A stretch of 64,000 nt of DNA from Myxococcota bacterium (GTDB taxonomy: Bacteria > Myxococcota_A > UBA796 > UBA9615 > JAKLKC01), in NCBI GenBank assembly GCA_023150875.1, contig JAKLKC010000014.1:5608-69607 (forward strand), in the 5' to 3' direction. Shown here in pieces: positions 1 to 64,000 of the stretch. A program made the translations under genes and the position numbers. The notes below the pieces were generated by a model. It was not told the origin of the DNA. It ran no database searches and saw only the letters and a list, made by a program, of their open reading frames with translations. How positions within the stretch are numbered: position 1 is the first letter of the stretch; the number at the start of each line of letters is the position of its first letter.

Positions 1-2
1 TC

Positions 3-665
3 GCCAACCTGGTCTGGATGGAGATGGGAGGCGTCCTGGCCGTCCCCAACCTTCGGGGAGGGGGCGAGTACGGTGAAGAGTGGCACCAGGCGGGCACCCA
101 GCTCCGCAAGCAGAACGTCTTCGACGACTTCGTCGCCGCCGCGGAGTGGCTGGTCGCCCAGGGCTACACGCGCCCGGAGAAGCTGGCGATCATGGGGGGG
201 AGCAACGGCGGGCTGCTGGTGGGCGCCTGCATGACCCAGCGGCCCGAGCTCTTCGGGGCCGCGCTGCCGGCGGTGGGGGTGATGGACATGCTCCGTTTCC
301 ACCGCTTCACCATCGGCTGGGCCTGGGTGCCGGACTACGGGTCCGCAGACGACCCCGCGCAGTTCAAGGCCCTCCACGCGTACTCCCCCCTGCACAACCT
401 GAGGCCGGGGACCCGCTACCCCGCGACCCTGGTGACCACCGCCGACCACGACGACCGGGTGGTGCCGGCCCACAGCTTCAAGTTCGCCGCCGCCCTCCAG
501 GCCGCCCAGACCGGCCCGGCTCCCACCCTCATCCGCATCGACGTGAAGGCGGGACACGGCGCGGGCAAGCCCACCGCCAAGGTCATCGAGGAGGTCGCCG
601 ACAAGTGGTCCTTCCTGGTCCGGGCCCTGGACGTGGAGGTCGACCTCCCCGCCGACTCGCCCTGA
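3..665 (+). CDS. Prolyl oligopeptidase (S9A), C-terminal part, cut by window start
   Basis: This is the alpha/beta-hydrolase catalytic half of a prolyl oligopeptidase, a serine peptidase that cleaves peptides after proline. The visible 221 codons contain the full catalytic triad: the nucleophile Ser in GGSNGG, the Asp in TADHDDRV and the His in [10 protein letters not shown]. The [13 protein letters not shown] segment is also typical of the S9A family. The N-terminal beta-propeller that restricts substrate size lies outside the window, so no start can be assigned. The reading frame is open to the first base. No signal peptide can be judged. It is followed by a convergent Lon-like protease gene after only 13 bases. 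The family assignment is secure; the physiological substrate is unknown. Confidence 0.93.
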
Positions 666-678
666 GGACCTGACGCGG

Positions 679-3201
679 TCAGGACGCCCCGCCGCCCTCC
701 CCCTCGGGACGCCTGCGACGGCCTGAGGTCCGGGGGCGGGTTGCCCTGCCGGGGGTGGCCCGGGCCTCGTTTTCCAGCAAGCTCCCGAAGGCGTCTCCCG
801 TCACCCCCGACTCCACCGAGCGGACCGACAGGGCCAGCTCCCGGGCCCGGGCGAGGGCCCTCCTCTCCACCTCCACGGCGGGCACTCCCGTGAGCAGCTC
901 CAGCGCCTCGTCCACGTGGGACGCCGCGTGGACGTGGAAGCGGCGGCGACGGACCGCCTCCACCACGTCGGGGCGGAGCACGAGGTGGTCCAGGGCGGTG
1001 CGGGGCACGATCACCCCCTGCTGGCCGGTCAGCCCCGCCCGGGCGCACAGGTCGAAGAACCCCTCGATCTTCCTGGGGATCGCGCCCACTGGCTGGAGCT
1101 CTCCCCGCTGGCTGACCGCCCCTGTGATGGCGCGCTGCTGCGTGATCGGCACCTCGGACAGGGCGCTGACCAGGGCGACCAGCTCCGCCGCCGAGGCGGA
1201 GTCGCCGTCCACGGGGCCGTAGGTCTGCTCGAAGCAGAGGGTGGCGGCGATGGACAGGGGCAGCTCCCGCCCGAACCGCTGTTCCAGGTAGCCGCTCAGG
1301 ATCAGCACGCCCTTCGAGTGGATGGGCCCCGACAGGTGTGCCTGCCTCTCGATGTCGACGATCCCCCTCCGCCCCGCCCCGAGGGCCGCGGTGACTCGGG
1401 AGGGCTGGACGATCAGGGTGTCGCCGAGGTTGCTGACCGCCAGGCAGTTCACCTGCCCCACCACCTCGCCCCGGGTGGAGACCAGGATCTCCCCCCGGAC
1501 GATCATCTCCCTCAGGCGGGCCTCGACGAGCCCCTCGCGGTCTCGGGCGTGCTCCAGGGCGGCGTCCACGTGCTCGGGCCCCACCACCTTCACCCGGGCC
1601 AGGCTCGCCTCCCGCTCCGCCTCGCACGCCAGGTCGCGGATCCCCTCCAGCGCCGCGGTCAGGCGGTGCCGGTCCTCCGCCCTGCGGCTGCCCTCCTCGA
1701 CGATCCGGGCCACCGCCGCGCGGGAGAAGGGCCGGAGCCCCTCCTCGCGGCAAAGGGCGGCGACGAAGCGGGCGTACCTCCGGCGCGCGCCGTCGTCGGC
1801 GTCCATGCGGTCGTCGAAGTCCGCGCGGATCTTGAACAATCGTCGGAAGCCGGCGTCGGCCGCGTGCAGGAGCGCGTAGGTCCCGGCGTCTCCGATGAGC
1901 ACGACGCGCACGTCCAGGGGGCTAGGCTCGGGGCTGAGGGTCTCGGCGGCGGCGAGGCCGAGATGGGCGGGAAGCTCCTCGATCCGCACCTCCCGACCCC
2001 GCAGCGCCTTCTTGAGGGCGTCGTAGCTCACCGCCTGGCGGAGCAGGTCCTCGGCGAACATCACCAGGAACCCGCCCGAGGCCCGGTGGAGGGCGCCGGC
2101 TCGGATCTTGGTGTGATCCGTGATCAGCGCGCCCAGCCTCGCCCTCCGCTCGATTCGCCCGAAGAGGTTGGGGTAGGTGGGGTGGGCCTCCAGCTCCACG
2201 GGCGCCCCCCGGCTGCCCGAGTGGTCGACCACCACGTTGACCCGGTATCGCAGCAGGGGATCGGCCTCGGGCTCGCCCCCGAGCCGCACCACCAGGCCGG
2301 GATGGGGCGAGTTCTCCGACGGGTCGGACTCCTCGTCCCGGAAGTGCTCGAGCTGCTCGACCATGTCGTCCCGGGCGGCGTCCAGCCAGCGCCTCACCGC
2401 CCGATGACGCGCGTAGCGGGCGCGGAGCCCCTCGAACAGAGGGACGACGGCGGCACGGGCGACCTCCCGGTCCAGGAGCTCCACCCGGGACTTCACCTGC
2501 TTCTCGAGCTGGTCGAGCTCCCGGATCCGCGCCTGCACGGTGTCCCGCACCTCGCGCTGGGTTCGGAGCATGCGCTCCCGCTCCGGCTCGGGGAGCGAGG
2601 ACAGCTCGTCGTCCCCCATGGGCACCCCGTCCCGTGCGGGTACCGTGGCGATCCCGGGCCCGAGCTGCTGCAGGGCGAAGCCCCGGGACTCGACCCCGGC
2701 CTTGAGCCGCTCCAGGATCTCGGCGCGCCGGACCCGGGCGTCCTCCTCGGCGCCCCTGCGGCGGTCCTGGTACTCGCTCCCCGCGAAGGCGACGGCCAGG
2801 ACGTCCCGGGCCCTCTCCACGATCTCGTCGAGCCGCCGGGCGAGGACCCTCCCCTCCCCCGCCTTCAGGCTCAGCGCCAGGGGGCGGTCCTCGTCCTCGA
2901 AGTTGTGGACGTAGGCGATGTCCGCGGGGGCGGGGCGCCGGGCCGCCTCCTCCCTCAGCACGGCGAGGACGATGTCGGCGCGGGCGAGCCCGTCGGACCC
3001 CAGGCAGTACACGTTGAAGCCCGGGTCCCGGTCAGCGAGGGCGGCTCGGAAGGCGGCGACCGCCCGGGGCTGGCACTCCAGGGCCACCCGCGCCGACGCC
3101 TCCCTTCCACCGAGGCCCGCGGTGGTCTCGAAGTCGAGCCCTCGATCCGGGTCCCGCGCCCTCAGCCTCCCCGCCGTCACCCGTGAGTCCCGAATGTCCA
3201 T
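679..3201 (-). CDS. Lon-like ATP-binding S16 protease (AAA_32 type)
   Basis: Serine-lysine protease of the Lon superfamily, expected to act on cytosolic proteins. The C-terminal third carries the Lon proteolytic domain with the catalytic Ser in VDGDSASAAE and the Lys in AIPRKIEGFF. The N-terminal and middle parts resemble the AAA_32 architecture with a central coiled-coil insertion (about residues 165-260) rather than classical LonA. The usual P-loop position reads FNVYCLGSDGLARAD and lacks the Gly-Lys-Ser/Thr signature, so ATP binding may be altered. The ATG at 3201 was chosen because GGAGGG lies five bases upstream; a GTG at 3243 is in frame but its ribosome site sits too close. The gene follows the ferredoxin gene on the same strand after about 110 bases and may be co-transcribed with it. 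Confidence 0.88.
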   Translation of the reverse strand: MDIRDSRVTAGRLRARDPDRGLDFETTAGLGGREASARVALECQPRAVAAFRAALADRDPGFNVYCLGSDGLARADIVLAVLREEAARRPAPADIAYVHNFEDEDRPLALSLKAGEGRVLARRLDEIVERARDVLAVAFAGSEYQDRRRGAEEDARVRRAEILERLKAGVESRGFALQQLGPGIATVPARDGVPMGDDELSSLPEPERERMLRTQREVRDTVQARIRELDQLEKQVKSRVELLDREVARAAVVPLFEGLRARYARHRAVRRWLDAARDDMVEQLEHFRDEESDPSENSPHPGLVVRLGGEPEADPLLRYRVNVVVDHSGSRGAPVELEAHPTYPNLFGRIERRARLGALITDHTKIRAGALHRASGGFLVMFAEDLLRQAVSYDALKKALRGREVRIEELPAHLGLAAAETLSPEPSPLDVRVVLIGDAGTYALLHAADAGFRRLFKIRADFDDRMDADDGARRRYARFVAALCREEGLRPFSRAAVARIVEEGSRRAEDRHRLTAALEGIRDLACEAEREASLARVKVVGPEHVDAALEHARDREGLVEARLREMIVRGEILVSTRGEVVGQVNCLAVSNLGDTLIVQPSRVTAALGAGRRGIVDIERQAHLSGPIHSKGVLILSGYLEQRFGRELPLSIAATLCFEQTYGPVDGDSASAAELVALVSALSEVPITQQRAITGAVSQRGELQPVGAIPRKIEGFFDLCARAGLTGQQGVIVPRTALDHLVLRPDVVEAVRRRRFHVHAASHVDEALELLTGVPAVEVERRALARARELALSVRSVESGVTGDAFGSLLENEARATPGRATRPRTSGRRRRPEGEGGGAS

Positions 3202-3312
3202 CCGGACCCTCCAGGCTCCTGGAGGGTGCGGGTTCCGTGCCACGCTCCTCCCCCTCGGCCGGTCCGAGGGTGTGGCGCCGCCCGCTCGCGGGACGGATGA
3301 GGCGGGGTCCGC

Positions 3313-3795
3313 CTACTCCTGGGGTGGGATCCGGACGGTGCAAGGCCCGAGGACGCGGGCCTGGCACCCCAGGCGGTCGTCGGGGTCCTCCTTGACCATG
3401 TCCAGCGTGGACATCTCGAAGGCGTCCAGCGGGCTCAGGTTCTCGACCCCGGCCACCACCTCGATCCGGCAGGAGCCACACGAAGCCATGCCCCCGCAGT
3501 AGTGGTTCAGGTGGACGTCGGCGGCGATGGCCGCCTCGAGCACGGTCGTGCCGGGCTGGACCTCTCGCTCCGGCCCGAGCCCCTCGAAGACGATCCCGGC
3601 TCGGCCCCCGGGCTCGTTGGCCCTCGCCGAGTCCGGCGGGGCGGCCCGCCCCCCTTCCGCCGGAGCGGGCCCGGGATCCGCCGCCGCGGTGGGGGCCGGG
3701 GCGTGCGCGTCGGCGCCGCGGCCGGCGACGCGGTCCGCCACGAAGCGGGCCAGCTTCACCTGCATGCCGATGAACTTCCTGGGGACCTCGAGCAT
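3313..3795 (-). CDS. 2Fe-2S ferredoxin-type protein with Pro/Ala-rich N-terminal linker
   Basis: Small electron carrier of 160 residues. The C-terminal ~90 residues form a plant/adrenodoxin-like 2Fe-2S domain with cluster ligands in CGGMASCGSC followed by a distant Cys in DRLGCQAR. The domain sits behind an N-terminal segment (about residues 1-70) that begins with a short basic amphipathic stretch and continues as an Ala/Pro-rich linker, longer than in ordinary ferredoxins. That layout suggests tethering to a partner or membrane surface, which is inference. A promoter-like TTGACT-N17-TACGTT element lies 33 bases upstream of the ATG. The Lon-like protease gene follows in the same direction. 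The redox partner cannot be identified from the neighbours. Confidence 0.88.
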   Translation of the reverse strand: MLEVPRKFIGMQVKLARFVADRVAGRGADAHAPAPTAAADPGPAPAEGGRAAPPDSARANEPGGRAGIVFEGLGPEREVQPGTTVLEAAIAADVHLNHYCGGMASCGSCRIEVVAGVENLSPLDAFEMSTLDMVKEDPDDRLGCQARVLGPCTVRIPPQE

Positions 3796-3827
3796 TCCGA
3801 CGCGCTCCGTTCCTTAGGCGGGGGCCG

Positions 3828-3856
3828 AACGTAGCCGACGGCCCCCTCCAAGTCAA
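3828..3856 (-). promoter_or_regulatory. Promoter of the ferredoxin gene
   Basis: On the minus strand TTGACT is separated by exactly 17 bases from TACGTT, a good housekeeping sigma-factor pattern. Transcription would begin about 25-30 bases before the ferredoxin start at 3795. Confidence 0.6.
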
Positions 3857-3890
3857 ACGCTGGGGCCCCCCGGCCGACCCCGGGCCCCCG

Positions 3891-4661
3891 CTACTCCCCC
3901 AGGAACAACCCCAGCACGCCCACGGCATTGTGAGCGAGGTGCACCACGATGCAGGGCCCCACCGCCCCCGTCCTCTCCCGGATCCAGGTGGTGGCGACCC
4001 CCATGGCGCAGAGGGACAGGATCCCGAAGGGGGCACCCGCGTACTCCGGGGCGTGGATGAGGCCGAACCACAGCCCTACGGCCACCACGGCCACCCCAGG
4101 GCCGAGGCTCCGTCGGACCCCGGCGTAGACGAAGCCCCGGTACCAGAGCTCCTCGGCAACCGGGGCGACGGTCAGGGCGAAGAGCGCCAGGGAGATCCGG
4201 TCGGCAGGCCCCTGGATCAGCCGGAACAGCGGCGTGTCGTGGACGGCGTCGGGCAGCGAGATCAGGGGGATCAGCCCTGCGACGACCACGACGGCCAGCA
4301 CCATGAACCCGCGGGGCAGCGGCCGGGAGGGGCGCAGCGGGATCCAGGGGGCGGGATCGACGCCGCGGGCGCGGAGCAGTGCCCTCCCTCCCAGCAGCAG
4401 CGCGGCCCAGGCGAGGACCGCCGACGGCAGCACCTGCCAGGCCCGCTCGGGGAAGCCGCGAAAGCCCCCCATCAGCACCGCCGCGGCCAGGGCGCCGAGT
4501 GCCAGTTCCAGCAGGAAGTGCACGCCCTCCCCGGCCGCGGCGGCGCCGACCCCCCATGGAGGACTGGACGCGGGCTGGGGCGGGACCGCGACTCCGGGAC
4601 CGGGGTCGCCGCCCGTCCCCGGTCCGCCGGGAGGGTCCGCGTCCGTCACCGGCCGCGTCAC
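3891..4661 (-). CDS. CPBP-family intramembrane metalloprotease (Abi/CaaX type)
   Basis: Polytopic membrane protein of 256 residues in the CPBP (CaaX protease and bacteriocin-processing) family. The conserved motifs are visible: EELWYRGF (the EExxxR motif), FGLIHAPE (FxxxH) and HLAHNAVG (HxxxN). About seven hydrophobic segments surround them. The N-terminal ~45 residues are Gly/Pro-rich and probably cytosolic. The GTG start at 4661 overlaps the stop codon of mrp as GTGA, so translation is probably coupled and no strong ribosome site is needed. Members of this family process prenylated proteins or peptides or act in self-immunity; the substrate here is unknown. The coupling to an Fe-S carrier gene is not an established functional link. 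Confidence 0.85.
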   Translation of the reverse strand: MTRPVTDADPPGGPGTGGDPGPGVAVPPQPASSPPWGVGAAAAGEGVHFLLELALGALAAAVLMGGFRGFPERAWQVLPSAVLAWAALLLGGRALLRARGVDPAPWIPLRPSRPLPRGFMVLAVVVVAGLIPLISLPDAVHDTPLFRLIQGPADRISLALFALTVAPVAEELWYRGFVYAGVRRSLGPGVAVVAVGLWFGLIHAPEYAGAPFGILSLCAMGVATTWIRERTGAVGPCIVVHLAHNAVGVLGLFLGE

Positions 4662-5923
4662 CCGGCGATGACGGGCAGGCCGCGGGGCTTCGCCGGATCT
4701 CCGGGCGCGCCTCCGGCCGCTCCCCGGGCCGCTTCCCGGAGCAACGTCTGGGCCTTCTCCGCCGCCTCGGCGTGAAGGACGGAGATCCGCGCCGCCACCT
4801 TGCGCGCCACCTCCCGGAAGGCCCGGGCCGCGGGGGTGTCGGGGCGGGACACCACCACCGGGCACCCCGCATCCCCGGTCTCTCGCACGGCGAGCTCGAT
4901 GGGGACCTCCCCGAGGAAGGGCACGCCGAAGCGCTCCGCCGCCGCCCGAGCCCCGCCGTGGCTGAAGATCTCGTGCCTCTTCCCGCAGCCGTCGCACTCG
5001 AAGAACGACATGTTCTCCACCATGCCCAGGACCGGCACGTGGACCGTGTCGAACATGCCCTTGGCCCGCACCACGTCGGTCAGGGCCACGTCCTGGGGGG
5101 TCGAGACGATCACCGCGCCCGTGACCTGGAGCTGCTGGGCGAAGGTGAGCTGGGCGTCGCCGGTGCCGGGGGGCAGGTCGCACACCAGGTAGTCCAGCTC
5201 CCCCCAGGTCACGTCCCTGAGGAACTGGAGGATCGCCCCGGAGACCATCGGGCCGCGCCACACCACCGCCTTCTCGGGGGGGACGAAGAAGCCGATGGAC
5301 ATGAGGGTGATGCCGTAGACCGGGATGGGCTCGATGCTCTTGCCGTCCCGGCTCTCGGGCCGTGCCTCCACCCGGAACATGGTGGGGATGGAGGGCCCGT
5401 AGATGTCGGCGTCCAGGAGCCCCACCCGGGCCCCGTCGGCGGCGAGGGCGGTGGCGAGGTTCGCCGCCACCGTCGACTTGCCCACCCCCCCCTTGCCGCT
5501 GGCGACGAGGACGACGTTCCGGACGCCGGGGACCAGGGGGGGGCCCTTGCCCGCCGCCCCCGCCGCCTGGGACGAGCGCACCTGGGCCCCCCAGGCGATG
5601 TCCACCGGCACCCCCGGGCACACCCGGCCGATGGCGGCCGTGACGTCCCGGGCGATGGTCTCCTTGAGGGGGCAGGCGGGGGTGGTCAGCACGATGGTCA
5701 GGGAGATCCGGTCCTCCCCCACCACCAGGTCCTTGACCATTCCCAGGCTGACGAGGTCCCGGTGGAGCTCCGGATCGTCCACCGTCCGCAGGGCGGCGAG
5801 CACCTCGTCCCGGCGGGGATCGGTGGCCACTTCGCGCTCCGCCACCCCGGGGGCGGGAGCCCCGCCCGGGGGGACGCCCTCCGGCGCCTCGGGCTGGCCG
5901 TTGCCCTTCTTGTTCCAGAACAC
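4658..5923 (-). CDS. mrp: Mrp/NBP35-family iron-sulfur cluster carrier ATPase
   Basis: P-loop ATPase that carries and delivers Fe-S clusters to apo-proteins in the cytosol. Of its 421 residues, about 40-115 form a DUF59/MIP18 domain (PACPLKETI is visible). The deviant Walker A is ASGKGGVGKSTVAANLA, and the cluster-binding CxxC is in FFECDGCGKRHE. The DxD region GLLDADIYGPS is also standard. The C-terminus ends in an Ala/Gly-rich tail. The start is an ATG near a long divergent intergenic region shared with an acyl-CoA synthetase gene. A TTGACA hexamer lies about 85 bases upstream. The downstream CPBP protease gene overlaps by four bases. Genes needing Fe-S clusters in this window include the ferredoxin and the nuo operon. 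Confidence 0.95.
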   Translation of the reverse strand: MFWNKKGNGQPEAPEGVPPGGAPAPGVAEREVATDPRRDEVLAALRTVDDPELHRDLVSLGMVKDLVVGEDRISLTIVLTTPACPLKETIARDVTAAIGRVCPGVPVDIAWGAQVRSSQAAGAAGKGPPLVPGVRNVVLVASGKGGVGKSTVAANLATALAADGARVGLLDADIYGPSIPTMFRVEARPESRDGKSIEPIPVYGITLMSIGFFVPPEKAVVWRGPMVSGAILQFLRDVTWGELDYLVCDLPPGTGDAQLTFAQQLQVTGAVIVSTPQDVALTDVVRAKGMFDTVHVPVLGMVENMSFFECDGCGKRHEIFSHGGARAAAERFGVPFLGEVPIELAVRETGDAGCPVVVSRPDTPAARAFREVARKVAARISVLHAEAAEKAQTLLREAARGAAGGAPGDPAKPRGLPVIAG

Positions 5924-5982
5924 CGCGACCTCCTGCCCCCGGGCCTCCCGCGGCGCGGGGGACGCGGGCTCGGGCGCGCAAC

Positions 5983-6011
5983 AGACTGTGTGCGCTCCCC
6001 CCCGTTGTCAA
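5983..6011 (-). promoter_or_regulatory. Possible promoter of mrp
   Basis: Perfect TTGACA at 6006-6011 (minus strand) with a 17-base spacer to CAGTCT. The -35 is ideal and the -10 is weak, so the call is tentative. Confidence 0.4.
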
Positions 6012-6093
6012 CGCCGGCCCCCACCGCTCCCGCCCTCCTCTCCGCGGCCTCCCGTGGCCGTCCGTGCCTCCCCTGCGCTATCTTCCCGCCCCC

Positions 6094-8247
6094 ATGAGCG
6101 ATGCACTCAGCCCCCTCGACGTCGTCTTCCGCCCCACCTCCGTTGCCGTGATCGGCGCCAGCCGCGACCGGGGCTCCATCGGGCGGGAGCTCCTCCAGAA
6201 CCTCCTGGCCTTCGACTTCCAGGGGCCCGTCTACCCCATCAACCGCAACGCCTCGTCGATCCACGGGATCCGCTGCCACCGGAGCGTCCTCGACGTGCCC
6301 GATCCGGTGGACCTGGCCGTCCTGGTGGTGCCCCGGGACGCGGTCCTGGAGGCGGTGGGCGAGTGCGCGAGGAAGGGGGTCAAGGCCCTGGTCGTCATCA
6401 CCGCCGGCTTCAAGGAGGTCGGCGGCGAGGGCTTGGCCCTGGAGGCCGAGCTGGCCCGGCTCGTGCGGGAGTCGGGCATGCGGATGGTGGGCCCCAACTG
6501 CATGGGGATCGTCAACACCGATCCCGAGGTCCGCCTGGACGCCTCCTTCGCCGCCACCCTCCCCCTCCCGGGCAACGTCGCCTTCGCCAGCCAGTCCGGG
6601 GCCCTGGGGGAGGCCATCCTCGCCACCGCCCGCCAGCTCGGCCTCGGCCTCTCCCAGTTCGTCTCCCTGGGCAACAAGACCGACATCAGCGGAAACGACC
6701 TGCTGGAGCACTGGGCGGAGGACCCCCGCACCCAGGTCGTGCTGCTCTACCTGGAGTCCTTCGGCAACCCGCGGAACTTCGCCCGGAACGCCCGCCGGAT
6801 CACCCGGGCCGGCAAGCCGGTCCTGGCGGTGAAGGCCGGTCGCACCGGACCCGGAGCCCGGGCCGCCTCCTCCCACACCGGCTCCCTCGCCGGGCTCGAC
6901 GCCGCCGCCTCCTCCCTGCTGGGGCAGTGCGGCGTGATCCGCGCGGACAAAGTGGAGGAGCTGTTCAGCATGGCGATGGCCTTCGCCACCCAGCCCATCC
7001 CCCGGGGGTCCCGGATCGCCATCCTCACCAACGCGGGCGGCCCGGGGATCATGGCCACCGACGCCCTCGTGACCTACGGCCTGGACGTGGCCGAGCTGCT
7101 GCCGGCGACCCGGGAGGCGATGGCGGCGGTGCTCCCCCCCGAGGCGAGCACCGCCAACCCCGTGGACATGATCGCCTCCGCGGACGCGCCGAAGTACCGC
7201 GCCTGCACCGAGGCGCTGCTCGCGGACCCCGGCGTGGACGCGCTGATCGTGGTGTTCGTCTCCCCGGTGGTCATCGACTCCCGCACCGTCGCCGCCGCCG
7301 TCCTGGACGGGGTCGTCGCCGGCCGGGCCCGGGGGGGCGAGGGCAAGCCGATCCTCTCCTGCTTCATGGGCCGGGCCCACGGGGCCGAGGCGGAGCAGCG
7401 CCTCAGGGAGGGGGGGATCCCCGTCTACGCCTTCCCCGAGGCCGCCGCCCAGGCCCTGGCGGCGATGGCGCGCTTCCGCCGCTGGATCGACCGCCCCGAG
7501 GGGGTGGCCCCCGAGCTGGACGTGGACCGCGAGGCGGCGGCGCGGATCCTCTCCGGCGCCGCGGGCGGTGGCCAGGAGTGGCTCGACTCCGGCGAGGCCC
7601 AGGCCCTGCTGGAGGCCTACGGGATCCCCGTGGTCCCCTCCCGCCTCGTCTCCTCGCCGGAGGAGGCCGTGGCCTTCGCCGAGGAGCACGGCTACCCCGT
7701 GGTCCTGAAGGTGGAGGCCGAGGGACTCCTGCACAAGTCCGACGTGGGCGGCGTCCAGGTGGACCTGCGGAACCCCAGGGAGATCAAGGGCGCCTTCTGG
7801 GACATCGCCCACGGCTTCGGGGCCCGGGGCGTCCCCTACCGCCACCGGGTCCAGCGGATGGTGCGGGGCGGGCGCGAGGTGATCATGGGGATCGCCTCCG
7901 ACCCCACCTTCGGGCACCTCCTGGCCTTCGGCCTGGGTGGCGTATACGTCGAGCTGATGAAGGACGTGGTCTTCCGCCTCCTACCCATCACCGACCAGGA
8001 CGCCCGGGAGATGGTGCGGGAGATCCGGGGCTTCCCGCTGCTCTCGGGGCTGCGGGGGGAGCCGCCGGTGGACGTCTCCCTCCTGGAGGACGTCCTCCTC
8101 CGCCTCTCCCGCCTGGTGGAGGACTTCCCCCAGATCGCCGAGATGGACCTCAACCCCTTCATGGCCCATCCCGAGGCGGGCGTTTCCGCGGCGGTGGACG
8201 CCCGGGTGCGCGTCGCCCCGGCTCCACCGGGCCCGCCAGCGACGTGA
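6094..8247 (+). CDS. ADP-forming acetate/acyl-CoA ligase, single-chain (alpha-beta fusion)
   Basis: Enzyme of 717 residues that interconverts an acyl-CoA, ADP and phosphate with the free acid, CoA and ATP. The domain order is an N-terminal CoA-binding Rossmann domain (VAVIGASRDRGSIG, residues ~12-130), two succinyl-CoA-ligase-like domains with the phosphorylated His in AASSHTGSLAG, and a C-terminal ATP-grasp domain (YPVVLKVEAEGLLHKSDVGG and the final EMDLNPFM). This is the single-chain ACD arrangement. Protein acetyltransferases share it with an added GNAT domain, which is absent here. ATG at 6094 is preferred over an upstream GTG at 6064. A TATCTT at 6079-6084 sits so close that the mRNA may be nearly leaderless. 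It is transcribed divergently from mrp. Confidence 0.92.
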   Translation: MSDALSPLDVVFRPTSVAVIGASRDRGSIGRELLQNLLAFDFQGPVYPINRNASSIHGIRCHRSVLDVPDPVDLAVLVVPRDAVLEAVGECARKGVKALVVITAGFKEVGGEGLALEAELARLVRESGMRMVGPNCMGIVNTDPEVRLDASFAATLPLPGNVAFASQSGALGEAILATARQLGLGLSQFVSLGNKTDISGNDLLEHWAEDPRTQVVLLYLESFGNPRNFARNARRITRAGKPVLAVKAGRTGPGARAASSHTGSLAGLDAAASSLLGQCGVIRADKVEELFSMAMAFATQPIPRGSRIAILTNAGGPGIMATDALVTYGLDVAELLPATREAMAAVLPPEASTANPVDMIASADAPKYRACTEALLADPGVDALIVVFVSPVVIDSRTVAAAVLDGVVAGRARGGEGKPILSCFMGRAHGAEAEQRLREGGIPVYAFPEAAAQALAAMARFRRWIDRPEGVAPELDVDREAAARILSGAAGGGQEWLDSGEAQALLEAYGIPVVPSRLVSSPEEAVAFAEEHGYPVVLKVEAEGLLHKSDVGGVQVDLRNPREIKGAFWDIAHGFGARGVPYRHRVQRMVRGGREVIMGIASDPTFGHLLAFGLGGVYVELMKDVVFRLLPITDQDAREMVREIRGFPLLSGLRGEPPVDVSLLEDVLLRLSRLVEDFPQIAEMDLNPFMAHPEAGVSAAVDARVRVAPAPPGPPAT

Positions 8248-8327
8248 GCGGCCCCCCATCCGCCTTCACATGTGGCTCCCCCGGTGCGGGTTCGAGTATG
8301 AAACCCCCGTGCGAGCCGGGTCAGCGG

Positions 8328-8951
8328 CTACTCGCCGTCGCCCTCCGCCAACGCCCCCGCGCCCTCCTCTTCAGCCCCCTCGTCACCCCACCAGAGGGCG
8401 AGGGCAAGTTCCGCGTCATCGAAGGGCTCGGCGCGCACCACCGCGGCGCCTTCGAAGGCCGAGACCCGCGTCCAGCGGCTCGCCTCCAGCCGGAAGACCT
8501 CCAGGGTGCGGGCCTCGGGGTCGGCCAGCCAGCAGTGGCCCACACCTTCACGGGCGTAGAGGGCCATCTTGCGGACCCGGTCGATGGCCCGGGTCGGGGG
8601 CGAGTGGATCTCGCAGATCCAGTCGGGTGGGAGGGTCTGGAACGGACCCCTGGGCCGCTCGGGCATGCGGGACCGACGCCAACCGGACACGTCGGGCACG
8701 ACGACGTCCTCGGCAAGGTGAATCTCGACCTCGGGCAGGATCCACCAGCCCCCGGCGCCGCCGTCTCCGCCGCGGCGAAAGCGGGCCCGCAGGTCGGCGG
8801 TCATCTGGGCGAGGGTGTCGGCGTGCTCCGCGGTCGGACGGGGCAGCACCACCAGCTCGCCGTCGAGGATCTGGGCGACCTGGTGGCCGGGCACGCGCGC
8901 CAGGTCTTCGTACGTCGCACGGCGGGGGCTGAGGGCGGGACGGGCACGCAT
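8328..8951 (-). CDS. Uma2-family (DUF820) putative restriction-type endonuclease
   Basis: A 207-residue protein of the Uma2/DUF820 family, which has a PD-(D/E)xK nuclease fold. The motif residues are visible: the Asp in VVPDVSGW, the Glu in ICEIHSP and the Lys in DRVRKMALYA. The N-terminal segment DLARVPGHQVAQILDGELVV is also characteristic. Length is normal for the family. Such genes are numerous in cyanobacteria and Myxococcota and are often linked to mobility, but no biochemical role is established. An acidic Glu/Gly/Ala tail of about 20 residues ends the protein. There is no partner methylase nearby, so it should not be read as a restriction system. Confidence 0.85.
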   Translation of the reverse strand: MRARPALSPRRATYEDLARVPGHQVAQILDGELVVLPRPTAEHADTLAQMTADLRARFRRGGDGGAGGWWILPEVEIHLAEDVVVPDVSGWRRSRMPERPRGPFQTLPPDWICEIHSPPTRAIDRVRKMALYAREGVGHCWLADPEARTLEVFRLEASRWTRVSAFEGAAVVRAEPFDDAELALALWWGDEGAEEEGAGALAEGDGE

Positions 8952-9119
8952 GGGCCCACTCTACGTCCCGGTGGGAAGGGGGCCAAGGGGGTCCCGGGGC
9001 CGTCGGGTGCGGCGCCCCGTCGCTTCGGCACGAGGCCCGCGGTGGGGCGCCCCCGGAACGGCCCGCCGACGCCGCCGGCGCGGACGAGAAGACTATGCCC
9101 CGCGGCTGATTCTTTTCTC

Positions 9120-9148
9120 TTGGGACCGCTCGGATCCGCGGCTATCTT
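9120..9148 (+). promoter_or_regulatory. Promoter of the large surface lipoprotein gene
   Basis: TTGGGA at 9120-9125, a 17-base spacer and TATCTT at 9143-9148, ending about 40 bases before the ATG at 9189. The rest of the 8952-9188 gap shows nothing else recognisable. Confidence 0.5.
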
Positions 9149-9188
9149 CGGTCCCGCTGGGGGATCGGCGGTGGGCACGGAGGGCGCA

Positions 9189-12100
9189 ATGCGGCGATCG
9201 TCGTGGCAGGGTGTGGCGAGGTGGGCGTGCGGGTGGGCGTTGGGGGCGATGGCCGGGTGCGCCCCCGGGCTCGGTGACGGGGTGGCGGATCCCGACGTGG
9301 ACGAGGGCGCGGTGGACGGGCCGGAGGCCACTGCCCACGCCGCGGCACTCGGAGTCGGTCCCCGGGGAGTGGAGACCGGCGGCCCGCGCCGGGCCCTCCG
9401 TACCGCCTGCACGGCCTCTCCCGTCAGCCCCGCCGAGGGGGCGGACCTGACGGCCGGCGCCAACTTCATCTGGAACGGGGACTGCGCCGGTTACCGGGTG
9501 GAGGTGAGCGCGGACCCGGCCTTCCCGGCCCACGCCGTCTACGTGTTCGGCAGGTTCGCCGACGTCGCGGGGGACAACGCGTTCTCCCCGAGCGCCACCG
9601 TCTGGTCCTCCATCGGACGCCGGTTCACCACCGCAGGCTATTGGCGCGTGGTGGGGGGCCTGGACGGGGACATCGCGGCCTCCGAGACCCGCTCCTTCTT
9701 CACGACGATGGCCCCGCTGCCGCCGCCCCCCGCTCCCGTGGAGGGATGCGCCGTGGCCCTCGACAGCCCCGCGGACGGCGCCACCATCGACGCGGCGCCC
9801 ACCTTCGTGTGGGCCACCGACTGCACCGGTGCATACCTGGAGCTGTCCGCGGACGTGACCTTCCCCGTGGAGGCGTCCTACTACTTCGGCGCCGTCTCCA
9901 ACGGCCGGTACACCATCGGCGAGACCCTCTGGGCCTCCCTGGCGCCCCGCTTCGCCGTGGACGGCGGTTACTGGCGGGTGACAGCGGGGGCCGCCGAGGG
10001 CTCCGAGATCTCGGAGGTGAGGGCGTTCAACCGGCCCCCGGTGGGCGGCGGAGACGGCCCGATAGGGCCCATCGAGTGGACCGGCCAGTCAGGGCAGGCC
10101 GGGTCCAACTACGGGTACTCGGTGGCGTCCGCCGGGGACGTCAACGGCGACGGCTACGCGGACGTGGTGGTGGGGGCGCCCTACTGGAACGGGGCTCTGA
10201 CGAGCGAGGGCGCCGCGTTCCTCTACCTGGGTTCGGCCACCGGCCTCTCGACCTCCCCCGACTGGATCGCCGAGGGGGGCCAGCAGTACGCGTTCTTCGG
10301 CAAGTCGGTCGCCTCTGCCGGCGACGTGAACGGCGACGGGTACGACGACGTGGTGGTGGGGGCGCCCAACTGGACGGAGGACCTTTCGGACGAGGGCGCG
10401 GCCTTCCTGTTCCTCGGCTCGGCCAGCGGGCTCGGAGCCTCGCCCGCGTGGACCGCGTTGGGCGGCCAGGAGGAGGCGTTCTTCGGGAACCCGGTGGCAT
10501 CCGCCGGGGACGTGAATGGCGACGGCCACGCCGACCTGGTGGTCGCGGGGACCGGCTGGGACGGGGGTCTGTGGGGCCGTGGGGCCGCGTGGGTCTTCCT
10601 GGGCTCTCCCAGCGGTCTCGGGCCTTCTCCCTCCTGGGTCGCGGAGGGGGAGGATTCGAGCGACGATTTCGGCAAGTCGGTGGCCTCCGCCGGGGACGTC
10701 GACGGCGACGGGTTCGCAGACGTCGTGGTCGGTGCGCCGAGTGCCTCGGAGGGGGAGCTCCGGGAGGGAAAGGCGTACCTCTACCGCGGGTCGGCGAGCG
10801 GTCTGGCCCCGACCCCGGCGTGGTCGGCAGAGGGCGGCCAGAGCGAAGTGGACTTCGGCGCATCTGTCGGCTCCGCCGGAGACGTGAACTGGGATGGGTA
10901 TTCCGACGTCGTGGTGGGCGCATGGAGGTGGGACGGCGGCGCGATCAACGGAGGCGCCGCATTCCTGTTCCTCGGCTCCGCGGGGGGCCTGGCGGCATCG
11001 GCCGCGTGGAGCGCCGAGGGGGAGGCGGACGATCTGCACCTCGGTGGAGCGGTGGCATCGGCGGGCGACGTGAACGGCGACGGATTCTCGGACGTCCTGG
11101 TGGGCGCCTCGGCCCGCGTCGCCGGGGAGATCTCGGACGATGGCGCCGCATTCCTGTTCCTGGGCTCGGCGGGCGGCCTCGAGGCGTCCGCCGCCTGGAG
11201 CGCCCAGGGAGATCTGGCGAACACCCACTTCGGTGCGTCGGTGGCTGGCGCGGGTGACGTGGACGGCGACTGGTCCGACGACCTGCTCGTGGGTGTGCCG
11301 GGCTGGGACGGTGACACCGACGAGGGTGCGGCCTACCTGTACCCCGGGATCGGCGGCGCGCCGCCGGACGACGGGGACGGGGACGGCTTCGCGCCCCCCG
11401 ACGACTGCGACGACGCCGATCCCGCGGCGTACCCGGGCGCGACGGAGAACTGTGACGGGATCGACCAGGACTGCGACGACGTCGTCGACAACGGCTTCGA
11501 CCTCGACGGCGAAGGCTGGACCACCTGCGGTGGGGACTGCGACGATGGGGAGCCCACGGTCTTCCCCGGGGCCGTGGAGGTCTGCGACGGGATCGACCAG
11601 GACTGCGACGCCGTCGTCGACAACGGCTTCGACCTCGACGGCGACGGCTGGACCACCTGTGCCGGGGACTGCGACGACGAGGATCCGTCGATCAACCCCG
11701 CGGCGGAAGACGTGTGCGACGGCGTGGACATGGACTGCGACGGCGCCGACGCGCGCCCGGGCGTGGAGGCGGCCTGCCCGGCCCTGAGCTGTCTCGACGC
11801 CCTCGCCGCCTGGCCTTTCGCTCCCGACGGCCTCTACTGGGTGGACCCCCTCGGGACGGGTGCGGAGCAGGTCCACTGCGACATGGCGGGCGGCGGCTGG
11901 ACCCTCGTGTATCGGGCCACCAACGACGGCCTCGTCGCCGAGAACGGTGTCGTCGAGGGGCCGGCCGCCATCGGTGCCGTGCCCATCACCCCCACCAGCA
12001 CCGGCAACAACAAGCTCGACGACTCCGTGATCAACGCCCTGCGCTCCGGCGCGGTGGAGAACGACCTGAAGGTGGTGGTTTACGCGGACGGCGCGGTCCT

Positions 12101-12404
12101 CAGCCCCTCCTACCACCGCAGCGCCTGCACCCTACAGAGCGGGAGCTGGCTGAACGCCACCGACGTCTGCAACCAGAGCACCACCAGCGGTCCCGACGCC
12201 ACGGACTGGGTCCAGAGCGGCCACGCTGGATCGCTGACCCGGTGGTACGTGGACGGCGCCGTGGGGTACATCTGGCCCTACACCCACGTCGGCCCCATCT
12301 CCACCGGATGGGCCCACGGTGGGAACCTGCCCAACCCCTACTGCACCTGGTACGACTACCGCGTGTGCAACCAGGCCACGTACTTCGAGATCTGGGCCTA
12401 CTGA
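9189..12404 (+). CDS. Surface lipoprotein with FG-GAP repeats, metal-binding motifs and fibrinogen-like C-terminus
   Basis: Large exported protein of 1071 residues. A lipoprotein-type signal ends in AMAGC (Cys near residue 24). Two related beta-rich domains follow (about 75-275), each ending in a YWRV...ET/EV strand. Then come seven FG-GAP repeats (about 300-720) carrying calcium-loop-like DVNGDGYADVVVGAP motifs, the fold seen in integrin-alpha propellers. Three copies of the CDGIDQDCDxVVDNGFDLDGDGW motif (putative metal-binding, typical of Myxococcota) span about 727-857. The C-terminus (about 866-1071) resembles a fibrinogen/ficolin-type domain with DGLYWVDP and CDMAGGGWTLVYR. The ATG has GGAGGG just upstream. 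A likely role is cell-surface adhesion or recognition, which is inference. Confidence 0.85.
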   Translation: MRRSSWQGVARWACGWALGAMAGCAPGLGDGVADPDVDEGAVDGPEATAHAAALGVGPRGVETGGPRRALRTACTASPVSPAEGADLTAGANFIWNGDCAGYRVEVSADPAFPAHAVYVFGRFADVAGDNAFSPSATVWSSIGRRFTTAGYWRVVGGLDGDIAASETRSFFTTMAPLPPPPAPVEGCAVALDSPADGATIDAAPTFVWATDCTGAYLELSADVTFPVEASYYFGAVSNGRYTIGETLWASLAPRFAVDGGYWRVTAGAAEGSEISEVRAFNRPPVGGGDGPIGPIEWTGQSGQAGSNYGYSVASAGDVNGDGYADVVVGAPYWNGALTSEGAAFLYLGSATGLSTSPDWIAEGGQQYAFFGKSVASAGDVNGDGYDDVVVGAPNWTEDLSDEGAAFLFLGSASGLGASPAWTALGGQEEAFFGNPVASAGDVNGDGHADLVVAGTGWDGGLWGRGAAWVFLGSPSGLGPSPSWVAEGEDSSDDFGKSVASAGDVDGDGFADVVVGAPSASEGELREGKAYLYRGSASGLAPTPAWSAEGGQSEVDFGASVGSAGDVNWDGYSDVVVGAWRWDGGAINGGAAFLFLGSAGGLAASAAWSAEGEADDLHLGGAVASAGDVNGDGFSDVLVGASARVAGEISDDGAAFLFLGSAGGLEASAAWSAQGDLANTHFGASVAGAGDVDGDWSDDLLVGVPGWDGDTDEGAAYLYPGIGGAPPDDGDGDGFAPPDDCDDADPAAYPGATENCDGIDQDCDDVVDNGFDLDGEGWTTCGGDCDDGEPTVFPGAVEVCDGIDQDCDAVVDNGFDLDGDGWTTCAGDCDDEDPSINPAAEDVCDGVDMDCDGADARPGVEAACPALSCLDALAAWPFAPDGLYWVDPLGTGAEQVHCDMAGGGWTLVYRATNDGLVAENGVVEGPAAIGAVPITPTSTGNNKLDDSVINALRSGAVENDLKVVVYADGAVLSPSYHRSACTLQSGSWLNATDVCNQSTTSGPDATDWVQSGHAGSLTRWYVDGAVGYIWPYTHVGPISTGWAHGGNLPNPYCTWYDYRVCNQATYFEIWAY
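10083..11345 (+). repeat. Seven tandem ~186-bp coding repeats (FG-GAP units)
   Basis: The GCCGGGGACGT core recurs near 10131, 10317, 10503, 10689, 10875, 11061 and about 11250, so the unit is 186 bases (62 codons) and the last interval is slightly longer. The unit length is constant although the sequence has diverged, which points to old duplication with structural constraint. Confidence 0.85.
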
Positions 12405-12407
12405 TCC

Positions 12408-13331
12408 TTGGAGCGTTCCTCCCCGCCACCGGCCGCCGGACCTGCCGCCGCCACCCCTCCGGTCCGCCTCCACAAGTGGCTGCCCCGCTGCGGTTTCGGC
12501 GGCAAGCGCCGCGCCGAAGAGCTGATCCGCCAGGGGCGGGTGACCGTGCGCGGGGAGGTGGTCGCCGAGGTCGCCGCCCCCGTGCGCCCGGGGATCGACC
12601 GGGTAGAGGTGGATGGCGCCGCCGCCGAGCCCCGCACGGCCCACACCTACCTGCTGGTCCACAAGCCCCGGGGCTGCCTGACCACCACCCGGGATCCCGA
12701 GGGGCGCCGCATCGTCTACGAGGTGCTCCCGGACCGGGGCCTGCCCTCGACCTTCCCGGTGGGGCGCCTGGACTACAACACCGAGGGCGCGCTGCTGCTC
12801 ACCACCGACGGCCCCCTCGCCCGGGGCCTCCTCCACCCCTCCCACCACGTCCCCCGGACCTACCACGTGAAGGTGCGGGGACACCTGGACGAGGTCGATC
12901 CGGGGCTCGCCCGCTTCCGGGAGGGCCTGGTCCTCCACGACGGCCCCACCCGCCCGGCGCCCACGCGGATCGTGGGCTACCGGACCCGGGCGACCTGGGT
13001 GGAGGTGGTGCTGACGGAAGGGCGGAACCGCCAGGTACGCCGCATGTGCGCGGCGGTGGGCTACCAGGTGGTGAAGCTCCGGCGGGTGGCCATCGGATCC
13101 CTGTCCCTGGGCCCCCTGCCCTGCCGCGCCTGGCGCTTCCTGAGTCCGGACGAGGTCGCCGCCCTCTATCGGGAGGCCCTCGGCCGGGATCCCGGCGAGG
13201 ACCACCGCCTCGCCTTCGCCCCCGGCGACGAGGTGGCGCTGAGCCCCAGGCTCGCGGGGCTCCCGGGGATCCCCGCGCCGGGTTCCGGTGCCGTCCCTCC
13301 CGGACCGCCTCCCCTACTCCCCAGGAGTTGA
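12408..13331 (+). CDS. RsuA/RluB-family 23S/16S rRNA pseudouridine synthase
   Basis: Enzyme of 307 residues that isomerises a uridine in rRNA to pseudouridine. An N-terminal S4 RNA-binding domain (RLHKWLPRCGFGGKRRAEELI, about 20-70) precedes the catalytic domain with the active-site Asp in VGRLDYNTEGALLLT and the RQVRRMCAAVG segment. The start is taken as TTG at 12408, three bases after the preceding gene's stop; no ATG or GTG lies before the S4 domain. Which uridine is modified cannot be told, since RluB, RluE, RluF and RsuA share these motifs. Its 3' end overlaps the convergent glycosyltransferase gene by 18 bases. Confidence 0.9.
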   Translation: MERSSPPPAAGPAAATPPVRLHKWLPRCGFGGKRRAEELIRQGRVTVRGEVVAEVAAPVRPGIDRVEVDGAAAEPRTAHTYLLVHKPRGCLTTTRDPEGRRIVYEVLPDRGLPSTFPVGRLDYNTEGALLLTTDGPLARGLLHPSHHVPRTYHVKVRGHLDEVDPGLARFREGLVLHDGPTRPAPTRIVGYRTRATWVEVVLTEGRNRQVRRMCAAVGYQVVKLRRVAIGSLSLGPLPCRAWRFLSPDEVAALYREALGRDPGEDHRLAFAPGDEVALSPRLAGLPGIPAPGSGAVPPGPPPLLPRS

Positions 13332-15128
13332 TGCTCGGGCAGTCGGAGCGTCGGACCCAGGAGCCCCGCTGGGGGCGGGGTTGAGGGTGAGGGCCTGCGC
13401 CTCCAGGGCTCTGAGTTCGGGATCGTCAGGCCACATCGATCGTGCCGCCGCGAGGCGCGCCAGGCCGCCCTCCCGGTCCCCGAGGGCGAGGATCGCCCGG
13501 ACGCCGATTCCCTCGGCGACGGCGTCCGTGGCCCCGCGCCGCCTGAGGATCTCCACCTCGGCCCGCGCCTCTTCCGGTCGCCCGGTCGCCAGGAGCAGCG
13601 CCGCCAGGTTCCGCCGGCCGTGGGCGTAGCCGGGCTCCAGCGACAGTGCCTCCCGGTAGCGGGGTATCGCTCCCCGAGCGTCTCCGGTGCTGGCGATGAC
13701 GTCGGCGAGGAAGGCCCTGGGGCGCCACATCGAGGGCGCCGCGGTCACGGCGGCCTCCGCCATGCCGCGCTCCGTCCCCCAGGCGGCGAGAGCCCGGTGC
13801 ACGCTGGCCAGCTCGACGCCACCGAAGACGAGGGCGAGGACGAGGGCGGCGGCCCGGCGTCTTCCCGGCAGGGAGAGCCCCGCTTGGACCCCGGCCAGGG
13901 CCAGCAGCCCCCAGGGAAGGTAGAGGTAGCGACCGAAGCCGCCCCAACCGTCCTGGGCCGTCACCAGCGTCACGGGAGCGAGCATGCCGACGAGCGCGGC
14001 GGCCGCCACGGGCATCAGGGGGACCGCTCGCCGCGCCGCCCACACTCCCGCAGCGGCGGCGGCGACCGCCACCGCCGCACCCCAGACCCAGGCGTCCGGG
14101 AGGGCGCGGTACTCGTAAGAGAGGTGCCGGATCCCGATGGGCCGCTGCGCGACCAGCGCGCGCAGGGCGTCGGCCAGGAGGATCGGAGCGTTCCTGGCCG
14201 CTTCCAACCGGTCGCCGGTCCCCTGCCCCGTCGCCTGAAGGCCCGAGAGGGCGTGGAGGCGCAGGGCCAGGTAGGCGGGGATGGCCGCCCACGCCCCCGC
14301 CAGGAGGCGCGGTGAGACCCCGCGTCGCCACAACACGTACGAGAGGGGGGGCAGCGCGAGGAGCACCGTCTCCTTCGAGAGCAGGCCCGCGAGCAGCAGG
14401 GCGCCCGCGGCGGCGGATCCGGCGGCCTGCCGGGTGCGGCCCGCCCCGGGCAGGCGGTCGAGCACCAACGCGGCGGCGAGCAGACCCGAAGCCGCCATCG
14501 GCTCGCACTGGGCGGAGACGAAGAGGTAGGCCTCGGCGGTGACGGGGTGGAACGCGAACAGCGCCGCGACGAGCGCCGCGGCTGCGTCGCTTCTCAGCCA
14601 CCGCCGGGAGAGGGCCCACAGCAGCGCCGTCGCCAGGGCGTGCCAGCCGAGGGCGAAGGCGTGGAAACCCGCGGGGTCCGGGCCCCCCAGGGCGATCCGC
14701 TGGAGGGCCAGGGCCGTCACGAACAGGGGACGGTAGAGGTCGACGCCGGGGCCGTTCGGCCCCTCCAAGCCGAAGGAGGAGCGGACGTTCTGGCTGAAGT
14801 AGCCGGGGATCCGCCTGGGATCCGAGAGGGTATCGGCGCCGACGATCTGCCAGCGGTCGTCCCAGATGAACTCCGCTCCGAGCGTCGGGACCAGGACGGC
14901 GATCACCGTCGAGACGACGAGCAGCGCCTGCACTGGCCCGGGGAGTCCCGGTCGCCGGGGCAGCGAGGAGGACGGCGGCCTGGGGGCGGGAGGAGGCACC
15001 GGCAGGGATGTTCGCACGGGGGGGCTCAGGGGGACAACCGGGGTCCCGACCTCCGAGAGGGTCCGCCAGCCCCTGCCCCCTCCATCGCCGCCGATGCGCT
15101 GGGCGAGCCGGTGCTCCGGCACGCGCAC
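13314..15128 (-). CDS. GT-C-type membrane glycosyltransferase with C-terminal TPR (TMTC/PMT-like)
   Basis: Polytopic membrane protein of about 604 residues. The first external loop after TM1 has the acidic pair in FIWDDRWQI, which fits the catalytic Asp of GT-C enzymes that use polyprenyl-phosphate sugars. About ten more hydrophobic segments follow up to residue ~440. The C-terminal 150 residues hold three tetratricopeptide-like repeats (RYREALSLEPGYAHGRRNLAA is the clearest). This order matches the TMTC/O-mannosyltransferase-like proteins common in Myxococcota and Planctomycetes. The N-terminal ~60 residues are Pro/Ser-rich, so the true start may lie downstream of the GTG at 15128. Substrate and acceptor are unknown. 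Polyprenyl-phosphate-sugar genes (dprE1/dprE2) lie 1.6 kb upstream on the same strand. Confidence 0.75.
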   Translation of the reverse strand: MRVPEHRLAQRIGGDGGGRGWRTLSEVGTPVVPLSPPVRTSLPVPPPAPRPPSSSLPRRPGLPGPVQALLVVSTVIAVLVPTLGAEFIWDDRWQIVGADTLSDPRRIPGYFSQNVRSSFGLEGPNGPGVDLYRPLFVTALALQRIALGGPDPAGFHAFALGWHALATALLWALSRRWLRSDAAAALVAALFAFHPVTAEAYLFVSAQCEPMAASGLLAAALVLDRLPGAGRTRQAAGSAAAGALLLAGLLSKETVLLALPPLSYVLWRRGVSPRLLAGAWAAIPAYLALRLHALSGLQATGQGTGDRLEAARNAPILLADALRALVAQRPIGIRHLSYEYRALPDAWVWGAAVAVAAAAAGVWAARRAVPLMPVAAAALVGMLAPVTLVTAQDGWGGFGRYLYLPWGLLALAGVQAGLSLPGRRRAAALVLALVFGGVELASVHRALAAWGTERGMAEAAVTAAPSMWRPRAFLADVIASTGDARGAIPRYREALSLEPGYAHGRRNLAALLLATGRPEEARAEVEILRRRGATDAVAEGIGVRAILALGDREGGLARLAAARSMWPDDPELRALEAQALTLNPAPSGAPGSDAPTARASTPGE

Positions 15129-15388
15129 GAGGTCGTCACGTGGGGCGCGGCGGGCTGGCCGCCCTCAGAGTCGGACACGAAATAGGTTGGCGCGGGCGTT
15201 GCCTTCGCAACGGCCGTGACAACCGGCGGTCGCACGGATCGGCGGCGAGGCGCCCGGATCGCAAGGAACACCGCGATTTCGCGAGGGAAGGGATACCGAG
15301 CGTATCTCGACCGAGCGAAAGCGCGGGTGACGCCGCGAGGCGGGATGCATCGTCGCCCAGGTGTGCGACCGCATTTCGTGTTCGACTC

Positions 15389-16183
15389 TCAATCCTGCAC
15401 CGCCTCCACCACCGCCCACCGGGTGACGCCCACGAAGAGGGAGCTGGACCCAGGGTCGATCATCTCGAAGGCGTCGTCATCCATGCGCTCCAGGCCGGCG
15501 ATCCCCACGGCGTAGCGCTTTCCGGGGGCGGCGAACGCCGCCTTGGGGATCCGGGCGTAGTCCGAGGGCCAGTCGTTCTCCAGGTCCGCCAGCTCGGTGA
15601 GGGTGTCGGGGAACTGCGACCACGTGACCTTGCCCCCCTCGTCGACGACGGTGATGGCGAAGCCCGGGAACGGCCCGCCCTCCATTCGGACGTAGAGGTC
15701 CGCGCCGGCGTCGGTGCGGGACGGCAGGTGCAGCTCGGGGGGGACGGGGAGCTCGACGAGGAGGTTGCCCTCGCGCTCGCCGTCGTCGACGGTGACGCGG
15801 TGGAGGCGGCCCTCCTCGTAGAAGAGGGACTCGTCCTCCAGCAGGTCGGACCGGTAGAGCCCGTCGCCGCCCACGGGATCCAGCAGGTAGCCCCCGACGC
15901 CGTCCACCACCAGGCGCACCTGGGCGTCGTTCACCAGTTCGGAGTCGTCCCAGGGCAGCTCCTGCCTCTCGATCCGGGCGGCCGCGGCCATTCCGGCGGG
16001 GACGTCGAAGTCGAGGTCGCCGAGATCGGGGGGCTCGCTCGCCACCAGCACGAAGGCCCCGGAGAGGGGCGCCGTGTAGTCGAGGAGTCCCTCCGTCAGC
16101 TCGCAGCCCGGGGCGGCGAGGAGGGGGACGGTGAGCACCACGGCGCGCGCCGCGGCGTGGAGGGGGGAGGACGACGAGGTCAT
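15389..16183 (-). CDS. Hypothetical lipoprotein
   Basis: Exported protein of 264 residues with a lipoprotein signal ending LLAAPGC (Cys about residue 27). The rest is acidic and beta-rich without recognisable catalytic motifs. The segment EGRLHRVTVDDGEREGNLLVELP suggests an immunoglobulin-like or carboxypeptidase-regulatory-like fold, but no family was identified. ATG at 16183 has GGAGG 11 bases upstream. A perfect 8-bp hairpin (16195-16215) sits directly upstream of that ribosome site. The 260-base stretch between this gene and the glycosyltransferase (15129-15388) has somewhat lower GC and contains only a small GTTGC/GCAAC hairpin. Confidence 0.6.
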   Translation of the reverse strand: MTSSSSPLHAAARAVVLTVPLLAAPGCELTEGLLDYTAPLSGAFVLVASEPPDLGDLDFDVPAGMAAAARIERQELPWDDSELVNDAQVRLVVDGVGGYLLDPVGGDGLYRSDLLEDESLFYEEGRLHRVTVDDGEREGNLLVELPVPPELHLPSRTDAGADLYVRMEGGPFPGFAITVVDEGGKVTWSQFPDTLTELADLENDWPSDYARIPKAAFAAPGKRYAVGIAGLERMDDDAFEMIDPGSSSLFVGVTRWAVVEAVQD

Positions 16184-16194
16184 GGAGAGCCTCC

Positions 16195-16215
16195 GGGCCG
16201 GTTTCCGACCGGCCC
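16195..16215 (-). other. Hairpin in the 5' leader of the lipoprotein gene
   Basis: GGGCCGGT and ACCGGCCC form an 8-bp perfect stem with a five-base loop, ending 11 bases before the start codon at 16183. It could limit access to the ribosome site or protect the mRNA end. Confidence 0.35.
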
Positions 16216-16303
16216 CTCCACCCGTCGCCTCTCTTCGTCACCCCGGCCCGCGTGCTGAGTCCTGGCACGCATCTTGTCGCCAGGCGCCCCCCGGGCCGAC
16301 GGG

Positions 16304-16651
16304 CTACTGCCGGTCCATCTCGTAGACCATCGCCACCAGCGACTTGTTGACCGACAAGAAGTCGTAGGCCAGGTGATGGCCCGCGATGCTCACCTTGGTC
16401 AGGGGCAGGAAGTTGCGGTCGTCGTTGATGATGTCGCTGACGCGGCCGTCGGGGTAGTCCACGTGGCAGAAGCCGATGCACTCCTGGCCCGAGGTGAGCA
16501 GGAGCTTCACCAGGATCGGCCTCTTGTGGATGAAGTGGGTGTGTCCCACCCGGGACGGTTCGACCGCCTCGTCGTTGTTGGCAGCGAGCTCGGTCCCCTC
16601 CACCATCCGGGGGAAGGGCGGCCTGACGACGGGCGCAACGGAGCTGCTCAT
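16304..16651 (-). CDS. Small conserved-type cytosolic protein, unknown function
   Basis: Soluble protein of 115 residues. The start at 16651 has GAGGT six bases upstream, which is better than an in-frame upstream ATG at 16705. After a Pro-rich N-terminal tail the core looks like a compact beta-barrel: HKRPILVKLLLTSGQECIGF, then GRVSDIINDDRNFLPLTKV. The 'xxLSDxLNDxxxFLPLxxV' pattern recurs in short unannotated proteins of Deltaproteobacteria, sometimes as a stand-alone domain, but I cannot name a role. It has no membrane segment and no cysteine cluster. It lies between the DprE2-like gene and a lipoprotein gene on the same strand, separated by over 100 bases on each side, so operon membership is uncertain. 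Confidence 0.6.
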   Translation of the reverse strand: MSSSVAPVVRPPFPRMVEGTELAANNDEAVEPSRVGHTHFIHKRPILVKLLLTSGQECIGFCHVDYPDGRVSDIINDDRNFLPLTKVSIAGHHLAYDFLSVNKSLVAMVYEMDRQ

Positions 16652-16759
16652 GGCGGACCTCGAGGCCCATCCTTCCCGATCCGCGTCCAGTCCCGGATCT
16701 CCCATCGGTGGGATCCCGGGAGGCTTGAGGGGTTGCGTCTTGGGGCGCGGGCAGAGCCG

Positions 16760-17497
16760 TCAGAACCCGATCCGCCGCATCACCGCCCTCGGGAGGTTGC
16801 GGATCACCAGCATCACCCATCTCCAGATCCCGGGCGCGTAGACCACCGGGGTGCCCCGGTCGATGGCGCGCAGCACCTGGGCCGCGACGGCCTCCGGCTC
16901 CCCCGCGAAGGGGGGCGGCTTCAGCCCGGCGGTCATCCCGGTCTTGACGAAGCCGGGCTTGACGCAGACGGTCCTGAGGCCCTGGGCCCGGTACTTGTGG
17001 TCCAGCGCCTCCAGGTAGTAGGAGAGGCCCGCCTTGGTGGCGCCGTACAGCACGACGGGCTTCCGCCCACGGTCCCCCGCCACGGAGCTGAACGCGCAGA
17101 GGGTGCCGCCGCCCCGGGCGAGCAGCCGCCGCCTCGCCTCTTCGCAGAAGGCGACGGTGTGGGCGAAGTTGGCCGTCAGCAGGCGCAGGGCCAGGCCCGG
17201 GTCCGCCTCCAACCGCTCCTGGGTCCCGAAGAGGCCCGCGGTCACCACCACGACGTCGAGCCCGCCCATCCCCCGCTCGGCCGCCTCCAGGGCCGGGGCG
17301 AACGTCTCGGCGCGGAGCAGGTCGCACCCCGCGGTGCCCACCGTCCCCTTCCCCGCCCGGACCTCCAGGTCCCTCGCACTGCGCTCCAGGTCCTGGGGCT
17401 CGTGGCCCAGCAGGAACAGGGTCTCGCCCCTCTCGGCGAGGAGGCGCGCCAGGGCGCGGCCCATCCCCCTGGTGGCCCCGAGGATGGCGACCTTCAC
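16760..17497 (-). CDS. dprE2: SDR oxidoreductase, DprE2-like (decaprenylphosphoryl-2-keto-erythropentose reductase)
   Basis: Short-chain dehydrogenase of 245 residues. The NAD(P) site is VAILGATRGMGRALA, the catalytic Ser is in FSSVAGDRG, and the YxxxK pair is in LYGATKAGLSYY. The C-terminus is hydrophobic (WRWVMLVIRNLPRAVMRR), as in the DprE2 branch. The GTG start overlaps the stop of the DprE1-like gene as GTGA, so the two are translationally coupled. In mycobacteria this pair converts decaprenylphosphoryl-ribose to decaprenylphosphoryl-arabinose; DprE2 reduces the 2-keto intermediate. The pairing with a convincing DprE1 is the main reason for the specific call; alone it would be a generic SDR. 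Confidence 0.75.
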   Translation of the reverse strand: MKVAILGATRGMGRALARLLAERGETLFLLGHEPQDLERSARDLEVRAGKGTVGTAGCDLLRAETFAPALEAAERGMGGLDVVVVTAGLFGTQERLEADPGLALRLLTANFAHTVAFCEEARRRLLARGGGTLCAFSSVAGDRGRKPVVLYGATKAGLSYYLEALDHKYRAQGLRTVCVKPGFVKTGMTAGLKPPPFAGEPEAVAAQVLRAIDRGTPVVYAPGIWRWVMLVIRNLPRAVMRRIGF

Positions 17498-18831
17498 GGA
17501 CCCTCCCCCATCAGCCGCGCCCACTGCGCGCTGAGGATCCGCCCGTCGGGGTCCCACTGCCGGCGGACCTCCAGGAAGGAGTCCAGCCTGGGCTCCATGC
17601 GCCGGAAGTGCTCCGGGCGGGTGAAGGCGTCCTTGGCGAGGTAGACCCTCCCCCCGTCGGCGATGACCTGCTCGTTGAGGGCGTCCACCAGGGCCTGGGT
17701 GTCGTCCCGGACGGCGATGTCCAGGGCGATGGAGGTCCCCCGCATGGGGAAGGACAGGAGGCCCGGCCCCTCGGGCCCGCAGTCCTTGATCACGCACAGG
17801 AACGACGCGCCGCCCCGTCGGGTGAGCAGATCCAGGAAGCGCCGGACCGCGCCGGGGCCGGCGGCGTCGGGGAGCACGCACTGATACTGGGTGAACCCGC
17901 GGCGGCCATAGATCCGGTTCCAGTGGAGGATCGCGTCCAAGGGATAGAAGAAGGAGTCGGGGTGGACCACGCCGCGCCGCCGGCGGGGCTGGTGCGCCCA
18001 GAAGTAGAGGAAGTTGAAGCCCCACACGGTCAGGGGGTTCAGCACCCAGGAGGGGAAGAGGAAGGGCACGGTGAGCTTGCGCTTCTCGCGGGGGAAGGCC
18101 GCCGGCGCCTCGGAGGGCTCCGCCCACCTCCCCCGGTTGAGGATCCCACGCCCCATGCGCCGGCCCTGGGTGAGGCAGTCGATCCAGCCCATGGTCATGG
18201 GCCAGGCCGCCGCGTCCCTCTTGAGCCCGGCCATGAACTGGTCGATGTCGTCGATCCGCTCGCTCTCCGCCCAGATCCACGGGCTGGGGATCCGCTCGAG
18301 CTGGAACTCCACCTCCAGGACGTGCCCGGTGAGCCCCATGCCCCCCACGGTGGCGTTGAAGAGGTCCGGCTCGTCCTGGGGGGAGCACTCCAGGACCCGC
18401 CCGTCGGCCATCCGCATCCGGAGGGCCCGGACGTGGCGCCCGAAGCAGCCGTTGACGTGGTGGTTCTTGCCGTGGACGTCGGCGGCGACCATGCCCCCCA
18501 GGGTGACGTACTTCGTGCCGGGGGTCACCGCCGGGAACCAGCCCCGGGGCATGAAGATCCGGTTGACCTCCGCCAGGGTGAGCCCCGCCTCGGCCCGCAC
18601 CACACCGGTCTCGGCGTCGAACCCCAGCAGTCGGTCCCCCAGCCGGGTGCAGGCGACGTCCAGGCGCCCCGGCGGCGGGAGCGCCGAGTCCCCGTAGGCC
18701 CGCCCCAGCCCCCGGGAGAGCACGGCCCCCTCGCTGAGGGCGGCCAGGTCCTCGGACAGGACCTCGCGCCCCGGCACGGGGAGCAGGCCCCATCCGCTGA
18801 GGGTCGGTGGCGTCGCAGGCGTCTCGGACAC
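17494..18831 (-). CDS. dprE1: FAD-dependent oxidase, DprE1-like (decaprenylphosphoryl-ribose 2'-oxidase)
   Basis: Flavoenzyme of 445 residues, close to the 461 of mycobacterial DprE1. FAD-binding motifs are visible: SRGLGRAYGDSA and VTLGGMVAADVHGKNHHVNG, the latter very like DprE1. The second domain ends in VYLAKDAFTRPEHF, whose Lys (residue 400) matches the catalytic Lys418. The position matching the benzothiazinone-reactive Cys387 is Ala369 (GTSIALDI), exactly 31 residues before the Lys as in the mycobacterial enzyme. The reaction would be oxidation of the ribose 2'-hydroxyl of a polyprenyl-phosphate sugar. Start is GTG at 18831; the ribosome site is weak. No arabinosyltransferase of the Emb type is visible, so the arabinose acceptor is unknown. 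Confidence 0.82.
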   Translation of the reverse strand: MSETPATPPTLSGWGLLPVPGREVLSEDLAALSEGAVLSRGLGRAYGDSALPPPGRLDVACTRLGDRLLGFDAETGVVRAEAGLTLAEVNRIFMPRGWFPAVTPGTKYVTLGGMVAADVHGKNHHVNGCFGRHVRALRMRMADGRVLECSPQDEPDLFNATVGGMGLTGHVLEVEFQLERIPSPWIWAESERIDDIDQFMAGLKRDAAAWPMTMGWIDCLTQGRRMGRGILNRGRWAEPSEAPAAFPREKRKLTVPFLFPSWVLNPLTVWGFNFLYFWAHQPRRRRGVVHPDSFFYPLDAILHWNRIYGRRGFTQYQCVLPDAAGPGAVRRFLDLLTRRGGASFLCVIKDCGPEGPGLLSFPMRGTSIALDIAVRDDTQALVDALNEQVIADGGRVYLAKDAFTRPEHFRRMEPRLDSFLEVRRQWDPDGRILSAQWARLMGEGP

Positions 18832-18957
18832 GTTCCCGTCATCCCGGGTGGGCGGAGGCCCCGGGGCGGCGGAAGGATAGCACGCGCCGGGCCGGGCCGC
18901 CGCGCCCGGGTGCTGTCCCCGCGCGCCTTCCGAGCCCGCTCCAAGCCCACACGGGGG

Positions 18958-19152
18958 ATGCCGATAACGGAAAGGGTGGAGCGCGCCTGCGCGGCGGAGC
19001 TCCGGGACTCCGGCTACGGGATCGACGGCCCCGATCCGTCCCGGTCCGTCGATCCCGCCTCCCTGAGGTGCCGCCTGGGCCCGGGAGCGCCCCCGCCGGA
19101 TCCGGCCTGGCTGCGACGACTCGACCCGTCCTCGTGCCGGCGGGCCGCCTGA
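18958..19152 (+). CDS. Possible small protein, 64 residues
   Basis: An ATG with GGGGG immediately upstream opens a 64-codon frame in the gap between dprE1 and the next gene. The product is charged and Pro-rich (MPITERVERACAAELRDSGY at its start) with no membrane segment. It resembles no family I know. The rest of the 18832-19201 gap shows nothing else. Support is limited to reading frame and plausible composition. Confidence 0.25.
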   Translation: MPITERVERACAAELRDSGYGIDGPDPSRSVDPASLRCRLGPGAPPPDPAWLRRLDPSSCRRAA

Positions 19153-19201
19153 TCCTCGGACCTCCTTCCCTCCCAACCGGCGCGCCCCCACCATTCCGGC
19201 G

Positions 19202-19696
19202 ATGAACCTCTTCGCCTCGGATCCCGATCCCGTGGTGGCCGCGTTGGCCCTCGACGACCGCCGCGTGGTGAAGATGGCCACGGAGACGGCACAGATCCTC
19301 TGTACAGTCGCGCGGGCGCGGGGGATCCCGGCACCCTGGCGCCCCACGCACGCGCGCCACCCCACCGTCCTGTGGGTGTCACGGCGGCGAGCGAACTGGG
19401 ACTGGGCGTTGGCCCACGGGCTCGCCCTGGCCGACGAGTACCGCCACCGCTTCGGCCGCGAGCACGCCGCCCGGGCAGTGCTGGAGTGGGCAGCCCGGGA
19501 AGCGGCACCCCCCGCCGACGGCCTCCCCCTGGAGCCGTTCCCCCAGTGCATGCCCGAGGCCCTCCGGGGCACCGACCCCCACCAGGCCTACCGGCGCTTC
19601 CTGGGCCAGAAGTGGTCCCACGCCACCGTGGCCGGCCGCCCTCCCCGGTGGACACGACGCACCCCGCCGCCTTGGGCCTCCGCACCTACCTCCTGA
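19202..19696 (+). CDS. Conserved hypothetical protein (phage-associated type, MNLFxxDxDP N-terminus)
   Basis: Protein of 164 residues. Its N-terminus (MNLFASDPDPVVAALALDD, then RRVVKMATETAQIL) matches a recurring small family in phages and bacteria that usually begins with an MNIF-x-LD-x-DP-type segment followed by a DKHVVKM-like segment and a C-terminal PRWTRRxPPPWA. Both ends are present here. Some database entries label the family as endonuclease V / pyrimidine-dimer glycosylase-like, but I see no diagnostic catalytic motif and do not adopt that function. There is no clear ribosome site before the ATG. It marks the left side of the lower-GC region that leads to the caspase operon, so it may belong to that accessory segment. 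Confidence 0.6.
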   Translation: MNLFASDPDPVVAALALDDRRVVKMATETAQILCTVARARGIPAPWRPTHARHPTVLWVSRRRANWDWALAHGLALADEYRHRFGREHAARAVLEWAAREAAPPADGLPLEPFPQCMPEALRGTDPHQAYRRFLGQKWSHATVAGRPPRWTRRTPPPWASAPTS

Positions 19697-20311
19697 TGGT
19701 CGTACTCGACGCCTCGGGTCCAGGCACCGTGCTCGTCCACCGAGCGGCCGAGGGCCCGCACGAGGTCGGTCATCCACTTCGGCGGGGCCGCCGGTCTTCC
19801 TGGAGCCGGCGCACAGGCTCGCTACCGAAGTCATGGACGAGTCCGCTCCTGTGCGGCAGGATCGCCGCAGTCGGTCGGCCCTGCGCCGGCCAGGGAGGCG
19901 GCGGTGGCGGAACGGACGCTGACGACGGAGATGCGGTTGTTCGCCCCGCAGTGGGGACGGGGTCCGTCAACAGGGTCGTCTGCTCGATAACGGGATCGAA
20001 GCGGGCTCCGGTGGAATGAAGCGGGCGCGATTCGATGCAGCCTCGGAACAGTGGAGAGGGCACAACGCGTCGCCGTCCCCCTCGCGGCCATCCTCATGGA
20101 CGGCCGGATCGTCACCCCGTGAGATCTTGAGGCCGACCTCGTCTGGATCTGGCAGGGCTGGGAGGAGGGGAGGTTGACCGACGCCGTCGTCCGCGAGCCG
20201 GTGCTCAGGATGGCGGTGGCGATCAACGCGGCGACGACGAACACGTCGAAGGGGAAGCGGCGGTAGCGGATAGCGGCGGGTGACCGCGCCAGGACAGTCG
20301 CTCGTCGGGGT
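19697..20311 (+). other. Decayed accessory DNA without an intact gene
   Basis: This stretch has several frames broken by stops and no convincing complete gene. The most protein-like part is at 20051-20266 on the plus strand (listed separately). On the minus strand near 19690-19790 a short open segment reads as PKWMTDLVRALGRSVDEHG before losing sense. Composition shifts from the ~72% GC of the flanks towards lower GC. The pattern fits erosion of former mobile-element genes. Confidence 0.4.
20051..20266 (+). pseudogene. Possible gene remnant with internal stop
   Basis: From GTG at 20051 the frame reads 23 codons, meets TGA at 20120, and then continues as credible protein (DLEADLVWIWQGWEEGRLTD onward) to TAG at 20264. 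Residue use on both sides of the stop looks coding. No family is recognised. It could be a fragment of a phage or transposon gene; chance coding appearance in GC-rich DNA is the alternative. Confidence 0.25.
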
Positions 20312-21046
20312 CTAGGGTACGACCGCGAACGGGAAGTGGAATAGGCGACGTCCCCCTTCATAGACCGGGTTCTGGAGCATCGGGTCGAGTCGAGACTTCG
20401 CGATCCTGACGGCAGCCGGCACATGGAGTATGTGTGGACCGGGCGGTCTCTGACGGTCGATCCAGCTCTCGGTGCCCGTCACGAGGTTGTAGGTGAAGTG
20501 CCCGCCGATGATTCCCGAGTCCCCGGCGCTCTCACCAGGCGAGCAGGCGAAGACGATGGTCCTGCCCTTCTCGGCCGCGAGGATGGACTGATCGTAGAGA
20601 GCGCGGCATCGAGCTCGGTAGTGGTAGTCGGTGGTGCCAGCGATGACGGCCTTCGCCATCTTCTCCGTGAGCACCTGTGGCTCTGGCACCGGAGTTCGGC
20701 AGGCGTCGATAATCACCAACTGCCGCCGGGCGGAGAGTAGCAGGGAGTTGAGTGCGACGTCCTGATGATCGTTCACACACAAGTGCGTGTCATCGGACCG
20801 AGTGAACCCGTGCCCGGCGAAGAAGTAGAGGACGTAGTCAAACACCGGCGACGGGGCCGGCCCGTGGTGCTTCGGAATGAAGGGCTTCTCCTGGATGTCG
20901 ATCTCGTGCGGCTCCCAGGCTCCGCCATGATCGCTTAGCAGGAATGCCCTCATCCGCACCTTGTCGATCTTGACTCCGGGCAGGTGATCATCACCCGACA
21001 ACTGTGCCGCACCGACGATGTACGCCTTCCTTGCTACCTGAGCCAT
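20312..21046 (-). CDS. Caspase-like cysteine peptidase (C14 family)
   Basis: Protein of 244 residues with a caspase-hemoglobinase fold core. The catalytic His is His79 in DYVLYFFAGHGF and the Cys is Cys116 in LVIIDACRTP; the hydrophobic strands before each are typical of bacterial caspase-like/metacaspase proteins. The N-terminus KAYIVGAAQLSGDD matches the first beta-strand of the family. A downstream segment, TIVFACSPGESAGDSG, fits the substrate-pocket strand. No extra domain is attached, so it is a stand-alone protease. ATG at 21046 follows AGGAGG and lies one base after the stop of the membrane-protein gene, so the two form a tight operon. GC content is clearly below the flanks. Bacterial caspase-like proteins often act in regulated cell death; the target here is unknown. 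Confidence 0.85.
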   Translation of the reverse strand: MAQVARKAYIVGAAQLSGDDHLPGVKIDKVRMRAFLLSDHGGAWEPHEIDIQEKPFIPKHHGPAPSPVFDYVLYFFAGHGFTRSDDTHLCVNDHQDVALNSLLLSARRQLVIIDACRTPVPEPQVLTEKMAKAVIAGTTDYHYRARCRALYDQSILAAEKGRTIVFACSPGESAGDSGIIGGHFTYNLVTGTESWIDRQRPPGPHILHVPAAVRIAKSRLDPMLQNPVYEGGRRLFHFPFAVVP

Positions 21047-21047
21047 C

Positions 21048-21497
21048 TCAGCCCTCCTGTAGGTACTCCTTGACAAACTTTCGGAATCCCTGCGGATACC
21101 CTCGGATGTTCTCCGCCGGATGCCCGGGATGCTTCCACCATTCCTGGTGCCGAAGCACCAACTCCTTCACGCCAATCCGCTCCTCGATCTTATTCCGGTC
21201 TCCGTCGTGATATCGCCACGCACGTTCGAGGACGTTGAAGACGAAGACGCAGTAGGAGGAGTATCTTAGGAGCCTCTCGTCTCGGCTCGCCGGATCCCAC
21301 GACGCGCAGAACTCGTCGTCTTCAAGGTAGGGATACTCGATTCCGAGGCGGACGATCTCATCGACGCCCTGGTCGATGGAGTTCCACTCCGCCCGGCGTT
21401 GGATTATCCAGGCGGATACGAAACCACCGAACCCCGAGACGACCGATGCCACGATCGCGGACACGCCCGCGGCGTTGAGGAACTCCCAGAACGTCAT
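21048..21497 (-). CDS. Small membrane-anchored protein, operon partner of the caspase
   Basis: Protein of 149 residues with one N-terminal membrane segment (about 8-30, GVSAIVASVVSGFGGFVSAW) followed by a basic stop-transfer (IIQRRAEW) and a cytosolic domain. The domain is alpha-helical and rich in aromatic and charged residues (VFNVLERAWRYH, LRHQEWWKHPGH, GFRKFVKEYL). The pattern is reminiscent of DUF4760-like membrane proteins, but I cannot assign a family firmly. It precedes the caspase gene with a one-base gap. A perfect inverted repeat lies about 65 bases upstream of its ATG. The topology would let it act as membrane anchor, sensor or substrate for the caspase; this is inference. Confidence 0.65.
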   Translation of the reverse strand: MTFWEFLNAAGVSAIVASVVSGFGGFVSAWIIQRRAEWNSIDQGVDEIVRLGIEYPYLEDDEFCASWDPASRDERLLRYSSYCVFVFNVLERAWRYHDGDRNKIEERIGVKELVLRHQEWWKHPGHPAENIRGYPQGFRKFVKEYLQEG

Positions 21498-22248
21498 GCC
21501 GCCCTATACCGCGGTGCCCCTTCGCCGAGGCTACCATCGGTTGCTTGAGCCTATCGCAGTTCGCACCCCTGCGAAAGCCCCTCTCACTCGATACTTTCGC
21601 GCTCACGACCATTGAAGTTCCATCGGTCCGCAGGGTTGAGGGTCGGTCAGGATTTCGCGGGGTCGGCATCGCTGTCCTCGGCGGGGGGGCGAACGAGGTG
21701 AACCGGCCCTTGAACCCGGCGGCGATCTGCTCGGGCCGGAAGCGGATGTAGACCCGTTCAAGGATCGCGGACCTCGTCGTCTGGCGCATCGCGGCACTGA
21801 CTTCCGAGTGCCGGGCCCCGCTCATGGCCGCGATGGTGGCTAAGGTGGCCCGGCCGCTGTACGGGGTGACCGTCGTCGCCTCCCCTGCCAAGCCCGACCG
21901 CCCGGCGGCCTTCTTGATCGCGATCCTCAAGGACCCGATGCGATTCCCCTTCCAGACGAACGCGGGGCTGGATATCGGCTGACCGCACTCCTCCCACCAC
22001 CGGAGGAGTTCCCTCTCGGCCGCATCCGTCAGGGGGAGGGGTGCCGCCGAGGTCGCGTTCTTGCTGCCGGGGACGGTCGCCAGCTCTCGGCGGAAGTCGA
22101 TGAGCTCCCCGTCCATGGCGGCCACCTCGCCGGGGCGTGGACCGAGGCCGAGCTGGGTGGCGAAGAGGGCGCGATGGACCGGCGTGGCCGTGGCGTCGAA
22201 GAACGAGGGGGGACGGGTTAAGTGCGCGTCGCCTCTGTGGAATTTACC
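21358..22248 (-). pseudogene. Tyrosine recombinase (phage-type integrase) remnant
   Basis: The frame encodes the C-terminal catalytic half of a tyrosine integrase. Box I is visible as LGLGPRPGEVAAM, box II as TVTPYSGRATLATIA, and the nucleophile Tyr in ILERVYIRF near 21749. The N-terminal arm and core-binding domains are missing: the open frame runs straight into the 3' end of tRNA-Lys with no start codon before GTG at 22125. The usual box II His is Tyr and the LGH motif reads as MRQ, so activity is doubtful. The tail after about residue 145 looks non-coding and runs over the promoter region of the caspase operon, so a frameshift or lost stop is likely. It marks the tRNA as an integration site. 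Confidence 0.7.
21560..21575. promoter_or_regulatory. Perfect 16-bp inverted repeat upstream of the caspase operon
   Basis: TTCGCACCCCTGCGAA is a perfect 6-4-6 palindrome 63 bases before the operon's first ATG. It overlaps a weak TTTCGC-N17-TAGGCT promoter-like pair on the minus strand. It could be an operator. Confidence 0.4.
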
Positions 22249-22249
22249 T

Positions 22250-22325
22250 TGGTGAGCCGCCGGGGACTCGAACCCCGTACCCGCAGATTAAAAGTCTGCT
22301 GCTCTACCCGTTGAGCTAGCGGCCC
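22250..22325 (-). tRNA. tRNA-Lys (anticodon UUU)
   Basis: A 76-base tRNA with CCA encoded. The acceptor arm pairs GGGCCGC with GCGGCTC (one G-U pair), the D arm begins GCTCAACGGGTAGAGC, the anticodon loop is CTTTTAA with a five-pair stem (GCAGA/TCTGC), and the T arm contains GTTCGAGTC. The integrase remnant abuts its 3' end, the usual attachment position. Confidence 0.97.
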
Positions 22326-22331
22326 GGGACG

Positions 22332-22360
22332 GAAATACCGGCCGGGGGCCGGCTTGTCAA
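22332..22360 (-). promoter_or_regulatory. Promoter of tRNA-Lys
   Basis: Minus-strand TTGACA, 17-base spacer, TATTTC, ending seven bases before the mature tRNA 5' end. The transcript start would lie at or just before the tRNA. Confidence 0.65.
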
Positions 22361-22397
22361 CGGGCGCGGCGGGGAGGCCGGCGGAGCATGCGCGGGC

Positions 22398-23690
22398 TCA
22401 CAACGCCTTCCGCGGCGGGAGCAGGACGTTGGCGAGGAGGAGGCCCGCCACCAGGGAGGCCGCCAGGAGGGCCATGGTGAAGGCCAGCTCCACCCCCGAG
22501 ATCACGTCCTTCGCCATCAGCGAGGAGACGCTGCGGAAGCCCAGGCTTCCCGGGACCAGCAGCACGATCCCGGAGACCATGGGCACCGCGGCGGGGCGGT
22601 CCAGGTGGCGGGCGTAGGCGTTTCCCATGAGCGCCACCGACAGGGCCCCCAGGAAGGTGCCCAGCTCGGGGCCCAGCAGGCCCGTCCCCAGGCGGGCGCC
22701 GCCGAAGGCCAGGGAGCCGGCGAGGACCGCCCAACCCAGGTCCCGGGCCTGGCAGCGGAAGAGCACGCCGAAGCTCAGGGAGGCCACCAGCAGGGCCGCG
22801 GGCTCCGCCCAACCGGGCAGAGGGGCCGGAGGCCCCGCCGCCAGCGCCGGGACCATGCGCGATCCGATCTGGCTGCCCAGGGCGACGCCGAAGGCGATGT
22901 TCAGGAAGGACACCATCCCCCCCGCCAGCCGCGCCGTCCCCGACACCAGGTTGCGGGTCGCCAGCTCCGTCATCGCCACCGTCACCGCCAGCCCCGGGAA
23001 CAGCGAGATCAGCCCGCCGAGGGTGGTGATGGGCACCGAGAGGGGTTGGATCGCCCCCGCCGCCACCGTCGCCAGGAAGGTCCCCGCGAAGGCCGCCGTC
23101 GCCTCGAAGACCCTCCCCAGGCCCGGCTTCCACGAGGCCACCTCCGACAGGACCCCCACCAGCCCGCCGATCCCCGCCGCCACCAGGATCTCGGCCCAGC
23201 CTCCGCCAAAGAAGCGGGCCGCCGCGCCCGCCGACAGGGCGAAGGCCAGGACCACCAGCGCGCGGCCGTAGCGCGGGGCTCGGTCCACGATGCCATCGAC
23301 CCGCGCCGCCGCCTCCTCCACCGCCGCCAGGCCCCGGCCCACGTCGCGGATCACCGCGTCCAACTCGGCCATCTTGCCTAGATCCACCGAGGATGCGGCC
23401 GTTCGGACGATGCGCATCGACCGGGCGCCTTCGGCCTCGAAGGAGGCCAGGACATAGGTCGGCGTCGCGAAGAAGTGGCCCTGCATCCCGAGCCGTTCGC
23501 AGAGCTGATCCAGGGCCTCCTCGACCCGGTGGGCCGGCGCTCCCTGGGCGTGCAACGCCGCCCCCAGCTTCATCACCAGCGCGATGGCCGGGGAGAAGCC
23601 CCGGGGGGCGGGGCCCAGGTCGTCCCAGGTGGTGGTGACGGACGGCGGTGGGGTCGACGGGCCTGCCGCCCGCCCGGGCCGGCCCGTCAC
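22398..23690 (-). CDS. Threonine/serine exporter family membrane protein (ThrE-like)
   Basis: Protein of 430 residues with the two ThrE modules fused: a PF06738-type part with a soluble N-terminal domain (about 40-165; HAQGAPAHRVEEALDQL, FFATPTYVLASF) and five membrane segments, then a PF12821-type part with five more segments. The motif LISLFPGLAVTVAMTELATRN is characteristic. The family exports threonine and serine or similar small molecules across the inner membrane. The GTG start at 23690 overlaps the stop of the upstream lipoprotein gene as GTGA. A later start near GTG/ATG within the first 40 residues is possible because that part is a Pro-rich linker. Confidence 0.85.
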   Translation of the reverse strand: MTGRPGRAAGPSTPPPSVTTTWDDLGPAPRGFSPAIALVMKLGAALHAQGAPAHRVEEALDQLCERLGMQGHFFATPTYVLASFEAEGARSMRIVRTAASSVDLGKMAELDAVIRDVGRGLAAVEEAAARVDGIVDRAPRYGRALVVLAFALSAGAAARFFGGGWAEILVAAGIGGLVGVLSEVASWKPGLGRVFEATAAFAGTFLATVAAGAIQPLSVPITTLGGLISLFPGLAVTVAMTELATRNLVSGTARLAGGMVSFLNIAFGVALGSQIGSRMVPALAAGPPAPLPGWAEPAALLVASLSFGVLFRCQARDLGWAVLAGSLAFGGARLGTGLLGPELGTFLGALSVALMGNAYARHLDRPAAVPMVSGIVLLVPGSLGFRSVSSLMAKDVISGVELAFTMALLAASLVAGLLLANVLLPPRKAL

Positions 23691-24124
23691 CCGCCGGCGC
23701 ACGTCCCCTCGAAGCGCAGCTCCCCCACCTCCTGGGTCGCCGTCCAAGGGCCGCCGTCGTCGTCCCCCGCGACGACGAAGACCGAGGAGGCGAACGCCCC
23801 CGTCTCCCCGGGCTCGCAGGTGTAGGTCAGGGCGATCTCCGCCCGAGCGCCCGGATCGATGGGGATGTGCTCGTCCAGGTCGATGGGGACATACTCCTGC
23901 CCGGTCTCGTCCTCCATCGCGGCCGAGAAGGGAGTCGGAGGCAGGAAGTAGACGTGGGCCACCGCGTCCGTGAGGTTGTCCACGTGGGCCGTCTCGGTGG
24001 CGGACGACCCGGAGGGGATCTCGCCGAAGGCGATGCGCTCCTCCACCAGGGCCGCGTAGTGGACGAGGGGTGAGGCGCACGCGACGCCGAAGAGGGCGGC
24101 CAGGGACGGCGCAACGGCTCTCAC
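23687..24124 (-). CDS. Hypothetical lipoprotein with ASH-like domain
   Basis: Short exported protein of 145 residues. The signal ends in ALFGVAC, a lipobox. The mature part begins with IAFGEIPSGSSATETAHVDN, which matches the first strands of ASH / choice-of-anchor-D immunoglobulin-like domains; the rest alternates acidic loops and short strands. Two Cys (in YTCEPGE and FEGTCAGG) may pair. The start is the second of two adjacent GTG codons, five bases after AGGAGG. Its stop overlaps the start of the exporter gene, so both are translated together. No function can be assigned. Confidence 0.65.
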   Translation of the reverse strand: MRAVAPSLAALFGVACASPLVHYAALVEERIAFGEIPSGSSATETAHVDNLTDAVAHVYFLPPTPFSAAMEDETGQEYVPIDLDEHIPIDPGARAEIALTYTCEPGETGAFASSVFVVAGDDDGGPWTATQEVGELRFEGTCAGG

Positions 24125-24155
24125 CACGTCCTCCTTCGGGGGCCCGCGGCCCCCC

Positions 24156-24608
24156 TCAGCTCCTGCCCGTGTGTCCGAAGCCCCCCGTGCCCCGCTGGGA
24201 GGGGGGAAGGTGGTCCCTTGGATCCCACTCCGCCCGCGCCACCGGCGCCAGGACCGCCTGGGCGATCCGGTCCCCCGGAGCGATGACGAAGGGGCCAGCC
24301 CCAAGGTTGGCCAGGATCACCCGGATCTCGCCCCGGTAGTCGCAGTCCACCGTGCCGGGCGCGTTCAGGCAGGTGACGCCGTGGTGCAGCGCAAGGCCGC
24401 TCCGGGGGCGGACCTGCAGCTCGTACCCTTCGGGGACGGCCACCGCCAGCCCAGTGGGCACTGCGGCCCTCTCCCCCGGCGCCAGGGTCAGGGGGCCGTC
24501 CAGTGCGGCCCGGAGGTCCATGCCCACGGCGCCCGGGGTCGCGTACTCGGGGAGGGGGAGGGAGAGGTCCGGCCGGAGGCGGCGAACGGGGACACGGACG
24601 TGCGTCAT
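24156..24608 (-). CDS. dut: dUTP diphosphatase (dUTPase)
   Basis: Trimeric dUTPase of 150 residues that hydrolyses dUTP to dUMP and pyrophosphate, keeping uracil out of DNA and supplying dUMP for thymidylate. All five motifs are present: GMDLRA (1), RPRSGLA (2), [15 protein letters not shown] (3, catalytic Asp), PGDRIAQ (4) and the C-terminal arm [10 protein letters not shown] (5). Length is standard. It lies 25 bases downstream of pnp on the same strand, so it is probably co-transcribed with rpsO-pnp. Confidence 0.97.
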
Positions 24609-24633
24609 GGACGCCGCCTCCGAGAATCCCGGG

Positions 24634-26748
24634 CTACTCGGTGGCGCCCAGGGCCTCCTTGCGCGACAGGCGGATCTTCCCGGTGCGGTCGATGTTGATC
24701 ACCCGGACCAGGACCTCGTCCCCCTCGTTCACCACGTCGGTGACGCTGCGGACCCGCTCGTTGGCGAGCTCGCTGATGTGGACCAGGCCGTCGGTGCCGG
24801 GGAAGATCTCCACGAAGGCGCCGAAGTCCGTCACCTTCTTCACGAGGCCGAGGTAGAGCTTGCCCACCTCCGCCTCCTGGGTGATCTCCCGGATCATCTT
24901 GATGGCGCGCTCGCAGGCCTGGAGGTCCGGGGAGGCGATCAGCACCCTGCCCGCGTCGTTGACCTCGACCTTGGTGCCGGTGGACTCCTGGATCCCCTTG
25001 ATGGTCTTGCCTCCGGGGCCGATCACCTCGCGGATCTTGTCCGGCTTGATCATCACCGTGTGGATCCGCGGCGCCCAGCGGGACATCTCCTCGCGGGGGG
25101 CGGCCAGGGCCTCGTTCATGCGGTCGAGGATGTGCAGGCGGCCCTCCCGGGCCTGGTGCAGCGCCTTCTGCATGATCTCGCGGCTCACGCCCTTGATCTT
25201 GATGTCCATCTGGAAGCCGGTGATCCCGCGGGCGGTGCCGGCCACCTTGAAGTCCATGTCCCCCAGGTGGTCCTCGTCGCCGCTGATGTCGGAGAGGACC
25301 ACGAACTTGTCCCCCTCCTTGATGAGTCCCATGGCGATCCCCGCCACCGCCGTCGGGAAGGGCACGCCGGCGTCCATCAGCGACAGGGAGGCGCCGCACA
25401 CCGTCGCCATCGACGAGGATCCGTTGCTCTCCAGGACGTCGGAGACCACCCGCACCACGTAGGGGTAGTCGTCGGAGATGGGCATGACCCGCTCGATGGA
25501 GCGGTGCGCCAGCGCGCCGTGTCCGATCTCGCGCCGGCCCGGGCCGCGCATCGGCCGGACCTCGCCCACCGAGAAGGGCGGGAAGTTGTAGTGCAGCATG
25601 AACTTGCGGCTGAGGTCCCCCTCCAGCATGTCCATGCGCTGGGCCTCGATGGGGGTGCCCAGCGTGGTGGCCACCAGGGCCTGGGTCTCGCCCCGGGTGA
25701 ACAGGGCCGAGCCGTGGGCCCGGGGGAGCACGCCCACCTGCACATCGATGTCCCGCACCTCGTCGGGGACGCGGGCGTCGATGCGGCGGCCCTCCTCGAA
25801 GATCATGTTGCGGAGCGTCCACTTCTCGATGGAGTCGAAGAGGCCCCGCAGCACCTTCTCCCGGGCGTTGACCGCCGCGGCGTCGGCGTCCGCCGCCAGG
25901 GCGAAGCGCTCCCGGACCTCGGCCCAGACCGCCTTCACCGCCACGCGGCGCGCCTTCTTGCCCGCCTCGTCGTAGGCGGCGCGGATCCGCGGGGCCGCGA
26001 ACGCCTTGACCTCGGAATACAGGGCCTCGTCCCGGGGGGGCGCCTCGACGGGGAGCTTCTCCTTCCCAGCGACCCGCGCCAGGGACTCCTGGGCGTCGAT
26101 GAGGGGGAGGATCGCGCGGTGGGCGAACTCCAGCGCGGCCAGCATGTCGTCCTCGCCGACCTCGGCGCCTCCCCCCTCCACCATGGTGATGGCGTCCCGG
26201 GAGGCGGCGACGATGAGCTCGATGTCGCTCCGCTCCCTCTCCTCCTTGGTGGGGTTGGCGACGAAGCGCCCGTCGACCCTCCCCACCCGCACCGCCCCGT
26301 AGTAGTCGGTGAAGGGGGCCGGGCTCAGGGCGAGGGCGGCCGACGTGCCGGTCATGGCGAGCACGTCGGTGTCGTGGGCCTGGTCGAAGCTGACGACGAA
26401 GGCGATGAGCTGGGTCTCGTTCCGCCAGCCCTTGGGGAACTGGGGCCGCGTCGGACGGTCCATCAGCCGGGAGCTGAGGACCTCCTTCTCGGTGGGCTTG
26501 CCCTCACGGCGGAAGAAGCCGCCGGGGATCTTGCCCGCCGAGTAGGTCTTCTCGACGTAGTCGCAGGTCAGGGGGAGGAAGTCGAGCCCCTCGCGGGGCT
26601 GGTCGGCGACGTTGGCCGCCACGAGCACGACGCTGTCACCGAGGCGCACCACGACGGACCCACCGGATTGGCGGGCCCAGCGGCCGGTCTCGATGGTGAG
26701 GGCCTTGCCGCCGACTTCGACGATCTGGGAGTGGACTTCGAACTTCAT
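24634..26748 (-). CDS. pnp: Polyribonucleotide nucleotidyltransferase (PNPase)
   Basis: Phosphorolytic 3'-5' exoribonuclease of 704 residues, a core RNA-decay enzyme. The order is RNase PH domain 1, an all-helical linker, RNase PH domain 2 ([15 protein letters not shown], and [18 protein letters not shown] with catalytic Asp), a KH domain ([16 protein letters not shown]) and an S1 domain ([19 protein letters not shown]). ATG at 26748 starts the canonical [11 protein letters not shown]-terminus; an upstream in-frame start would add 25 non-conserved residues. It follows rpsO after 233 bases containing a strong hairpin, the classical rpsO-pnp order. Confidence 0.98.
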
Positions 26749-26935
26749 GGGGAGCACGTCCTGCGGGCCCTCCACCGCCGCGATCGGCGAGGCGCCCCTT
26801 GCAGCTCCCCTGACCTCCCCCACCGTGGGAGAGCCCTGAAGAAATCCCGGGGAACTGCGGTTGTCGCCCCCCCGCTGGAGGGCGTCGCGGAGGGGGGGAG
26901 GGTGGGGCCGAACACCGCCTCGCCTCCCCCCCGAT

Positions 26936-26965
26936 CCGACCGGCTCCCGGGGAGTCGCCGGTCGG
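26936..26965 (-). terminator. rpsO-pnp intercistronic stem-loop
   Basis: A perfect 9-bp stem (CCGACCGGC/GCCGGTCGG, 12-base loop) lies 16 bases after the rpsO stop. It has no T-run, so it may attenuate or be an RNA-processing site rather than end transcription. Confidence 0.5.
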
Positions 26966-26981
26966 CAGCATGGGTCCGTAG

Positions 26982-27248
26982 CTACTTGCGGATGCCGAGG
27001 TCCTCGATGAGCTTCTTGTAGCGCCCGTACTCGACGCCCTTGAGGTAGTCGAGGAGACGGCGGCGCTGGCTGACCAGCTTGAGCAGGCCCCGACGGCCGG
27101 CGTGGTCCTTGTGGTGCGTCTTGAAGTGCTGGGTGAGGTACTGGATCCGCGCCGTGAGGAGGGCCACCTGCACCTCGGGCGAGCCGGTGTCGCCTTCGTG
27201 GGTGCGGTACTTCTCGACCAGGTCGGTCTTCTGCTCGGGGGTCAGCAT
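26982..27248 (-). CDS. rpsO: 30S ribosomal protein S15
   Basis: Ribosomal protein of 88 residues that binds the three-way junction of 16S rRNA. The sequence is canonical: [18 protein letters not shown], then [20 protein letters not shown] and [23 protein letters not shown] at 27248 gives the standard N-terminus. A good promoter lies about 115 bases upstream, leaving a leader long enough for the autoregulatory structure known for S15, although I could not identify it. The gene is first in an rpsO-pnp-dut run. Confidence 0.98.
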
Positions 27249-27369
27249 CGGGTCGGCTCCCGCGCGCACCGCACCGGTCCGCGGGGGACCGGTCGCATGC
27301 CGCAGCGATTCCGGGGGTTGGTCCGAGGGCACGCGCGGTCGATCCGCGACGCGCCCGGAGGGCGGCGGA

Positions 27370-27398
27370 ATAGTAGAGAGGACTCCGACCGCCGTCAA
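27370..27398 (-). promoter_or_regulatory. Promoter of rpsO-pnp
   Basis: Minus-strand TTGACG, 17-base spacer and TACTAT. One of the best housekeeping promoters in the window, located between truB's end and rpsO. Confidence 0.65.
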
Positions 27399-27432
27399 TG
27401 GGGGGATGCGAGGAAGGTCCACTCCACCCCGA

Positions 27433-28455
27433 TCAACGGAGGAGCCTCTCCACGCGGGCGACGACCGCCCGTGGGGAGATCTCGGCGAAGTGCCGGGAGG
27501 CCGAGGCCGCCCGGGCGAGGGCCAGCGCCTTCGTCCCCCGCACCAGGAGGATGGGGTCCCCCGCCTCGAAGTCCGCCGACACCTCCCTCACATCCCCCGC
27601 CCGCACCGGCTCTCCCTGGGCGACCAGGGAGAGGCCGGCGTCCGAGAGGCCGACCGCGGGGATCCGGGGAAGGGCCTGGCGCAGGGGCACGAGGGCCCCG
27701 CCCAGCTCCCGCGCCCACCACTCCGCCGCGGCGGCTGGGCCGGGTGGGGCCTCGGAGGCGAAGGCGTCGGCGAGGGCGTCGAGCTGGTCCAGGGACACGG
27801 CATCCTCGATGCGGAAGCTGCCGCTGCGGAGACGGCGGAGCCGGGAGAGGTAGGCCCCGCAGCCGAGCCTCCGTCCCAGGTCGTCCACCAGCGCCCGGAC
27901 GTAGGTGCCTCCGGAGCAGCGCACGCGGAACTCCACGTCCGGCAGGTCCGCGGACAAGAGCTCGACCTCGTCGATGCGCACCTTCTTGGGCGCCCTCTCG
28001 ATCTCGATCTGCTTGCGGGCGAGACGGTAGAGGCGCTGCCCCCCCACCTTCACCGCGGAGTACATCGGGGGGACCTGCTCGATCTCCCCGAGGAAGCCCT
28101 CCAGGGCCACCCGGATCTCCGCCGGGGCGAGGGAGGGCACCGGCCTCTCCTCCAGGACCTTCCCGGTCACGTCCAGCGTGTCGGTGACGACGCCCAGGTG
28201 GGCCACCCCCTGGTAGACCTTGTCGTCCCCCAGGAGGAGGGCGGAGATCCGCGTCGCGCCGTTGAGGAGGAGGGGGAGGACCCCGGTGGCGAAGGGGTCC
28301 AGGGTGCCCCCGTGACCCACCCGCGCCGCCGACAACGCCCCCTTGGCGCGGGAGACCGCCTGCTGGCTCGTCAGGCCGGGGGGCTTGTCCAGGACGAGCA
28401 CGCCCTGTAGGAGAGGGTTGGTCTCCCGCGGGCGCCGGGGACGTTCACTGTGCAT
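27433..28455 (-). CDS. truB: tRNA pseudouridine-55 synthase
   Basis: Enzyme of 340 residues that makes pseudouridine 55 in the T loop of most tRNAs. The active-site Asp is in [17 protein letters not shown]; further family motifs are [17 protein letters not shown] and [14 protein letters not shown]. The C-terminal PUA-like domain extends past residue 240 and is a little longer than in E. coli. ATG at 28455 has GGAGGG five bases upstream and overlaps the end of rbfA by 11 bases, so the two genes are co-translated. Confidence 0.97.
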
Positions 28456-28849
28456 CGTCACCCTCCACATCCTCGCCCGCCACCCCGTCTTCGCCCGGCC
28501 GCTCCCCCGCCACCTGCTCGATCAGGCGGGTCACTTCGACGGCGGCGTCGAAGGTCTGGTCGTACCGGAAGCTCACCTCGGGGATGAAGCGCATCCGGAC
28601 CGCCTGCCCGACCCTGCCCCGGATGAAGCCGAGGGAGCGGCGGAGCCCCTCCTGGGCCTCGTCCCGCCTCCCGGCGTCCCCACCCATCACCGTCCAGAAT
28701 GCCACCGCGTTCCGCAGGTCGTCCGTGACCTTCACCCGGGTGACCGTCACCCAGATCCCGACCCGAGGGTCCTTGACCTCCTCGCGCAGGATGCGCGCGA
28801 TCTCCTGCAGCAGCAGGCTCTGGATCCGCTCCTTGCGATGAGAGGGCAC
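28445..28849 (-). CDS. rbfA: Ribosome-binding factor A
   Basis: KH-like 30S maturation factor of 134 residues. Family features include KERIQSLLLQEIARIL at the N-terminus, the DPRVGIWVTVTRVKVTDDLR strand region, and MRFIPEVSFRYDQTFDAA near the end. The tail is acidic. GTG at 28849 is preferred because GGAG lies five bases upstream. It begins the rbfA-truB operon behind a clear promoter at 28916-28944. Confidence 0.95.
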   Translation of the reverse strand: MPSHRKERIQSLLLQEIARILREEVKDPRVGIWVTVTRVKVTDDLRNAVAFWTVMGGDAGRRDEAQEGLRRSLGFIRGRVGQAVRMRFIPEVSFRYDQTFDAAVEVTRLIEQVAGERPGEDGVAGEDVEGDDAQ

Positions 28850-28872
28850 GAGGACTCCGCGACCGGGACGGC

Positions 28873-28896
28873 GGCTCCGCGGCTCCGCGGCTCCGC
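28873..28896. repeat. Three tandem copies of GGCTCCGC
   Basis: A 24-base run of an 8-bp unit in the rbfA leader. Each unit partly pairs with the next, so a small hairpin in the 5' leader is possible. Confidence 0.6.
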
Positions 28897-28915
28897 GGCC
28901 CTTCCCGGGCGGCGC

Positions 28916-28944
28916 ATTATGAGGAGCGGCGACCAGAGCGTCAA
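28916..28944 (-). promoter_or_regulatory. Promoter of rbfA-truB
   Basis: Minus-strand TTGACG, 17-base spacer and CATAAT. The start would be about 60 bases before rbfA. Confidence 0.65.
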
Positions 28945-28983
28945 CGACGCCCCGGGCTGGGGCCGGGTCCGCCCCCCCCGCCG

Positions 28984-30939
28984 TCAACGCCTGAGGAGGA
29001 GGTGACTGATGTCGTTCCAGGTCGCGAAGACGAAGACCAGGAGGAGGAAGATCAGCCCGACCCACTGCAGGCGGGACTGGATCTCGTCGCTGACCTTTCG
29101 ACCCTTGACCTTCTCGTACACCAGGAAGAGGAAGTGCCCGCCGTCGGTGATGGGGATGGGCAGGAAGTTGACCACGGCGAGGTTGATGCTGATGAGGGCG
29201 ACCAGGTTCAGCACCTCGCCGACGGACTGCTCGGCCGCGTACCAGATCGCCCGGCCGATCCCCAGGGGACCGCTCAGGGTCTCGGCGCCCACCCGCCCCA
29301 GCACCAGCGCCTTCAGCGTGACGTAGAGCTGCTGGAGCATCATGAAGGGCTGGCGCGCGGCGCGGGAAACGGCCTCCACCGGTCCCAGCGCCACCCACGC
29401 CTTCTTCTCGCCCGCGCCGATCCCCACGAAGCCCCGCCATCGCGCGTGGGGGTTCTCGGCCAGCTCGACCCGCCGGGTCTTCTCCTCGCCGCCCCTGACC
29501 CAGCTCACGTCGACGGCACGGGCGGGGACGCGGGCGAGGGTGGCGTAGAGGCCGCTCCAGGAGTGGACCGGCACGGGCTTGTCGGCGGAGAAGCCCGAAG
29601 AGGCGGGCGGATCGATCGCTTTCACCGCGGTGACCCGGTCGCCGGGGAGGATGCCCGCCATCTCGGCGGGACTCCCGGGCAGGACCTTCCCCACCTCCAC
29701 CCCCTCGGGGGCGCGGTGCGCCAGGCCCATGCCGAACACCCCCCACACGCCGAGCCCCGGCCAGTGGTCCGCGGCTCCGGGGACGACCTGGGCCGTGCGG
29801 GTGCCCCCCTCCGGCCCCCTCACCTCGACCGCCAGGGGCTCGCCCTCGGGGGCGTACTCCGCCGTCAGCCAGAAGTCCCGCCACGTCGACACCGGGATCC
29901 CGCCCACCGAGAGCACCAGGTCCCCCGCGCGGAGCCCCGCGGCGTCGCCGGGGAGGCCCGGCACCACCGCGTCGATGCGGGCGGGCTCCGCGGGTTCGAC
30001 CCCCAGCAGCCACGGGCCGGTGTACTCGTCCGGGACCCGGCCCGGGGTGAGCTGCAGCTCCCTCGGCTGGAACTCGCTGCTCCGCCGGTCGAGGGGTCGG
30101 TCCACCTGGAGCCGGGTCGGTACGCCGGCCCGGACGCGGGCCATGCGGCTGAACTCCTCCCACGTCGAGACGGTCCGGCCATCCACGGCGCGGATGACGT
30201 CCCCAGGCTTCACCCCGGCCCGCTCCGCGGCGGTGGGGCCCTCGGGGGTGGCGGTGACGACCTCGCGGATCTGGAGCCCCGAGGCGGGCGTGAAGTCCGG
30301 CGCGTTGAACGGCAGGTCGGCGTCCCGCTGCACCGGGAGCCGCACTTCGACGGCCTCCCCCTGGCGAACGACCTCGGCGGCGATCTCCCCGCCCGGCTCC
30401 GCCGTGGCGTAGAGGACCTGGACGTCCTGCCACGACTCCACGGCGACGCCGTCCAGGGCGGAGATGCGGTCTCCGGGCCGCAGGCCCGCCTGGAGGGCGT
30501 CGAAGCCGACGCTGCCCACCTCGGGCGCGGTCATCTGGAAGCCGCTGATCAGTGCCAGGTAACAGAAGACGAAGGCGGACAGGAAGTTCGCCATCACCCC
30601 GGCGCCGATGATCTGCATCCGCTGCCAGACGGACTTGGCCTGGAAGCTGTCGGGGGGCACATCGCCCGCGGCGTCGGGCTCCTCCCCGGGCACGTCCTCC
30701 TGCCCCAGCATCCGGACGTAGCCGCCCAGCGGGAAGGCGCCCACGACGTACTCGGTCTCTCCGACCCGGCGACTGAACAGCTTCAGGCCGCCGAAGTCGA
30801 AGCCGATGGCGAACTTCAGCACCCGCACGCCGGCACGCTTGGCGGCGATGAAGTGACCCAGCTCGTGGATGAAGATCACCGCCCCGAAGGCGACGATCAT
30901 CTGGAGCGCGTTGAGGGGCGTCGACAGGAACTCGGGCAT
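28984..30939 (-). CDS. rseP: Site-2 protease RseP/RasP with four PDZ-like domains
   Basis: Intramembrane zinc metalloprotease of 651 residues, much longer than the ~450 of E. coli RseP. The zinc site HELGH is at residues 25-29 in the first membrane helix. Four PDZ-like segments follow, each with a [G/A]DxV/I-type loop: about 139-205 (LRPGDRISALDG), 220-290 (VKPGDVIRAVDG), 310-390 (LRAGDLVLSVGG) and 410-500 (ILPGDRVTAVKA). The distal zinc-ligand motif is PIPITDGGHF (598-602), with TDG in place of the usual LDG. The enzyme cleaves anti-sigma factors or signal-peptide remnants in the inner membrane. A promoter lies 91-119 bases upstream. Confidence 0.93.
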   Translation of the reverse strand: MPEFLSTPLNALQMIVAFGAVIFIHELGHFIAAKRAGVRVLKFAIGFDFGGLKLFSRRVGETEYVVGAFPLGGYVRMLGQEDVPGEEPDAAGDVPPDSFQAKSVWQRMQIIGAGVMANFLSAFVFCYLALISGFQMTAPEVGSVGFDALQAGLRPGDRISALDGVAVESWQDVQVLYATAEPGGEIAAEVVRQGEAVEVRLPVQRDADLPFNAPDFTPASGLQIREVVTATPEGPTAAERAGVKPGDVIRAVDGRTVSTWEEFSRMARVRAGVPTRLQVDRPLDRRSSEFQPRELQLTPGRVPDEYTGPWLLGVEPAEPARIDAVVPGLPGDAAGLRAGDLVLSVGGIPVSTWRDFWLTAEYAPEGEPLAVEVRGPEGGTRTAQVVPGAADHWPGLGVWGVFGMGLAHRAPEGVEVGKVLPGSPAEMAGILPGDRVTAVKAIDPPASSGFSADKPVPVHSWSGLYATLARVPARAVDVSWVRGGEEKTRRVELAENPHARWRGFVGIGAGEKKAWVALGPVEAVSRAARQPFMMLQQLYVTLKALVLGRVGAETLSGPLGIGRAIWYAAEQSVGEVLNLVALISINLAVVNFLPIPITDGGHFLFLVYEKVKGRKVSDEIQSRLQWVGLIFLLLVFVFATWNDISHLLLRR

Positions 30940-31029
30940 GGGGCTCGACCGCGCCCGCGGGGGGCGTCGGTGGACGGGGCCGTCGGGGACGAACCCCCCG
31001 GCCGGGCCGTTCGAGGCGGCACCGCGACG

Positions 31030-31058
31030 AATATGAGGACTCGTCCCCGTGGAATCAA
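31030..31058 (-). promoter_or_regulatory. Promoter of rseP
   Basis: Minus-strand TTGATT, 17-base spacer and CATATT. Confidence 0.55.
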
Positions 31059-31744
31059 CGGCCGGGGGCGTCCCGGGTCCTTTCCGCCCGGCCGCCGTCG
31101 GCGGTGGCCGCGACTCCCCCCGGCCCCCTCAGCCAGGACCCCAGCAGCGCCATTGCCCGTCCGCAGTCCCCCACGGTGGCCGGCGGCGGACCTCCACACC
31201 CGCGGGACGTCGGGGGGACGTGGAGGAACAGCGCGGGCACGGCCGGGTGCTCGCCCGCGAGGCCAAGGCACACCGAGTAGTAGAGATGGTTGCATACGTA
31301 GGTGCCGGCCGAGTAGGAGGCGACCGCCGGCAGGCCCGCCTCGACCAGGAGCCGGACGCCGGCAGGGACGTCGGCGAGGGTGGCCAGGGTCTCGGGGCCG
31401 GAGGGGTCCACGGGGGAGCGGGACGGTCGCGCCCCATCGACGTCGGGGGATGCGAAGTCGGCGAGGTTCCGGGCGAGCGCCTCGATCCGGAACGCATCGG
31501 CGCCCGCCGCGAGACCGGTCATAAGGACCGCCCCGGGCCTGAGGGAGGCGATCAGCCCCAGCACCGTCGCCGCGGCCCGGGCGGCCGAAACCGGCAGGAC
31601 CTCGGCGTGGACGGCGACGCCGCGCTCGGCGAGGAGCGCCGCCGCCCCGGGCAACGCGAGGGCGGTCGGGTTCTCGGCGTGGTCGAAGAAGGGCCCGAAG
31701 GCGGTGAGCAGCAGGGGGCGGCGGGCAGGGGCGGCCATCTCCAT
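31055..31744 (-). CDS. pcp: Pyrrolidone-carboxylate (pyroglutamyl) peptidase
   Basis: Cysteine peptidase of clan C15, 229 residues, that removes N-terminal pyroglutamate. The catalytic Cys is in SAGTYVCNHLYYSV and the His in ALFLHVPP; the Glu is in ADAFRIEALARN, all in the expected order. The N-terminal LLLTAFGPFFDHAENPT is the family start. The C-terminal ~25 residues are Gly/Arg-rich and non-conserved. An AGCCTA-type -10 (TAGGCT on this strand) lies only a few bases before the ATG, and three operator-like inverted repeats lie 54-246 bases upstream. Confidence 0.9.
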   Translation of the reverse strand: MEMAAPARRPLLLTAFGPFFDHAENPTALALPGAAALLAERGVAVHAEVLPVSAARAAATVLGLIASLRPGAVLMTGLAAGADAFRIEALARNLADFASPDVDGARPSRSPVDPSGPETLATLADVPAGVRLLVEAGLPAVASYSAGTYVCNHLYYSVCLGLAGEHPAVPALFLHVPPTSRGCGGPPPATVGDCGRAMALLGSWLRGPGGVAATADGGRAERTRDAPGR

Positions 31745-31797
31745 GGGGACAGCCTACCACGCCCGGGGGGAGGCGCCGCCCCGCGCCCCGGGGGCGT

Positions 31798-31815
31798 TGT
31801 CGCATGAAAGAGACA
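31798..31815. promoter_or_regulatory. Operator-like 18-bp site 1 (TGTCGC-N6-GAGACA)
   Basis: First of three sites sharing a TGTC(N)2-N6-GAGAC(N) layout; the spacer ATGAAA is AT-rich in a GC-rich region. It lies 54 bases upstream of pcp. Confidence 0.45.
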
Positions 31816-31919
31816 GCCCCACGCGCCGTCGGGCGCTGCGGCGGAGGCGGTGGGGGCCCCACGAATCGTGACGGCCTCGCCTGGCCGCGTTCCCGTGCCC
31901 GTTCCGCCCGGTGAGGGCC

Positions 31920-31937
31920 TGTCTCAAATAAGAGACA
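31920..31937. promoter_or_regulatory. Operator-like 18-bp site 2 (TGTCTC-N6-GAGACA)
   Basis: Perfect 6-6-6 inverted repeat with spacer AAATAA. It is the best copy of the three. Confidence 0.55.
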
Positions 31938-31972
31938 TATGGCGGGTCCCGATGGCTGACATCGCGCCTCAC

Positions 31973-31990
31973 TGTCTGTTAATGGAGACG
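31973..31990. promoter_or_regulatory. Operator-like 18-bp site 3 (TGTCTG-N6-GAGACG)
   Basis: Third copy with the same 6-6-6 geometry and an AT-rich spacer, TTAATG; the half-sites differ from site 2 at one outer base each. Confidence 0.4.
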
Positions 31991-32531
31991 GTCGGGTCGA
32001 GTGCGGGACGCTCTCGAAGGCGTCCCGTTCGGATCTCCGCTCGATTACCTGAGTGATGACGGGTAGATGGGAAGGAACCGCGAGTGGGACGTCAAACCTG
32101 GCACGACCCCTGCTCATGGATCCGATCGCGGCAGGACGCCGCCCCCCTTCCGGACGCGAGCGCCAGGACGGTGCGCCCGGGCCAGAACGCCTCCCCGGCG
32201 GTGGCCCCGGATGAAGCGCCCGGCGCGGACGCGCGGCGAGGAAGCCGCACCGGCGGATCTGAGGACGATCCATCTTCGGTGTCGGACCGAGGCCGGAAGG
32301 CATGACAGGACGGGAGGCGGAGGACCAGGTCCTCCGCGGGTCCGGAAGCGACCCCAGCGAACGACGCCGTTCCCGCCGCGCGACGCATCCCCAGGGATGC
32401 CCGCGCCCCTCCTGCCCGCACGATGCGGGTCACCGACTCCCAGGCACGACGGGTACGGGCCGGAGCATCGCCTCCGGCCGCCAATCCCTGCGCGGCGCGG
32501 GTCGCCGGACGCGGAACCGGAGGAGCGGTCG
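31991..32531. other. Intergenic region without a supported gene
   Basis: About 540 bases between the operator-like array and the next gene. It contains a perfect 8-bp hairpin (32004-32011 with 32020-32027). An open frame on the plus strand runs through it into the next gene, but its product is Arg/Pro-rich low-complexity typical of GC-rich non-coding DNA. An sRNA or long leader is possible but not supported further. Confidence 0.4.
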
Positions 32532-32951
32532 ATGGTCGCAGTCAAGCAGTCGGTCCGGATCGTGGTCGCCATTCTCGCCCTCGGCGCCCTCGCGGTGCTC
32601 CCCGGACTGCGGTCCGCGAGGGCGGACACCTCCAACTGGGACTGGTTCGCGTACCTCCAGGAGATGCCCCGCAAGGCGGGGTGCGAGGGCTCGCCGAACC
32701 CCAACCAGACCGCGTGGAACGACGTCCTGGGAGGGCAGGCGCCGTCCCGGGACGACCTCGTCCTCTTCTCGCTCGCCTACCCCTGCGGCGCCTCGCCGAC
32801 CCGCTTCGTCCAGACGAGGGCCTGGAAGAACTGGTACGTCTTCGGGAGCGGGTCCTACAGCGCGAGCTGGGACGGGCAGCCCTTCCTGAAGCTGGGCCCC
32901 ACCGCCGTCCTGCTGGAGGACGCCGGGTTCTGGCCCGACGGCCCCCTCTGA
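32532..32951 (+). CDS. Small secreted protein, unknown function
   Basis: Exported protein of 139 residues. A signal peptide is clear: a KQSVR basic start, a hydrophobic core (IVVAILALGALAVLPGL) and a likely cleavage site near SARA. The mature ~105 residues are rich in Trp, Gly and Ser (NWDWFAYLQEM, WKNWYVFGSGSYSASWDGQP) with a pair of Cys, suggesting a small beta-sandwich. ATG at 32532 has GGAGGAGC in front at the right distance. No family is recognised. Confidence 0.65.
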   Translation: MVAVKQSVRIVVAILALGALAVLPGLRSARADTSNWDWFAYLQEMPRKAGCEGSPNPNQTAWNDVLGGQAPSRDDLVLFSLAYPCGASPTRFVQTRAWKNWYVFGSGSYSASWDGQPFLKLGPTAVLLEDAGFWPDGPL

Positions 32952-33100
32952 TCCCTCGCCCCGCGCCCCCGCCGCCCCTTCCCGCCGCCGCGCGGCCCCG
33001 CTCCCATCCCGGGCTCGGAACGCGTAGAATCGCCAAGCCGCGCGTCCCGCCCGGCCGGGGGTCGCTCCGGCGCTCCCGCCCCTCCGGAACGGAGAGCCCG

Positions 33101-33994
33101 ATGCGCTTCCGCCCCGCGTTCGTCGCCGCCCTCGCCCTCCTCCCCCTCGCATCCTGCCAGCCGAGCTCGGGGAGATTCGGCGACGACGATGACGACGACG
33201 ATGACGACTCGTGGGCCGACGACGACGCCGCCGACGACGACGGCACCGACGACGACGTGGCGGACGACGACGCCTCTTCGTTCGCCATCGACACCTCCGC
33301 GGTGGGCCCCGGGTTCCTGCTCCAGAGTTACTCCGGACTGCTGGTCGCCACCGGCGGTGCCATCGAACCGGTGGTCTTCACCCTGGGCGAGGGCTCCCTT
33401 CCTCCCGCCCTCACCCTGGACTCCGGGGGACTGATCGGAGGGACACCCACCGACTTCGGGGTGTGGCAGTTCACGGTGGCTGCCCTCGACGCTTCGGGCG
33501 CCTCCGCGGCAGCCGCCGTCGAACTCGTCATCGACTTCGATCCGGCGGAGATCTACCTCGGGGCGGTACCCGCCGACGGCGAGTACAACAACATGTGCGA
33601 CGACAGCAGCCCGTCCCTCCACCAGCTCTGCCATCCCTGGGTTCGGCTGGCCGGTACCGGGATCGAGCAGACCGTCCGGGCCCTCCTCCCCGCCCTCGTC
33701 CACGTCGGGGCCGACGGGGAGGCCGACGATCTCACCCGGGGCCTGGGGGACGACGTGGTCGTCCGGCTCCTTGAGCCCACCTCGGTCACGTGGGAGTTCG
33801 AGCCGCTGGTGGGAGACACCGCCCAACACATCGACATCAGCCCGACGGACACCACCATCGACGACGTGGGAGTGATCACCGCCGGCGAGGAGGCGGGGCC
33901 GGGGCAGGTGCGCCTGGACAGCGAGGAATGGGGCGAGGGGCTGACCCCCACCCACGTCGTGGCGCCGGATTGGTGCCCCGAGCCCCGGTGCTGA
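33101..33994 (+). CDS. Poly-Asp lipoprotein with Ig-like (He_PIG type) domain
   Basis: Lipoprotein of 297 residues. The lipobox is PLASC (Cys about residue 19). Directly behind it is a 35-residue acidic linker made almost only of Asp with Ser, Ala, Trp and Thr (nine Asp in a row at first), encoded by GAC/GAT repeats at about 33181-33260. Then comes a putative Ig domain with GSLPPALTLDSGGLIGGTPTDFG, the He_PIG signature. The C-terminal half contains Cys in YNNMCDDSS, HQLCHPW and WCPEPRC. The Asp linker is shared with the beta-helix lipoprotein at 34958 and is common in surface lipoproteins of this bacterial group. A TAGAAT at 33025 may be a -10. Confidence 0.75.
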   Translation: MRFRPAFVAALALLPLASCQPSSGRFGDDDDDDDDDSWADDDAADDDGTDDDVADDDASSFAIDTSAVGPGFLLQSYSGLLVATGGAIEPVVFTLGEGSLPPALTLDSGGLIGGTPTDFGVWQFTVAALDASGASAAAAVELVIDFDPAEIYLGAVPADGEYNNMCDDSSPSLHQLCHPWVRLAGTGIEQTVRALLPALVHVGADGEADDLTRGLGDDVVVRLLEPTSVTWEFEPLVGDTAQHIDISPTDTTIDDVGVITAGEEAGPGQVRLDSEEWGEGLTPTHVVAPDWCPEPRC

Positions 33995-34030
33995 CCCGAG
34001 CCTGGACCTCCCCCACGTCCCCGTGACCGG

Positions 34031-34759
34031 TCAACCCGGCCCCCCTCCGCGTTCCATCATCCGCCCTCCCGTCTCCCAGCCCTCGCGCCTCGCCCTCCCC
34101 ACCAGCGCGTCCGCCGCCCGCGTCGGCTCTGGCAGCCGGAAGCCCCTCCCCGCGTCCAGCACGATCTCGATGGCCGCCTCCAGGCCGACGAGGTGGCCGG
34201 GGGACACGACGAGGGGCCGCACCCCGTCCCGACTCCGGAGCACGCAGCCCACGACCTCGCCCCTGTGGACGAGGTCGGCCCGGGCGCCCCGGCGGGGGCC
34301 GACTGGGGCATGGGTCCCGCAGAGCACCGACTTCGCGACACCGATGGACGGGACCTCCAGGAGCACGCCCATGTGGGCGGCGATTCCGAGGCGGCGGGGG
34401 TGGGCGATCCCCTGGCCGTCGAAGAGCACCAGGTCCGGGTGGTGGCGCAGCCCCTCCCACGCCCTCAGGAGCCCCGGTCCCTCCCGGAAGCTCAGGTACC
34501 CCGGGACGTAGGGCATCGGCACCGGGACCCGGGCCCAGGACTCCTCGACGGGCGCCAGGTCCGGCCACGAGAACACCACGATGGCCGCGAACACGTCCCG
34601 GTCACCGCGGCCGCACGAGGAGTCGGCGCCGGCGATGGTGCGGAAGGGGCGCGGATCTCCCGCGGCCCGCACGGCCCCGGCGAGGCGCTCCTGGAGGGCG
34701 CGGGCCTGTCCCAGGTCCACGTCGAAGGGGTGGGAGAGCTGGCCCGGCTCCTGGCGCAT
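34031..34759 (-). CDS. nfi: Endonuclease V (deoxyinosine repair)
   Basis: Repair nuclease of 242 residues that cuts the second phosphodiester bond 3' to deoxyinosine. Conserved segments are visible: TIAGADSSCGR (first catalytic Asp), MPYVPGYLSFREGP (substrate wedge Tyr-Val-Pro-Gly), LVLFDGQGIAHPRRLGIAAHMG and SIGVAKSVLCG with the metal and strand residues. Length is normal. It stands alone, convergent with the poly-Asp lipoprotein gene after a 36-base gap. Confidence 0.95.
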   Translation of the reverse strand: MRQEPGQLSHPFDVDLGQARALQERLAGAVRAAGDPRPFRTIAGADSSCGRGDRDVFAAIVVFSWPDLAPVEESWARVPVPMPYVPGYLSFREGPGLLRAWEGLRHHPDLVLFDGQGIAHPRRLGIAAHMGVLLEVPSIGVAKSVLCGTHAPVGPRRGARADLVHRGEVVGCVLRSRDGVRPLVVSPGHLVGLEAAIEIVLDAGRGFRLPEPTRAADALVGRARREGWETGGRMMERGGGPG

Positions 34760-34818
34760 CGGTCACTCCTCGGCCCCGGCCGCCGCCGGCGGCGACACGG
34801 GACGGATCGCCCGGCGCC

Positions 34819-34848
34819 TTGCGGGGTCGGCCGGCACGGTGCTAATCA
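34819..34848 (+). promoter_or_regulatory. Possible promoter of the beta-helix lipoprotein
   Basis: TTGCGG, 18-base spacer and TAATCA, ending 109 bases before the ATG at 34958. Confidence 0.4.
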
Positions 34849-34957
34849 TGCCGCTTCAGCAGATGTCGTGGGCGCGGCGTGCCCGGACCGTCCCCTTCGT
34901 CGGGCCCTCGACTCCCTGCTGCCGCCCGCGACCGCCCCGCAACATCAGGGAGCGCGA

Positions 34958-37612
34958 ATGCCTCGCCACCTCCGATCTTCCCGCCCCTTCCTCGCGGCCC
35001 TGGTGTTCCTGGCCGCCGGCTGTGAGCAGCCGGAGGGTGAGGACGACGACACCCAGACCGACGACGACAGCACGCCCACCCACGAGGAGGGCTGCGTCAC
35101 CGTGGATGGCGTCACCCCGGGTTACGCCACCATCGCCGAGGCCCTCGCGGCGGCGGAGGACGGCGCCGAGGTCGCGGTGTGCGCCGGGACCTGGGAGGAG
35201 GCCCTCGTGCTCACCCGCCCGGTCCGCCTGGTGGCGGCCCAGGGGGCGCAGGTCGTGGCGCCCGTCAACGAGGTGCCCCTGACGATCTCCGGCGCGGGCG
35301 TCGTGGTGGAGGGCCTGGACCTGGTGTCGACCCGCACGGCGGTCGTCGTGCAGGAAGGCGCCGAGGCGACGCTCCGGGGCGTGACCATCGACCAGCCGGG
35401 ACAACTCGGCCTGGTGGTCGCCGGGGCCGTCGTGACCCTCGACGGGGTGGCGATCACCGGCGCCCCTTACGGGGGGGCGGATTTCACCCTGGGCAGCACC
35501 GCGACCATCACCGGCTCGACGTTCTCGGACAACGGCAACTTCGGGCTCCACGTCGAGTCGTCGGGACTCACCCTGGTCGATTCCACCATCCAGGGGACGT
35601 ACGGGATCGACACCGGGGACGGCGTGGACGGCGGCGACGCGGTGATGGTGGAGACGGGCACGGGGACCGTCGTCCTGGATGGCCTCGTCGCCCGCTCCAA
35701 CGAGAGGGTCGGCTTCCTGGCCTACACCACCACCTTCGAGATGCGGAACTCCCAGGTGGAGACGACCACGTACGGGATCTTCGCCGCCGAGGGCGGGCAC
35801 TCCGTCATCGAGGACTCCAGCTTCTCGGCCATCGGCTACGTAGGCATCAACCTGCTGGACCAGGAGGCGGACATCCGCCGTTGTACCGTGGCGCTGAACC
35901 CCGACACCAGCGTCGCGGGGATCGCCATGGGACGGGATGGGATGTCGGCCGAGGTGGTGGGGAACAGCGTCAGCGGGAGCGGTCAGTTCGGGATCTCCAT
36001 CCAGCTCGCGGTCAACGGTCCCGACCTCTACGGGTTCAGCGGCGGCAGCGTCGTGGCCACGGACAACTCGGTCGAGTACGCGACGCTGTACGGGATCTAC
36101 GTGTACGGTCTGGACACCCTCGAGTACCACCGCAACGCCGTCACCCACGTCACCTGGTCCGGCGAGCTGTCGGACGGTGCCTACGGCGACGGCTTCTGCC
36201 ACCTCCTCGCGGATGTGGCCGACGGCGAGGGGGCCCTCCAGATGCAGGATAACGAGGCCCGGGACTGCGACGTCGCCGGGATCTTCGTGGCGGGCTCGCG
36301 GTTCGAGTCCAGCGGGACGGTGATCGAGGGCAACAAGTTCCTCGGGTTCCTGTACCAGGACTCCTCGGGCACCGAGACCGGCTCCTCCTTCACCGGCAAC
36401 CGGATCTTCGCGGTCCAGCTCTACGGGGCGACCGTGGCCTTCAAGGACTGCCTCTTCCAGGCCAACGTGCCCGGCACCGCGCCGGAGTACTGGGACAGCA
36501 AGGACACCTACATCAGCTACCCGTACGGGATCTATGCATACAACAGCACCCTGAAGGTGGAGGACTCCGCCTTCGTGGACAACGAGTACACCGGGATCGC
36601 CGCGTCGCAGACCGACCTCACGGTGGAGCGGACCTCGTTCACCGGGCAGGACGACTACGGCATCCAGGTCTCCACTTCCCTGAGCGCCGACGGGTACCCG
36701 GTGCACATCGAGGACTCCACGTTCTCCGAGAACGGCTTCGCCGACGTCTACGCCTACTCCTCGGACGCGGCGATCTCCGGCTGCGAGTTCACCGGGGAGG
36801 TGGGGTTCGCGGGGGTCTACGGATCCAGCTTCACGGGCACCATCGAGGACTCGACGTTCTCGGGCGCGCGCACCTACAGCGCCTATGTCTACAACGGGTC
36901 CGGCACCGGGGACGTCACCATCGCCCGCAACGTGATGGAGGGCGCCACCAGCTCCGCCATCAGCGGAAGCGGCGTCAGCGGCGTGATCGCCGACAACGAC
37001 CTCACCGCCGGGGCCACGGTCCTGTCGGCATCCCTCAACGGGTTCGACGAGCTGCGCTCCCTGGTGGTCGCGGAGAACTCCGTCCACGGGGGTACCGCCG
37101 GGATCTCGCTCCAGGCCAGCACCGTCGCGGGCGCGGGGCCCGCGATCTCCGTCACCGGGAACCAGTTGGCGGGCGTGGCGGGCTCGGCGATCTCCGTCTC
37201 GATGGTGGGGGGCGCCCTCGCCCTGGACGACAACGTGGTCGACGCCTGCGGGAGCGTCGGTTCGAGCGCCGTCGCCATCACGAACTACTCCGGGTCCGCC
37301 ACCCTGTCCGCGGGGGGGAACTCGGTGACCGCGTCGCCGGGGAACGCCTTGTGGGTACAGAACGCCACCGTCGACATCCACGACAACCTGGCCCTCAGCG
37401 GCAGCGGCGCCGACGGCATCCACCTGGATGCCGGGGTGCGGGGATCGGTGGTGGGCAACGTCGTCAGCGACAACGCCGCGTACGGGATCGGTTGCTACTC
37501 CGCCGACGTGGTGCTCGACGCCTGCGAGAACGCGATGTGGGGCAACCAGGTCGCCGACGTCGGGCTTGTGGACGCCGGATGTGCCATCACCTGCACGGTG
37601 ACGGCACCCTGA
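34958..37612 (+). CDS. Lipoprotein with right-handed parallel beta-helix repeats
   Basis: Exported protein of 884 residues. The lipobox is LAAGC (Cys ~22), followed by a short acidic Asp/Thr linker. From about residue 45 (CVTVDGVTPGYATIAEALAA) the protein is a long series of ~22-residue PbH1 rungs: each has a motif like S-x-F-S-x-N-x-x-x-G-I/L, for example STFSDNGNFGLHV, SSFSAIGYVGINL and STFSENGFADVYA. This matches pectate-lyase-like beta-helices used as adhesins, carbohydrate-active enzymes or structural surface proteins. No catalytic Asp/Arg set for a lyase was found. ATG at 34958 has AGGGAG five bases upstream. Confidence 0.85.
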   Translation: MPRHLRSSRPFLAALVFLAAGCEQPEGEDDDTQTDDDSTPTHEEGCVTVDGVTPGYATIAEALAAAEDGAEVAVCAGTWEEALVLTRPVRLVAAQGAQVVAPVNEVPLTISGAGVVVEGLDLVSTRTAVVVQEGAEATLRGVTIDQPGQLGLVVAGAVVTLDGVAITGAPYGGADFTLGSTATITGSTFSDNGNFGLHVESSGLTLVDSTIQGTYGIDTGDGVDGGDAVMVETGTGTVVLDGLVARSNERVGFLAYTTTFEMRNSQVETTTYGIFAAEGGHSVIEDSSFSAIGYVGINLLDQEADIRRCTVALNPDTSVAGIAMGRDGMSAEVVGNSVSGSGQFGISIQLAVNGPDLYGFSGGSVVATDNSVEYATLYGIYVYGLDTLEYHRNAVTHVTWSGELSDGAYGDGFCHLLADVADGEGALQMQDNEARDCDVAGIFVAGSRFESSGTVIEGNKFLGFLYQDSSGTETGSSFTGNRIFAVQLYGATVAFKDCLFQANVPGTAPEYWDSKDTYISYPYGIYAYNSTLKVEDSAFVDNEYTGIAASQTDLTVERTSFTGQDDYGIQVSTSLSADGYPVHIEDSTFSENGFADVYAYSSDAAISGCEFTGEVGFAGVYGSSFTGTIEDSTFSGARTYSAYVYNGSGTGDVTIARNVMEGATSSAISGSGVSGVIADNDLTAGATVLSASLNGFDELRSLVVAENSVHGGTAGISLQASTVAGAGPAISVTGNQLAGVAGSAISVSMVGGALALDDNVVDACGSVGSSAVAITNYSGSATLSAGGNSVTASPGNALWVQNATVDIHDNLALSGSGADGIHLDAGVRGSVVGNVVSDNAAYGIGCYSADVVLDACENAMWGNQVADVGLVDAGCAITCTVTAP

Positions 37613-37708
37613 TCGCCGCCGCCTGGCCACGCCACCGGGGCGGAATGGGCGAGCCCGGTCGATGCCCGGAGGGGCTCTCACCGACACGGGGGGAAGGAGC
37701 GAGGCCGG

Positions 37709-38872
37709 ATGGATCTGCTGCGCGAGATGGAGGTCTGGGGCCTGCACCTGGGGCCTCGGTCCTTCTACCCCAACCCTCCCCTGTCCGAGGACCACCTGGC
37801 CCGGGTCGAGCGCCGCCTCGGGCGCCCGTTGCCCCCTTCCTATCGGGACTTCCTACGGCAGGCGGACGGGGGCACCTTCCACCGCTTCTTCGTGGACGCC
37901 GAGCCGGCGGACCTCGACATCCTCTCCTTCGATCACCACGACCAGCCCACCTTCGTCGGGACCTTCGACGAGATGCGCTGGACCCGGGAGATGCCCGTCG
38001 ATCTCCTCCCCGTCGCCGCCGACGGGTCCGGCAACCTCTTCGGTTTCCTCCTGCCTGAACGCCCCGGTGGCGGGGAGTGGAGGGTCGCCCGCTTCGACCA
38101 GGAGGCCGTCGCCCTTCAACCCCTGGGCTCCTCGTTCCGTACCCTCCTCCGCTGGATCTGCCTGGAGCAGGAGCTGCTCCTCGACGACATCGGCCAGTGG
38201 GTCGACTTGCCGGGCCCTCAGCGGGAGGCCCGGGAACTGCTGCTCCACGGCCGCATGGTGGAGTTCGACCCGGGGGCGGCCTGCTCGCTGAAGAGGTTGG
38301 GGCTCCACGCCTTCGACCAGGGCCGCCTCGACGACGCGGAACGGTGGTTCGTCCGGGCCACCGAGGCGGCGCCCGACTACTCCGCCGCCTGGGCCTTGCT
38401 GGCGCGCACGTGCGCGCGCCGGGGGGACGGCCACCGGGCCCGGATCGCCGCGGCGAGGGCCTTCCTGGGGCGCGGGATCCCCGACGGCAGCAGGGGAAGC
38501 GACTGGGAGGAACTCCGTGGCGTGCTGCGCCGCCACGGGCTGCCCGAGGAGATCGTCCCCGGGGACTCCCCCCTGGGGCGCTTCCTGCTGGGGGAGGAGT
38601 CCCTGACCACCCCCGGGCCCCGGGTCGCCGTCGCCGACGCCCTCGCGGAGCGGGGGGACCTCGCCGGCGCGGTCCGGGAGGTCGAGGTGGCCCTCTATCG
38701 CTCGTCGGAGTCCGACGACGCCGCCCCCCTCTTCGACCGCCTGGAGCGGTGGCTCCGCCAGCAGGGACGGACCCTGGAGGCCGACCTCGCCCGCAGGGAC
38801 GGCAACGTCTACCTGGAGATGTCCGCGTCGATGTCCATGACCATCGACGAACTGGACCTCTTCCAGGAGTGA
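37709..38872 (+). CDS. SUKH (SMI1/KNR4) domain protein with TPR-like C-terminus
   Basis: Cytosolic protein of 387 residues. The N-terminal ~150 residues match the SMI1/KNR4 (SUKH) fold: LSEDHLARVERRLGRPLPPS, YRDFLRQADGG, then FVDAEPADLDIL and GNLFGFLLPE. SUKH domains are widespread as immunity proteins against toxins and also occur in regulators. The C-terminal half has TPR-like helices (LGLHAFDQGRLDDAERWFVRA) and a Met/Ser-rich acidic end. No adjacent toxin gene is visible, so an immunity role is not shown. ATG at 37709 has AAGGAG about nine bases ahead. Confidence 0.8.
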   Translation: MDLLREMEVWGLHLGPRSFYPNPPLSEDHLARVERRLGRPLPPSYRDFLRQADGGTFHRFFVDAEPADLDILSFDHHDQPTFVGTFDEMRWTREMPVDLLPVAADGSGNLFGFLLPERPGGGEWRVARFDQEAVALQPLGSSFRTLLRWICLEQELLLDDIGQWVDLPGPQREARELLLHGRMVEFDPGAACSLKRLGLHAFDQGRLDDAERWFVRATEAAPDYSAAWALLARTCARRGDGHRARIAAARAFLGRGIPDGSRGSDWEELRGVLRRHGLPEEIVPGDSPLGRFLLGEESLTTPGPRVAVADALAERGDLAGAVREVEVALYRSSESDDAAPLFDRLERWLRQQGRTLEADLARRDGNVYLEMSASMSMTIDELDLFQE

Positions 38873-38886
38873 GGGGGCGGGGCGCC

Positions 38887-39095
38887 TAGTACCACGTTCC
38901 GAAGGTTCCTCCCCAGTTTCTCCGTTCCCAGGCCCACCCGATCCGGAACGTAGGGCGGGGGCTTGTCCCCCGCCGCGGGGCTTCGGCGGGGGACAAGCCC
39001 CCGCCCTACGGGGCCTCCGGTTCGCGGGACCGCGACGCCGATGAGCTGGAAGGCGGACTCAGAAACTGGGGAACTCGCTCTGGAACGACGTACTA
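38887..39095. mobile_element. MITE-like element with imperfect terminal inverted repeats
   Basis: A 209-base element. Its ends read TAGTAC inward on both strands, then CGTTCC and CCCCAGTTTCT in the same order, giving imperfect terminal repeats of about 40 bases. Both outer edges read CTAG across the boundary, suggesting a TA or CTAG target, as in the IS427 group of IS5. In the centre a perfect 27-bp inverted repeat (38949-38975 with 38984-39010, eight-base loop) forms a very strong hairpin. No transposase is encoded. The right end supplies the TAG stop of nuoN, and the hairpin could terminate both convergent genes. Confidence 0.7.
38949..39010. terminator. 27-bp perfect hairpin, probable bidirectional terminator
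   Basis: Arms of 27 bases, fully complementary, with loop CGGGGCTT, between the convergent SUKH gene and nuoN. No U-tract is present, so its termination role is inferred from stability and location. Confidence 0.5.
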
Positions 39096-40670
39096 GCGCC
39101 GCGGAGGCTGGGGGGAGACGGCCACGGCGGTCGCGGTGGACGCGTCCACGGCGGGTGCGACCGCGGCCGACGAGGCTCGCAGGGACTCCGCCGAGTCCCG
39201 GGCCAGCGCCAGGAAGGCACCGGGGGCGAGGCCGATCAGCACCGTGAGGGCCGCCGCCGTCGCCGTGGCCAGGCCGTTGCCGAAGCTGGGTCGATGGGCG
39301 GGGGCGGGCGCGGTCGCGTCGGACATGTACGAGACCACCACGACCCGCAGGTAGTAGTAGGCGGAGACCGCCGACATCAGCACGCCCAGCACGGCGATGG
39401 CGATGTGGCCGGGGAAGTCCGCGAAGACCACGGCTCGGAAGATGTAGAGCTTGCCCCAGAAGCCCACCAGGGGGGGCATCCCCATGAGGGAGAGCATGGA
39501 GACCGCCAGGATCGCCGCCTGCAACGGGACTCGGGTGGCGATCCCCCGGAGCTGATCGAGGCGCTCCACCTCGTGCCCCTTCTCGCTCAGGTGGACCAGC
39601 ACGCCGAAGGCGGCGATGTTCATCGCCGCGTAGCCGAGGGAGTAGAAGAGGACCGCCGCCAGTCCATCCTGGGTGCCGGCGAGCACGCCCAGCAGGATGT
39701 AGCCGGCGTGGGCGACGGAGGACCAGGCCAGCATCCTCTTGACGCTGGACTGGGCCAGGGCGGCGACGTTTCCCACCACCATGGTGAGGGCGCACAGCGC
39801 GAAGAGCAGGTCGTGGAGGCGCAGGGCCTCCAGCACCCCGGAGCCGCCGAACACCCGGAGGATCGCCGCGAAGGCCGTCGCCTTCACCGCCACCGACATG
39901 AAGGCGGTGATCGACATGGGCGAGCCCTCGTACACGTCGGGCGTCCACATGTGGAAGGGCACCGCGCCGACTTTGAAGACCATGCCGACGAAGAGGAGGA
40001 TCCCCCCCCCCACCGCGAGGGCGGGCACGTCCGGAGCGGAGCGGAGCACCGCCGCCACCACGTCGGCGATGCAGGTGCTGGGCTGCCCCATGAGGCCGGT
40101 GAAGCCGTAGAGCAGGCTGATCCCGAACAGCAGGAACCCCGTCGCCAGGGAGCCGAGCACCAGGTACTTCAGGCCCGCCTCCACGGCCCGGGCGTTGCGC
40201 CTCTCGCTCGCGGCCAGGACGTACAGGGGGATGCTCATGATCTCCAGGCCCAGGAAGAGCATCACGAGGTCGGCGGCCGAGACCATGTAGAGCATGCCGG
40301 CGGTGGAGAACAGGAGCAGGGCGATGAAGCCGCCGCTGGTGAGCCGGTGGTTGCGCAGCCACCTCTCGCTCATCAGCGAGGCCAGGGCCGCCGAGAGCAG
40401 CACCACGGACTTGAACCACACCGCGAGGCCGTCCACCACGAAGAGTTCGCCGAAGCCCGTGCGCGTCCCGGATGTGCTCCCCAGGACGACGGCGGTGTAG
40501 CCCGCGGCGGCGAGGCACGCCAGGGTCGAGATCCCCGTCTGGATCCCGCGGCGGTCCTGGTCGGGGGCCTTGACCGTCGTGTCCACCAGCAGGACGAGCA
40601 CGCCGGCCAGCAGCACCAGCAGTTCGGGGACCATCAGGCCCCAGCGGAGGTCGAGATCGTTCGGCGTCAT
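39093..40670 (-). CDS. nuoN: NADH-quinone oxidoreductase subunit N
   Basis: Antiporter-like membrane subunit of complex I, 525 residues, last gene of the operon. About 14 hydrophobic segments are visible, with the functional Lys in VKRMLAWSSVAHAGYILLG and VFKVGAVPFHMWTPDVYEG. The C-terminal ~20 residues are Ala/Pro-rich, and the stop codon lies in the terminal repeat of the neighbouring MITE-like element, so the natural end may have been altered by insertion. It pumps protons together with NuoL and NuoM. Confidence 0.96.
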   Translation of the reverse strand: MTPNDLDLRWGLMVPELLVLLAGVLVLLVDTTVKAPDQDRRGIQTGISTLACLAAAGYTAVVLGSTSGTRTGFGELFVVDGLAVWFKSVVLLSAALASLMSERWLRNHRLTSGGFIALLLFSTAGMLYMVSAADLVMLFLGLEIMSIPLYVLAASERRNARAVEAGLKYLVLGSLATGFLLFGISLLYGFTGLMGQPSTCIADVVAAVLRSAPDVPALAVGGGILLFVGMVFKVGAVPFHMWTPDVYEGSPMSITAFMSVAVKATAFAAILRVFGGSGVLEALRLHDLLFALCALTMVVGNVAALAQSSVKRMLAWSSVAHAGYILLGVLAGTQDGLAAVLFYSLGYAAMNIAAFGVLVHLSEKGHEVERLDQLRGIATRVPLQAAILAVSMLSLMGMPPLVGFWGKLYIFRAVVFADFPGHIAIAVLGVLMSAVSAYYYLRVVVVSYMSDATAPAPAHRPSFGNGLATATAAALTVLIGLAPGAFLALARDSAESLRASSAAVAPAVDASTATAVAVSPQPPRR

Positions 40671-40671
40671 G

Positions 40672-42246
40672 TCAGTGCCGCCCGAGGGAGGCCGCCTCGG
40701 GCTGTGGAGAGGCTACGGTGTGCTCGAGCCCCTTCTCGATCTGGTGCAGCCACGCCTGGATCGAGGGCTCCATCTTGCGCGTGAACGTGGACGGGTAGAT
40801 CCCGATCCAGAAGATCGCCACGAGGAGTGGTGCGAACACCGCGATCTCGCGCCAGCTCAGGTCGGGCAGGCGGGTGTGGCGGCTCAGGTTCGGCTTGCCG
40901 AAGAAGACCCGCTGCACCATCCACAGCATGTAGACCGCCCCGAAGATCACCCCCAGGGCGGCCACGGCGACGAACGTGAAGGACAGGAGGGAGCCCCCCG
41001 CCTCCCACTGGGAGTAACCGTCGAGGAAGGCCCCCAGCAGCACCAGGAACTCGCCGACGAAGCCGTTGGTGCCGGGCAGGCCGATGCTGCTCATGGTGAC
41101 GATGAGGAACACCACCGCGTAGAGGGGCATGATCCCGGCGAGCCCGCCGTACTCGTAGATCCTCCGGCTGTGGGTGCGCTCGTAGATCACGCCCACCAGG
41201 AGGAACAGCGCCCCGGTGGAGATCCCGTGGTTCACCATCTGGAGGATGGAGCCCGAGGCCCCCTGGAGGTTGAAGACGAAGAGCCCCAGCATGCAGTAGC
41301 CCAGGTGACTCACCGACGAGTAGGCCACCAGCTTCTTGATGTCCGGCTGGACCATCGCCACCAGGGCGCCGTAGACGATGCCCACCACCGCCAGGGTGAG
41401 GATCAGCGGCTTGGCGGCGAGGGCCGCCTGGGGGAAGAGGGGCATGGCGAGGCGAAGGAAGCCGTAGGTGCCCATCTTCAGGAGCACCCCCGCCAGGATC
41501 ACCGAGCCCGCCGTGGGCGCCTGGACGTGGGCGTCGGGCAGCCACGTGTGGACCGGGAACATCGGCACCTTCACCGCGAAGGCGACGGCGAAGGCGGCGA
41601 ACAGCCACATCTGGGCCCGCCGCGCGATCTCCAGCCCGTAGACGTCGGCGTACTGGAGGGACCAGATCCCCGCCTGCGCCTGGACCTCGCGGTAGAGCCA
41701 CACGATGGCCACCAGCATCAGCATCGAGCCGACGAGGGTGTACAGGAAGAACTTGACCGTGGCGTAGAGCCGCTGCTCCCCTCCCCAGATCCCGATGAGG
41801 AAGAACATCGGGATCAGCATCAGCTCCCAGAAGAGGTAGAAGACGAAGAGGTTGGTCGCCACGAAGGCGCCGAGCATCGCCGACTGGAGCAGGAGGATGT
41901 GGGCGAAGAACTCCTTGTGCCGCTTGTCGACGGAGTTCCAGGCCCCGAGGACCACCACCGGCCCCAGGAAGGTGGTGAGCATCACCAGGAGCAGCGACAG
42001 CCCGTCGACCCCCACGTCCCAGTTCAGGCCCCAGGCGGGTACCCAGTCGGCGTGGGAGCGGAACTGCATGCCGGTGTCTGCCGGGTCGAAGCCGAACCAG
42101 ATCCCCAGGCTGACCAGGAAGCCGGCGATCATCACCCCCAGGGACCACGTCCGGTACAGGTCGACGCGGCCCCTGGGCATGAAGATCAGCGCCAGCGCCC
42201 CGAGGGCGGGGAGGGCGAGCACCCAGTTGAGGAGGTTGGAACCCAT
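40672..42246 (-). CDS. nuoM: NADH-quinone oxidoreductase subunit M
   Basis: Antiporter-like membrane subunit of complex I, 524 residues. Conserved segments include FYLFWELMLIPMFFLIGIWG with the key Glu, VKVPMFPVHTWLPDAHVQAP with the key Lys, and KKLVAYSSVSHLGYCMLGLF. It follows nuoL after about 20 bases, and nuoN begins one base after its stop. It forms one of three proton channels in the membrane arm. Confidence 0.97.
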   Translation of the reverse strand: MGSNLLNWVLALPALGALALIFMPRGRVDLYRTWSLGVMIAGFLVSLGIWFGFDPADTGMQFRSHADWVPAWGLNWDVGVDGLSLLLVMLTTFLGPVVVLGAWNSVDKRHKEFFAHILLLQSAMLGAFVATNLFVFYLFWELMLIPMFFLIGIWGGEQRLYATVKFFLYTLVGSMLMLVAIVWLYREVQAQAGIWSLQYADVYGLEIARRAQMWLFAAFAVAFAVKVPMFPVHTWLPDAHVQAPTAGSVILAGVLLKMGTYGFLRLAMPLFPQAALAAKPLILTLAVVGIVYGALVAMVQPDIKKLVAYSSVSHLGYCMLGLFVFNLQGASGSILQMVNHGISTGALFLLVGVIYERTHSRRIYEYGGLAGIMPLYAVVFLIVTMSSIGLPGTNGFVGEFLVLLGAFLDGYSQWEAGGSLLSFTFVAVAALGVIFGAVYMLWMVQRVFFGKPNLSRHTRLPDLSWREIAVFAPLLVAIFWIGIYPSTFTRKMEPSIQAWLHQIEKGLEHTVASPQPEAASLGRH

Positions 42247-42267
42247 CGTTGCTCGTCTCGTGCGTGG

Positions 42268-44295
<2,028 letters not shown>

Positions 44296-44337
44296 CGGTT
44301 CCCGGAGCGTGAAGGGGGGCGGGAGGCCCGGAGGGGT

Positions 44338-44640
44338 TCAGTTCCGGAGCTGGTCGAACTGGTCGATGCTGACGGTGTGCCGCAGCTTGAACAGGCTCAC
44401 GATGATGGCGATGCCGACGCCGACCTCGACGGCGGCCACGACGAAGACCATCAGCACGAAGACGTGGCCGGCCTGGTCGGCGAAGTACCGGCTGAAGCCG
44501 ATGAAGCTCAGGTTCACCGCGTTGAGCATCAGCTCGATGCCCATCAGCACCACGATCACGTTGCGACGGAGCACCACGGCCAGGGCGCCGAGGACGAAGA
44601 GGACCGAGGCGAAGAAGACGAGGTGGGCCAGGGGGATCAT
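44338..44640 (-). CDS. nuoK: NADH-quinone oxidoreductase subunit K
   Basis: Small MrpC-like membrane subunit of 100 residues with three membrane helices. The conserved VLMGIELMLNAVNLSFIGFS segment contains the key Glu. Its ATG overlaps the nuoJ stop as ATGA, so translation is coupled. A 42-base gap separates it from nuoL. Confidence 0.97.
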   Translation of the reverse strand: MIPLAHLVFFASVLFVLGALAVVLRRNVIVVLMGIELMLNAVNLSFIGFSRYFADQAGHVFVLMVFVVAAVEVGVGIAIIVSLFKLRHTVSIDQFDQLRN

Positions 44641-45275
44641 GCCGCGAACTCCTCGCCGCCCGCGGGCGCGCCCTCGGCCTGGCCCCCGTCGCCGGTCCCC
44701 TTCCCCTCCCCCACCGCGTTCCCCTGGGCCTTGAGGCCCGCCGAGTCCCGCCCGGTGAGGTAGACCGCCCCCACGATGCCCGCCAGCAGCAGGACCGAGG
44801 TGACCTCGAAGGGGACGACGTAGCGGCCCAGCAGATCGCGTCCGATGGAGGCGACCGTGCCGAAGCCCTCGGGGAGCGCCGCCGCCGCGGGGTCGCCGAT
44901 GCTGGAGAGGAGACCCGGGCGAGGCTCGGTACCGGCCGCCCGGTGCCAGGCCAGGCGGGCGAGGACCGAGACGAGGACGGTGGCCGCGGGGATCCCGACG
45001 AACACCTTCACGCTCCGAAACGCCCGGGCGTCGTCGCTGCCGAGGTCCAGGAGCATGATGATGTAGACCACCAGCACCATGATGGCCCCGGCGTAGATGA
45101 TCACCTGGAAGACCGCCATCAGGTGGGCGCCCAGCATCGCGTAGGCGGCGGCGAGGCAGAGCATCGTGCCCAGGAGGCTCACCGCGGCGTGTATGGGGTG
45201 CCGCAGGGCGAGCATCCCCACGCCCCCGGCGACCGCCGCGGCGAGGAAGAGGTACATGAAGGCGCTGCTGGTCAT
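44637..45275 (-). CDS. nuoJ: NADH-quinone oxidoreductase subunit J
   Basis: Membrane subunit of 212 residues with five helices; HPIHAAVSLLGTMLCLAAAY and FQVIIYAGAIMVLVVYIIML are characteristic. An Ala/Gly/Glu-rich C-terminal tail of about 30 residues ends it. It is separated from nuoI by a 166-base gap holding a possible internal promoter, which splits the operon into nuoA-I and nuoJ-N. Confidence 0.96.
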   Translation of the reverse strand: MTSSAFMYLFLAAAVAGGVGMLALRHPIHAAVSLLGTMLCLAAAYAMLGAHLMAVFQVIIYAGAIMVLVVYIIMLLDLGSDDARAFRSVKVFVGIPAATVLVSVLARLAWHRAAGTEPRPGLLSSIGDPAAAALPEGFGTVASIGRDLLGRYVVPFEVTSVLLLAGIVGAVYLTGRDSAGLKAQGNAVGEGKGTGDGGQAEGAPAGGEEFAA

Positions 45276-45368
45276 CGTCGCCCTGCCCTGGGGTCGAGGA
45301 AGAGCGGCGGCGGAGCCGCTCCCTGCGTCCGGATCGGTCCGCCTGTCCTGGGCCGGATTGGGGGGCCG

Positions 45369-45397
45369 ATTCTATTGATTTCCGTGCGGAACGCCAC
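45369..45397 (-). promoter_or_regulatory. Possible internal promoter for nuoJ-N
   Basis: Minus-strand GTGGCG, 17-base spacer and TAGAAT. The -10 is strong and the -35 matches at three positions. The spacer contains the palindrome TTCCG-CA-CGGAA. Confidence 0.4.
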
Positions 45398-45441
45398 CCC
45401 TGCGGGAACGTTCGGGCCGCGGCGGGCCGGTCGCTCCGCCG

Positions 45442-46086
45442 TCATCCCCGCCGGGGCTCCCCGCCGGGGTAGACGTGCTCCTGCTGCACCTTGGTCGGGT
45501 TCCAGGACAGCAGGTAGTCCCGGTCGTAGACCATCCGCTCCCGCAGGTAGTCCACGGTGTGGTAGTCCGTGGTCAGGCGGATGGCGTCCACCGGGCACGC
45601 CTCCTCGCAGTATCCGCAGAAGATGCACTTGTCGATCTCGATGTCGAAGCGGACCGGGTACTTCTCGATGGCGGGATCGGGGTGCTCCCCGGCGTCGATG
45701 TGGATGCACCAGGCCGGGCACGCCGTCGCGCACATGTAGCAGGCGACGCACTGGGGCTCGCCGTTCAACCTCTGGGTGAGGATGTGCTTGCCCCGGTTGA
45801 CCTTCGTCATGTCCGGGCGTTCTTCCTCGGGGTAGTACACCGTCACCGCCCCGCGCGGCGCCTCGTTGGCGCGTCCCCTCGCCCAGTAGCCGAGCCAGAC
45901 CAGCCACAGCCCCATGTTCTTGAAGAAGATCGAGCCGGTGATGGACAGGCCCCTCAGCACCTCGGGGACGTAGAGCCGCTCCCACAACGTGAGGTCGGAG
46001 GGGTTGCGGTAGGTGAAGAGCCGGCCGGCCGTGAACTCCTCCTTGTAGGCGGGCTCGGGGAGCTTCGGGTTCAGCAGCGGGTTCAT
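45442..46086 (-). CDS. nuoI: NADH-quinone oxidoreductase subunit I
   Basis: Peripheral subunit of 214 residues carrying clusters N6a and N6b. Two 4Fe-4S motifs are intact: CVACYMCATACP and CIFCGYCEEACPVDAI. The N-terminal ~60 residues include a basic amphipathic stretch for membrane contact. It passes electrons from NuoG to NuoB. nuoH lies 27 bases upstream. Confidence 0.97.
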   Translation of the reverse strand: MNPLLNPKLPEPAYKEEFTAGRLFTYRNPSDLTLWERLYVPEVLRGLSITGSIFFKNMGLWLVWLGYWARGRANEAPRGAVTVYYPEEERPDMTKVNRGKHILTQRLNGEPQCVACYMCATACPAWCIHIDAGEHPDPAIEKYPVRFDIEIDKCIFCGYCEEACPVDAIRLTTDYHTVDYLRERMVYDRDYLLSWNPTKVQQEHVYPGGEPRRG

Positions 46087-46113
46087 GGGGGCCTCCCGGG
46101 ACCTGGGTGAAGG

Positions 46114-47343
46114 TCAGCGGGCGTTGACGATCTGGGCGATCCCGGCGGTGAGCACGAGGTTGGCGAGGCTGATGGGCAGCAGCATCTTCCAGCCCAGGCG
46201 CATCACCTGGTCGTAGCGGAACTTGGGCAGGGTCCAGCGGATGAGGATCTGGAACCAGCACAGGACCAGCACCTTCAGGGTGAAGGAGGCCAGGCGGAGC
46301 ACCACCACCGTCAGGTGGGACAGGGGGACGACGGACTCGCCGAAGTGGAAGCCGTCGTCGTACAGGAACGGGACGTGGTATCCGCCGAAGAAGAGGGTGG
46401 TCACCAGCCCGGCGATCACGGCGATGGCGACGAACTCGCTCATCATGAACATGCCCATCTTCATGGCGCTGTACTCGGTGAAGTAGCCCGCCACCAGCTC
46501 GGACTCCCCCTCGGGCATGTCGAAGGGGATCCGCTTGTTCTCCGCGATGTTGGCGGCGAGGAAGAGGAAGAACATGTGGGGCTGGAGGACGATGCCCCAC
46601 ATCCAGAGGGACTGCTGCTGGTCCACGATGCGGCCGAGGTCCACGGTGCCGTGGATCAGGAAGAGGCCGATGACGCTGAGCCCCAGGGCGACCTCGTAGG
46701 AGATCATCTGGGCGCTCGCCCGCAGGCCCCCCAGCAGGGAGAACTTGTTGTTCGACGACCAGCCCGCCAGCGCGGCGGCGAAGACCCCGGTGCCGGAGAC
46801 GGCGAACACGTAGAGGACCCCGATGTCGAGGTCGGCGAGCTGGAGCCGGAAGGTCCGGGCGGCGCCGGAGCCGTCGCCGAAGAAGCCAGCCAGCCACGCA
46901 CGGGCGCCGTCCAGGGCGCCGATCCCCGAGAGTAGCGGCCCGTCCAGGAGCCGCGCCGGCTCGACGGGGCCGCCGAAGGGGATGACCGCGAAGGTGGCGA
47001 ACACGGTCACGAACGCGATGAAGGGGGCGAGGTTGTAGATGAAGCGGTTGACGAAGGGGGGGGTGTAGTCCTCCTTGGTCAGCATCTTCATGCCGTCGGC
47101 GATGGCGTGGAAGAGCCCGACCAGGGTGAACCTCTTGGACCAGCGGACCTTCCATCCCCCCCCTGGCGCCTTCGCCGGGACCGGCACCGGGATGTAGCAG
47201 CGGTTGGCGCCGATCCGGTTCGCCATCACCGCCGCCTGCTTGCGCTCCACCCAGGTCAGCACTCCCCCAAGGTTCAACAGCAGGCCGATCACCGCGACCA
47301 GGTTCACGGCGGTGATGAGCAGGAATGCCCAGTCGAGGGTCAT
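46114..47343 (-). CDS. nuoH: NADH-quinone oxidoreductase subunit H
   Basis: Membrane subunit of 409 residues that forms the quinone chamber with NuoB and NuoD. Signature segments are WVERKQAAVMANRIGANR, IPFDMPEGESELVAGYFTEY and SGMKMGMF-like YSAMKMGMFMMSEF. It is longer than E. coli NuoH (325) because of an extended loop around residues 125-175 (DGARAWLAGFFGDGSG), as in other deltaproteobacterial-type enzymes. Confidence 0.96.
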   Translation of the reverse strand: MTLDWAFLLITAVNLVAVIGLLLNLGGVLTWVERKQAAVMANRIGANRCYIPVPVPAKAPGGGWKVRWSKRFTLVGLFHAIADGMKMLTKEDYTPPFVNRFIYNLAPFIAFVTVFATFAVIPFGGPVEPARLLDGPLLSGIGALDGARAWLAGFFGDGSGAARTFRLQLADLDIGVLYVFAVSGTGVFAAALAGWSSNNKFSLLGGLRASAQMISYEVALGLSVIGLFLIHGTVDLGRIVDQQQSLWMWGIVLQPHMFFLFLAANIAENKRIPFDMPEGESELVAGYFTEYSAMKMGMFMMSEFVAIAVIAGLVTTLFFGGYHVPFLYDDGFHFGESVVPLSHLTVVVLRLASFTLKVLVLCWFQILIRWTLPKFRYDQVMRLGWKMLLPISLANLVLTAGIAQIVNAR

Positions 47344-47352
47344 GCTCGGCTC

Positions 47353-48972
47353 CTAGGGGCGGGCGACGCCGCTGGCGTGCCGGTACAGGGAGGGCTGGCG
47401 CAGCGCGGGGGCCGGGCGGCGGGGCGGCAGGGGCGCCCCGGTCTTCGCGGCCAGCTCCCGGAAGGTCCGGCCGTAGGACCGGCCCTTGAGGCGGGCCTGG
47501 AGGTCCGCCAGGACCTCGATCTCCCCACGGACTCCCGGGGGGGGATCGAGGGCGCGGACGGATGTGGACTTGATCCCGTCGCAGTTGGTGTAGGAGCCGT
47601 CCTTCTCGGCCCAGGCCGGGGTCGGGAGGGCGACGTGGGCCAGGCGGGCGACGGGATCGTCCTTCCACCCGAGGTACACCACCCGGGCGACCTTCGACAG
47701 GACCAGGGCCAGCTCGGACTCTCCCCCCGGGAGGTGCCCGCTCAGGCCCGGGCCCCACACCACGAGGCACTGGATGTCCCCCCGCCGGCACGCGTCCAGG
47801 ATCCCCGCGAGGCCGAGGCCTCCCTTCTTGTCGTTGGGGACGACGCCCTGGGCGACGACGCCGGCGCGGTTGGGGTTGTGGTCCGCCGTGTGGAGCACGT
47901 CGTCCTCGGGGTACCCCTCGTCCGAGTCGCTCTTCACGTCCATGTGCGGCGTCCGGAGCGTCTCTCCGAACAGCTTGGCGAACAGGAACGCCTCCTCGTT
48001 GGTCCCCCAGGAGGACGCGATGGCGGCCAGGCGATCGGGGGTCTTGCGGGCCTCGCCCAGGACCTCGGCGACGGCCTCCAGCGCCTCCTCCGGGGTGGCG
48101 CCTCCCTCGCGGCCCGGCAGCTTCACCCGCGGGGCCAGAAGCCGATCCACCCCGATCCGCTTGTGGATGTCCCGGCCCTCGTCGCACATCCAGTGGCCGT
48201 TCACCTCGGCCCGGAAGCGGGGCATCACGCGGACGACCTCGTTCTTGTCGTGGTCCAGGACCACGTTGCACCCCCGGGAGCAGCCGGGGCAGATCGAGTC
48301 CGTGTGCTTGAGGAACCAGACCCTCTTCTTGAAGCGGAAGTCGGTCTTGGTCAGCGCGCCCACCGGGCAGATGTCGGCGACGTTGTCCTGGTAGCGGTTG
48401 TGGAGGCTCCCCCCCCCGGCCACCTCCACCAGGGCCCGGTCCCCCCGGTTGACGATCCCCAGCTCGTGGGTCCGGGTCACGTTCTCGGTGAAGCGGACGC
48501 AGCGCGTGCAGAGGATGCAGCGCTCGCCGTTGAACACGATCCGGTCGCTGAACTTCACCAGGCGAGGCTTGTGGACCTTCTCGTCCCGCAACTCCGACCG
48601 CTTGCGGTCATGCTGCATGTAGTAGTCCTGCAACATGCACTCGCCGGCCTTGTCGCAGATCGGGCAATCGATGGGGTGGTTGACGAGCAGGAACTCCATC
48701 ACGGAGGCCCGGATCGCCTTCACCGCCGCGGTGTCGGTCCTGACCACCATGCCGTCGGCGCACGACGTCGCGCACGACACCGGCGGGCGCCTCGCGCCGT
48801 CGATCTCGACGATGCACATGCGGCAGTTGCCGTCCACGGGCAGGCCGGGGTGGTAGCAGAAGTGCGGGACCTCGGCCCCGATGACCTTGCTGGCCTCGAG
48901 GACGCTGGTCCCCGCCGGCACCGTCACCTGGCGGCCGTCGATCGTGAGGGTGACCGTCTTGATCTCGGACAT
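47353..48972 (-). CDS. nuoG: NADH-quinone oxidoreductase subunit G (short form)
   Basis: Peripheral subunit of 539 residues. The N-terminal 2Fe-2S domain has FCYHPGLPVDGNCRMC; further ligands are in CPICDKAGEC and CILCTRCVRF, and the third domain has CPGCSRGCNVV. The molybdopterin-oxidoreductase-like C-terminal region is shortened compared with about 900 residues in E. coli but retains WGTNEEAFLFAKLF and ALPTPAWAEKDGSYTNCDG. It receives electrons from NuoF. The gene starts 3 bases after nuoF ends. Confidence 0.95.
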   Translation of the reverse strand: MSEIKTVTLTIDGRQVTVPAGTSVLEASKVIGAEVPHFCYHPGLPVDGNCRMCIVEIDGARRPPVSCATSCADGMVVRTDTAAVKAIRASVMEFLLVNHPIDCPICDKAGECMLQDYYMQHDRKRSELRDEKVHKPRLVKFSDRIVFNGERCILCTRCVRFTENVTRTHELGIVNRGDRALVEVAGGGSLHNRYQDNVADICPVGALTKTDFRFKKRVWFLKHTDSICPGCSRGCNVVLDHDKNEVVRVMPRFRAEVNGHWMCDEGRDIHKRIGVDRLLAPRVKLPGREGGATPEEALEAVAEVLGEARKTPDRLAAIASSWGTNEEAFLFAKLFGETLRTPHMDVKSDSDEGYPEDDVLHTADHNPNRAGVVAQGVVPNDKKGGLGLAGILDACRRGDIQCLVVWGPGLSGHLPGGESELALVLSKVARVVYLGWKDDPVARLAHVALPTPAWAEKDGSYTNCDGIKSTSVRALDPPPGVRGEIEVLADLQARLKGRSYGRTFRELAAKTGAPLPPRRPAPALRQPSLYRHASGVARP

Positions 48973-48975
48973 GGC

Positions 48976-50310
48976 TCAGGCCTGGGGACCGAGGTGGAAG
49001 GGATCGGGGAAGCGACCCCCGAAGGGGCAGCGGCCCTCGTGGACGTGGCGCTCGAACTCCTGGCGGAAGACCCGCAGGTGGCTCTTGGCGGGCCACGCCG
49101 CCGCGTCGGCGAGGGTGCAGATCGTCTTCCCCTCCATGTTGTCGGCAATGCGGTACAGCTCGTCCAGGTCGACCATGGTGCCCTGCCCGGCCTCGACGCG
49201 GCGGACGATGCGGTGGATCCAGCCGGTCCCCTCCCGGCAGGGAGTGCACTGGCCACAGCTCTCGTGGTGGTAGAAGCGCAGGAGCACCTCCAGGGAGCGG
49301 ACCATGCAGGTCCCCTCCCCCATCACGATCACGCCCCCCGAGCCCAGCAGGGTGCCGTGGGCGGCGCAGGACTCGTAGTCCAGGTCGATCTTCATCGCCG
49401 TCTCGGCGTCCACCACCGGCACCGAGGAGCCTCCGACGATGAGGGCCTTGAGGGGCATGCCGTTCAGCATGCCGCCGCATTCCTCCTCCAGCAGGCGCTT
49501 GAAGGGGTAGCCCATGGGGACCTCGTAGACCCCCGGCCTCTCCACGTGGCCCGACACCGAGAAGAGCTTCGTCCCCGTGGACTTGCCGCTCTCGTTCCGC
49601 CACTGGGCGTAAGCCTCGCCGCCGAACTCGGCGATGGAGCAGACCGAGGCCAGGGTCTCGACGTTGTTCACGATGGTCGGCTTGTTGAACACGCCGATCA
49701 CCGCCGGGAAGGGGGGCTTGAGGCGGGGCTGGCCCTTGCGTCCCTCCAGGCTGTTGATGAGCCCGGTCTCCTCGCCGCAGATGTAGGCCCCGGCGCCGGA
49801 GTGGAGGGTGATGTGATAGGCGCGTCCGGCGCCCAGGACGTCCTCTCCGAGATAGCCCGCCTCGTAGGCCTCGCGGATCGCGGCGTCCAGCCGCTTCTGG
49901 GGGTGGACGTACTCCCCCCGGACGTACACGTACCCGTGCTCCGCCTCCAGCGCGAAGAGCGAGAGGATCATCCCCTCCACGAGCTGGTGGGGGTTCTCCT
50001 CCAGGATCACCCGGTCCTTGAACGTGCCCGGCTCGCTCTCGTCGGCGTTGCACACCAGGTAGGCCGGCCTCTGCTTCGCCAGGAAGCTCCACTTGAGGCC
50101 CGTGGGGAAGCCGGCGCCGCCCCGCCCCCGGAGCCCGGACTTCTTGACCTGGTCCAGGAGTCCGGCGGGGGTGTAACGCCCCTCCCTCAGGACCGCCTCC
50201 AGCGCGGAGTAGCCGCCCCGGGTGCGGTAGCTGTCCAGGGTCCAGGTCCCCTCCGCCCCTCGGGGGAAGTTCAGGAGGGTCTTGTGTCCGTCGAGGATGG
50301 TGTAGGCCAT
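48976..50310 (-). CDS. nuoF: NADH-quinone oxidoreductase subunit F (NADH-binding)
   Basis: Flavoprotein subunit of 444 residues that binds NADH and FMN and cluster N3. Motifs are GLRGRGGAGFPTGLKW (FMN/NADH loop), YLVCNADESEPGTFKDR, GAGAYICGEETGLINSLEG and the 4Fe-4S ligands ESCGQCTPCREGT with a later Cys in ICTLADAA. ATG at 50310 gives the usual N-terminus; the frame is open upstream but non-conserved. Confidence 0.97.
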   Translation of the reverse strand: MAYTILDGHKTLLNFPRGAEGTWTLDSYRTRGGYSALEAVLREGRYTPAGLLDQVKKSGLRGRGGAGFPTGLKWSFLAKQRPAYLVCNADESEPGTFKDRVILEENPHQLVEGMILSLFALEAEHGYVYVRGEYVHPQKRLDAAIREAYEAGYLGEDVLGAGRAYHITLHSGAGAYICGEETGLINSLEGRKGQPRLKPPFPAVIGVFNKPTIVNNVETLASVCSIAEFGGEAYAQWRNESGKSTGTKLFSVSGHVERPGVYEVPMGYPFKRLLEEECGGMLNGMPLKALIVGGSSVPVVDAETAMKIDLDYESCAAHGTLLGSGGVIVMGEGTCMVRSLEVLLRFYHHESCGQCTPCREGTGWIHRIVRRVEAGQGTMVDLDELYRIADNMEGKTICTLADAAAWPAKSHLRVFRQEFERHVHEGRCPFGGRFPDPFHLGPQA

Positions 50311-50339
50311 TCCGAGCTCTCGACCTCGTTCCTTGGGGC

Positions 50340-51065
50340 TCAGTGCCCGCCCTCGGGGGTGTGGACGTTGCCGCCCGCCTTCAGCGCCGGGCCGTTCCGC
50401 GGCAGCATGCGCCCGGGGCCGGTGCCCGGCCCGAGGGCCAGGTGGGGATCGGTGCCGACCCGGTCGGGCTCGGCGGCGAGCCGCTCCAGCAGGGCGTCCA
50501 CCTGGGCCCGGGACCTCAGGTTCTCGTGGTAGTCGTCGTTGACCTGCATCATCGGGGCGTACCCGCACGCCCCGAGGCACTCGGCGCCGATCACCGTGAA
50601 CCGGCCGTCGGCGGTGGTCTCGCCGGGGTGGACCCCCAGCTTCCGGCAGACGTACTCCAGGAGCTGCTCGCCCCCCACCACGGCGCAGCAGACGTTGGTG
50701 CAGACCTGGAGGTGGTGACGCCCGATGGGGCGCTTGTTGTACATGGTGTAGAAGGTCGCCACCTCCTCGACCCACATCCGCGGCACGGGGATGGCGTCGG
50801 CCACGAAGGCGATCACCTGGGGTGACACCCAGCCGAACTCCCTCTGGGCCATGGAGAGCACCGGCAGGACCAGCGCCCGCTGGTACCCGTCGGGGTAGCG
50901 GGTGCGGAGCCAGGCCAGCCTCTCCTTGGCCGCGTCGGAGAACTCCAGGCGGGCGTGGACGCTGGCGTCGACCCCGGCGTCGGGCTCGGGGGTCCTCTTC
51001 CACACGGGGAGGGTCCCGTGGCCGTGGCCCTCCAGGGCGGTGGTCTGGGTGATGCGGTCGGTCAT
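50340..51065 (-). CDS. nuoE: NADH-quinone oxidoreductase subunit E
   Basis: Thioredoxin-fold subunit of 241 residues with cluster N1a. The four ligands lie in VCTNVCCAVVG and ECLGACGYAPMMQV. The front motif EVATFYTMYNKRPIG is canonical. The protein carries an additional C-terminal tail of ~50 Gly/Pro-rich residues (after about 190) and an N-terminal extension, both longer than in E. coli (166). Confidence 0.96.
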   Translation of the reverse strand: MTDRITQTTALEGHGHGTLPVWKRTPEPDAGVDASVHARLEFSDAAKERLAWLRTRYPDGYQRALVLPVLSMAQREFGWVSPQVIAFVADAIPVPRMWVEEVATFYTMYNKRPIGRHHLQVCTNVCCAVVGGEQLLEYVCRKLGVHPGETTADGRFTVIGAECLGACGYAPMMQVNDDYHENLRSRAQVDALLERLAAEPDRVGTDPHLALGPGTGPGRMLPRNGPALKAGGNVHTPEGGH

Positions 51066-51136
51066 GGGTCGTCAGGTCCCCGGTGCGGCCCCGGGGGCTC
51101 CGTCACGCCTCGGCCGGCGTGGCCCCGGGGGGACCG

Positions 51137-52423
51137 TCAGCGGTCGCACTCGCCGCCGATCATGTTGATCTGGCCGAACACCGGCACGATGTCGGCGACC
51201 TGGTGGCCGAGCAGCATCAGGTGGATGCCGCCCATGTGGATGAAGGAGGGGGGGCGGACCCGGCACTTGTAGGGGCGCCCGGTACCGTCACTGACGACGT
51301 AGAAGCCCAGTTCGCCGTTCCCCCCCTCGACGGCGTGGTACTTCTCGCCGGCCGGGGGCCGCGGGCCCTCCATGATCAGCTTGAAGTGGTTCATCAGGGC
51401 TTCGATGTTGCCGTAGACCTCGGCCTTGGGCGGCAGCGACACCCGGGCGTCGTCGACCCGGATGGGGCCGCCGGGGATGGAGTCGATGGCCTGCTCCACG
51501 ATGCGGATGGACTCCTCCATCTCCCTCATGCGGACGAAGTAGCGGTCGTAGTTGTCGCCGTACTTCCCCGTGGGCACGTCGAACTCGAAGCGGTCGTAGA
51601 TCGAGTAGGGCGAGTAACGGCGGCAGTCGAGCTGGACGCCCGTGGAGCGGAGCACCGGTCCGGTGAAGCCGTAGTTGATGGCGTCCTCGCGGGAAACGAT
51701 GCCGACGCCCCGCATCCGGTCGATGAAGATCCGGTTGCGGTCCAGGAGGCCGTGGATGTCCTGGAGGCGGGGGACGAGCTGCTCCCGGAACAGCGTGCGG
51801 GTGCGCTCGAGCCAATCCGGCGTGACGTCCCGGGCGAGGCCGCCGACCCGGGCGTAGGACTGGGTCATGCGGGCGCCGGTGACGTGGGCGATGTGCTCCC
51901 AGAGGTAGTCCCGCTGCTCGATCATGTAGAGGAACGCGGTCATCGCGCCGAGCTCCATCAGCGCGGCCCCCACCGCGGTGAGGTGATCGGTGATGCGGGA
52001 CAGCTCGCTCATGATCACGCGCACGTACTCGCAGCGTTCCGGGACCTTCACCTCGAACAGCTTCTCGACGGTCTCGCAATAGCCGAAGTTGTTGATGAGC
52101 GGCGAGCAGTAGTTGAGGCGATCGGTGTAGGGGATGACCTGGTTGTAGGTGTGGGCCTCGGCCTCCTTCTCGAAGCCCCGGTGCAGGTAGCCGGGGATCA
52201 CGTCCACGGCGGTGATCGTCTCGCCGTCCAGCTCCACGACCATCTTGATCGTGCCGTGCATCGCGGGATGCGACGGCCCGATGTTGATGATCATCCGGGT
52301 GTCCAGCTCCTCCTCCTCCCTCTCCTCCTCGGTCCGCGCCAGCCGGTAGCGGTGGGGAAAAGGGTAGGCGGGGTCGTCGCGGACCTCGAAGTCCTTCAGT
52401 CCGGGCAGGTGGGGGGAAGCCAT
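51137..52423 (-). CDS. nuoD: NADH-quinone oxidoreductase subunit D
   Basis: 49-kDa-type subunit of 428 residues forming the quinone site. NIGPSHPAMHGTIKMVVELD with the quinone-site His, GYLHRGFEKEAE, and the C-terminal SFIHMGGIHLMLLGHQVADI are diagnostic. nuoC and nuoD are separate genes here, unlike the fused form in E. coli. It starts 40 bases downstream of nuoC. Confidence 0.97.
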   Translation of the reverse strand: MASPHLPGLKDFEVRDDPAYPFPHRYRLARTEEEREEEELDTRMIINIGPSHPAMHGTIKMVVELDGETITAVDVIPGYLHRGFEKEAEAHTYNQVIPYTDRLNYCSPLINNFGYCETVEKLFEVKVPERCEYVRVIMSELSRITDHLTAVGAALMELGAMTAFLYMIEQRDYLWEHIAHVTGARMTQSYARVGGLARDVTPDWLERTRTLFREQLVPRLQDIHGLLDRNRIFIDRMRGVGIVSREDAINYGFTGPVLRSTGVQLDCRRYSPYSIYDRFEFDVPTGKYGDNYDRYFVRMREMEESIRIVEQAIDSIPGGPIRVDDARVSLPPKAEVYGNIEALMNHFKLIMEGPRPPAGEKYHAVEGGNGELGFYVVSDGTGRPYKCRVRPPSFIHMGGIHLMLLGHQVADIVPVFGQINMIGGECDR

Positions 52424-52463
52424 GGTCGGCCGCGTCTCTCGGGGGGAGTCCCGTAGGGGGGCT

Positions 52464-53024
52464 TCAGAGGGTCTTGAGGTCGCCGCCCCGGGCCTTCCGG
52501 GGGTCCTCGTGCTCGCGGGAGCCCCAGTACCGGGGCTCGAAGAGGGGCTGGGCCGCGTCCTTGGGGTAGTCCTTGCGGAGGGGGTGGCCCTCGAACTCGT
52601 CGTAGAGCAGGATCCGCTGGAGGTGGGGGTGCCCGCGGAAGCGGATCCCGTACAGGTCCCAGATCTCCCGCTCCATCCAGTCCGCCGAGCCCCACAGGGG
52701 GGTCAGGCTGTCGCAGGAGGGATCGGACTCGGGGACCCGGAACTTCAGGCGGAGCCTGTGGAAGTACTTCGAGGAGAAGAGATGGTAGACCAGCTCGAAG
52801 CGGGGCTCCTCCTCGATCCAGTCGACGGCGGTCTGGTCCATCAGGAAGTCGAAGAGCAGGTGGGGATCGTCCTTCAGCGTCCGCGCGACCTCGACGAGGT
52901 GCTCGGGGCGGATCGCCACGGTGTCGTCCCCGAGACGGTCATGGAAGCCGACCGCCTTGTCCCCGAGGACGGCGAGGACCCGGCTCAGGGTGGCGCTCGG
53001 ATGGTGCTCGGCCTGCTCGCTCAT
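52464..53024 (-). CDS. nuoC: NADH-quinone oxidoreductase subunit C
   Basis: Peripheral 30-kDa-type subunit of 186 residues. The characteristic C-terminal block is WMEREIWDLYGIRFRGHPHL, then RILLYDEFEGHPLRKDYP. It lies 76 bases after nuoB in the operon. Confidence 0.96.
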   Translation of the reverse strand: MSEQAEHHPSATLSRVLAVLGDKAVGFHDRLGDDTVAIRPEHLVEVARTLKDDPHLLFDFLMDQTAVDWIEEEPRFELVYHLFSSKYFHRLRLKFRVPESDPSCDSLTPLWGSADWMEREIWDLYGIRFRGHPHLQRILLYDEFEGHPLRKDYPKDAAQPLFEPRYWGSREHEDPRKARGGDLKTL

Positions 53025-53100
53025 CGCGTTCCCGATGGAGGGGTTCGGAGGGAGGGACGGCGGACGCCCCCCGGCGGGGTGTCGTCCCGCGGACCTCCCC

Positions 53101-53655
53101 TCAGATGAACTCGTGCTTCTGGTTCTGGATCTTCTCCTGGAGCTTCACGATGGCATCCAGGATGGTCTCCGGCCGGGGCGGACAGCCGGGGACGTAGACG
53201 TCGACGGGGATGATCTTGTCGCAGCCCGGGACCGACGTGTAGTTCTGGTAGAAGCCGCCGCTGACCGCGCACGCGCCCACCGCCACCACCCACTTGGGCT
53301 CGCACATCTGGTCGTAGACCCGCTTCAGCACCGGGGCCTGCTTGTGGGTGATGGTGCCCACCACCATGAGCATGTCCGACTGGCGGGGCGAGAAGCGGGG
53401 GAGCGCGGCGCCGAAGCGGTCGGTGTCGTAGTGGTTCGCCGAGGCCGCCATGTACTCCATGCCGCAGCAGGCGGTGACGAAGGGGTACTGGAAGAGGCTG
53501 AACTTGCGGCTCCACCCCAGCACGGCGTCCAGGCGGGTGGTGTAGACCTTGTCGTGGAAGTCGCCTCCGCTCTCGCCGATGGCCGCGTCCAGGGCGGGGT
53601 CGCCCGTGGGCGCGGGTCCGCCGCGCAGCCGGAGCAGACGGGGATCTAGCGCCAC
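53101..53655 (-). CDS. nuoB: NADH-quinone oxidoreductase subunit B
   Basis: 20-kDa-type subunit of 184 residues carrying cluster N2, the last before quinone. Ligands are the paired Cys in VTACCGMEYM, the Cys in VGACAVSGG and PGCPPRPE. GTG at 53655 is chosen because GGGAGGG lies five bases upstream; it overlaps the end of nuoA by ten bases. Confidence 0.97.
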   Translation of the reverse strand: MALDPRLLRLRGGPAPTGDPALDAAIGESGGDFHDKVYTTRLDAVLGWSRKFSLFQYPFVTACCGMEYMAASANHYDTDRFGAALPRFSPRQSDMLMVVGTITHKQAPVLKRVYDQMCEPKWVVAVGACAVSGGFYQNYTSVPGCDKIIPVDVYVPGCPPRPETILDAIVKLQEKIQNQKHEFI

Positions 53656-54026
53656 TCGAGCCCTCCCTTCCTCCAGGCGTAGGCGAGGCCGACGACCACG
53701 GAGAGCATGAACGCCAGCAGCTCGGCGAAGCCGAACCAGCCGAGGTCCCGGTAAACCACCGCCCAGGGGTAGAGGAGGACCACCTCCAGGTCGAACATCA
53801 CGAAGAGGATCGCGACGAGGTAGAACTTGACGGAGACGCGGCGCCGGTTGTCGAGCTGGATCGGCACCGAGCCGCACTCGAAGGGCTCGAGCTTCACGGC
53901 GGGGCCGTCGGCGGCGCGGCGCTTCGGTCCGAGGAGGGCGTTGATCCCGAGCATCGCCGCCGCCACGCCGAAGGCGGCGACGACCAGGGCCAGGACCGGT
54001 AGGTAGTGGTTGTGCTGTTCGACCAT
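53646..54026 (-). CDS. nuoA: NADH-quinone oxidoreductase subunit A
   Basis: Small membrane subunit of 126 residues with three helices. LEPFECGSVPIQLDNRRRVS and VKFYLVAILFVMFDLEVVLLY are diagnostic. It is the first gene of the 14-gene operon, with a good promoter 67-95 bases upstream. Confidence 0.97.
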   Translation of the reverse strand: MVEQHNHYLPVLALVVAAFGVAAAMLGINALLGPKRRAADGPAVKLEPFECGSVPIQLDNRRRVSVKFYLVAILFVMFDLEVVLLYPWAVVYRDLGWFGFAELLAFMLSVVVGLAYAWRKGGLEWR

Positions 54027-54092
54027 CGCCGGCCGCGCGGTGGCTCCGGGAGCCGCCGGTTCTGATGTGGTGTCCGGACGGGAGCCCGCCGC

Positions 54093-54121
54093 TTCTTACA
54101 TCACATCGGGTGGGAGGGCAA
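54093..54121 (-). promoter_or_regulatory. Promoter of the nuo operon
   Basis: Minus-strand TTGCCC, 17-base spacer and TAAGAA, leaving a leader of about 60 bases to nuoA. Confidence 0.55.
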
Positions 54122-54325
54122 GCGATCGGGACCGGTCGGGGCGCGTCCGAGACGTCGTCCCCCTGGCCCGCGGAGGAGCCGTCGCGGCCCCCGGGAGGGC
54201 CCCGGGGGCGGCGGCGGGGGCTCCGCGACTGTGTAAGGTCGCCCGGGCCCGCAGGCAACCGTCGCCACTCCGGTCGCGCGGCGGCGCGTTCTCTGGGAGA
54301 CTCGGCCCGGGAGGGGGGCGCCCCG

Positions 54326-56077
54326 ATGCCGACCTACCAGCTCCACGACCTCGCCCGCGCGCGCCAGATCCTGACCGTGTTCGCCCGCCACGGGTTCGGC
54401 GAGGTGGTCAGCCGCATCCCCCTCCAGGGAGTGCCGGGGCTGGGGCGCGTCCAGGCCGAAGGGGCGCCCTTCGCGCGGCGCGGCGCCGCCGAGCGGGCGC
54501 TGGAGGTGCTCCAGGAACTGGGCCCCACCTTCGTGAAGCTGGGGCAGGTCCTCTCCACCCGCCCCGACATCCTCCCCAAGGACTTCCTCGTCGCCTTCGA
54601 GTCCCTCCAGGACCGGGTCCCCCCGTTCCCCTTCCAGCAGGCGCGGGAGACCATCGAGCAGGAGCTGGGCGAGCCCCTCCCCGCGCTGTTCGCGCAGTTC
54701 GAACCCGAGCCGGTGGCCTCGGCGTCCATCGCCCAGGTCCACCGCGCCCGCCTCCCGGATGGGACGCCGGTGGCGGTGAAGGTCCGGAGGCCGGGGATCG
54801 CAGAGACGATCCGCAGCGACCTCAACATCCTCCACGTCCTCGCCCGGGCCATGGAGGGGGCGGTCGACGTGGGGGGGCTCTACACGCCCCAAGCGATCGT
54901 CCAGGAGTTCGACACGGCCATCAGCCGCGAGCTGGACTTCCTCCAGGAGGCCGGGAACGCCGAGGCCTTCGCCCGCCTCCTCGCCGGCGTGGAGGGGGTC
55001 GCCGTCCCCGCCGTGCATCGGCGCCTCACCTCCCGCCGCGTGCTCACCCTGGACTTCGTCGAGGGCGTGAAGCTGGCACAGGCGGCGGGCGAGGGGCTGG
55101 ATCTGCGCCGGATCATGGACCGCCTCGTGGCGGCGACCTGGCAGCAGGTCTTCGTCGCCGGCCTTTTCCACGGCGATCCCCACCCGGGGAACCTCCTCGT
55201 GGACCGCGACGGGGTCCTCCACTACCTGGACTTCGGAGTCGTGGGGCGCCTGACCCGGGAGATGCAGGACCACCTCGTCGAGCTGTTCACCGCCCTGGTC
55301 TTCCGCGACCCCGAGAGGATCGCCCGGACCCTCTACCGCGCCGGGGCCAGCGACGACCGGGTGAACCTCCGGGACCTGGCCCGGGAGGCGCGGGACCTCA
55401 TCGACCGGTACGGCGACCTCTCCCTCGGGGAGCAGCCGACGGGGGAACTGGTGCTGGACCTCGTCCGGGCCGGGGCGAGGCACCACCTGGCCCTCCCGGG
55501 GGAGTACGCGCTCCTGGCCCGGGCCACGGTCACCCTGGACGGGATCGCCAGGGACCTCGTCCCCGACTGGAACGTGATGGAGGAGGTGAAGCCGTGGGCA
55601 CGGCGCCTCATGGCCGACCGATATCGCCCCGAGCGGATCGGCTCCGACCTCGCCCACCTGGCCTACCAGGCGAGCTCCCTCGCCCGGGACCTGCCCCTCC
55701 AGCTCGACCAGCTCCTGCTGGACCTCGAGCGGGGGAAGCTCACGGTGACGGCGCGGTCCCCCTCGGTGGACCGCCTCACGGCGGCGGTGGGGCGGTCGGC
55801 GACGCGACTCCTCCTGGGCATGGGGGTGTCCGCCTTCGTGGTCTCCGCGGCGATCCTCATCGCCACGGGCAGCGCGCTCCGGGGCTTCCGCTGGGCGGAG
55901 GTGCTGGCGGGCGTCGCCCTCCTCGGCAGCCTCCTGACGGCGGGGGGCCTGCTGGGAGCCCTGGCCTACGACCTCTGGCTCGCCGACCGGCTGCGCTCCC
56001 TCCCTGTGGGGCGGATCCTCTCCGCCCTGATCCGGCGGGCTGGGAAGGACCGGGACGCCGGGGACCGGCCCGGATAG
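54326..56077 (+). CDS. ABC1/UbiB-family atypical kinase
   Basis: Membrane-anchored protein-kinase-like ATPase of 583 residues. Family motifs are FVKLGQVLSTRPDI (KxGQ), EPVASASIAQVHRA (Ala-rich nucleotide loop), TPVAVKVRRPGI (Lys), GLFHGDPHPGNLLV (catalytic Asp) and YLDFGVVGRL (metal Asp). Two C-terminal membrane helices end it, as in UbiB. The family supports quinone biosynthesis or lipid homeostasis; in this window it stands divergent from the nuo operon, whose electron acceptor is a quinone, a plausible but unproven link. ATG at 54326 follows a GGAGGGGGG run. Confidence 0.93.
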   Translation: MPTYQLHDLARARQILTVFARHGFGEVVSRIPLQGVPGLGRVQAEGAPFARRGAAERALEVLQELGPTFVKLGQVLSTRPDILPKDFLVAFESLQDRVPPFPFQQARETIEQELGEPLPALFAQFEPEPVASASIAQVHRARLPDGTPVAVKVRRPGIAETIRSDLNILHVLARAMEGAVDVGGLYTPQAIVQEFDTAISRELDFLQEAGNAEAFARLLAGVEGVAVPAVHRRLTSRRVLTLDFVEGVKLAQAAGEGLDLRRIMDRLVAATWQQVFVAGLFHGDPHPGNLLVDRDGVLHYLDFGVVGRLTREMQDHLVELFTALVFRDPERIARTLYRAGASDDRVNLRDLAREARDLIDRYGDLSLGEQPTGELVLDLVRAGARHHLALPGEYALLARATVTLDGIARDLVPDWNVMEEVKPWARRLMADRYRPERIGSDLAHLAYQASSLARDLPLQLDQLLLDLERGKLTVTARSPSVDRLTAAVGRSATRLLLGMGVSAFVVSAAILIATGSALRGFRWAEVLAGVALLGSLLTAGGLLGALAYDLWLADRLRSLPVGRILSALIRRAGKDRDAGDRPG

Positions 56078-56403
56078 GGACGGCGGCGACGGCGGCGTCC
56101 GGGCCGGAGCGGTTGCAGAGCGCGGGGCAGGCGTGATACACGAGGTCTGGGTGCCGCGGGGGGACCGGTCGGGCCGTGCCCGCCCGGGCCCGGGCGGGTC
56201 TCCCCCCGCCGCCGCCCTGGGAAGGACCGGCCGTAGAGTGCGGACAACGGCAAGGTGAACACCGCCGACAAGACTCCGCCGCCGGGCGCGGGTCCCCCAC
56301 CGTCGCGCTACGGTTGTGGGGCCGTCCGGCCGATAGGCCCACCGATCCCGTCCGATCCGATCCGCATCCGGCAGGAGGCCGGCCCGCTCTCCGAGGTGTC
56401 GCC
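56078..56403 (+). other. Intergenic region, nothing recognised
   Basis: About 325 bases of GC-rich sequence with a short direct repeat (TCCGATCCGATCC near 56350) and no supported gene, promoter or RNA. Confidence 0.4.
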
Positions 56404-58092
56404 TTGAGCTCCCCTTCCGAGCCCCACGCGCAGACCAGCAGCCAGGAGCTGCTCCGGGAGTTCCCGCCGGGCGACGTCATCGGCGGGAAGTACGTCGTGC
56501 TCCAGAAGCTCGGCGCCGGGATGCTCGGGGCCGTCTACAAGGTCAAGCACATCAAGCTGGGCGAGACGCTGGCCCTCAAGGCCATGCGCCCGAACCTGGT
56601 GAACGAGGGCGTCGACGTCCAGCGGTTCACCGAGGAGATCGAGAAGGCCAAGCAGCTCAACCACCCCGGGATCGTCAAGTACTTCGACGTCGGCGAGCAC
56701 GAGGGGGTGAAGTTCTTCACGATGGAGCTGGTGGAGGGCAAGAGCCTCCGCCAGATGATGCGCGAGAAGATCGAGGGCGGTCAGGCCTTCACACCGCAAG
56801 AGATGTACGCGGTGGTGATCCAGACCCTCGAGATCCTCAAGTACGCGCACCGACTGACGATCCACCGGAACCTCAAGCCCGAGAACATCCTGGTCGTCCA
56901 GGAGAAGGGCCCCGACGGCCGCGTGCGCCCGCGGGTGAAGATCACCGACTTCGCCATCGCCCACGTGGTCTCCCCCACCCTGTTCGCCAGCTCCTACGTC
57001 AGCCGCGACCAGGCCTGGTACCTCGCCCCCGAGCTCCTCCAGTACCAGGACGACGCCGGGCCGCCCGCCGACATCTACTCCGTCGGGTCGATCTTCTACG
57101 AAATGCTCGCCGGCGAGCCGCCCGTGGGCCGGTACCAGCCCCCCTCGGAGGTCAACCCCAACCTCTCGAAGAAGATCGACACCCTCATCGAGATTGCCCT
57201 CGCGGCCAGCCCCCAGGACCGGTTCCAGTCCGCCGAGCAGATGATCGACTCGGTGAAGCTGACCTTCGCCGACCTCTACGGCGGTTCCACGGGCACGATC
57301 TACCGGGTGATGGCGGTGATCGGCATCGTGGTGTGCCTCGCCGCCGGCGCGGTCACCTACTTCGCCATCCGTAAGGGTCCGACGCCCGAGCAGCTCGCCC
57401 GGATGGAGGCCCAGAGGCGCGAGGCCCTGATCGACCAGGTCCAGGCCAAGAGCCCCGAGATGCCCGAGGCGGAGCGGAAGTCGCGGCAGGCCCTGCACCC
57501 GGACATGATCTACGTGCCCGGGGGGTACTACCTGAAGGGGAAGTTCGTCGGGGAGCGCCTGGGCAGCCCCAACGAGTACGTCGAGGTCGAGCGCGCCGTG
57601 CCCGGCTTCTGGATCGACAAGTTCGAGAACCCCAACCGCTCCGAGGACGCGACCCTCCCCGTGTCCGCCGGCCAGACGCCCGCCAACGACGTCACCTGGG
57701 GCGAGGCGGTCAAGGCCTGCCAGGCCCAAGGCAAGGAGCTCTGCACCGAGGACCAGTGGGAGAAGGCATGCAAGGGCCCGGGCTTCGACGTCTACCCCTA
57801 CGGCATGGAGTTCGACGCCGCCCGCTGCGCCCCTTCCGGTCCCTTCGGGACGGACGGCAAGCCCTACCTGACCGGCGACTTCCCGAAGTGCGAGAGCGGA
57901 TACGGCGTGCGGGACATGGGGGGCGGCCTCTGGGAGTGGACCTACACCCGCCGGGGCGAGCGGTTCATCATCAAGGGCGGCACCGGGCAGGGCAACGAGG
58001 AGCAGGGGACCCGCTGCGCCGCCCTGGCCGACGAGAGCCCCCAGTTCTCCCACGCCAACCTCGGCTACCGCTGCTGCGTGTCCGAACAGTAG
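56404..58092 (+). CDS. Membrane Ser/Thr kinase-like protein with SUMF1 sensor domain; catalytic Asp missing
   Basis: Protein of 562 residues. The N-terminal kinase domain (about 22-285) has a Gly loop KLGAGMLGAVYK, the ATP Lys59 in TLALKAM and APE in YLAPELLQ. The catalytic loop reads IHRNLKPEN, so the essential HRD Asp is Asn156, and DFG reads DFA (182-184). A membrane helix (~300-320) leads to a periplasmic FGE-sulfatase/SUMF1-type domain with MIYVPGGYYLKG, FWIDKFENPN and a C-terminal NLGYRCCVSE. The paired active-site Cys of true formylglycine enzymes are not visible, so this part is probably a sensor. The TTG start at 56404 is the least certain point. It may be a pseudokinase. Confidence 0.87.
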   Translation: MSSPSEPHAQTSSQELLREFPPGDVIGGKYVVLQKLGAGMLGAVYKVKHIKLGETLALKAMRPNLVNEGVDVQRFTEEIEKAKQLNHPGIVKYFDVGEHEGVKFFTMELVEGKSLRQMMREKIEGGQAFTPQEMYAVVIQTLEILKYAHRLTIHRNLKPENILVVQEKGPDGRVRPRVKITDFAIAHVVSPTLFASSYVSRDQAWYLAPELLQYQDDAGPPADIYSVGSIFYEMLAGEPPVGRYQPPSEVNPNLSKKIDTLIEIALAASPQDRFQSAEQMIDSVKLTFADLYGGSTGTIYRVMAVIGIVVCLAAGAVTYFAIRKGPTPEQLARMEAQRREALIDQVQAKSPEMPEAERKSRQALHPDMIYVPGGYYLKGKFVGERLGSPNEYVEVERAVPGFWIDKFENPNRSEDATLPVSAGQTPANDVTWGEAVKACQAQGKELCTEDQWEKACKGPGFDVYPYGMEFDAARCAPSGPFGTDGKPYLTGDFPKCESGYGVRDMGGGLWEWTYTRRGERFIIKGGTGQGNEEQGTRCAALADESPQFSHANLGYRCCVSEQ

Positions 58093-58132
58093 CCGGCGGG
58101 CCTCTCCGCCCGACGCCAGGCTCCCGGCCGGA

Positions 58133-58954
58133 TCAGCCCGCCTCCCGCTCCCCGCTCGCGGGGGGGCGAAGGCCCGCCGCGTCCTCCTCCGCCAGCTCGC
58201 GGGTCCTCTCGGCGAGCTGCCTCAGCACCAGTCCGTAGACCCAGGGGTCCTCCACCAGGTCCATGTGGCCGAGCCCCTTGACCAGGACGTTGCGGACGTC
58301 CTCCCCCGGCCGGGGGCGCACGATGGCGCTGCTGGGGGGGCAGAGCAGGTCCTGGGTGCTGTAGATCGACACGAGGCGGACCCGCGATGGGAACGGGGTG
58401 GCGTTGAGGTCCTGGATGAACGAGGAGTTCGGCCACATCTGCCAGACGCTGGTCGCCAACACGCCGGTGAGGAGGGTGCCGACGTAGGCCAGTGGGGTGC
58501 CGTAGTGGGGGGTGCCGAGGGTGATCAACGACCGGACGTACTGGTCGCCCCCGGCGCGGGCCACCAGGTGCTTCCCGATCAGGCCTCCCTTGCTGTGGCC
58601 GACGACGTGGAGGCGGCCGAAGTCGCCCCGGTCCCGCAGGCGCTCGAGCTTCTTGTGGATCTTCTGGGCCAGGTAGGGGATCCCCCGGGCGTTGAAGTTC
58701 CACAGCACCCCGCCCAGGTCGAAGGAGATCACCCGGAAGCCGTCCGCCCGCAGCCGCCGCTCCAGGGTGTTCATCACCACCCGGGCCTGCCAGAACCCGT
58801 GGATCAGCAGGACGGTCTCCCCCTCGGCGTGGAAGTCGTCCTTCCGCTCCACCCGGCGGTTCAGGTAGTAGCCCGGGCTGCCCAGGTTCGCGGGGACGAT
58901 CCCCGCGAGCTCCTTCACGCGACGGTACGGATTGAAGCGCATCGGCCGCAGCAT
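58133..58954 (-). CDS. Alpha/beta-hydrolase, lipase/esterase type
   Basis: Hydrolase of 273 residues. The oxyanion strand is VLLIHGFWQARVV, the nucleophile elbow GHSKGGLIGKHL, and likely acid and base are the Asp in YSTQDLLCPP and the His in GLGHMDLVEDP. The layout resembles triacylglycerol-lipase/LipA-type or PGAP1-like hydrolases without a signal peptide, so it is cytosolic or membrane-associated. ATG at 58954 has GAGG four bases upstream. It is convergent with the kinase gene and divergent from purM. The substrate is unknown. Confidence 0.85.
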   Translation of the reverse strand: MLRPMRFNPYRRVKELAGIVPANLGSPGYYLNRRVERKDDFHAEGETVLLIHGFWQARVVMNTLERRLRADGFRVISFDLGGVLWNFNARGIPYLAQKIHKKLERLRDRGDFGRLHVVGHSKGGLIGKHLVARAGGDQYVRSLITLGTPHYGTPLAYVGTLLTGVLATSVWQMWPNSSFIQDLNATPFPSRVRLVSIYSTQDLLCPPSSAIVRPRPGEDVRNVLVKGLGHMDLVEDPWVYGLVLRQLAERTRELAEEDAAGLRPPASGEREAG

Positions 58955-59028
58955 AGTGCCTCGGCCCGTCCCCGCGCCACCCCACGGGAGCCACCCCGCC
59001 GCGCGCCCGTCCCCGGGGCGGCGGGACG

Positions 59029-59057
59029 TTGACAACGGCTCCGCCGGTGGGGAAGAT
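59029..59057 (+). promoter_or_regulatory. Promoter of purM-purN
   Basis: Perfect TTGACA at 59029-59034, 17-base spacer and GAAGAT, 61 bases before the purM ATG. Confidence 0.5.
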
Positions 59058-59117
59058 CCCCGCCCCGCCCGGAGCAGACCGGGTGGCCTCCCCCGCGACC
59101 CCTTCCGGGAACCCTCC

Positions 59118-60164
59118 ATGACCGACCGCTACCTGAAGGCGGGCGTCGACATCCGGGCCGGCGACGCTTTCGTGCGCCGGATCGCGCCCATGGCCCGCTC
59201 CACCTTCCGGCCCGAGGTGCTGACGGACCTCGGCTCCTTCGGCGGGATGTTCGCCGTCCCCTCCGGGAGGTTCCGGGACCTGGTGCTGATCGCGTCCACG
59301 GACGGGGTCGGCACCAAGGTGAAGCTGGCGGAGCGGGTCGGGTGGTACGGGGGCCTCGGCATCGACCTGGTGGCCATGTGCGTGAACGACGTGGTGGTGC
59401 ACGGGGCGGAGCCGTGGCTCTTCCTGGACTACTACGCCACCGGGCGCCTGGACGTGGACCGGGCCGCCGAGGTGGTGCAGGGGATCGCCGAGGGATGCCG
59501 CCAGGCCGGCTGCGCCCTCCTGGGGGGAGAGACCGCGGAGATGCCGGGGGTATACCCCGAAGGGGGCTTCGACCTCGCGGGCTTCGTCGTCGGCGCCGTG
59601 GAGCGGGACGGCATCGTCGACGGTCGCAAGGTACGGCCCGGCATGGCGGTGGTGGGGCTCCCCTCCACCGGCGTCCACAGCAACGGCTTCTCCCTCGTCC
59701 GGCGGGTGGTGGAGGAGACCGGCGCGGACCTCGACGCCCCGCTCCCGGAGATGGGCGACAGCCTCGGCCGCTGCCTGCTCGCCCCCACCCGGATCTACGT
59801 CCGCGGCGTCCTGGCGGCGATGGCCCGGGGGCGGGTGCACGCCTGCGCCCACATCACCGGGGGCGGCCTCGTGGGGAACATCCCCAGGGTGCTCCCCGAG
59901 GAGTGCGCCGTGGAGCTGGACCGCTCGTCCTGGCTCCCCGCTCCGGTCTTGGGGTGGCTCCAGCGGGAGGGTGCGCTGGACGACGCCGAGATGGTGCGGA
60001 CCTTCAACGGGGGGTTGGGGATGGTGCTGGTTGTGGAAGAGTCCGACGCCGACGCGATCGTGGGCGCCCTGCGCTCCCACGGCGACGACGCCCGGGTCGT
60101 CGGCGGCGTGGTCGCCCGGGACGGGGGCACCGCGGTCCGATTCCAGGGCCGGCACGCCTGGTGA
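59118..60164 (+). CDS. purM: Phosphoribosylformylglycinamidine cyclo-ligase (AIR synthetase)
   Basis: Fifth step of purine synthesis: FGAM plus ATP gives aminoimidazole ribotide. The 348 residues show STDGVGTKVKLA, DLVAMCVNDVVVHGAEPWLF, LLGGETAEMPGVY, GLPSTGVHSNGFSLVRRV and AHITGGGLVGNIPRVL, all standard. It is followed after four bases by purN, so the two purine genes form an operon. Confidence 0.98.
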   Translation: MTDRYLKAGVDIRAGDAFVRRIAPMARSTFRPEVLTDLGSFGGMFAVPSGRFRDLVLIASTDGVGTKVKLAERVGWYGGLGIDLVAMCVNDVVVHGAEPWLFLDYYATGRLDVDRAAEVVQGIAEGCRQAGCALLGGETAEMPGVYPEGGFDLAGFVVGAVERDGIVDGRKVRPGMAVVGLPSTGVHSNGFSLVRRVVEETGADLDAPLPEMGDSLGRCLLAPTRIYVRGVLAAMARGRVHACAHITGGGLVGNIPRVLPEECAVELDRSSWLPAPVLGWLQREGALDDAEMVRTFNGGLGMVLVVEESDADAIVGALRSHGDDARVVGGVVARDGGTAVRFQGRHAW

Positions 60165-60168
60165 GGCC

Positions 60169-60813
60169 GTGACCGCCCGCTTCGTCGTTCTCGTGTCCGG
60201 CAGGGGGTCGAACCTCGACGCCCTCCAACGGGCGTGCGAGGACGGACGGGTGCCTGCCCGGGTGGTGCGGGTCGTGTCCAACGACCCCGGCGCCCCGGCC
60301 CTGGCGAGGTCCCGGGAGCGGGGGATCGACGCCGTTGCGGTGCCCCACCGGAGCTGCCGGGACCGGGACGAGTTCGACGCCCGGATCGCCGAGACTGTCC
60401 GCGCCGCCGAGCCCGACTGGGTCCTCCTGGCCGGGTTCATGCGGGTGCTGGGTCCCCGCTTCCTGACCGCCTTCCCGGGGCGGATCCTCAACATCCACCC
60501 CTCCCTCCTGCCCTCCTTCCCGGGCCTCCACACCCACCGCCGGGCCCTGGCGGCGGGGGTGCGCTTCCACGGGTGCACGGTGCACCTGGTGGACGCCACC
60601 CTCGACGGCGGGCCCATCGTGGCCCAGGCGGTGGTGCCCGTCCTGGCAGGGGACGACGAGGACCGGCTCGCCGCGCGGGTGCTCGAGCAGGAGCACCTCC
60701 TCTATCCCCGGGTGGCCCGGTGGGCCGCCGAGGGCCGCATCCGGATCGAAGGAGGGCGGGTGCACGTCGAGGGCGAGGGGGCCGCACCGCCCCCCGCGGC
60801 ACGGTACCCGTGA
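60169..60813 (+). CDS. purN: Phosphoribosylglycinamide formyltransferase
   Basis: Third step of purine synthesis: transfers a formyl group from 10-formyl-tetrahydrofolate to GAR. The 214 residues include VLVSGRGSNLDAL, the catalytic Asn-His in GRILNIHPSLLPSFPG and the Asp in GCTVHLVDATLDGGPIVAQ. GTG at 60169 follows purM's stop by four bases with GAGG just ahead. The last ~15 residues are an Ala/Pro tail. Confidence 0.96.
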   Translation: MTARFVVLVSGRGSNLDALQRACEDGRVPARVVRVVSNDPGAPALARSRERGIDAVAVPHRSCRDRDEFDARIAETVRAAEPDWVLLAGFMRVLGPRFLTAFPGRILNIHPSLLPSFPGLHTHRRALAAGVRFHGCTVHLVDATLDGGPIVAQAVVPVLAGDDEDRLAARVLEQEHLLYPRVARWAAEGRIRIEGGRVHVEGEGAAPPPAARYP

Positions 60814-60838
60814 CGGGGCTCCGAGGGGAATCATCGCC

Positions 60839-62323
60839 GTGATTACAAGAAGTTATGACGCGGTCATCGTCGGGCCTTCCGCGGGCTCCCTGACCGCGGC
60901 GGCCCTGCTGGCAGCCCGCGGCCTCCAGGTCCTCGCCGTCGATCGTCGGGAGGGGCGGCCCGCCGCGGGGCGCTACACCTTCCCCAGCCACACCCGCCCG
61001 GTGATGGGCTTCGAGGGGGGGACCCTGCTGCCGGCGGTGCTCCGGGCCCTCCAGGTCCACCCCCGGGAGATGAGGCTCCTCCGCCGCGCCCGCCCGGGCT
61101 ACCAGGTGATCAGCCCCCGCCACCGCATCGACGTGCACGCCGATGCCGACGCCCTGTACGCCGAGCTGGAGAGGGAGCTGCCGGCGGAGCTTCCGGCCCT
61201 GGCCCGCTTCCTCAGCCGCGCCGAGGAGGCCGGCGAGGCCTACGCCCAGCGCCTCCTGGCCTCCGCCCAGGCGGCGGGCCAGCTCCGCTGGTGGCATCGC
61301 GTCGGCCTGGGGCGCATGCCTTGGAGCCCGCCCCTCCCGGGCGGCGGCCCCACCTTCGTCGAGGCGGCCCGGCAGGAGGGCATGGGCGACGAGGGCCTGC
61401 GGTTCCTGCTGGCCCAGGTCCGTCCCTTCTCGTGGGTCGAGGGCCCGGGGGACCTGCCCCTGCCCATGGCGGCCATCCCGCTGATGGCCTCGTTCGATGG
61501 GTGGTTCACCGATCCCGACGAGCCCGACGCCTTCCAGGCGATGCTCCGCCGGCGGGTGGAGGGGCTGAAGGTGGACCTCCTCTCCGAGCCGGACCCCGAA
61601 GAGGTCATCGCCCGGTGGCGGCGGGTGCGGGAGCTGCGCTTCTCGACCCGCCCCGAGCCCGTGTCCACGTCGGCGCTGATCCTCGGAATGGCCCCTGAGT
61701 CCCTCGCCCCCGCCTTGTCGGAGCGGGCCGGCGCCGCGTACCGGGCCGCCTCCGCCGTCCTCCGTCCCACCCGGTTCCGCTACAGCCTCTACCTCGGGCT
61801 GCGCAAGGAGGTCGTGCCCGTCGGCATGGGGGACCACGCGATCTTCTGCGCCCGGGACGACGAGCCCGTGGAGGGGGTGAACTGCCTGCTCATCTCCCTC
61901 TCGGCGGAGGACCAGAGCGGAGTCGCCCCGGAGGGGTGCCGTGCCATGACCGTGTCGGCGGACCTGCCCCTCGCCGAGGCCGCCGATCCGGGGGCCCTGG
62001 ACGCCCGCGCCCGGGAGATGCTCACCCGCGTGAAGGAGCTGGTGCCCTTCCTGGAGCGATACCTGGAGGTGCTCCACATCCCCAGGCCCGGGCCGGTGGG
62101 GCAGGACAACCCCCTTCCGGTGGACGCCACCCCGGCGGTCTTCGCCGGCGATCCGGGCGCGGCGCGGCTCCCCACCTTCGGGGGCATGGGGGTGCACCTG
62201 CCCCACCGCAACGCCTTCTACGCCGGGCGTGCCTCCATGCCCGCCCTGGGCATCGAGGGGGAGGTCCTATCGGGGATGGTGGTGGACCGCCTCGTGAAGG
62301 CGGTACTGCCGAGGAAGAGGTGA
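60839..62323 (+). CDS. FAD-dependent oxidoreductase, phytoene-desaturase-like
   Basis: Flavoprotein of 494 residues in the CrtI/NAD(P)-binding family. The dinucleotide site at the N-terminus reads AVIVGPSAGSLTAAALLAARG; the usual GxGxxG is changed to G-P-S-A-G-S. The C-terminal HRNAFYAGRASMPALGIEGE resembles the FAD closure motif of carotenoid desaturases. The middle part is less conserved and Trp/Pro-rich. The GTG start follows purN after 25 bases, so it may be co-transcribed with the purine genes. No other carotenoid genes are near; the substrate is unknown. Confidence 0.78.
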   Translation: MITRSYDAVIVGPSAGSLTAAALLAARGLQVLAVDRREGRPAAGRYTFPSHTRPVMGFEGGTLLPAVLRALQVHPREMRLLRRARPGYQVISPRHRIDVHADADALYAELERELPAELPALARFLSRAEEAGEAYAQRLLASAQAAGQLRWWHRVGLGRMPWSPPLPGGGPTFVEAARQEGMGDEGLRFLLAQVRPFSWVEGPGDLPLPMAAIPLMASFDGWFTDPDEPDAFQAMLRRRVEGLKVDLLSEPDPEEVIARWRRVRELRFSTRPEPVSTSALILGMAPESLAPALSERAGAAYRAASAVLRPTRFRYSLYLGLRKEVVPVGMGDHAIFCARDDEPVEGVNCLLISLSAEDQSGVAPEGCRAMTVSADLPLAEAADPGALDARAREMLTRVKELVPFLERYLEVLHIPRPGPVGQDNPLPVDATPAVFAGDPGAARLPTFGGMGVHLPHRNAFYAGRASMPALGIEGEVLSGMVVDRLVKAVLPRKR

Positions 62324-62357
62324 AGGGAGCTGGTGCGCCTGTCGGATCCCAGGCGGA

Positions 62358-64000
<1,643 letters not shown>

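Follow-up and report, generated by a model that had tools for sequence, protein, structure and literature searches.

Caspases are familiar above all from cell death in animals, and bacterial caspases of known role mostly depend on a separate signal-making enzyme or on a large sensor. Bacterial gasdermin systems (bGSDM) place the gene for a caspase-like protease beside the gene for a membrane-acting protein. Type IV Thoeris combines a TIR protein with a caspase-like protease, the executioner of abortive infection (PMC12847820), and System 4 of Kaur et al. 2020 (PMC7159879) is a predicted two-gene membrane-associated system in which a 5' gene encodes a single-transmembrane (single-TM) EACC1 protein and a 3' gene encodes a caspase. 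A pair of genes with a comparable layout lies on the minus strand of the window (the whole 64,000-nucleotide stretch of Myxococcota DNA that was analyzed):

21048..21497, minus strand: small membrane protein gene, 149 aa, intact open reading frame (ORF), the first gene in every intact locus
21047..21059, minus strand: ribosome-binding site AGGAGGG and one-base gap, read directly from the sequence
20312..21046, minus strand: stand-alone caspase-like protease gene (peptidase C14), 244 aa, intact ORF, His79/Cys116

The original prediction had described a one-base gap with a strong ribosome site and a GC content lower than that of the surroundings, and both descriptions stand. The junction of the two genes reads TGA-G-ATG, and the AGGAGGG site serving the caspase gene lies within the 3' end of the membrane-protein gene. 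GC content is 0.60 in the membrane-protein gene and 0.62 in the caspase gene, so the pair, at about 60%, falls below flanks of 70 to 77%; the housekeeping genes nearby have 0.70 to 0.74. A further claim, that no system with only these two parts was known to have been described, has to be corrected, since the EACC1-caspase system was predicted with the same layout (PMC7159879). Both arrangements consist of a 5' single-TM protein and a 3' caspase with a predicted membrane-linked role in conflict, and 19 of 19 caspases in the family of the window protein match the EACC1-type profile NF047832, if distantly (best E = 7.8e-8). However, the window caspase scores 18.7 bits on NF047832 against a cut-off of 140, and the EACC1 domain (PF19953) was found at E ≤ 1 in none of the 17 members of the membrane-protein family. 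EACC1 is an alpha+beta domain, whereas the membrane protein of the pair is modeled as all-helical; EACC1-caspase proteins carry a variable effector domain behind the caspase, whereas the caspase of the pair ends with the caspase domain in 19 of 19 relatives; and EACC1-caspase systems occur mainly in Actinobacteria, the pair in Bacteroidota, Proteobacteria, and Spirochaetota. Because an EACC1 domain and a fused effector are both lacking and the caspase falls far under the cut-off, the pair is not a member of the EACC1-caspase system, although it probably works much like one. With the layout predicted before, it is the membrane-protein family and the effector-free caspase that set the pair apart.

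The other described systems differ as well. Unlike type IV Thoeris, the window pair has no adjacent TIR protein or signal-making enzyme among the ORFs read from 14 to 28 kb, and its 244-aa caspase has no signal-binding domain. The partner protein, in contrast to that of bGSDM, is a 149-aa one-helix, all-helical protein with no PDB fold match at E ≤ 0.001. Unlike in CBASS, no CD-NTase lies beside the window pair, although one distant caspase relative (L069) has one.

The downstream protein is, by profile, catalytic dyad, and modeled fold, a member of the caspase superfamily and a predicted protease. It passes the PF00656 gathering cut-off (31.5 bits versus 21.4; E = 1.9e-7), and His79 and Cys116, the residues that the original prediction had named, are invariant in an alignment of 19 relatives, as are Asp114 and Arg117. 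An AlphaFold model built from 17 sequences (pLDDT 80.9) resembles caspase-9, caspase-11, MALT1, and plant metacaspases in the PDB (Foldseek, E about 1e-7), which upholds its caspase call. A PDB sequence search with the single window caspase gave no useful match, and neither a pattern scan for the caspase by itself across genome contigs nor a scan of viral contigs with the caspase alignment led to anything useful. Asp114 lies two residues ahead of the catalytic Cys116, at the site of the acidic S1 residue in paracaspases and metacaspases. From this position we infer, by analogy, that the enzyme probably cuts after Arg or Lys and not after Asp. Two caspase subtypes can be told apart by the C terminus, type I ending in ...SSQQLIISINP and type II in ...FPFAV, and the window caspase belongs to type II. 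At two Bacteroidota loci (L013:4069-5970 and L014:5920-7802), one membrane protein is followed by tandem caspases with type I before type II, which suggests an ancestral or expanded three-gene form.

The upstream protein has a hydrophobic N-terminal helix at about residues 8 to 33, followed by an all-helical domain. One hydrophobic helix near the N terminus is the sole TM-like segment in 17 of 17 relatives, in keeping with the small single-helix membrane protein first proposed. The structural model is all-helical and confident over residues 31 to 149 (per-block pLDDT 81 to 96), and since basic residues follow the helix, the helical domain probably faces the cytosol. Invariant in the family are the motifs YPYLE and RY together with Asn88, His117, Trp121, and Tyr134; Phe63, Trp67, and Glu129-Asn130 are near-invariant. 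The nearest named family is DUF6082 (PF19560), matched weakly by 5 of 17 members (best E = 3e-4), but the window protein itself has no PF19560 match at E ≤ 1, and no paper mentioning DUF6082 was found in the open-licence literature. Because the fold search of the PDB with this model matched no solved structure, a sensing role for the membrane protein is a guess.

The two genes are conserved as a unit. To search 84,980 species genomes, we used an alignment of three sequences of the membrane protein alone, a query with which the caspases were unable to bias the pairing result. This search recovered 15 loci, 13 of them intact; at the other two (L024 and L025), the membrane gene is truncated or the locus ends at a contig boundary. 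A caspase gene lies directly downstream in all 13 intact genome loci and in one prophage contig (14/14), at a distance of −4 to +15 bp. The original prediction had named rare adjacency elsewhere as evidence against a module, and these 14 loci, together with copies on Leptospira interrogans plasmids, point the other way. Of 386 Bacteroidota genomes, only 15 contain a match to the caspase profile, so chance adjacency is negligible. Pairwise identities of the two proteins are correlated across 12 type I loci (r = 0.74, p = 0.0002), a correlation to which host kinship can contribute.

Hosts of the pair include Bacteroidota, an alphaproteobacterium, betaproteobacteria, and a Treponema (Spirochaetota), along with one prophage. 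The pair is rare, at about 1 in 400: each phylum sample of 379 to 399 genomes yielded one clear match, always the seed genome itself, and one further weak match in these samples (L033) was without a caspase. The membrane protein of L. noguchii shares 62% identity with its Methylophilus counterpart and 27% with that of L. interrogans, and sequence comparison plainly indicates that the pair has moved horizontally between phyla. Searches of phage records for both proteins gave nothing useful, and no paper describing the pair was found in the open-licence literature.

Related caspases also occur with other partners. The caspase profile found five further full-length relatives without the pair's membrane protein among the 386 Bacteroidota genomes. 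Two of these caspases come after a multi-TM protein, on a mobile element that also bears restriction genes, and another comes after a MobC-like gene. For example, a type II caspase and a 286-aa multi-TM protein overlap at L073:7600-9202, with a near-identical copy in L051/L072, and the mobile element at L073 carries ParA-like, integrase, and restriction-modification-like genes. Another caspase, at L070:5617-6705, carries a C-terminal TM helix of its own and lies behind a 78-aa one-helix protein, close to an apparent bacterial ubiquitin-like conjugation cluster (judged by eye). At L069:6115-8776, a caspase relative stands behind a CD-NTase (PDB match to the CD-NTase family, E = 1.4e-9) and a 2-TM protein in a CBASS-like operon. 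This 2-TM protein is unrelated to the window membrane protein; it was considered as a SLATT protein, for which PF18160 gave no match to it or to the control, and it is named here only by its helices. With multi-TM, one-helix, and 2-TM partners on record, members of this compact caspase family have repeatedly come to lie next to membrane proteins of unrelated kinds, in one case in a CBASS-like operon. Partner swapping of this kind, once in a CD-NTase operon, opens a direct way to test whether bacterial caspases work by turning on membrane effectors.

Taken as a whole, the pair is probably a so far undescribed cell-suicide or anti-phage module. More specifically, we give an even chance to the proposal that this compact, horizontally transferred pair works as a membrane-tethered caspase module, damaging the infected cell so that the phage infection is aborted. 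Adjacency, catalytic residues, membrane helix, and genomic contexts are observed in the sequences, whereas the trigger, the interaction of the two proteins, the substrate, and defense itself are part of the proposal. The membrane protein would keep the caspase quiet at the inner membrane, its conserved cytosolic domain would respond to an infection cue, and the released or clustered caspase would then cut cell or phage proteins, probably after Arg or Lys. A module of 149 and about 240 residues that moved as a unit between phyla would rank among the simplest caspase-run suicide devices and would be simple to assay in a laboratory strain.

The main rival, unlikely but worth weighing first, reverses the roles: the caspase would gate a membrane killer by cleaving the membrane protein, and the freed N-terminal helix would form a pore, following gasdermin-like logic with an unrelated substrate. 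Strict one-to-one pairing with the membrane protein and a helix rich in small residues in most relatives are what this mechanism would lead one to see, and the basic residues after the helix fit the inferred Arg/Lys preference, but the positive-inside rule alone predicts basic residues behind a helix and no single Lys or Arg of the linker is fully conserved. The strong conservation also sits in the soluble domain and not in the helix, while the multi-TM (L073), 2-TM (L069), and 1-TM (L070) partners of related caspases again favor a membrane killer. It is rather doubtful that the membrane protein is itself the executioner, a pore former with a single helix that its helical domain keeps inactive until the dedicated caspase sets it free, as a minimal two-protein analogue of pyroptosis unrelated to gasdermin. 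If this were true, the caspase family would be a trigger that could be exchanged among several membrane effectors of unrelated kinds.

Of special interest for a third reading are the Leptospira plasmids, where the pair is intact in L. interrogans, with the caspase directly downstream, and broken in two related species. The L. mayottensis copy has a truncated membrane protein and has kept its caspase; the L. noguchii copy has an intact-looking membrane protein, and of its caspase only the C-terminal part is left:

L006:7555-7860 and L009:5899-6676: broken Leptospira plasmid versions, a truncated membrane protein (L. mayottensis) and a C-terminal caspase remnant (L. noguchii)

A toxin-antitoxin-like arrangement, in which a toxic caspase and an inhibitory membrane protein would serve mainly to retain plasmids and islands, matches a two-gene operon with the possible antidote first, the presence of the pair on plasmids and in a prophage, and the other toxin-antitoxin pairs near the Leptospira copies. 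The broken copies speak against it: L. noguchii keeps the membrane protein without an intact caspase, and the L. mayottensis caspase persists with a truncated partner, which is hard to fit with a lethal unrestrained caspase and makes this arrangement less likely. We regard it as quite improbable. Behind the pair at L007:8832-11078 come a RadD/XPB-like helicase and then a 110-aa protein, an order common to L. interrogans and L. mayottensis, and these genes are perhaps parts of a larger unit.

For the abortive-infection reading, the neighborhoods of relatives in other genomes are informative, and the original prediction had looked to integrases and defense genes nearby as a check. Defense neighbors include Shedu (E = 1e-265), type IIG and type I restriction-modification, ApeA HEPN, bSEFIR (8e-109), DpnI, AbiU, AIPR, and the PADLOC candidate systems PDC-S05, PDC-S22, and PDC-S58, in a tally that is descriptive and without a matched background, and in which several matches are very strong and specific. 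Mobility signs near relatives include insertion sequences, plasmids, and a prophage integrase, and two other loci of the pair lie near a tRNA or tmRNA gene. Housekeeping contexts without mobility signs, the second outcome named beforehand as adverse, were thus not what the homologues showed; their contexts are mobile and defense rich. The window pair itself is flanked by housekeeping genes and no other defense genes were found near it, and both points were counted against a defense role. With defense itself a prediction, the two genes could instead encode a regulatory protease pair serving an ordinary membrane or stress process, but the rare and patchy distribution, the transfer between phyla, and the defense and mobile neighbors make this reading quite improbable as well. 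One of the proteins in the flanks of L006-L016 has a match to the family of thiol-activated cytolysins (PF01289, E = 2e-40). About 100 bp separate the end of the Pedobacter pair (L020:7252-7617) from a tmRNA gene, and such genes too are usual integration sites.

In the window, the pair lies between an integrase remnant and a gene-poor stretch, and the natural reading is that it occupies an acquired, partly decayed segment. On the upstream side are two features:

21718..22116, minus strand: integrase (tyrosine recombinase) remnant, phrog_1 E = 1e-8, residues 4-136 of a 255-aa ORF
22250..22325, minus strand: tRNA-Lys(TTT), 3' end toward the integrase remnant

The match of the remnant to phage integrases is confined to their C-terminal part (positions 309-442 of 611 in the phrog_1 profile), and the ORF (21358-22125, minus strand) stays open to 21358 beyond the matched part. 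An integrase remnant beside tRNA-Lys and decayed DNA on one side had both been proposed, and both were recovered, the latter as about 600 bp without a recognizable gene on the other side of the pair (about 500 bp at 19770-20300). The tRNA-Lys(TTT) gene is the probable integration site of the island. Because a search of the window for a duplicated tRNA end (att site) found no second copy, where exactly the island begins and ends is not proven; likewise, in a search for the empty site in relatives, 0 of 10 loci around the neighboring gene carried a tRNA at that place. A search of 379 genomes from the phylum to which the window belongs turned up no close relative, so the pair may be a relic that a decayed island has left in this genome. 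That it is a non-functional leftover is nonetheless highly improbable, for the truncated integrase, surroundings without recognizable genes, and lack of another defense gene in the island are set against frames, start signals, and family-invariant residues that are all intact in both genes. Within the gene-poor stretch, a frame at 19831-20424 (minus strand) contains RYRRFPFDVFVVAALIATA and is possibly a transposase fragment (judged by eye). On the far side of the decayed stretch, the ORF at 19202-19696 has a sub-threshold match to PF03013, a pyrimidine dimer DNA glycosylase family (E = 1.8e-4).
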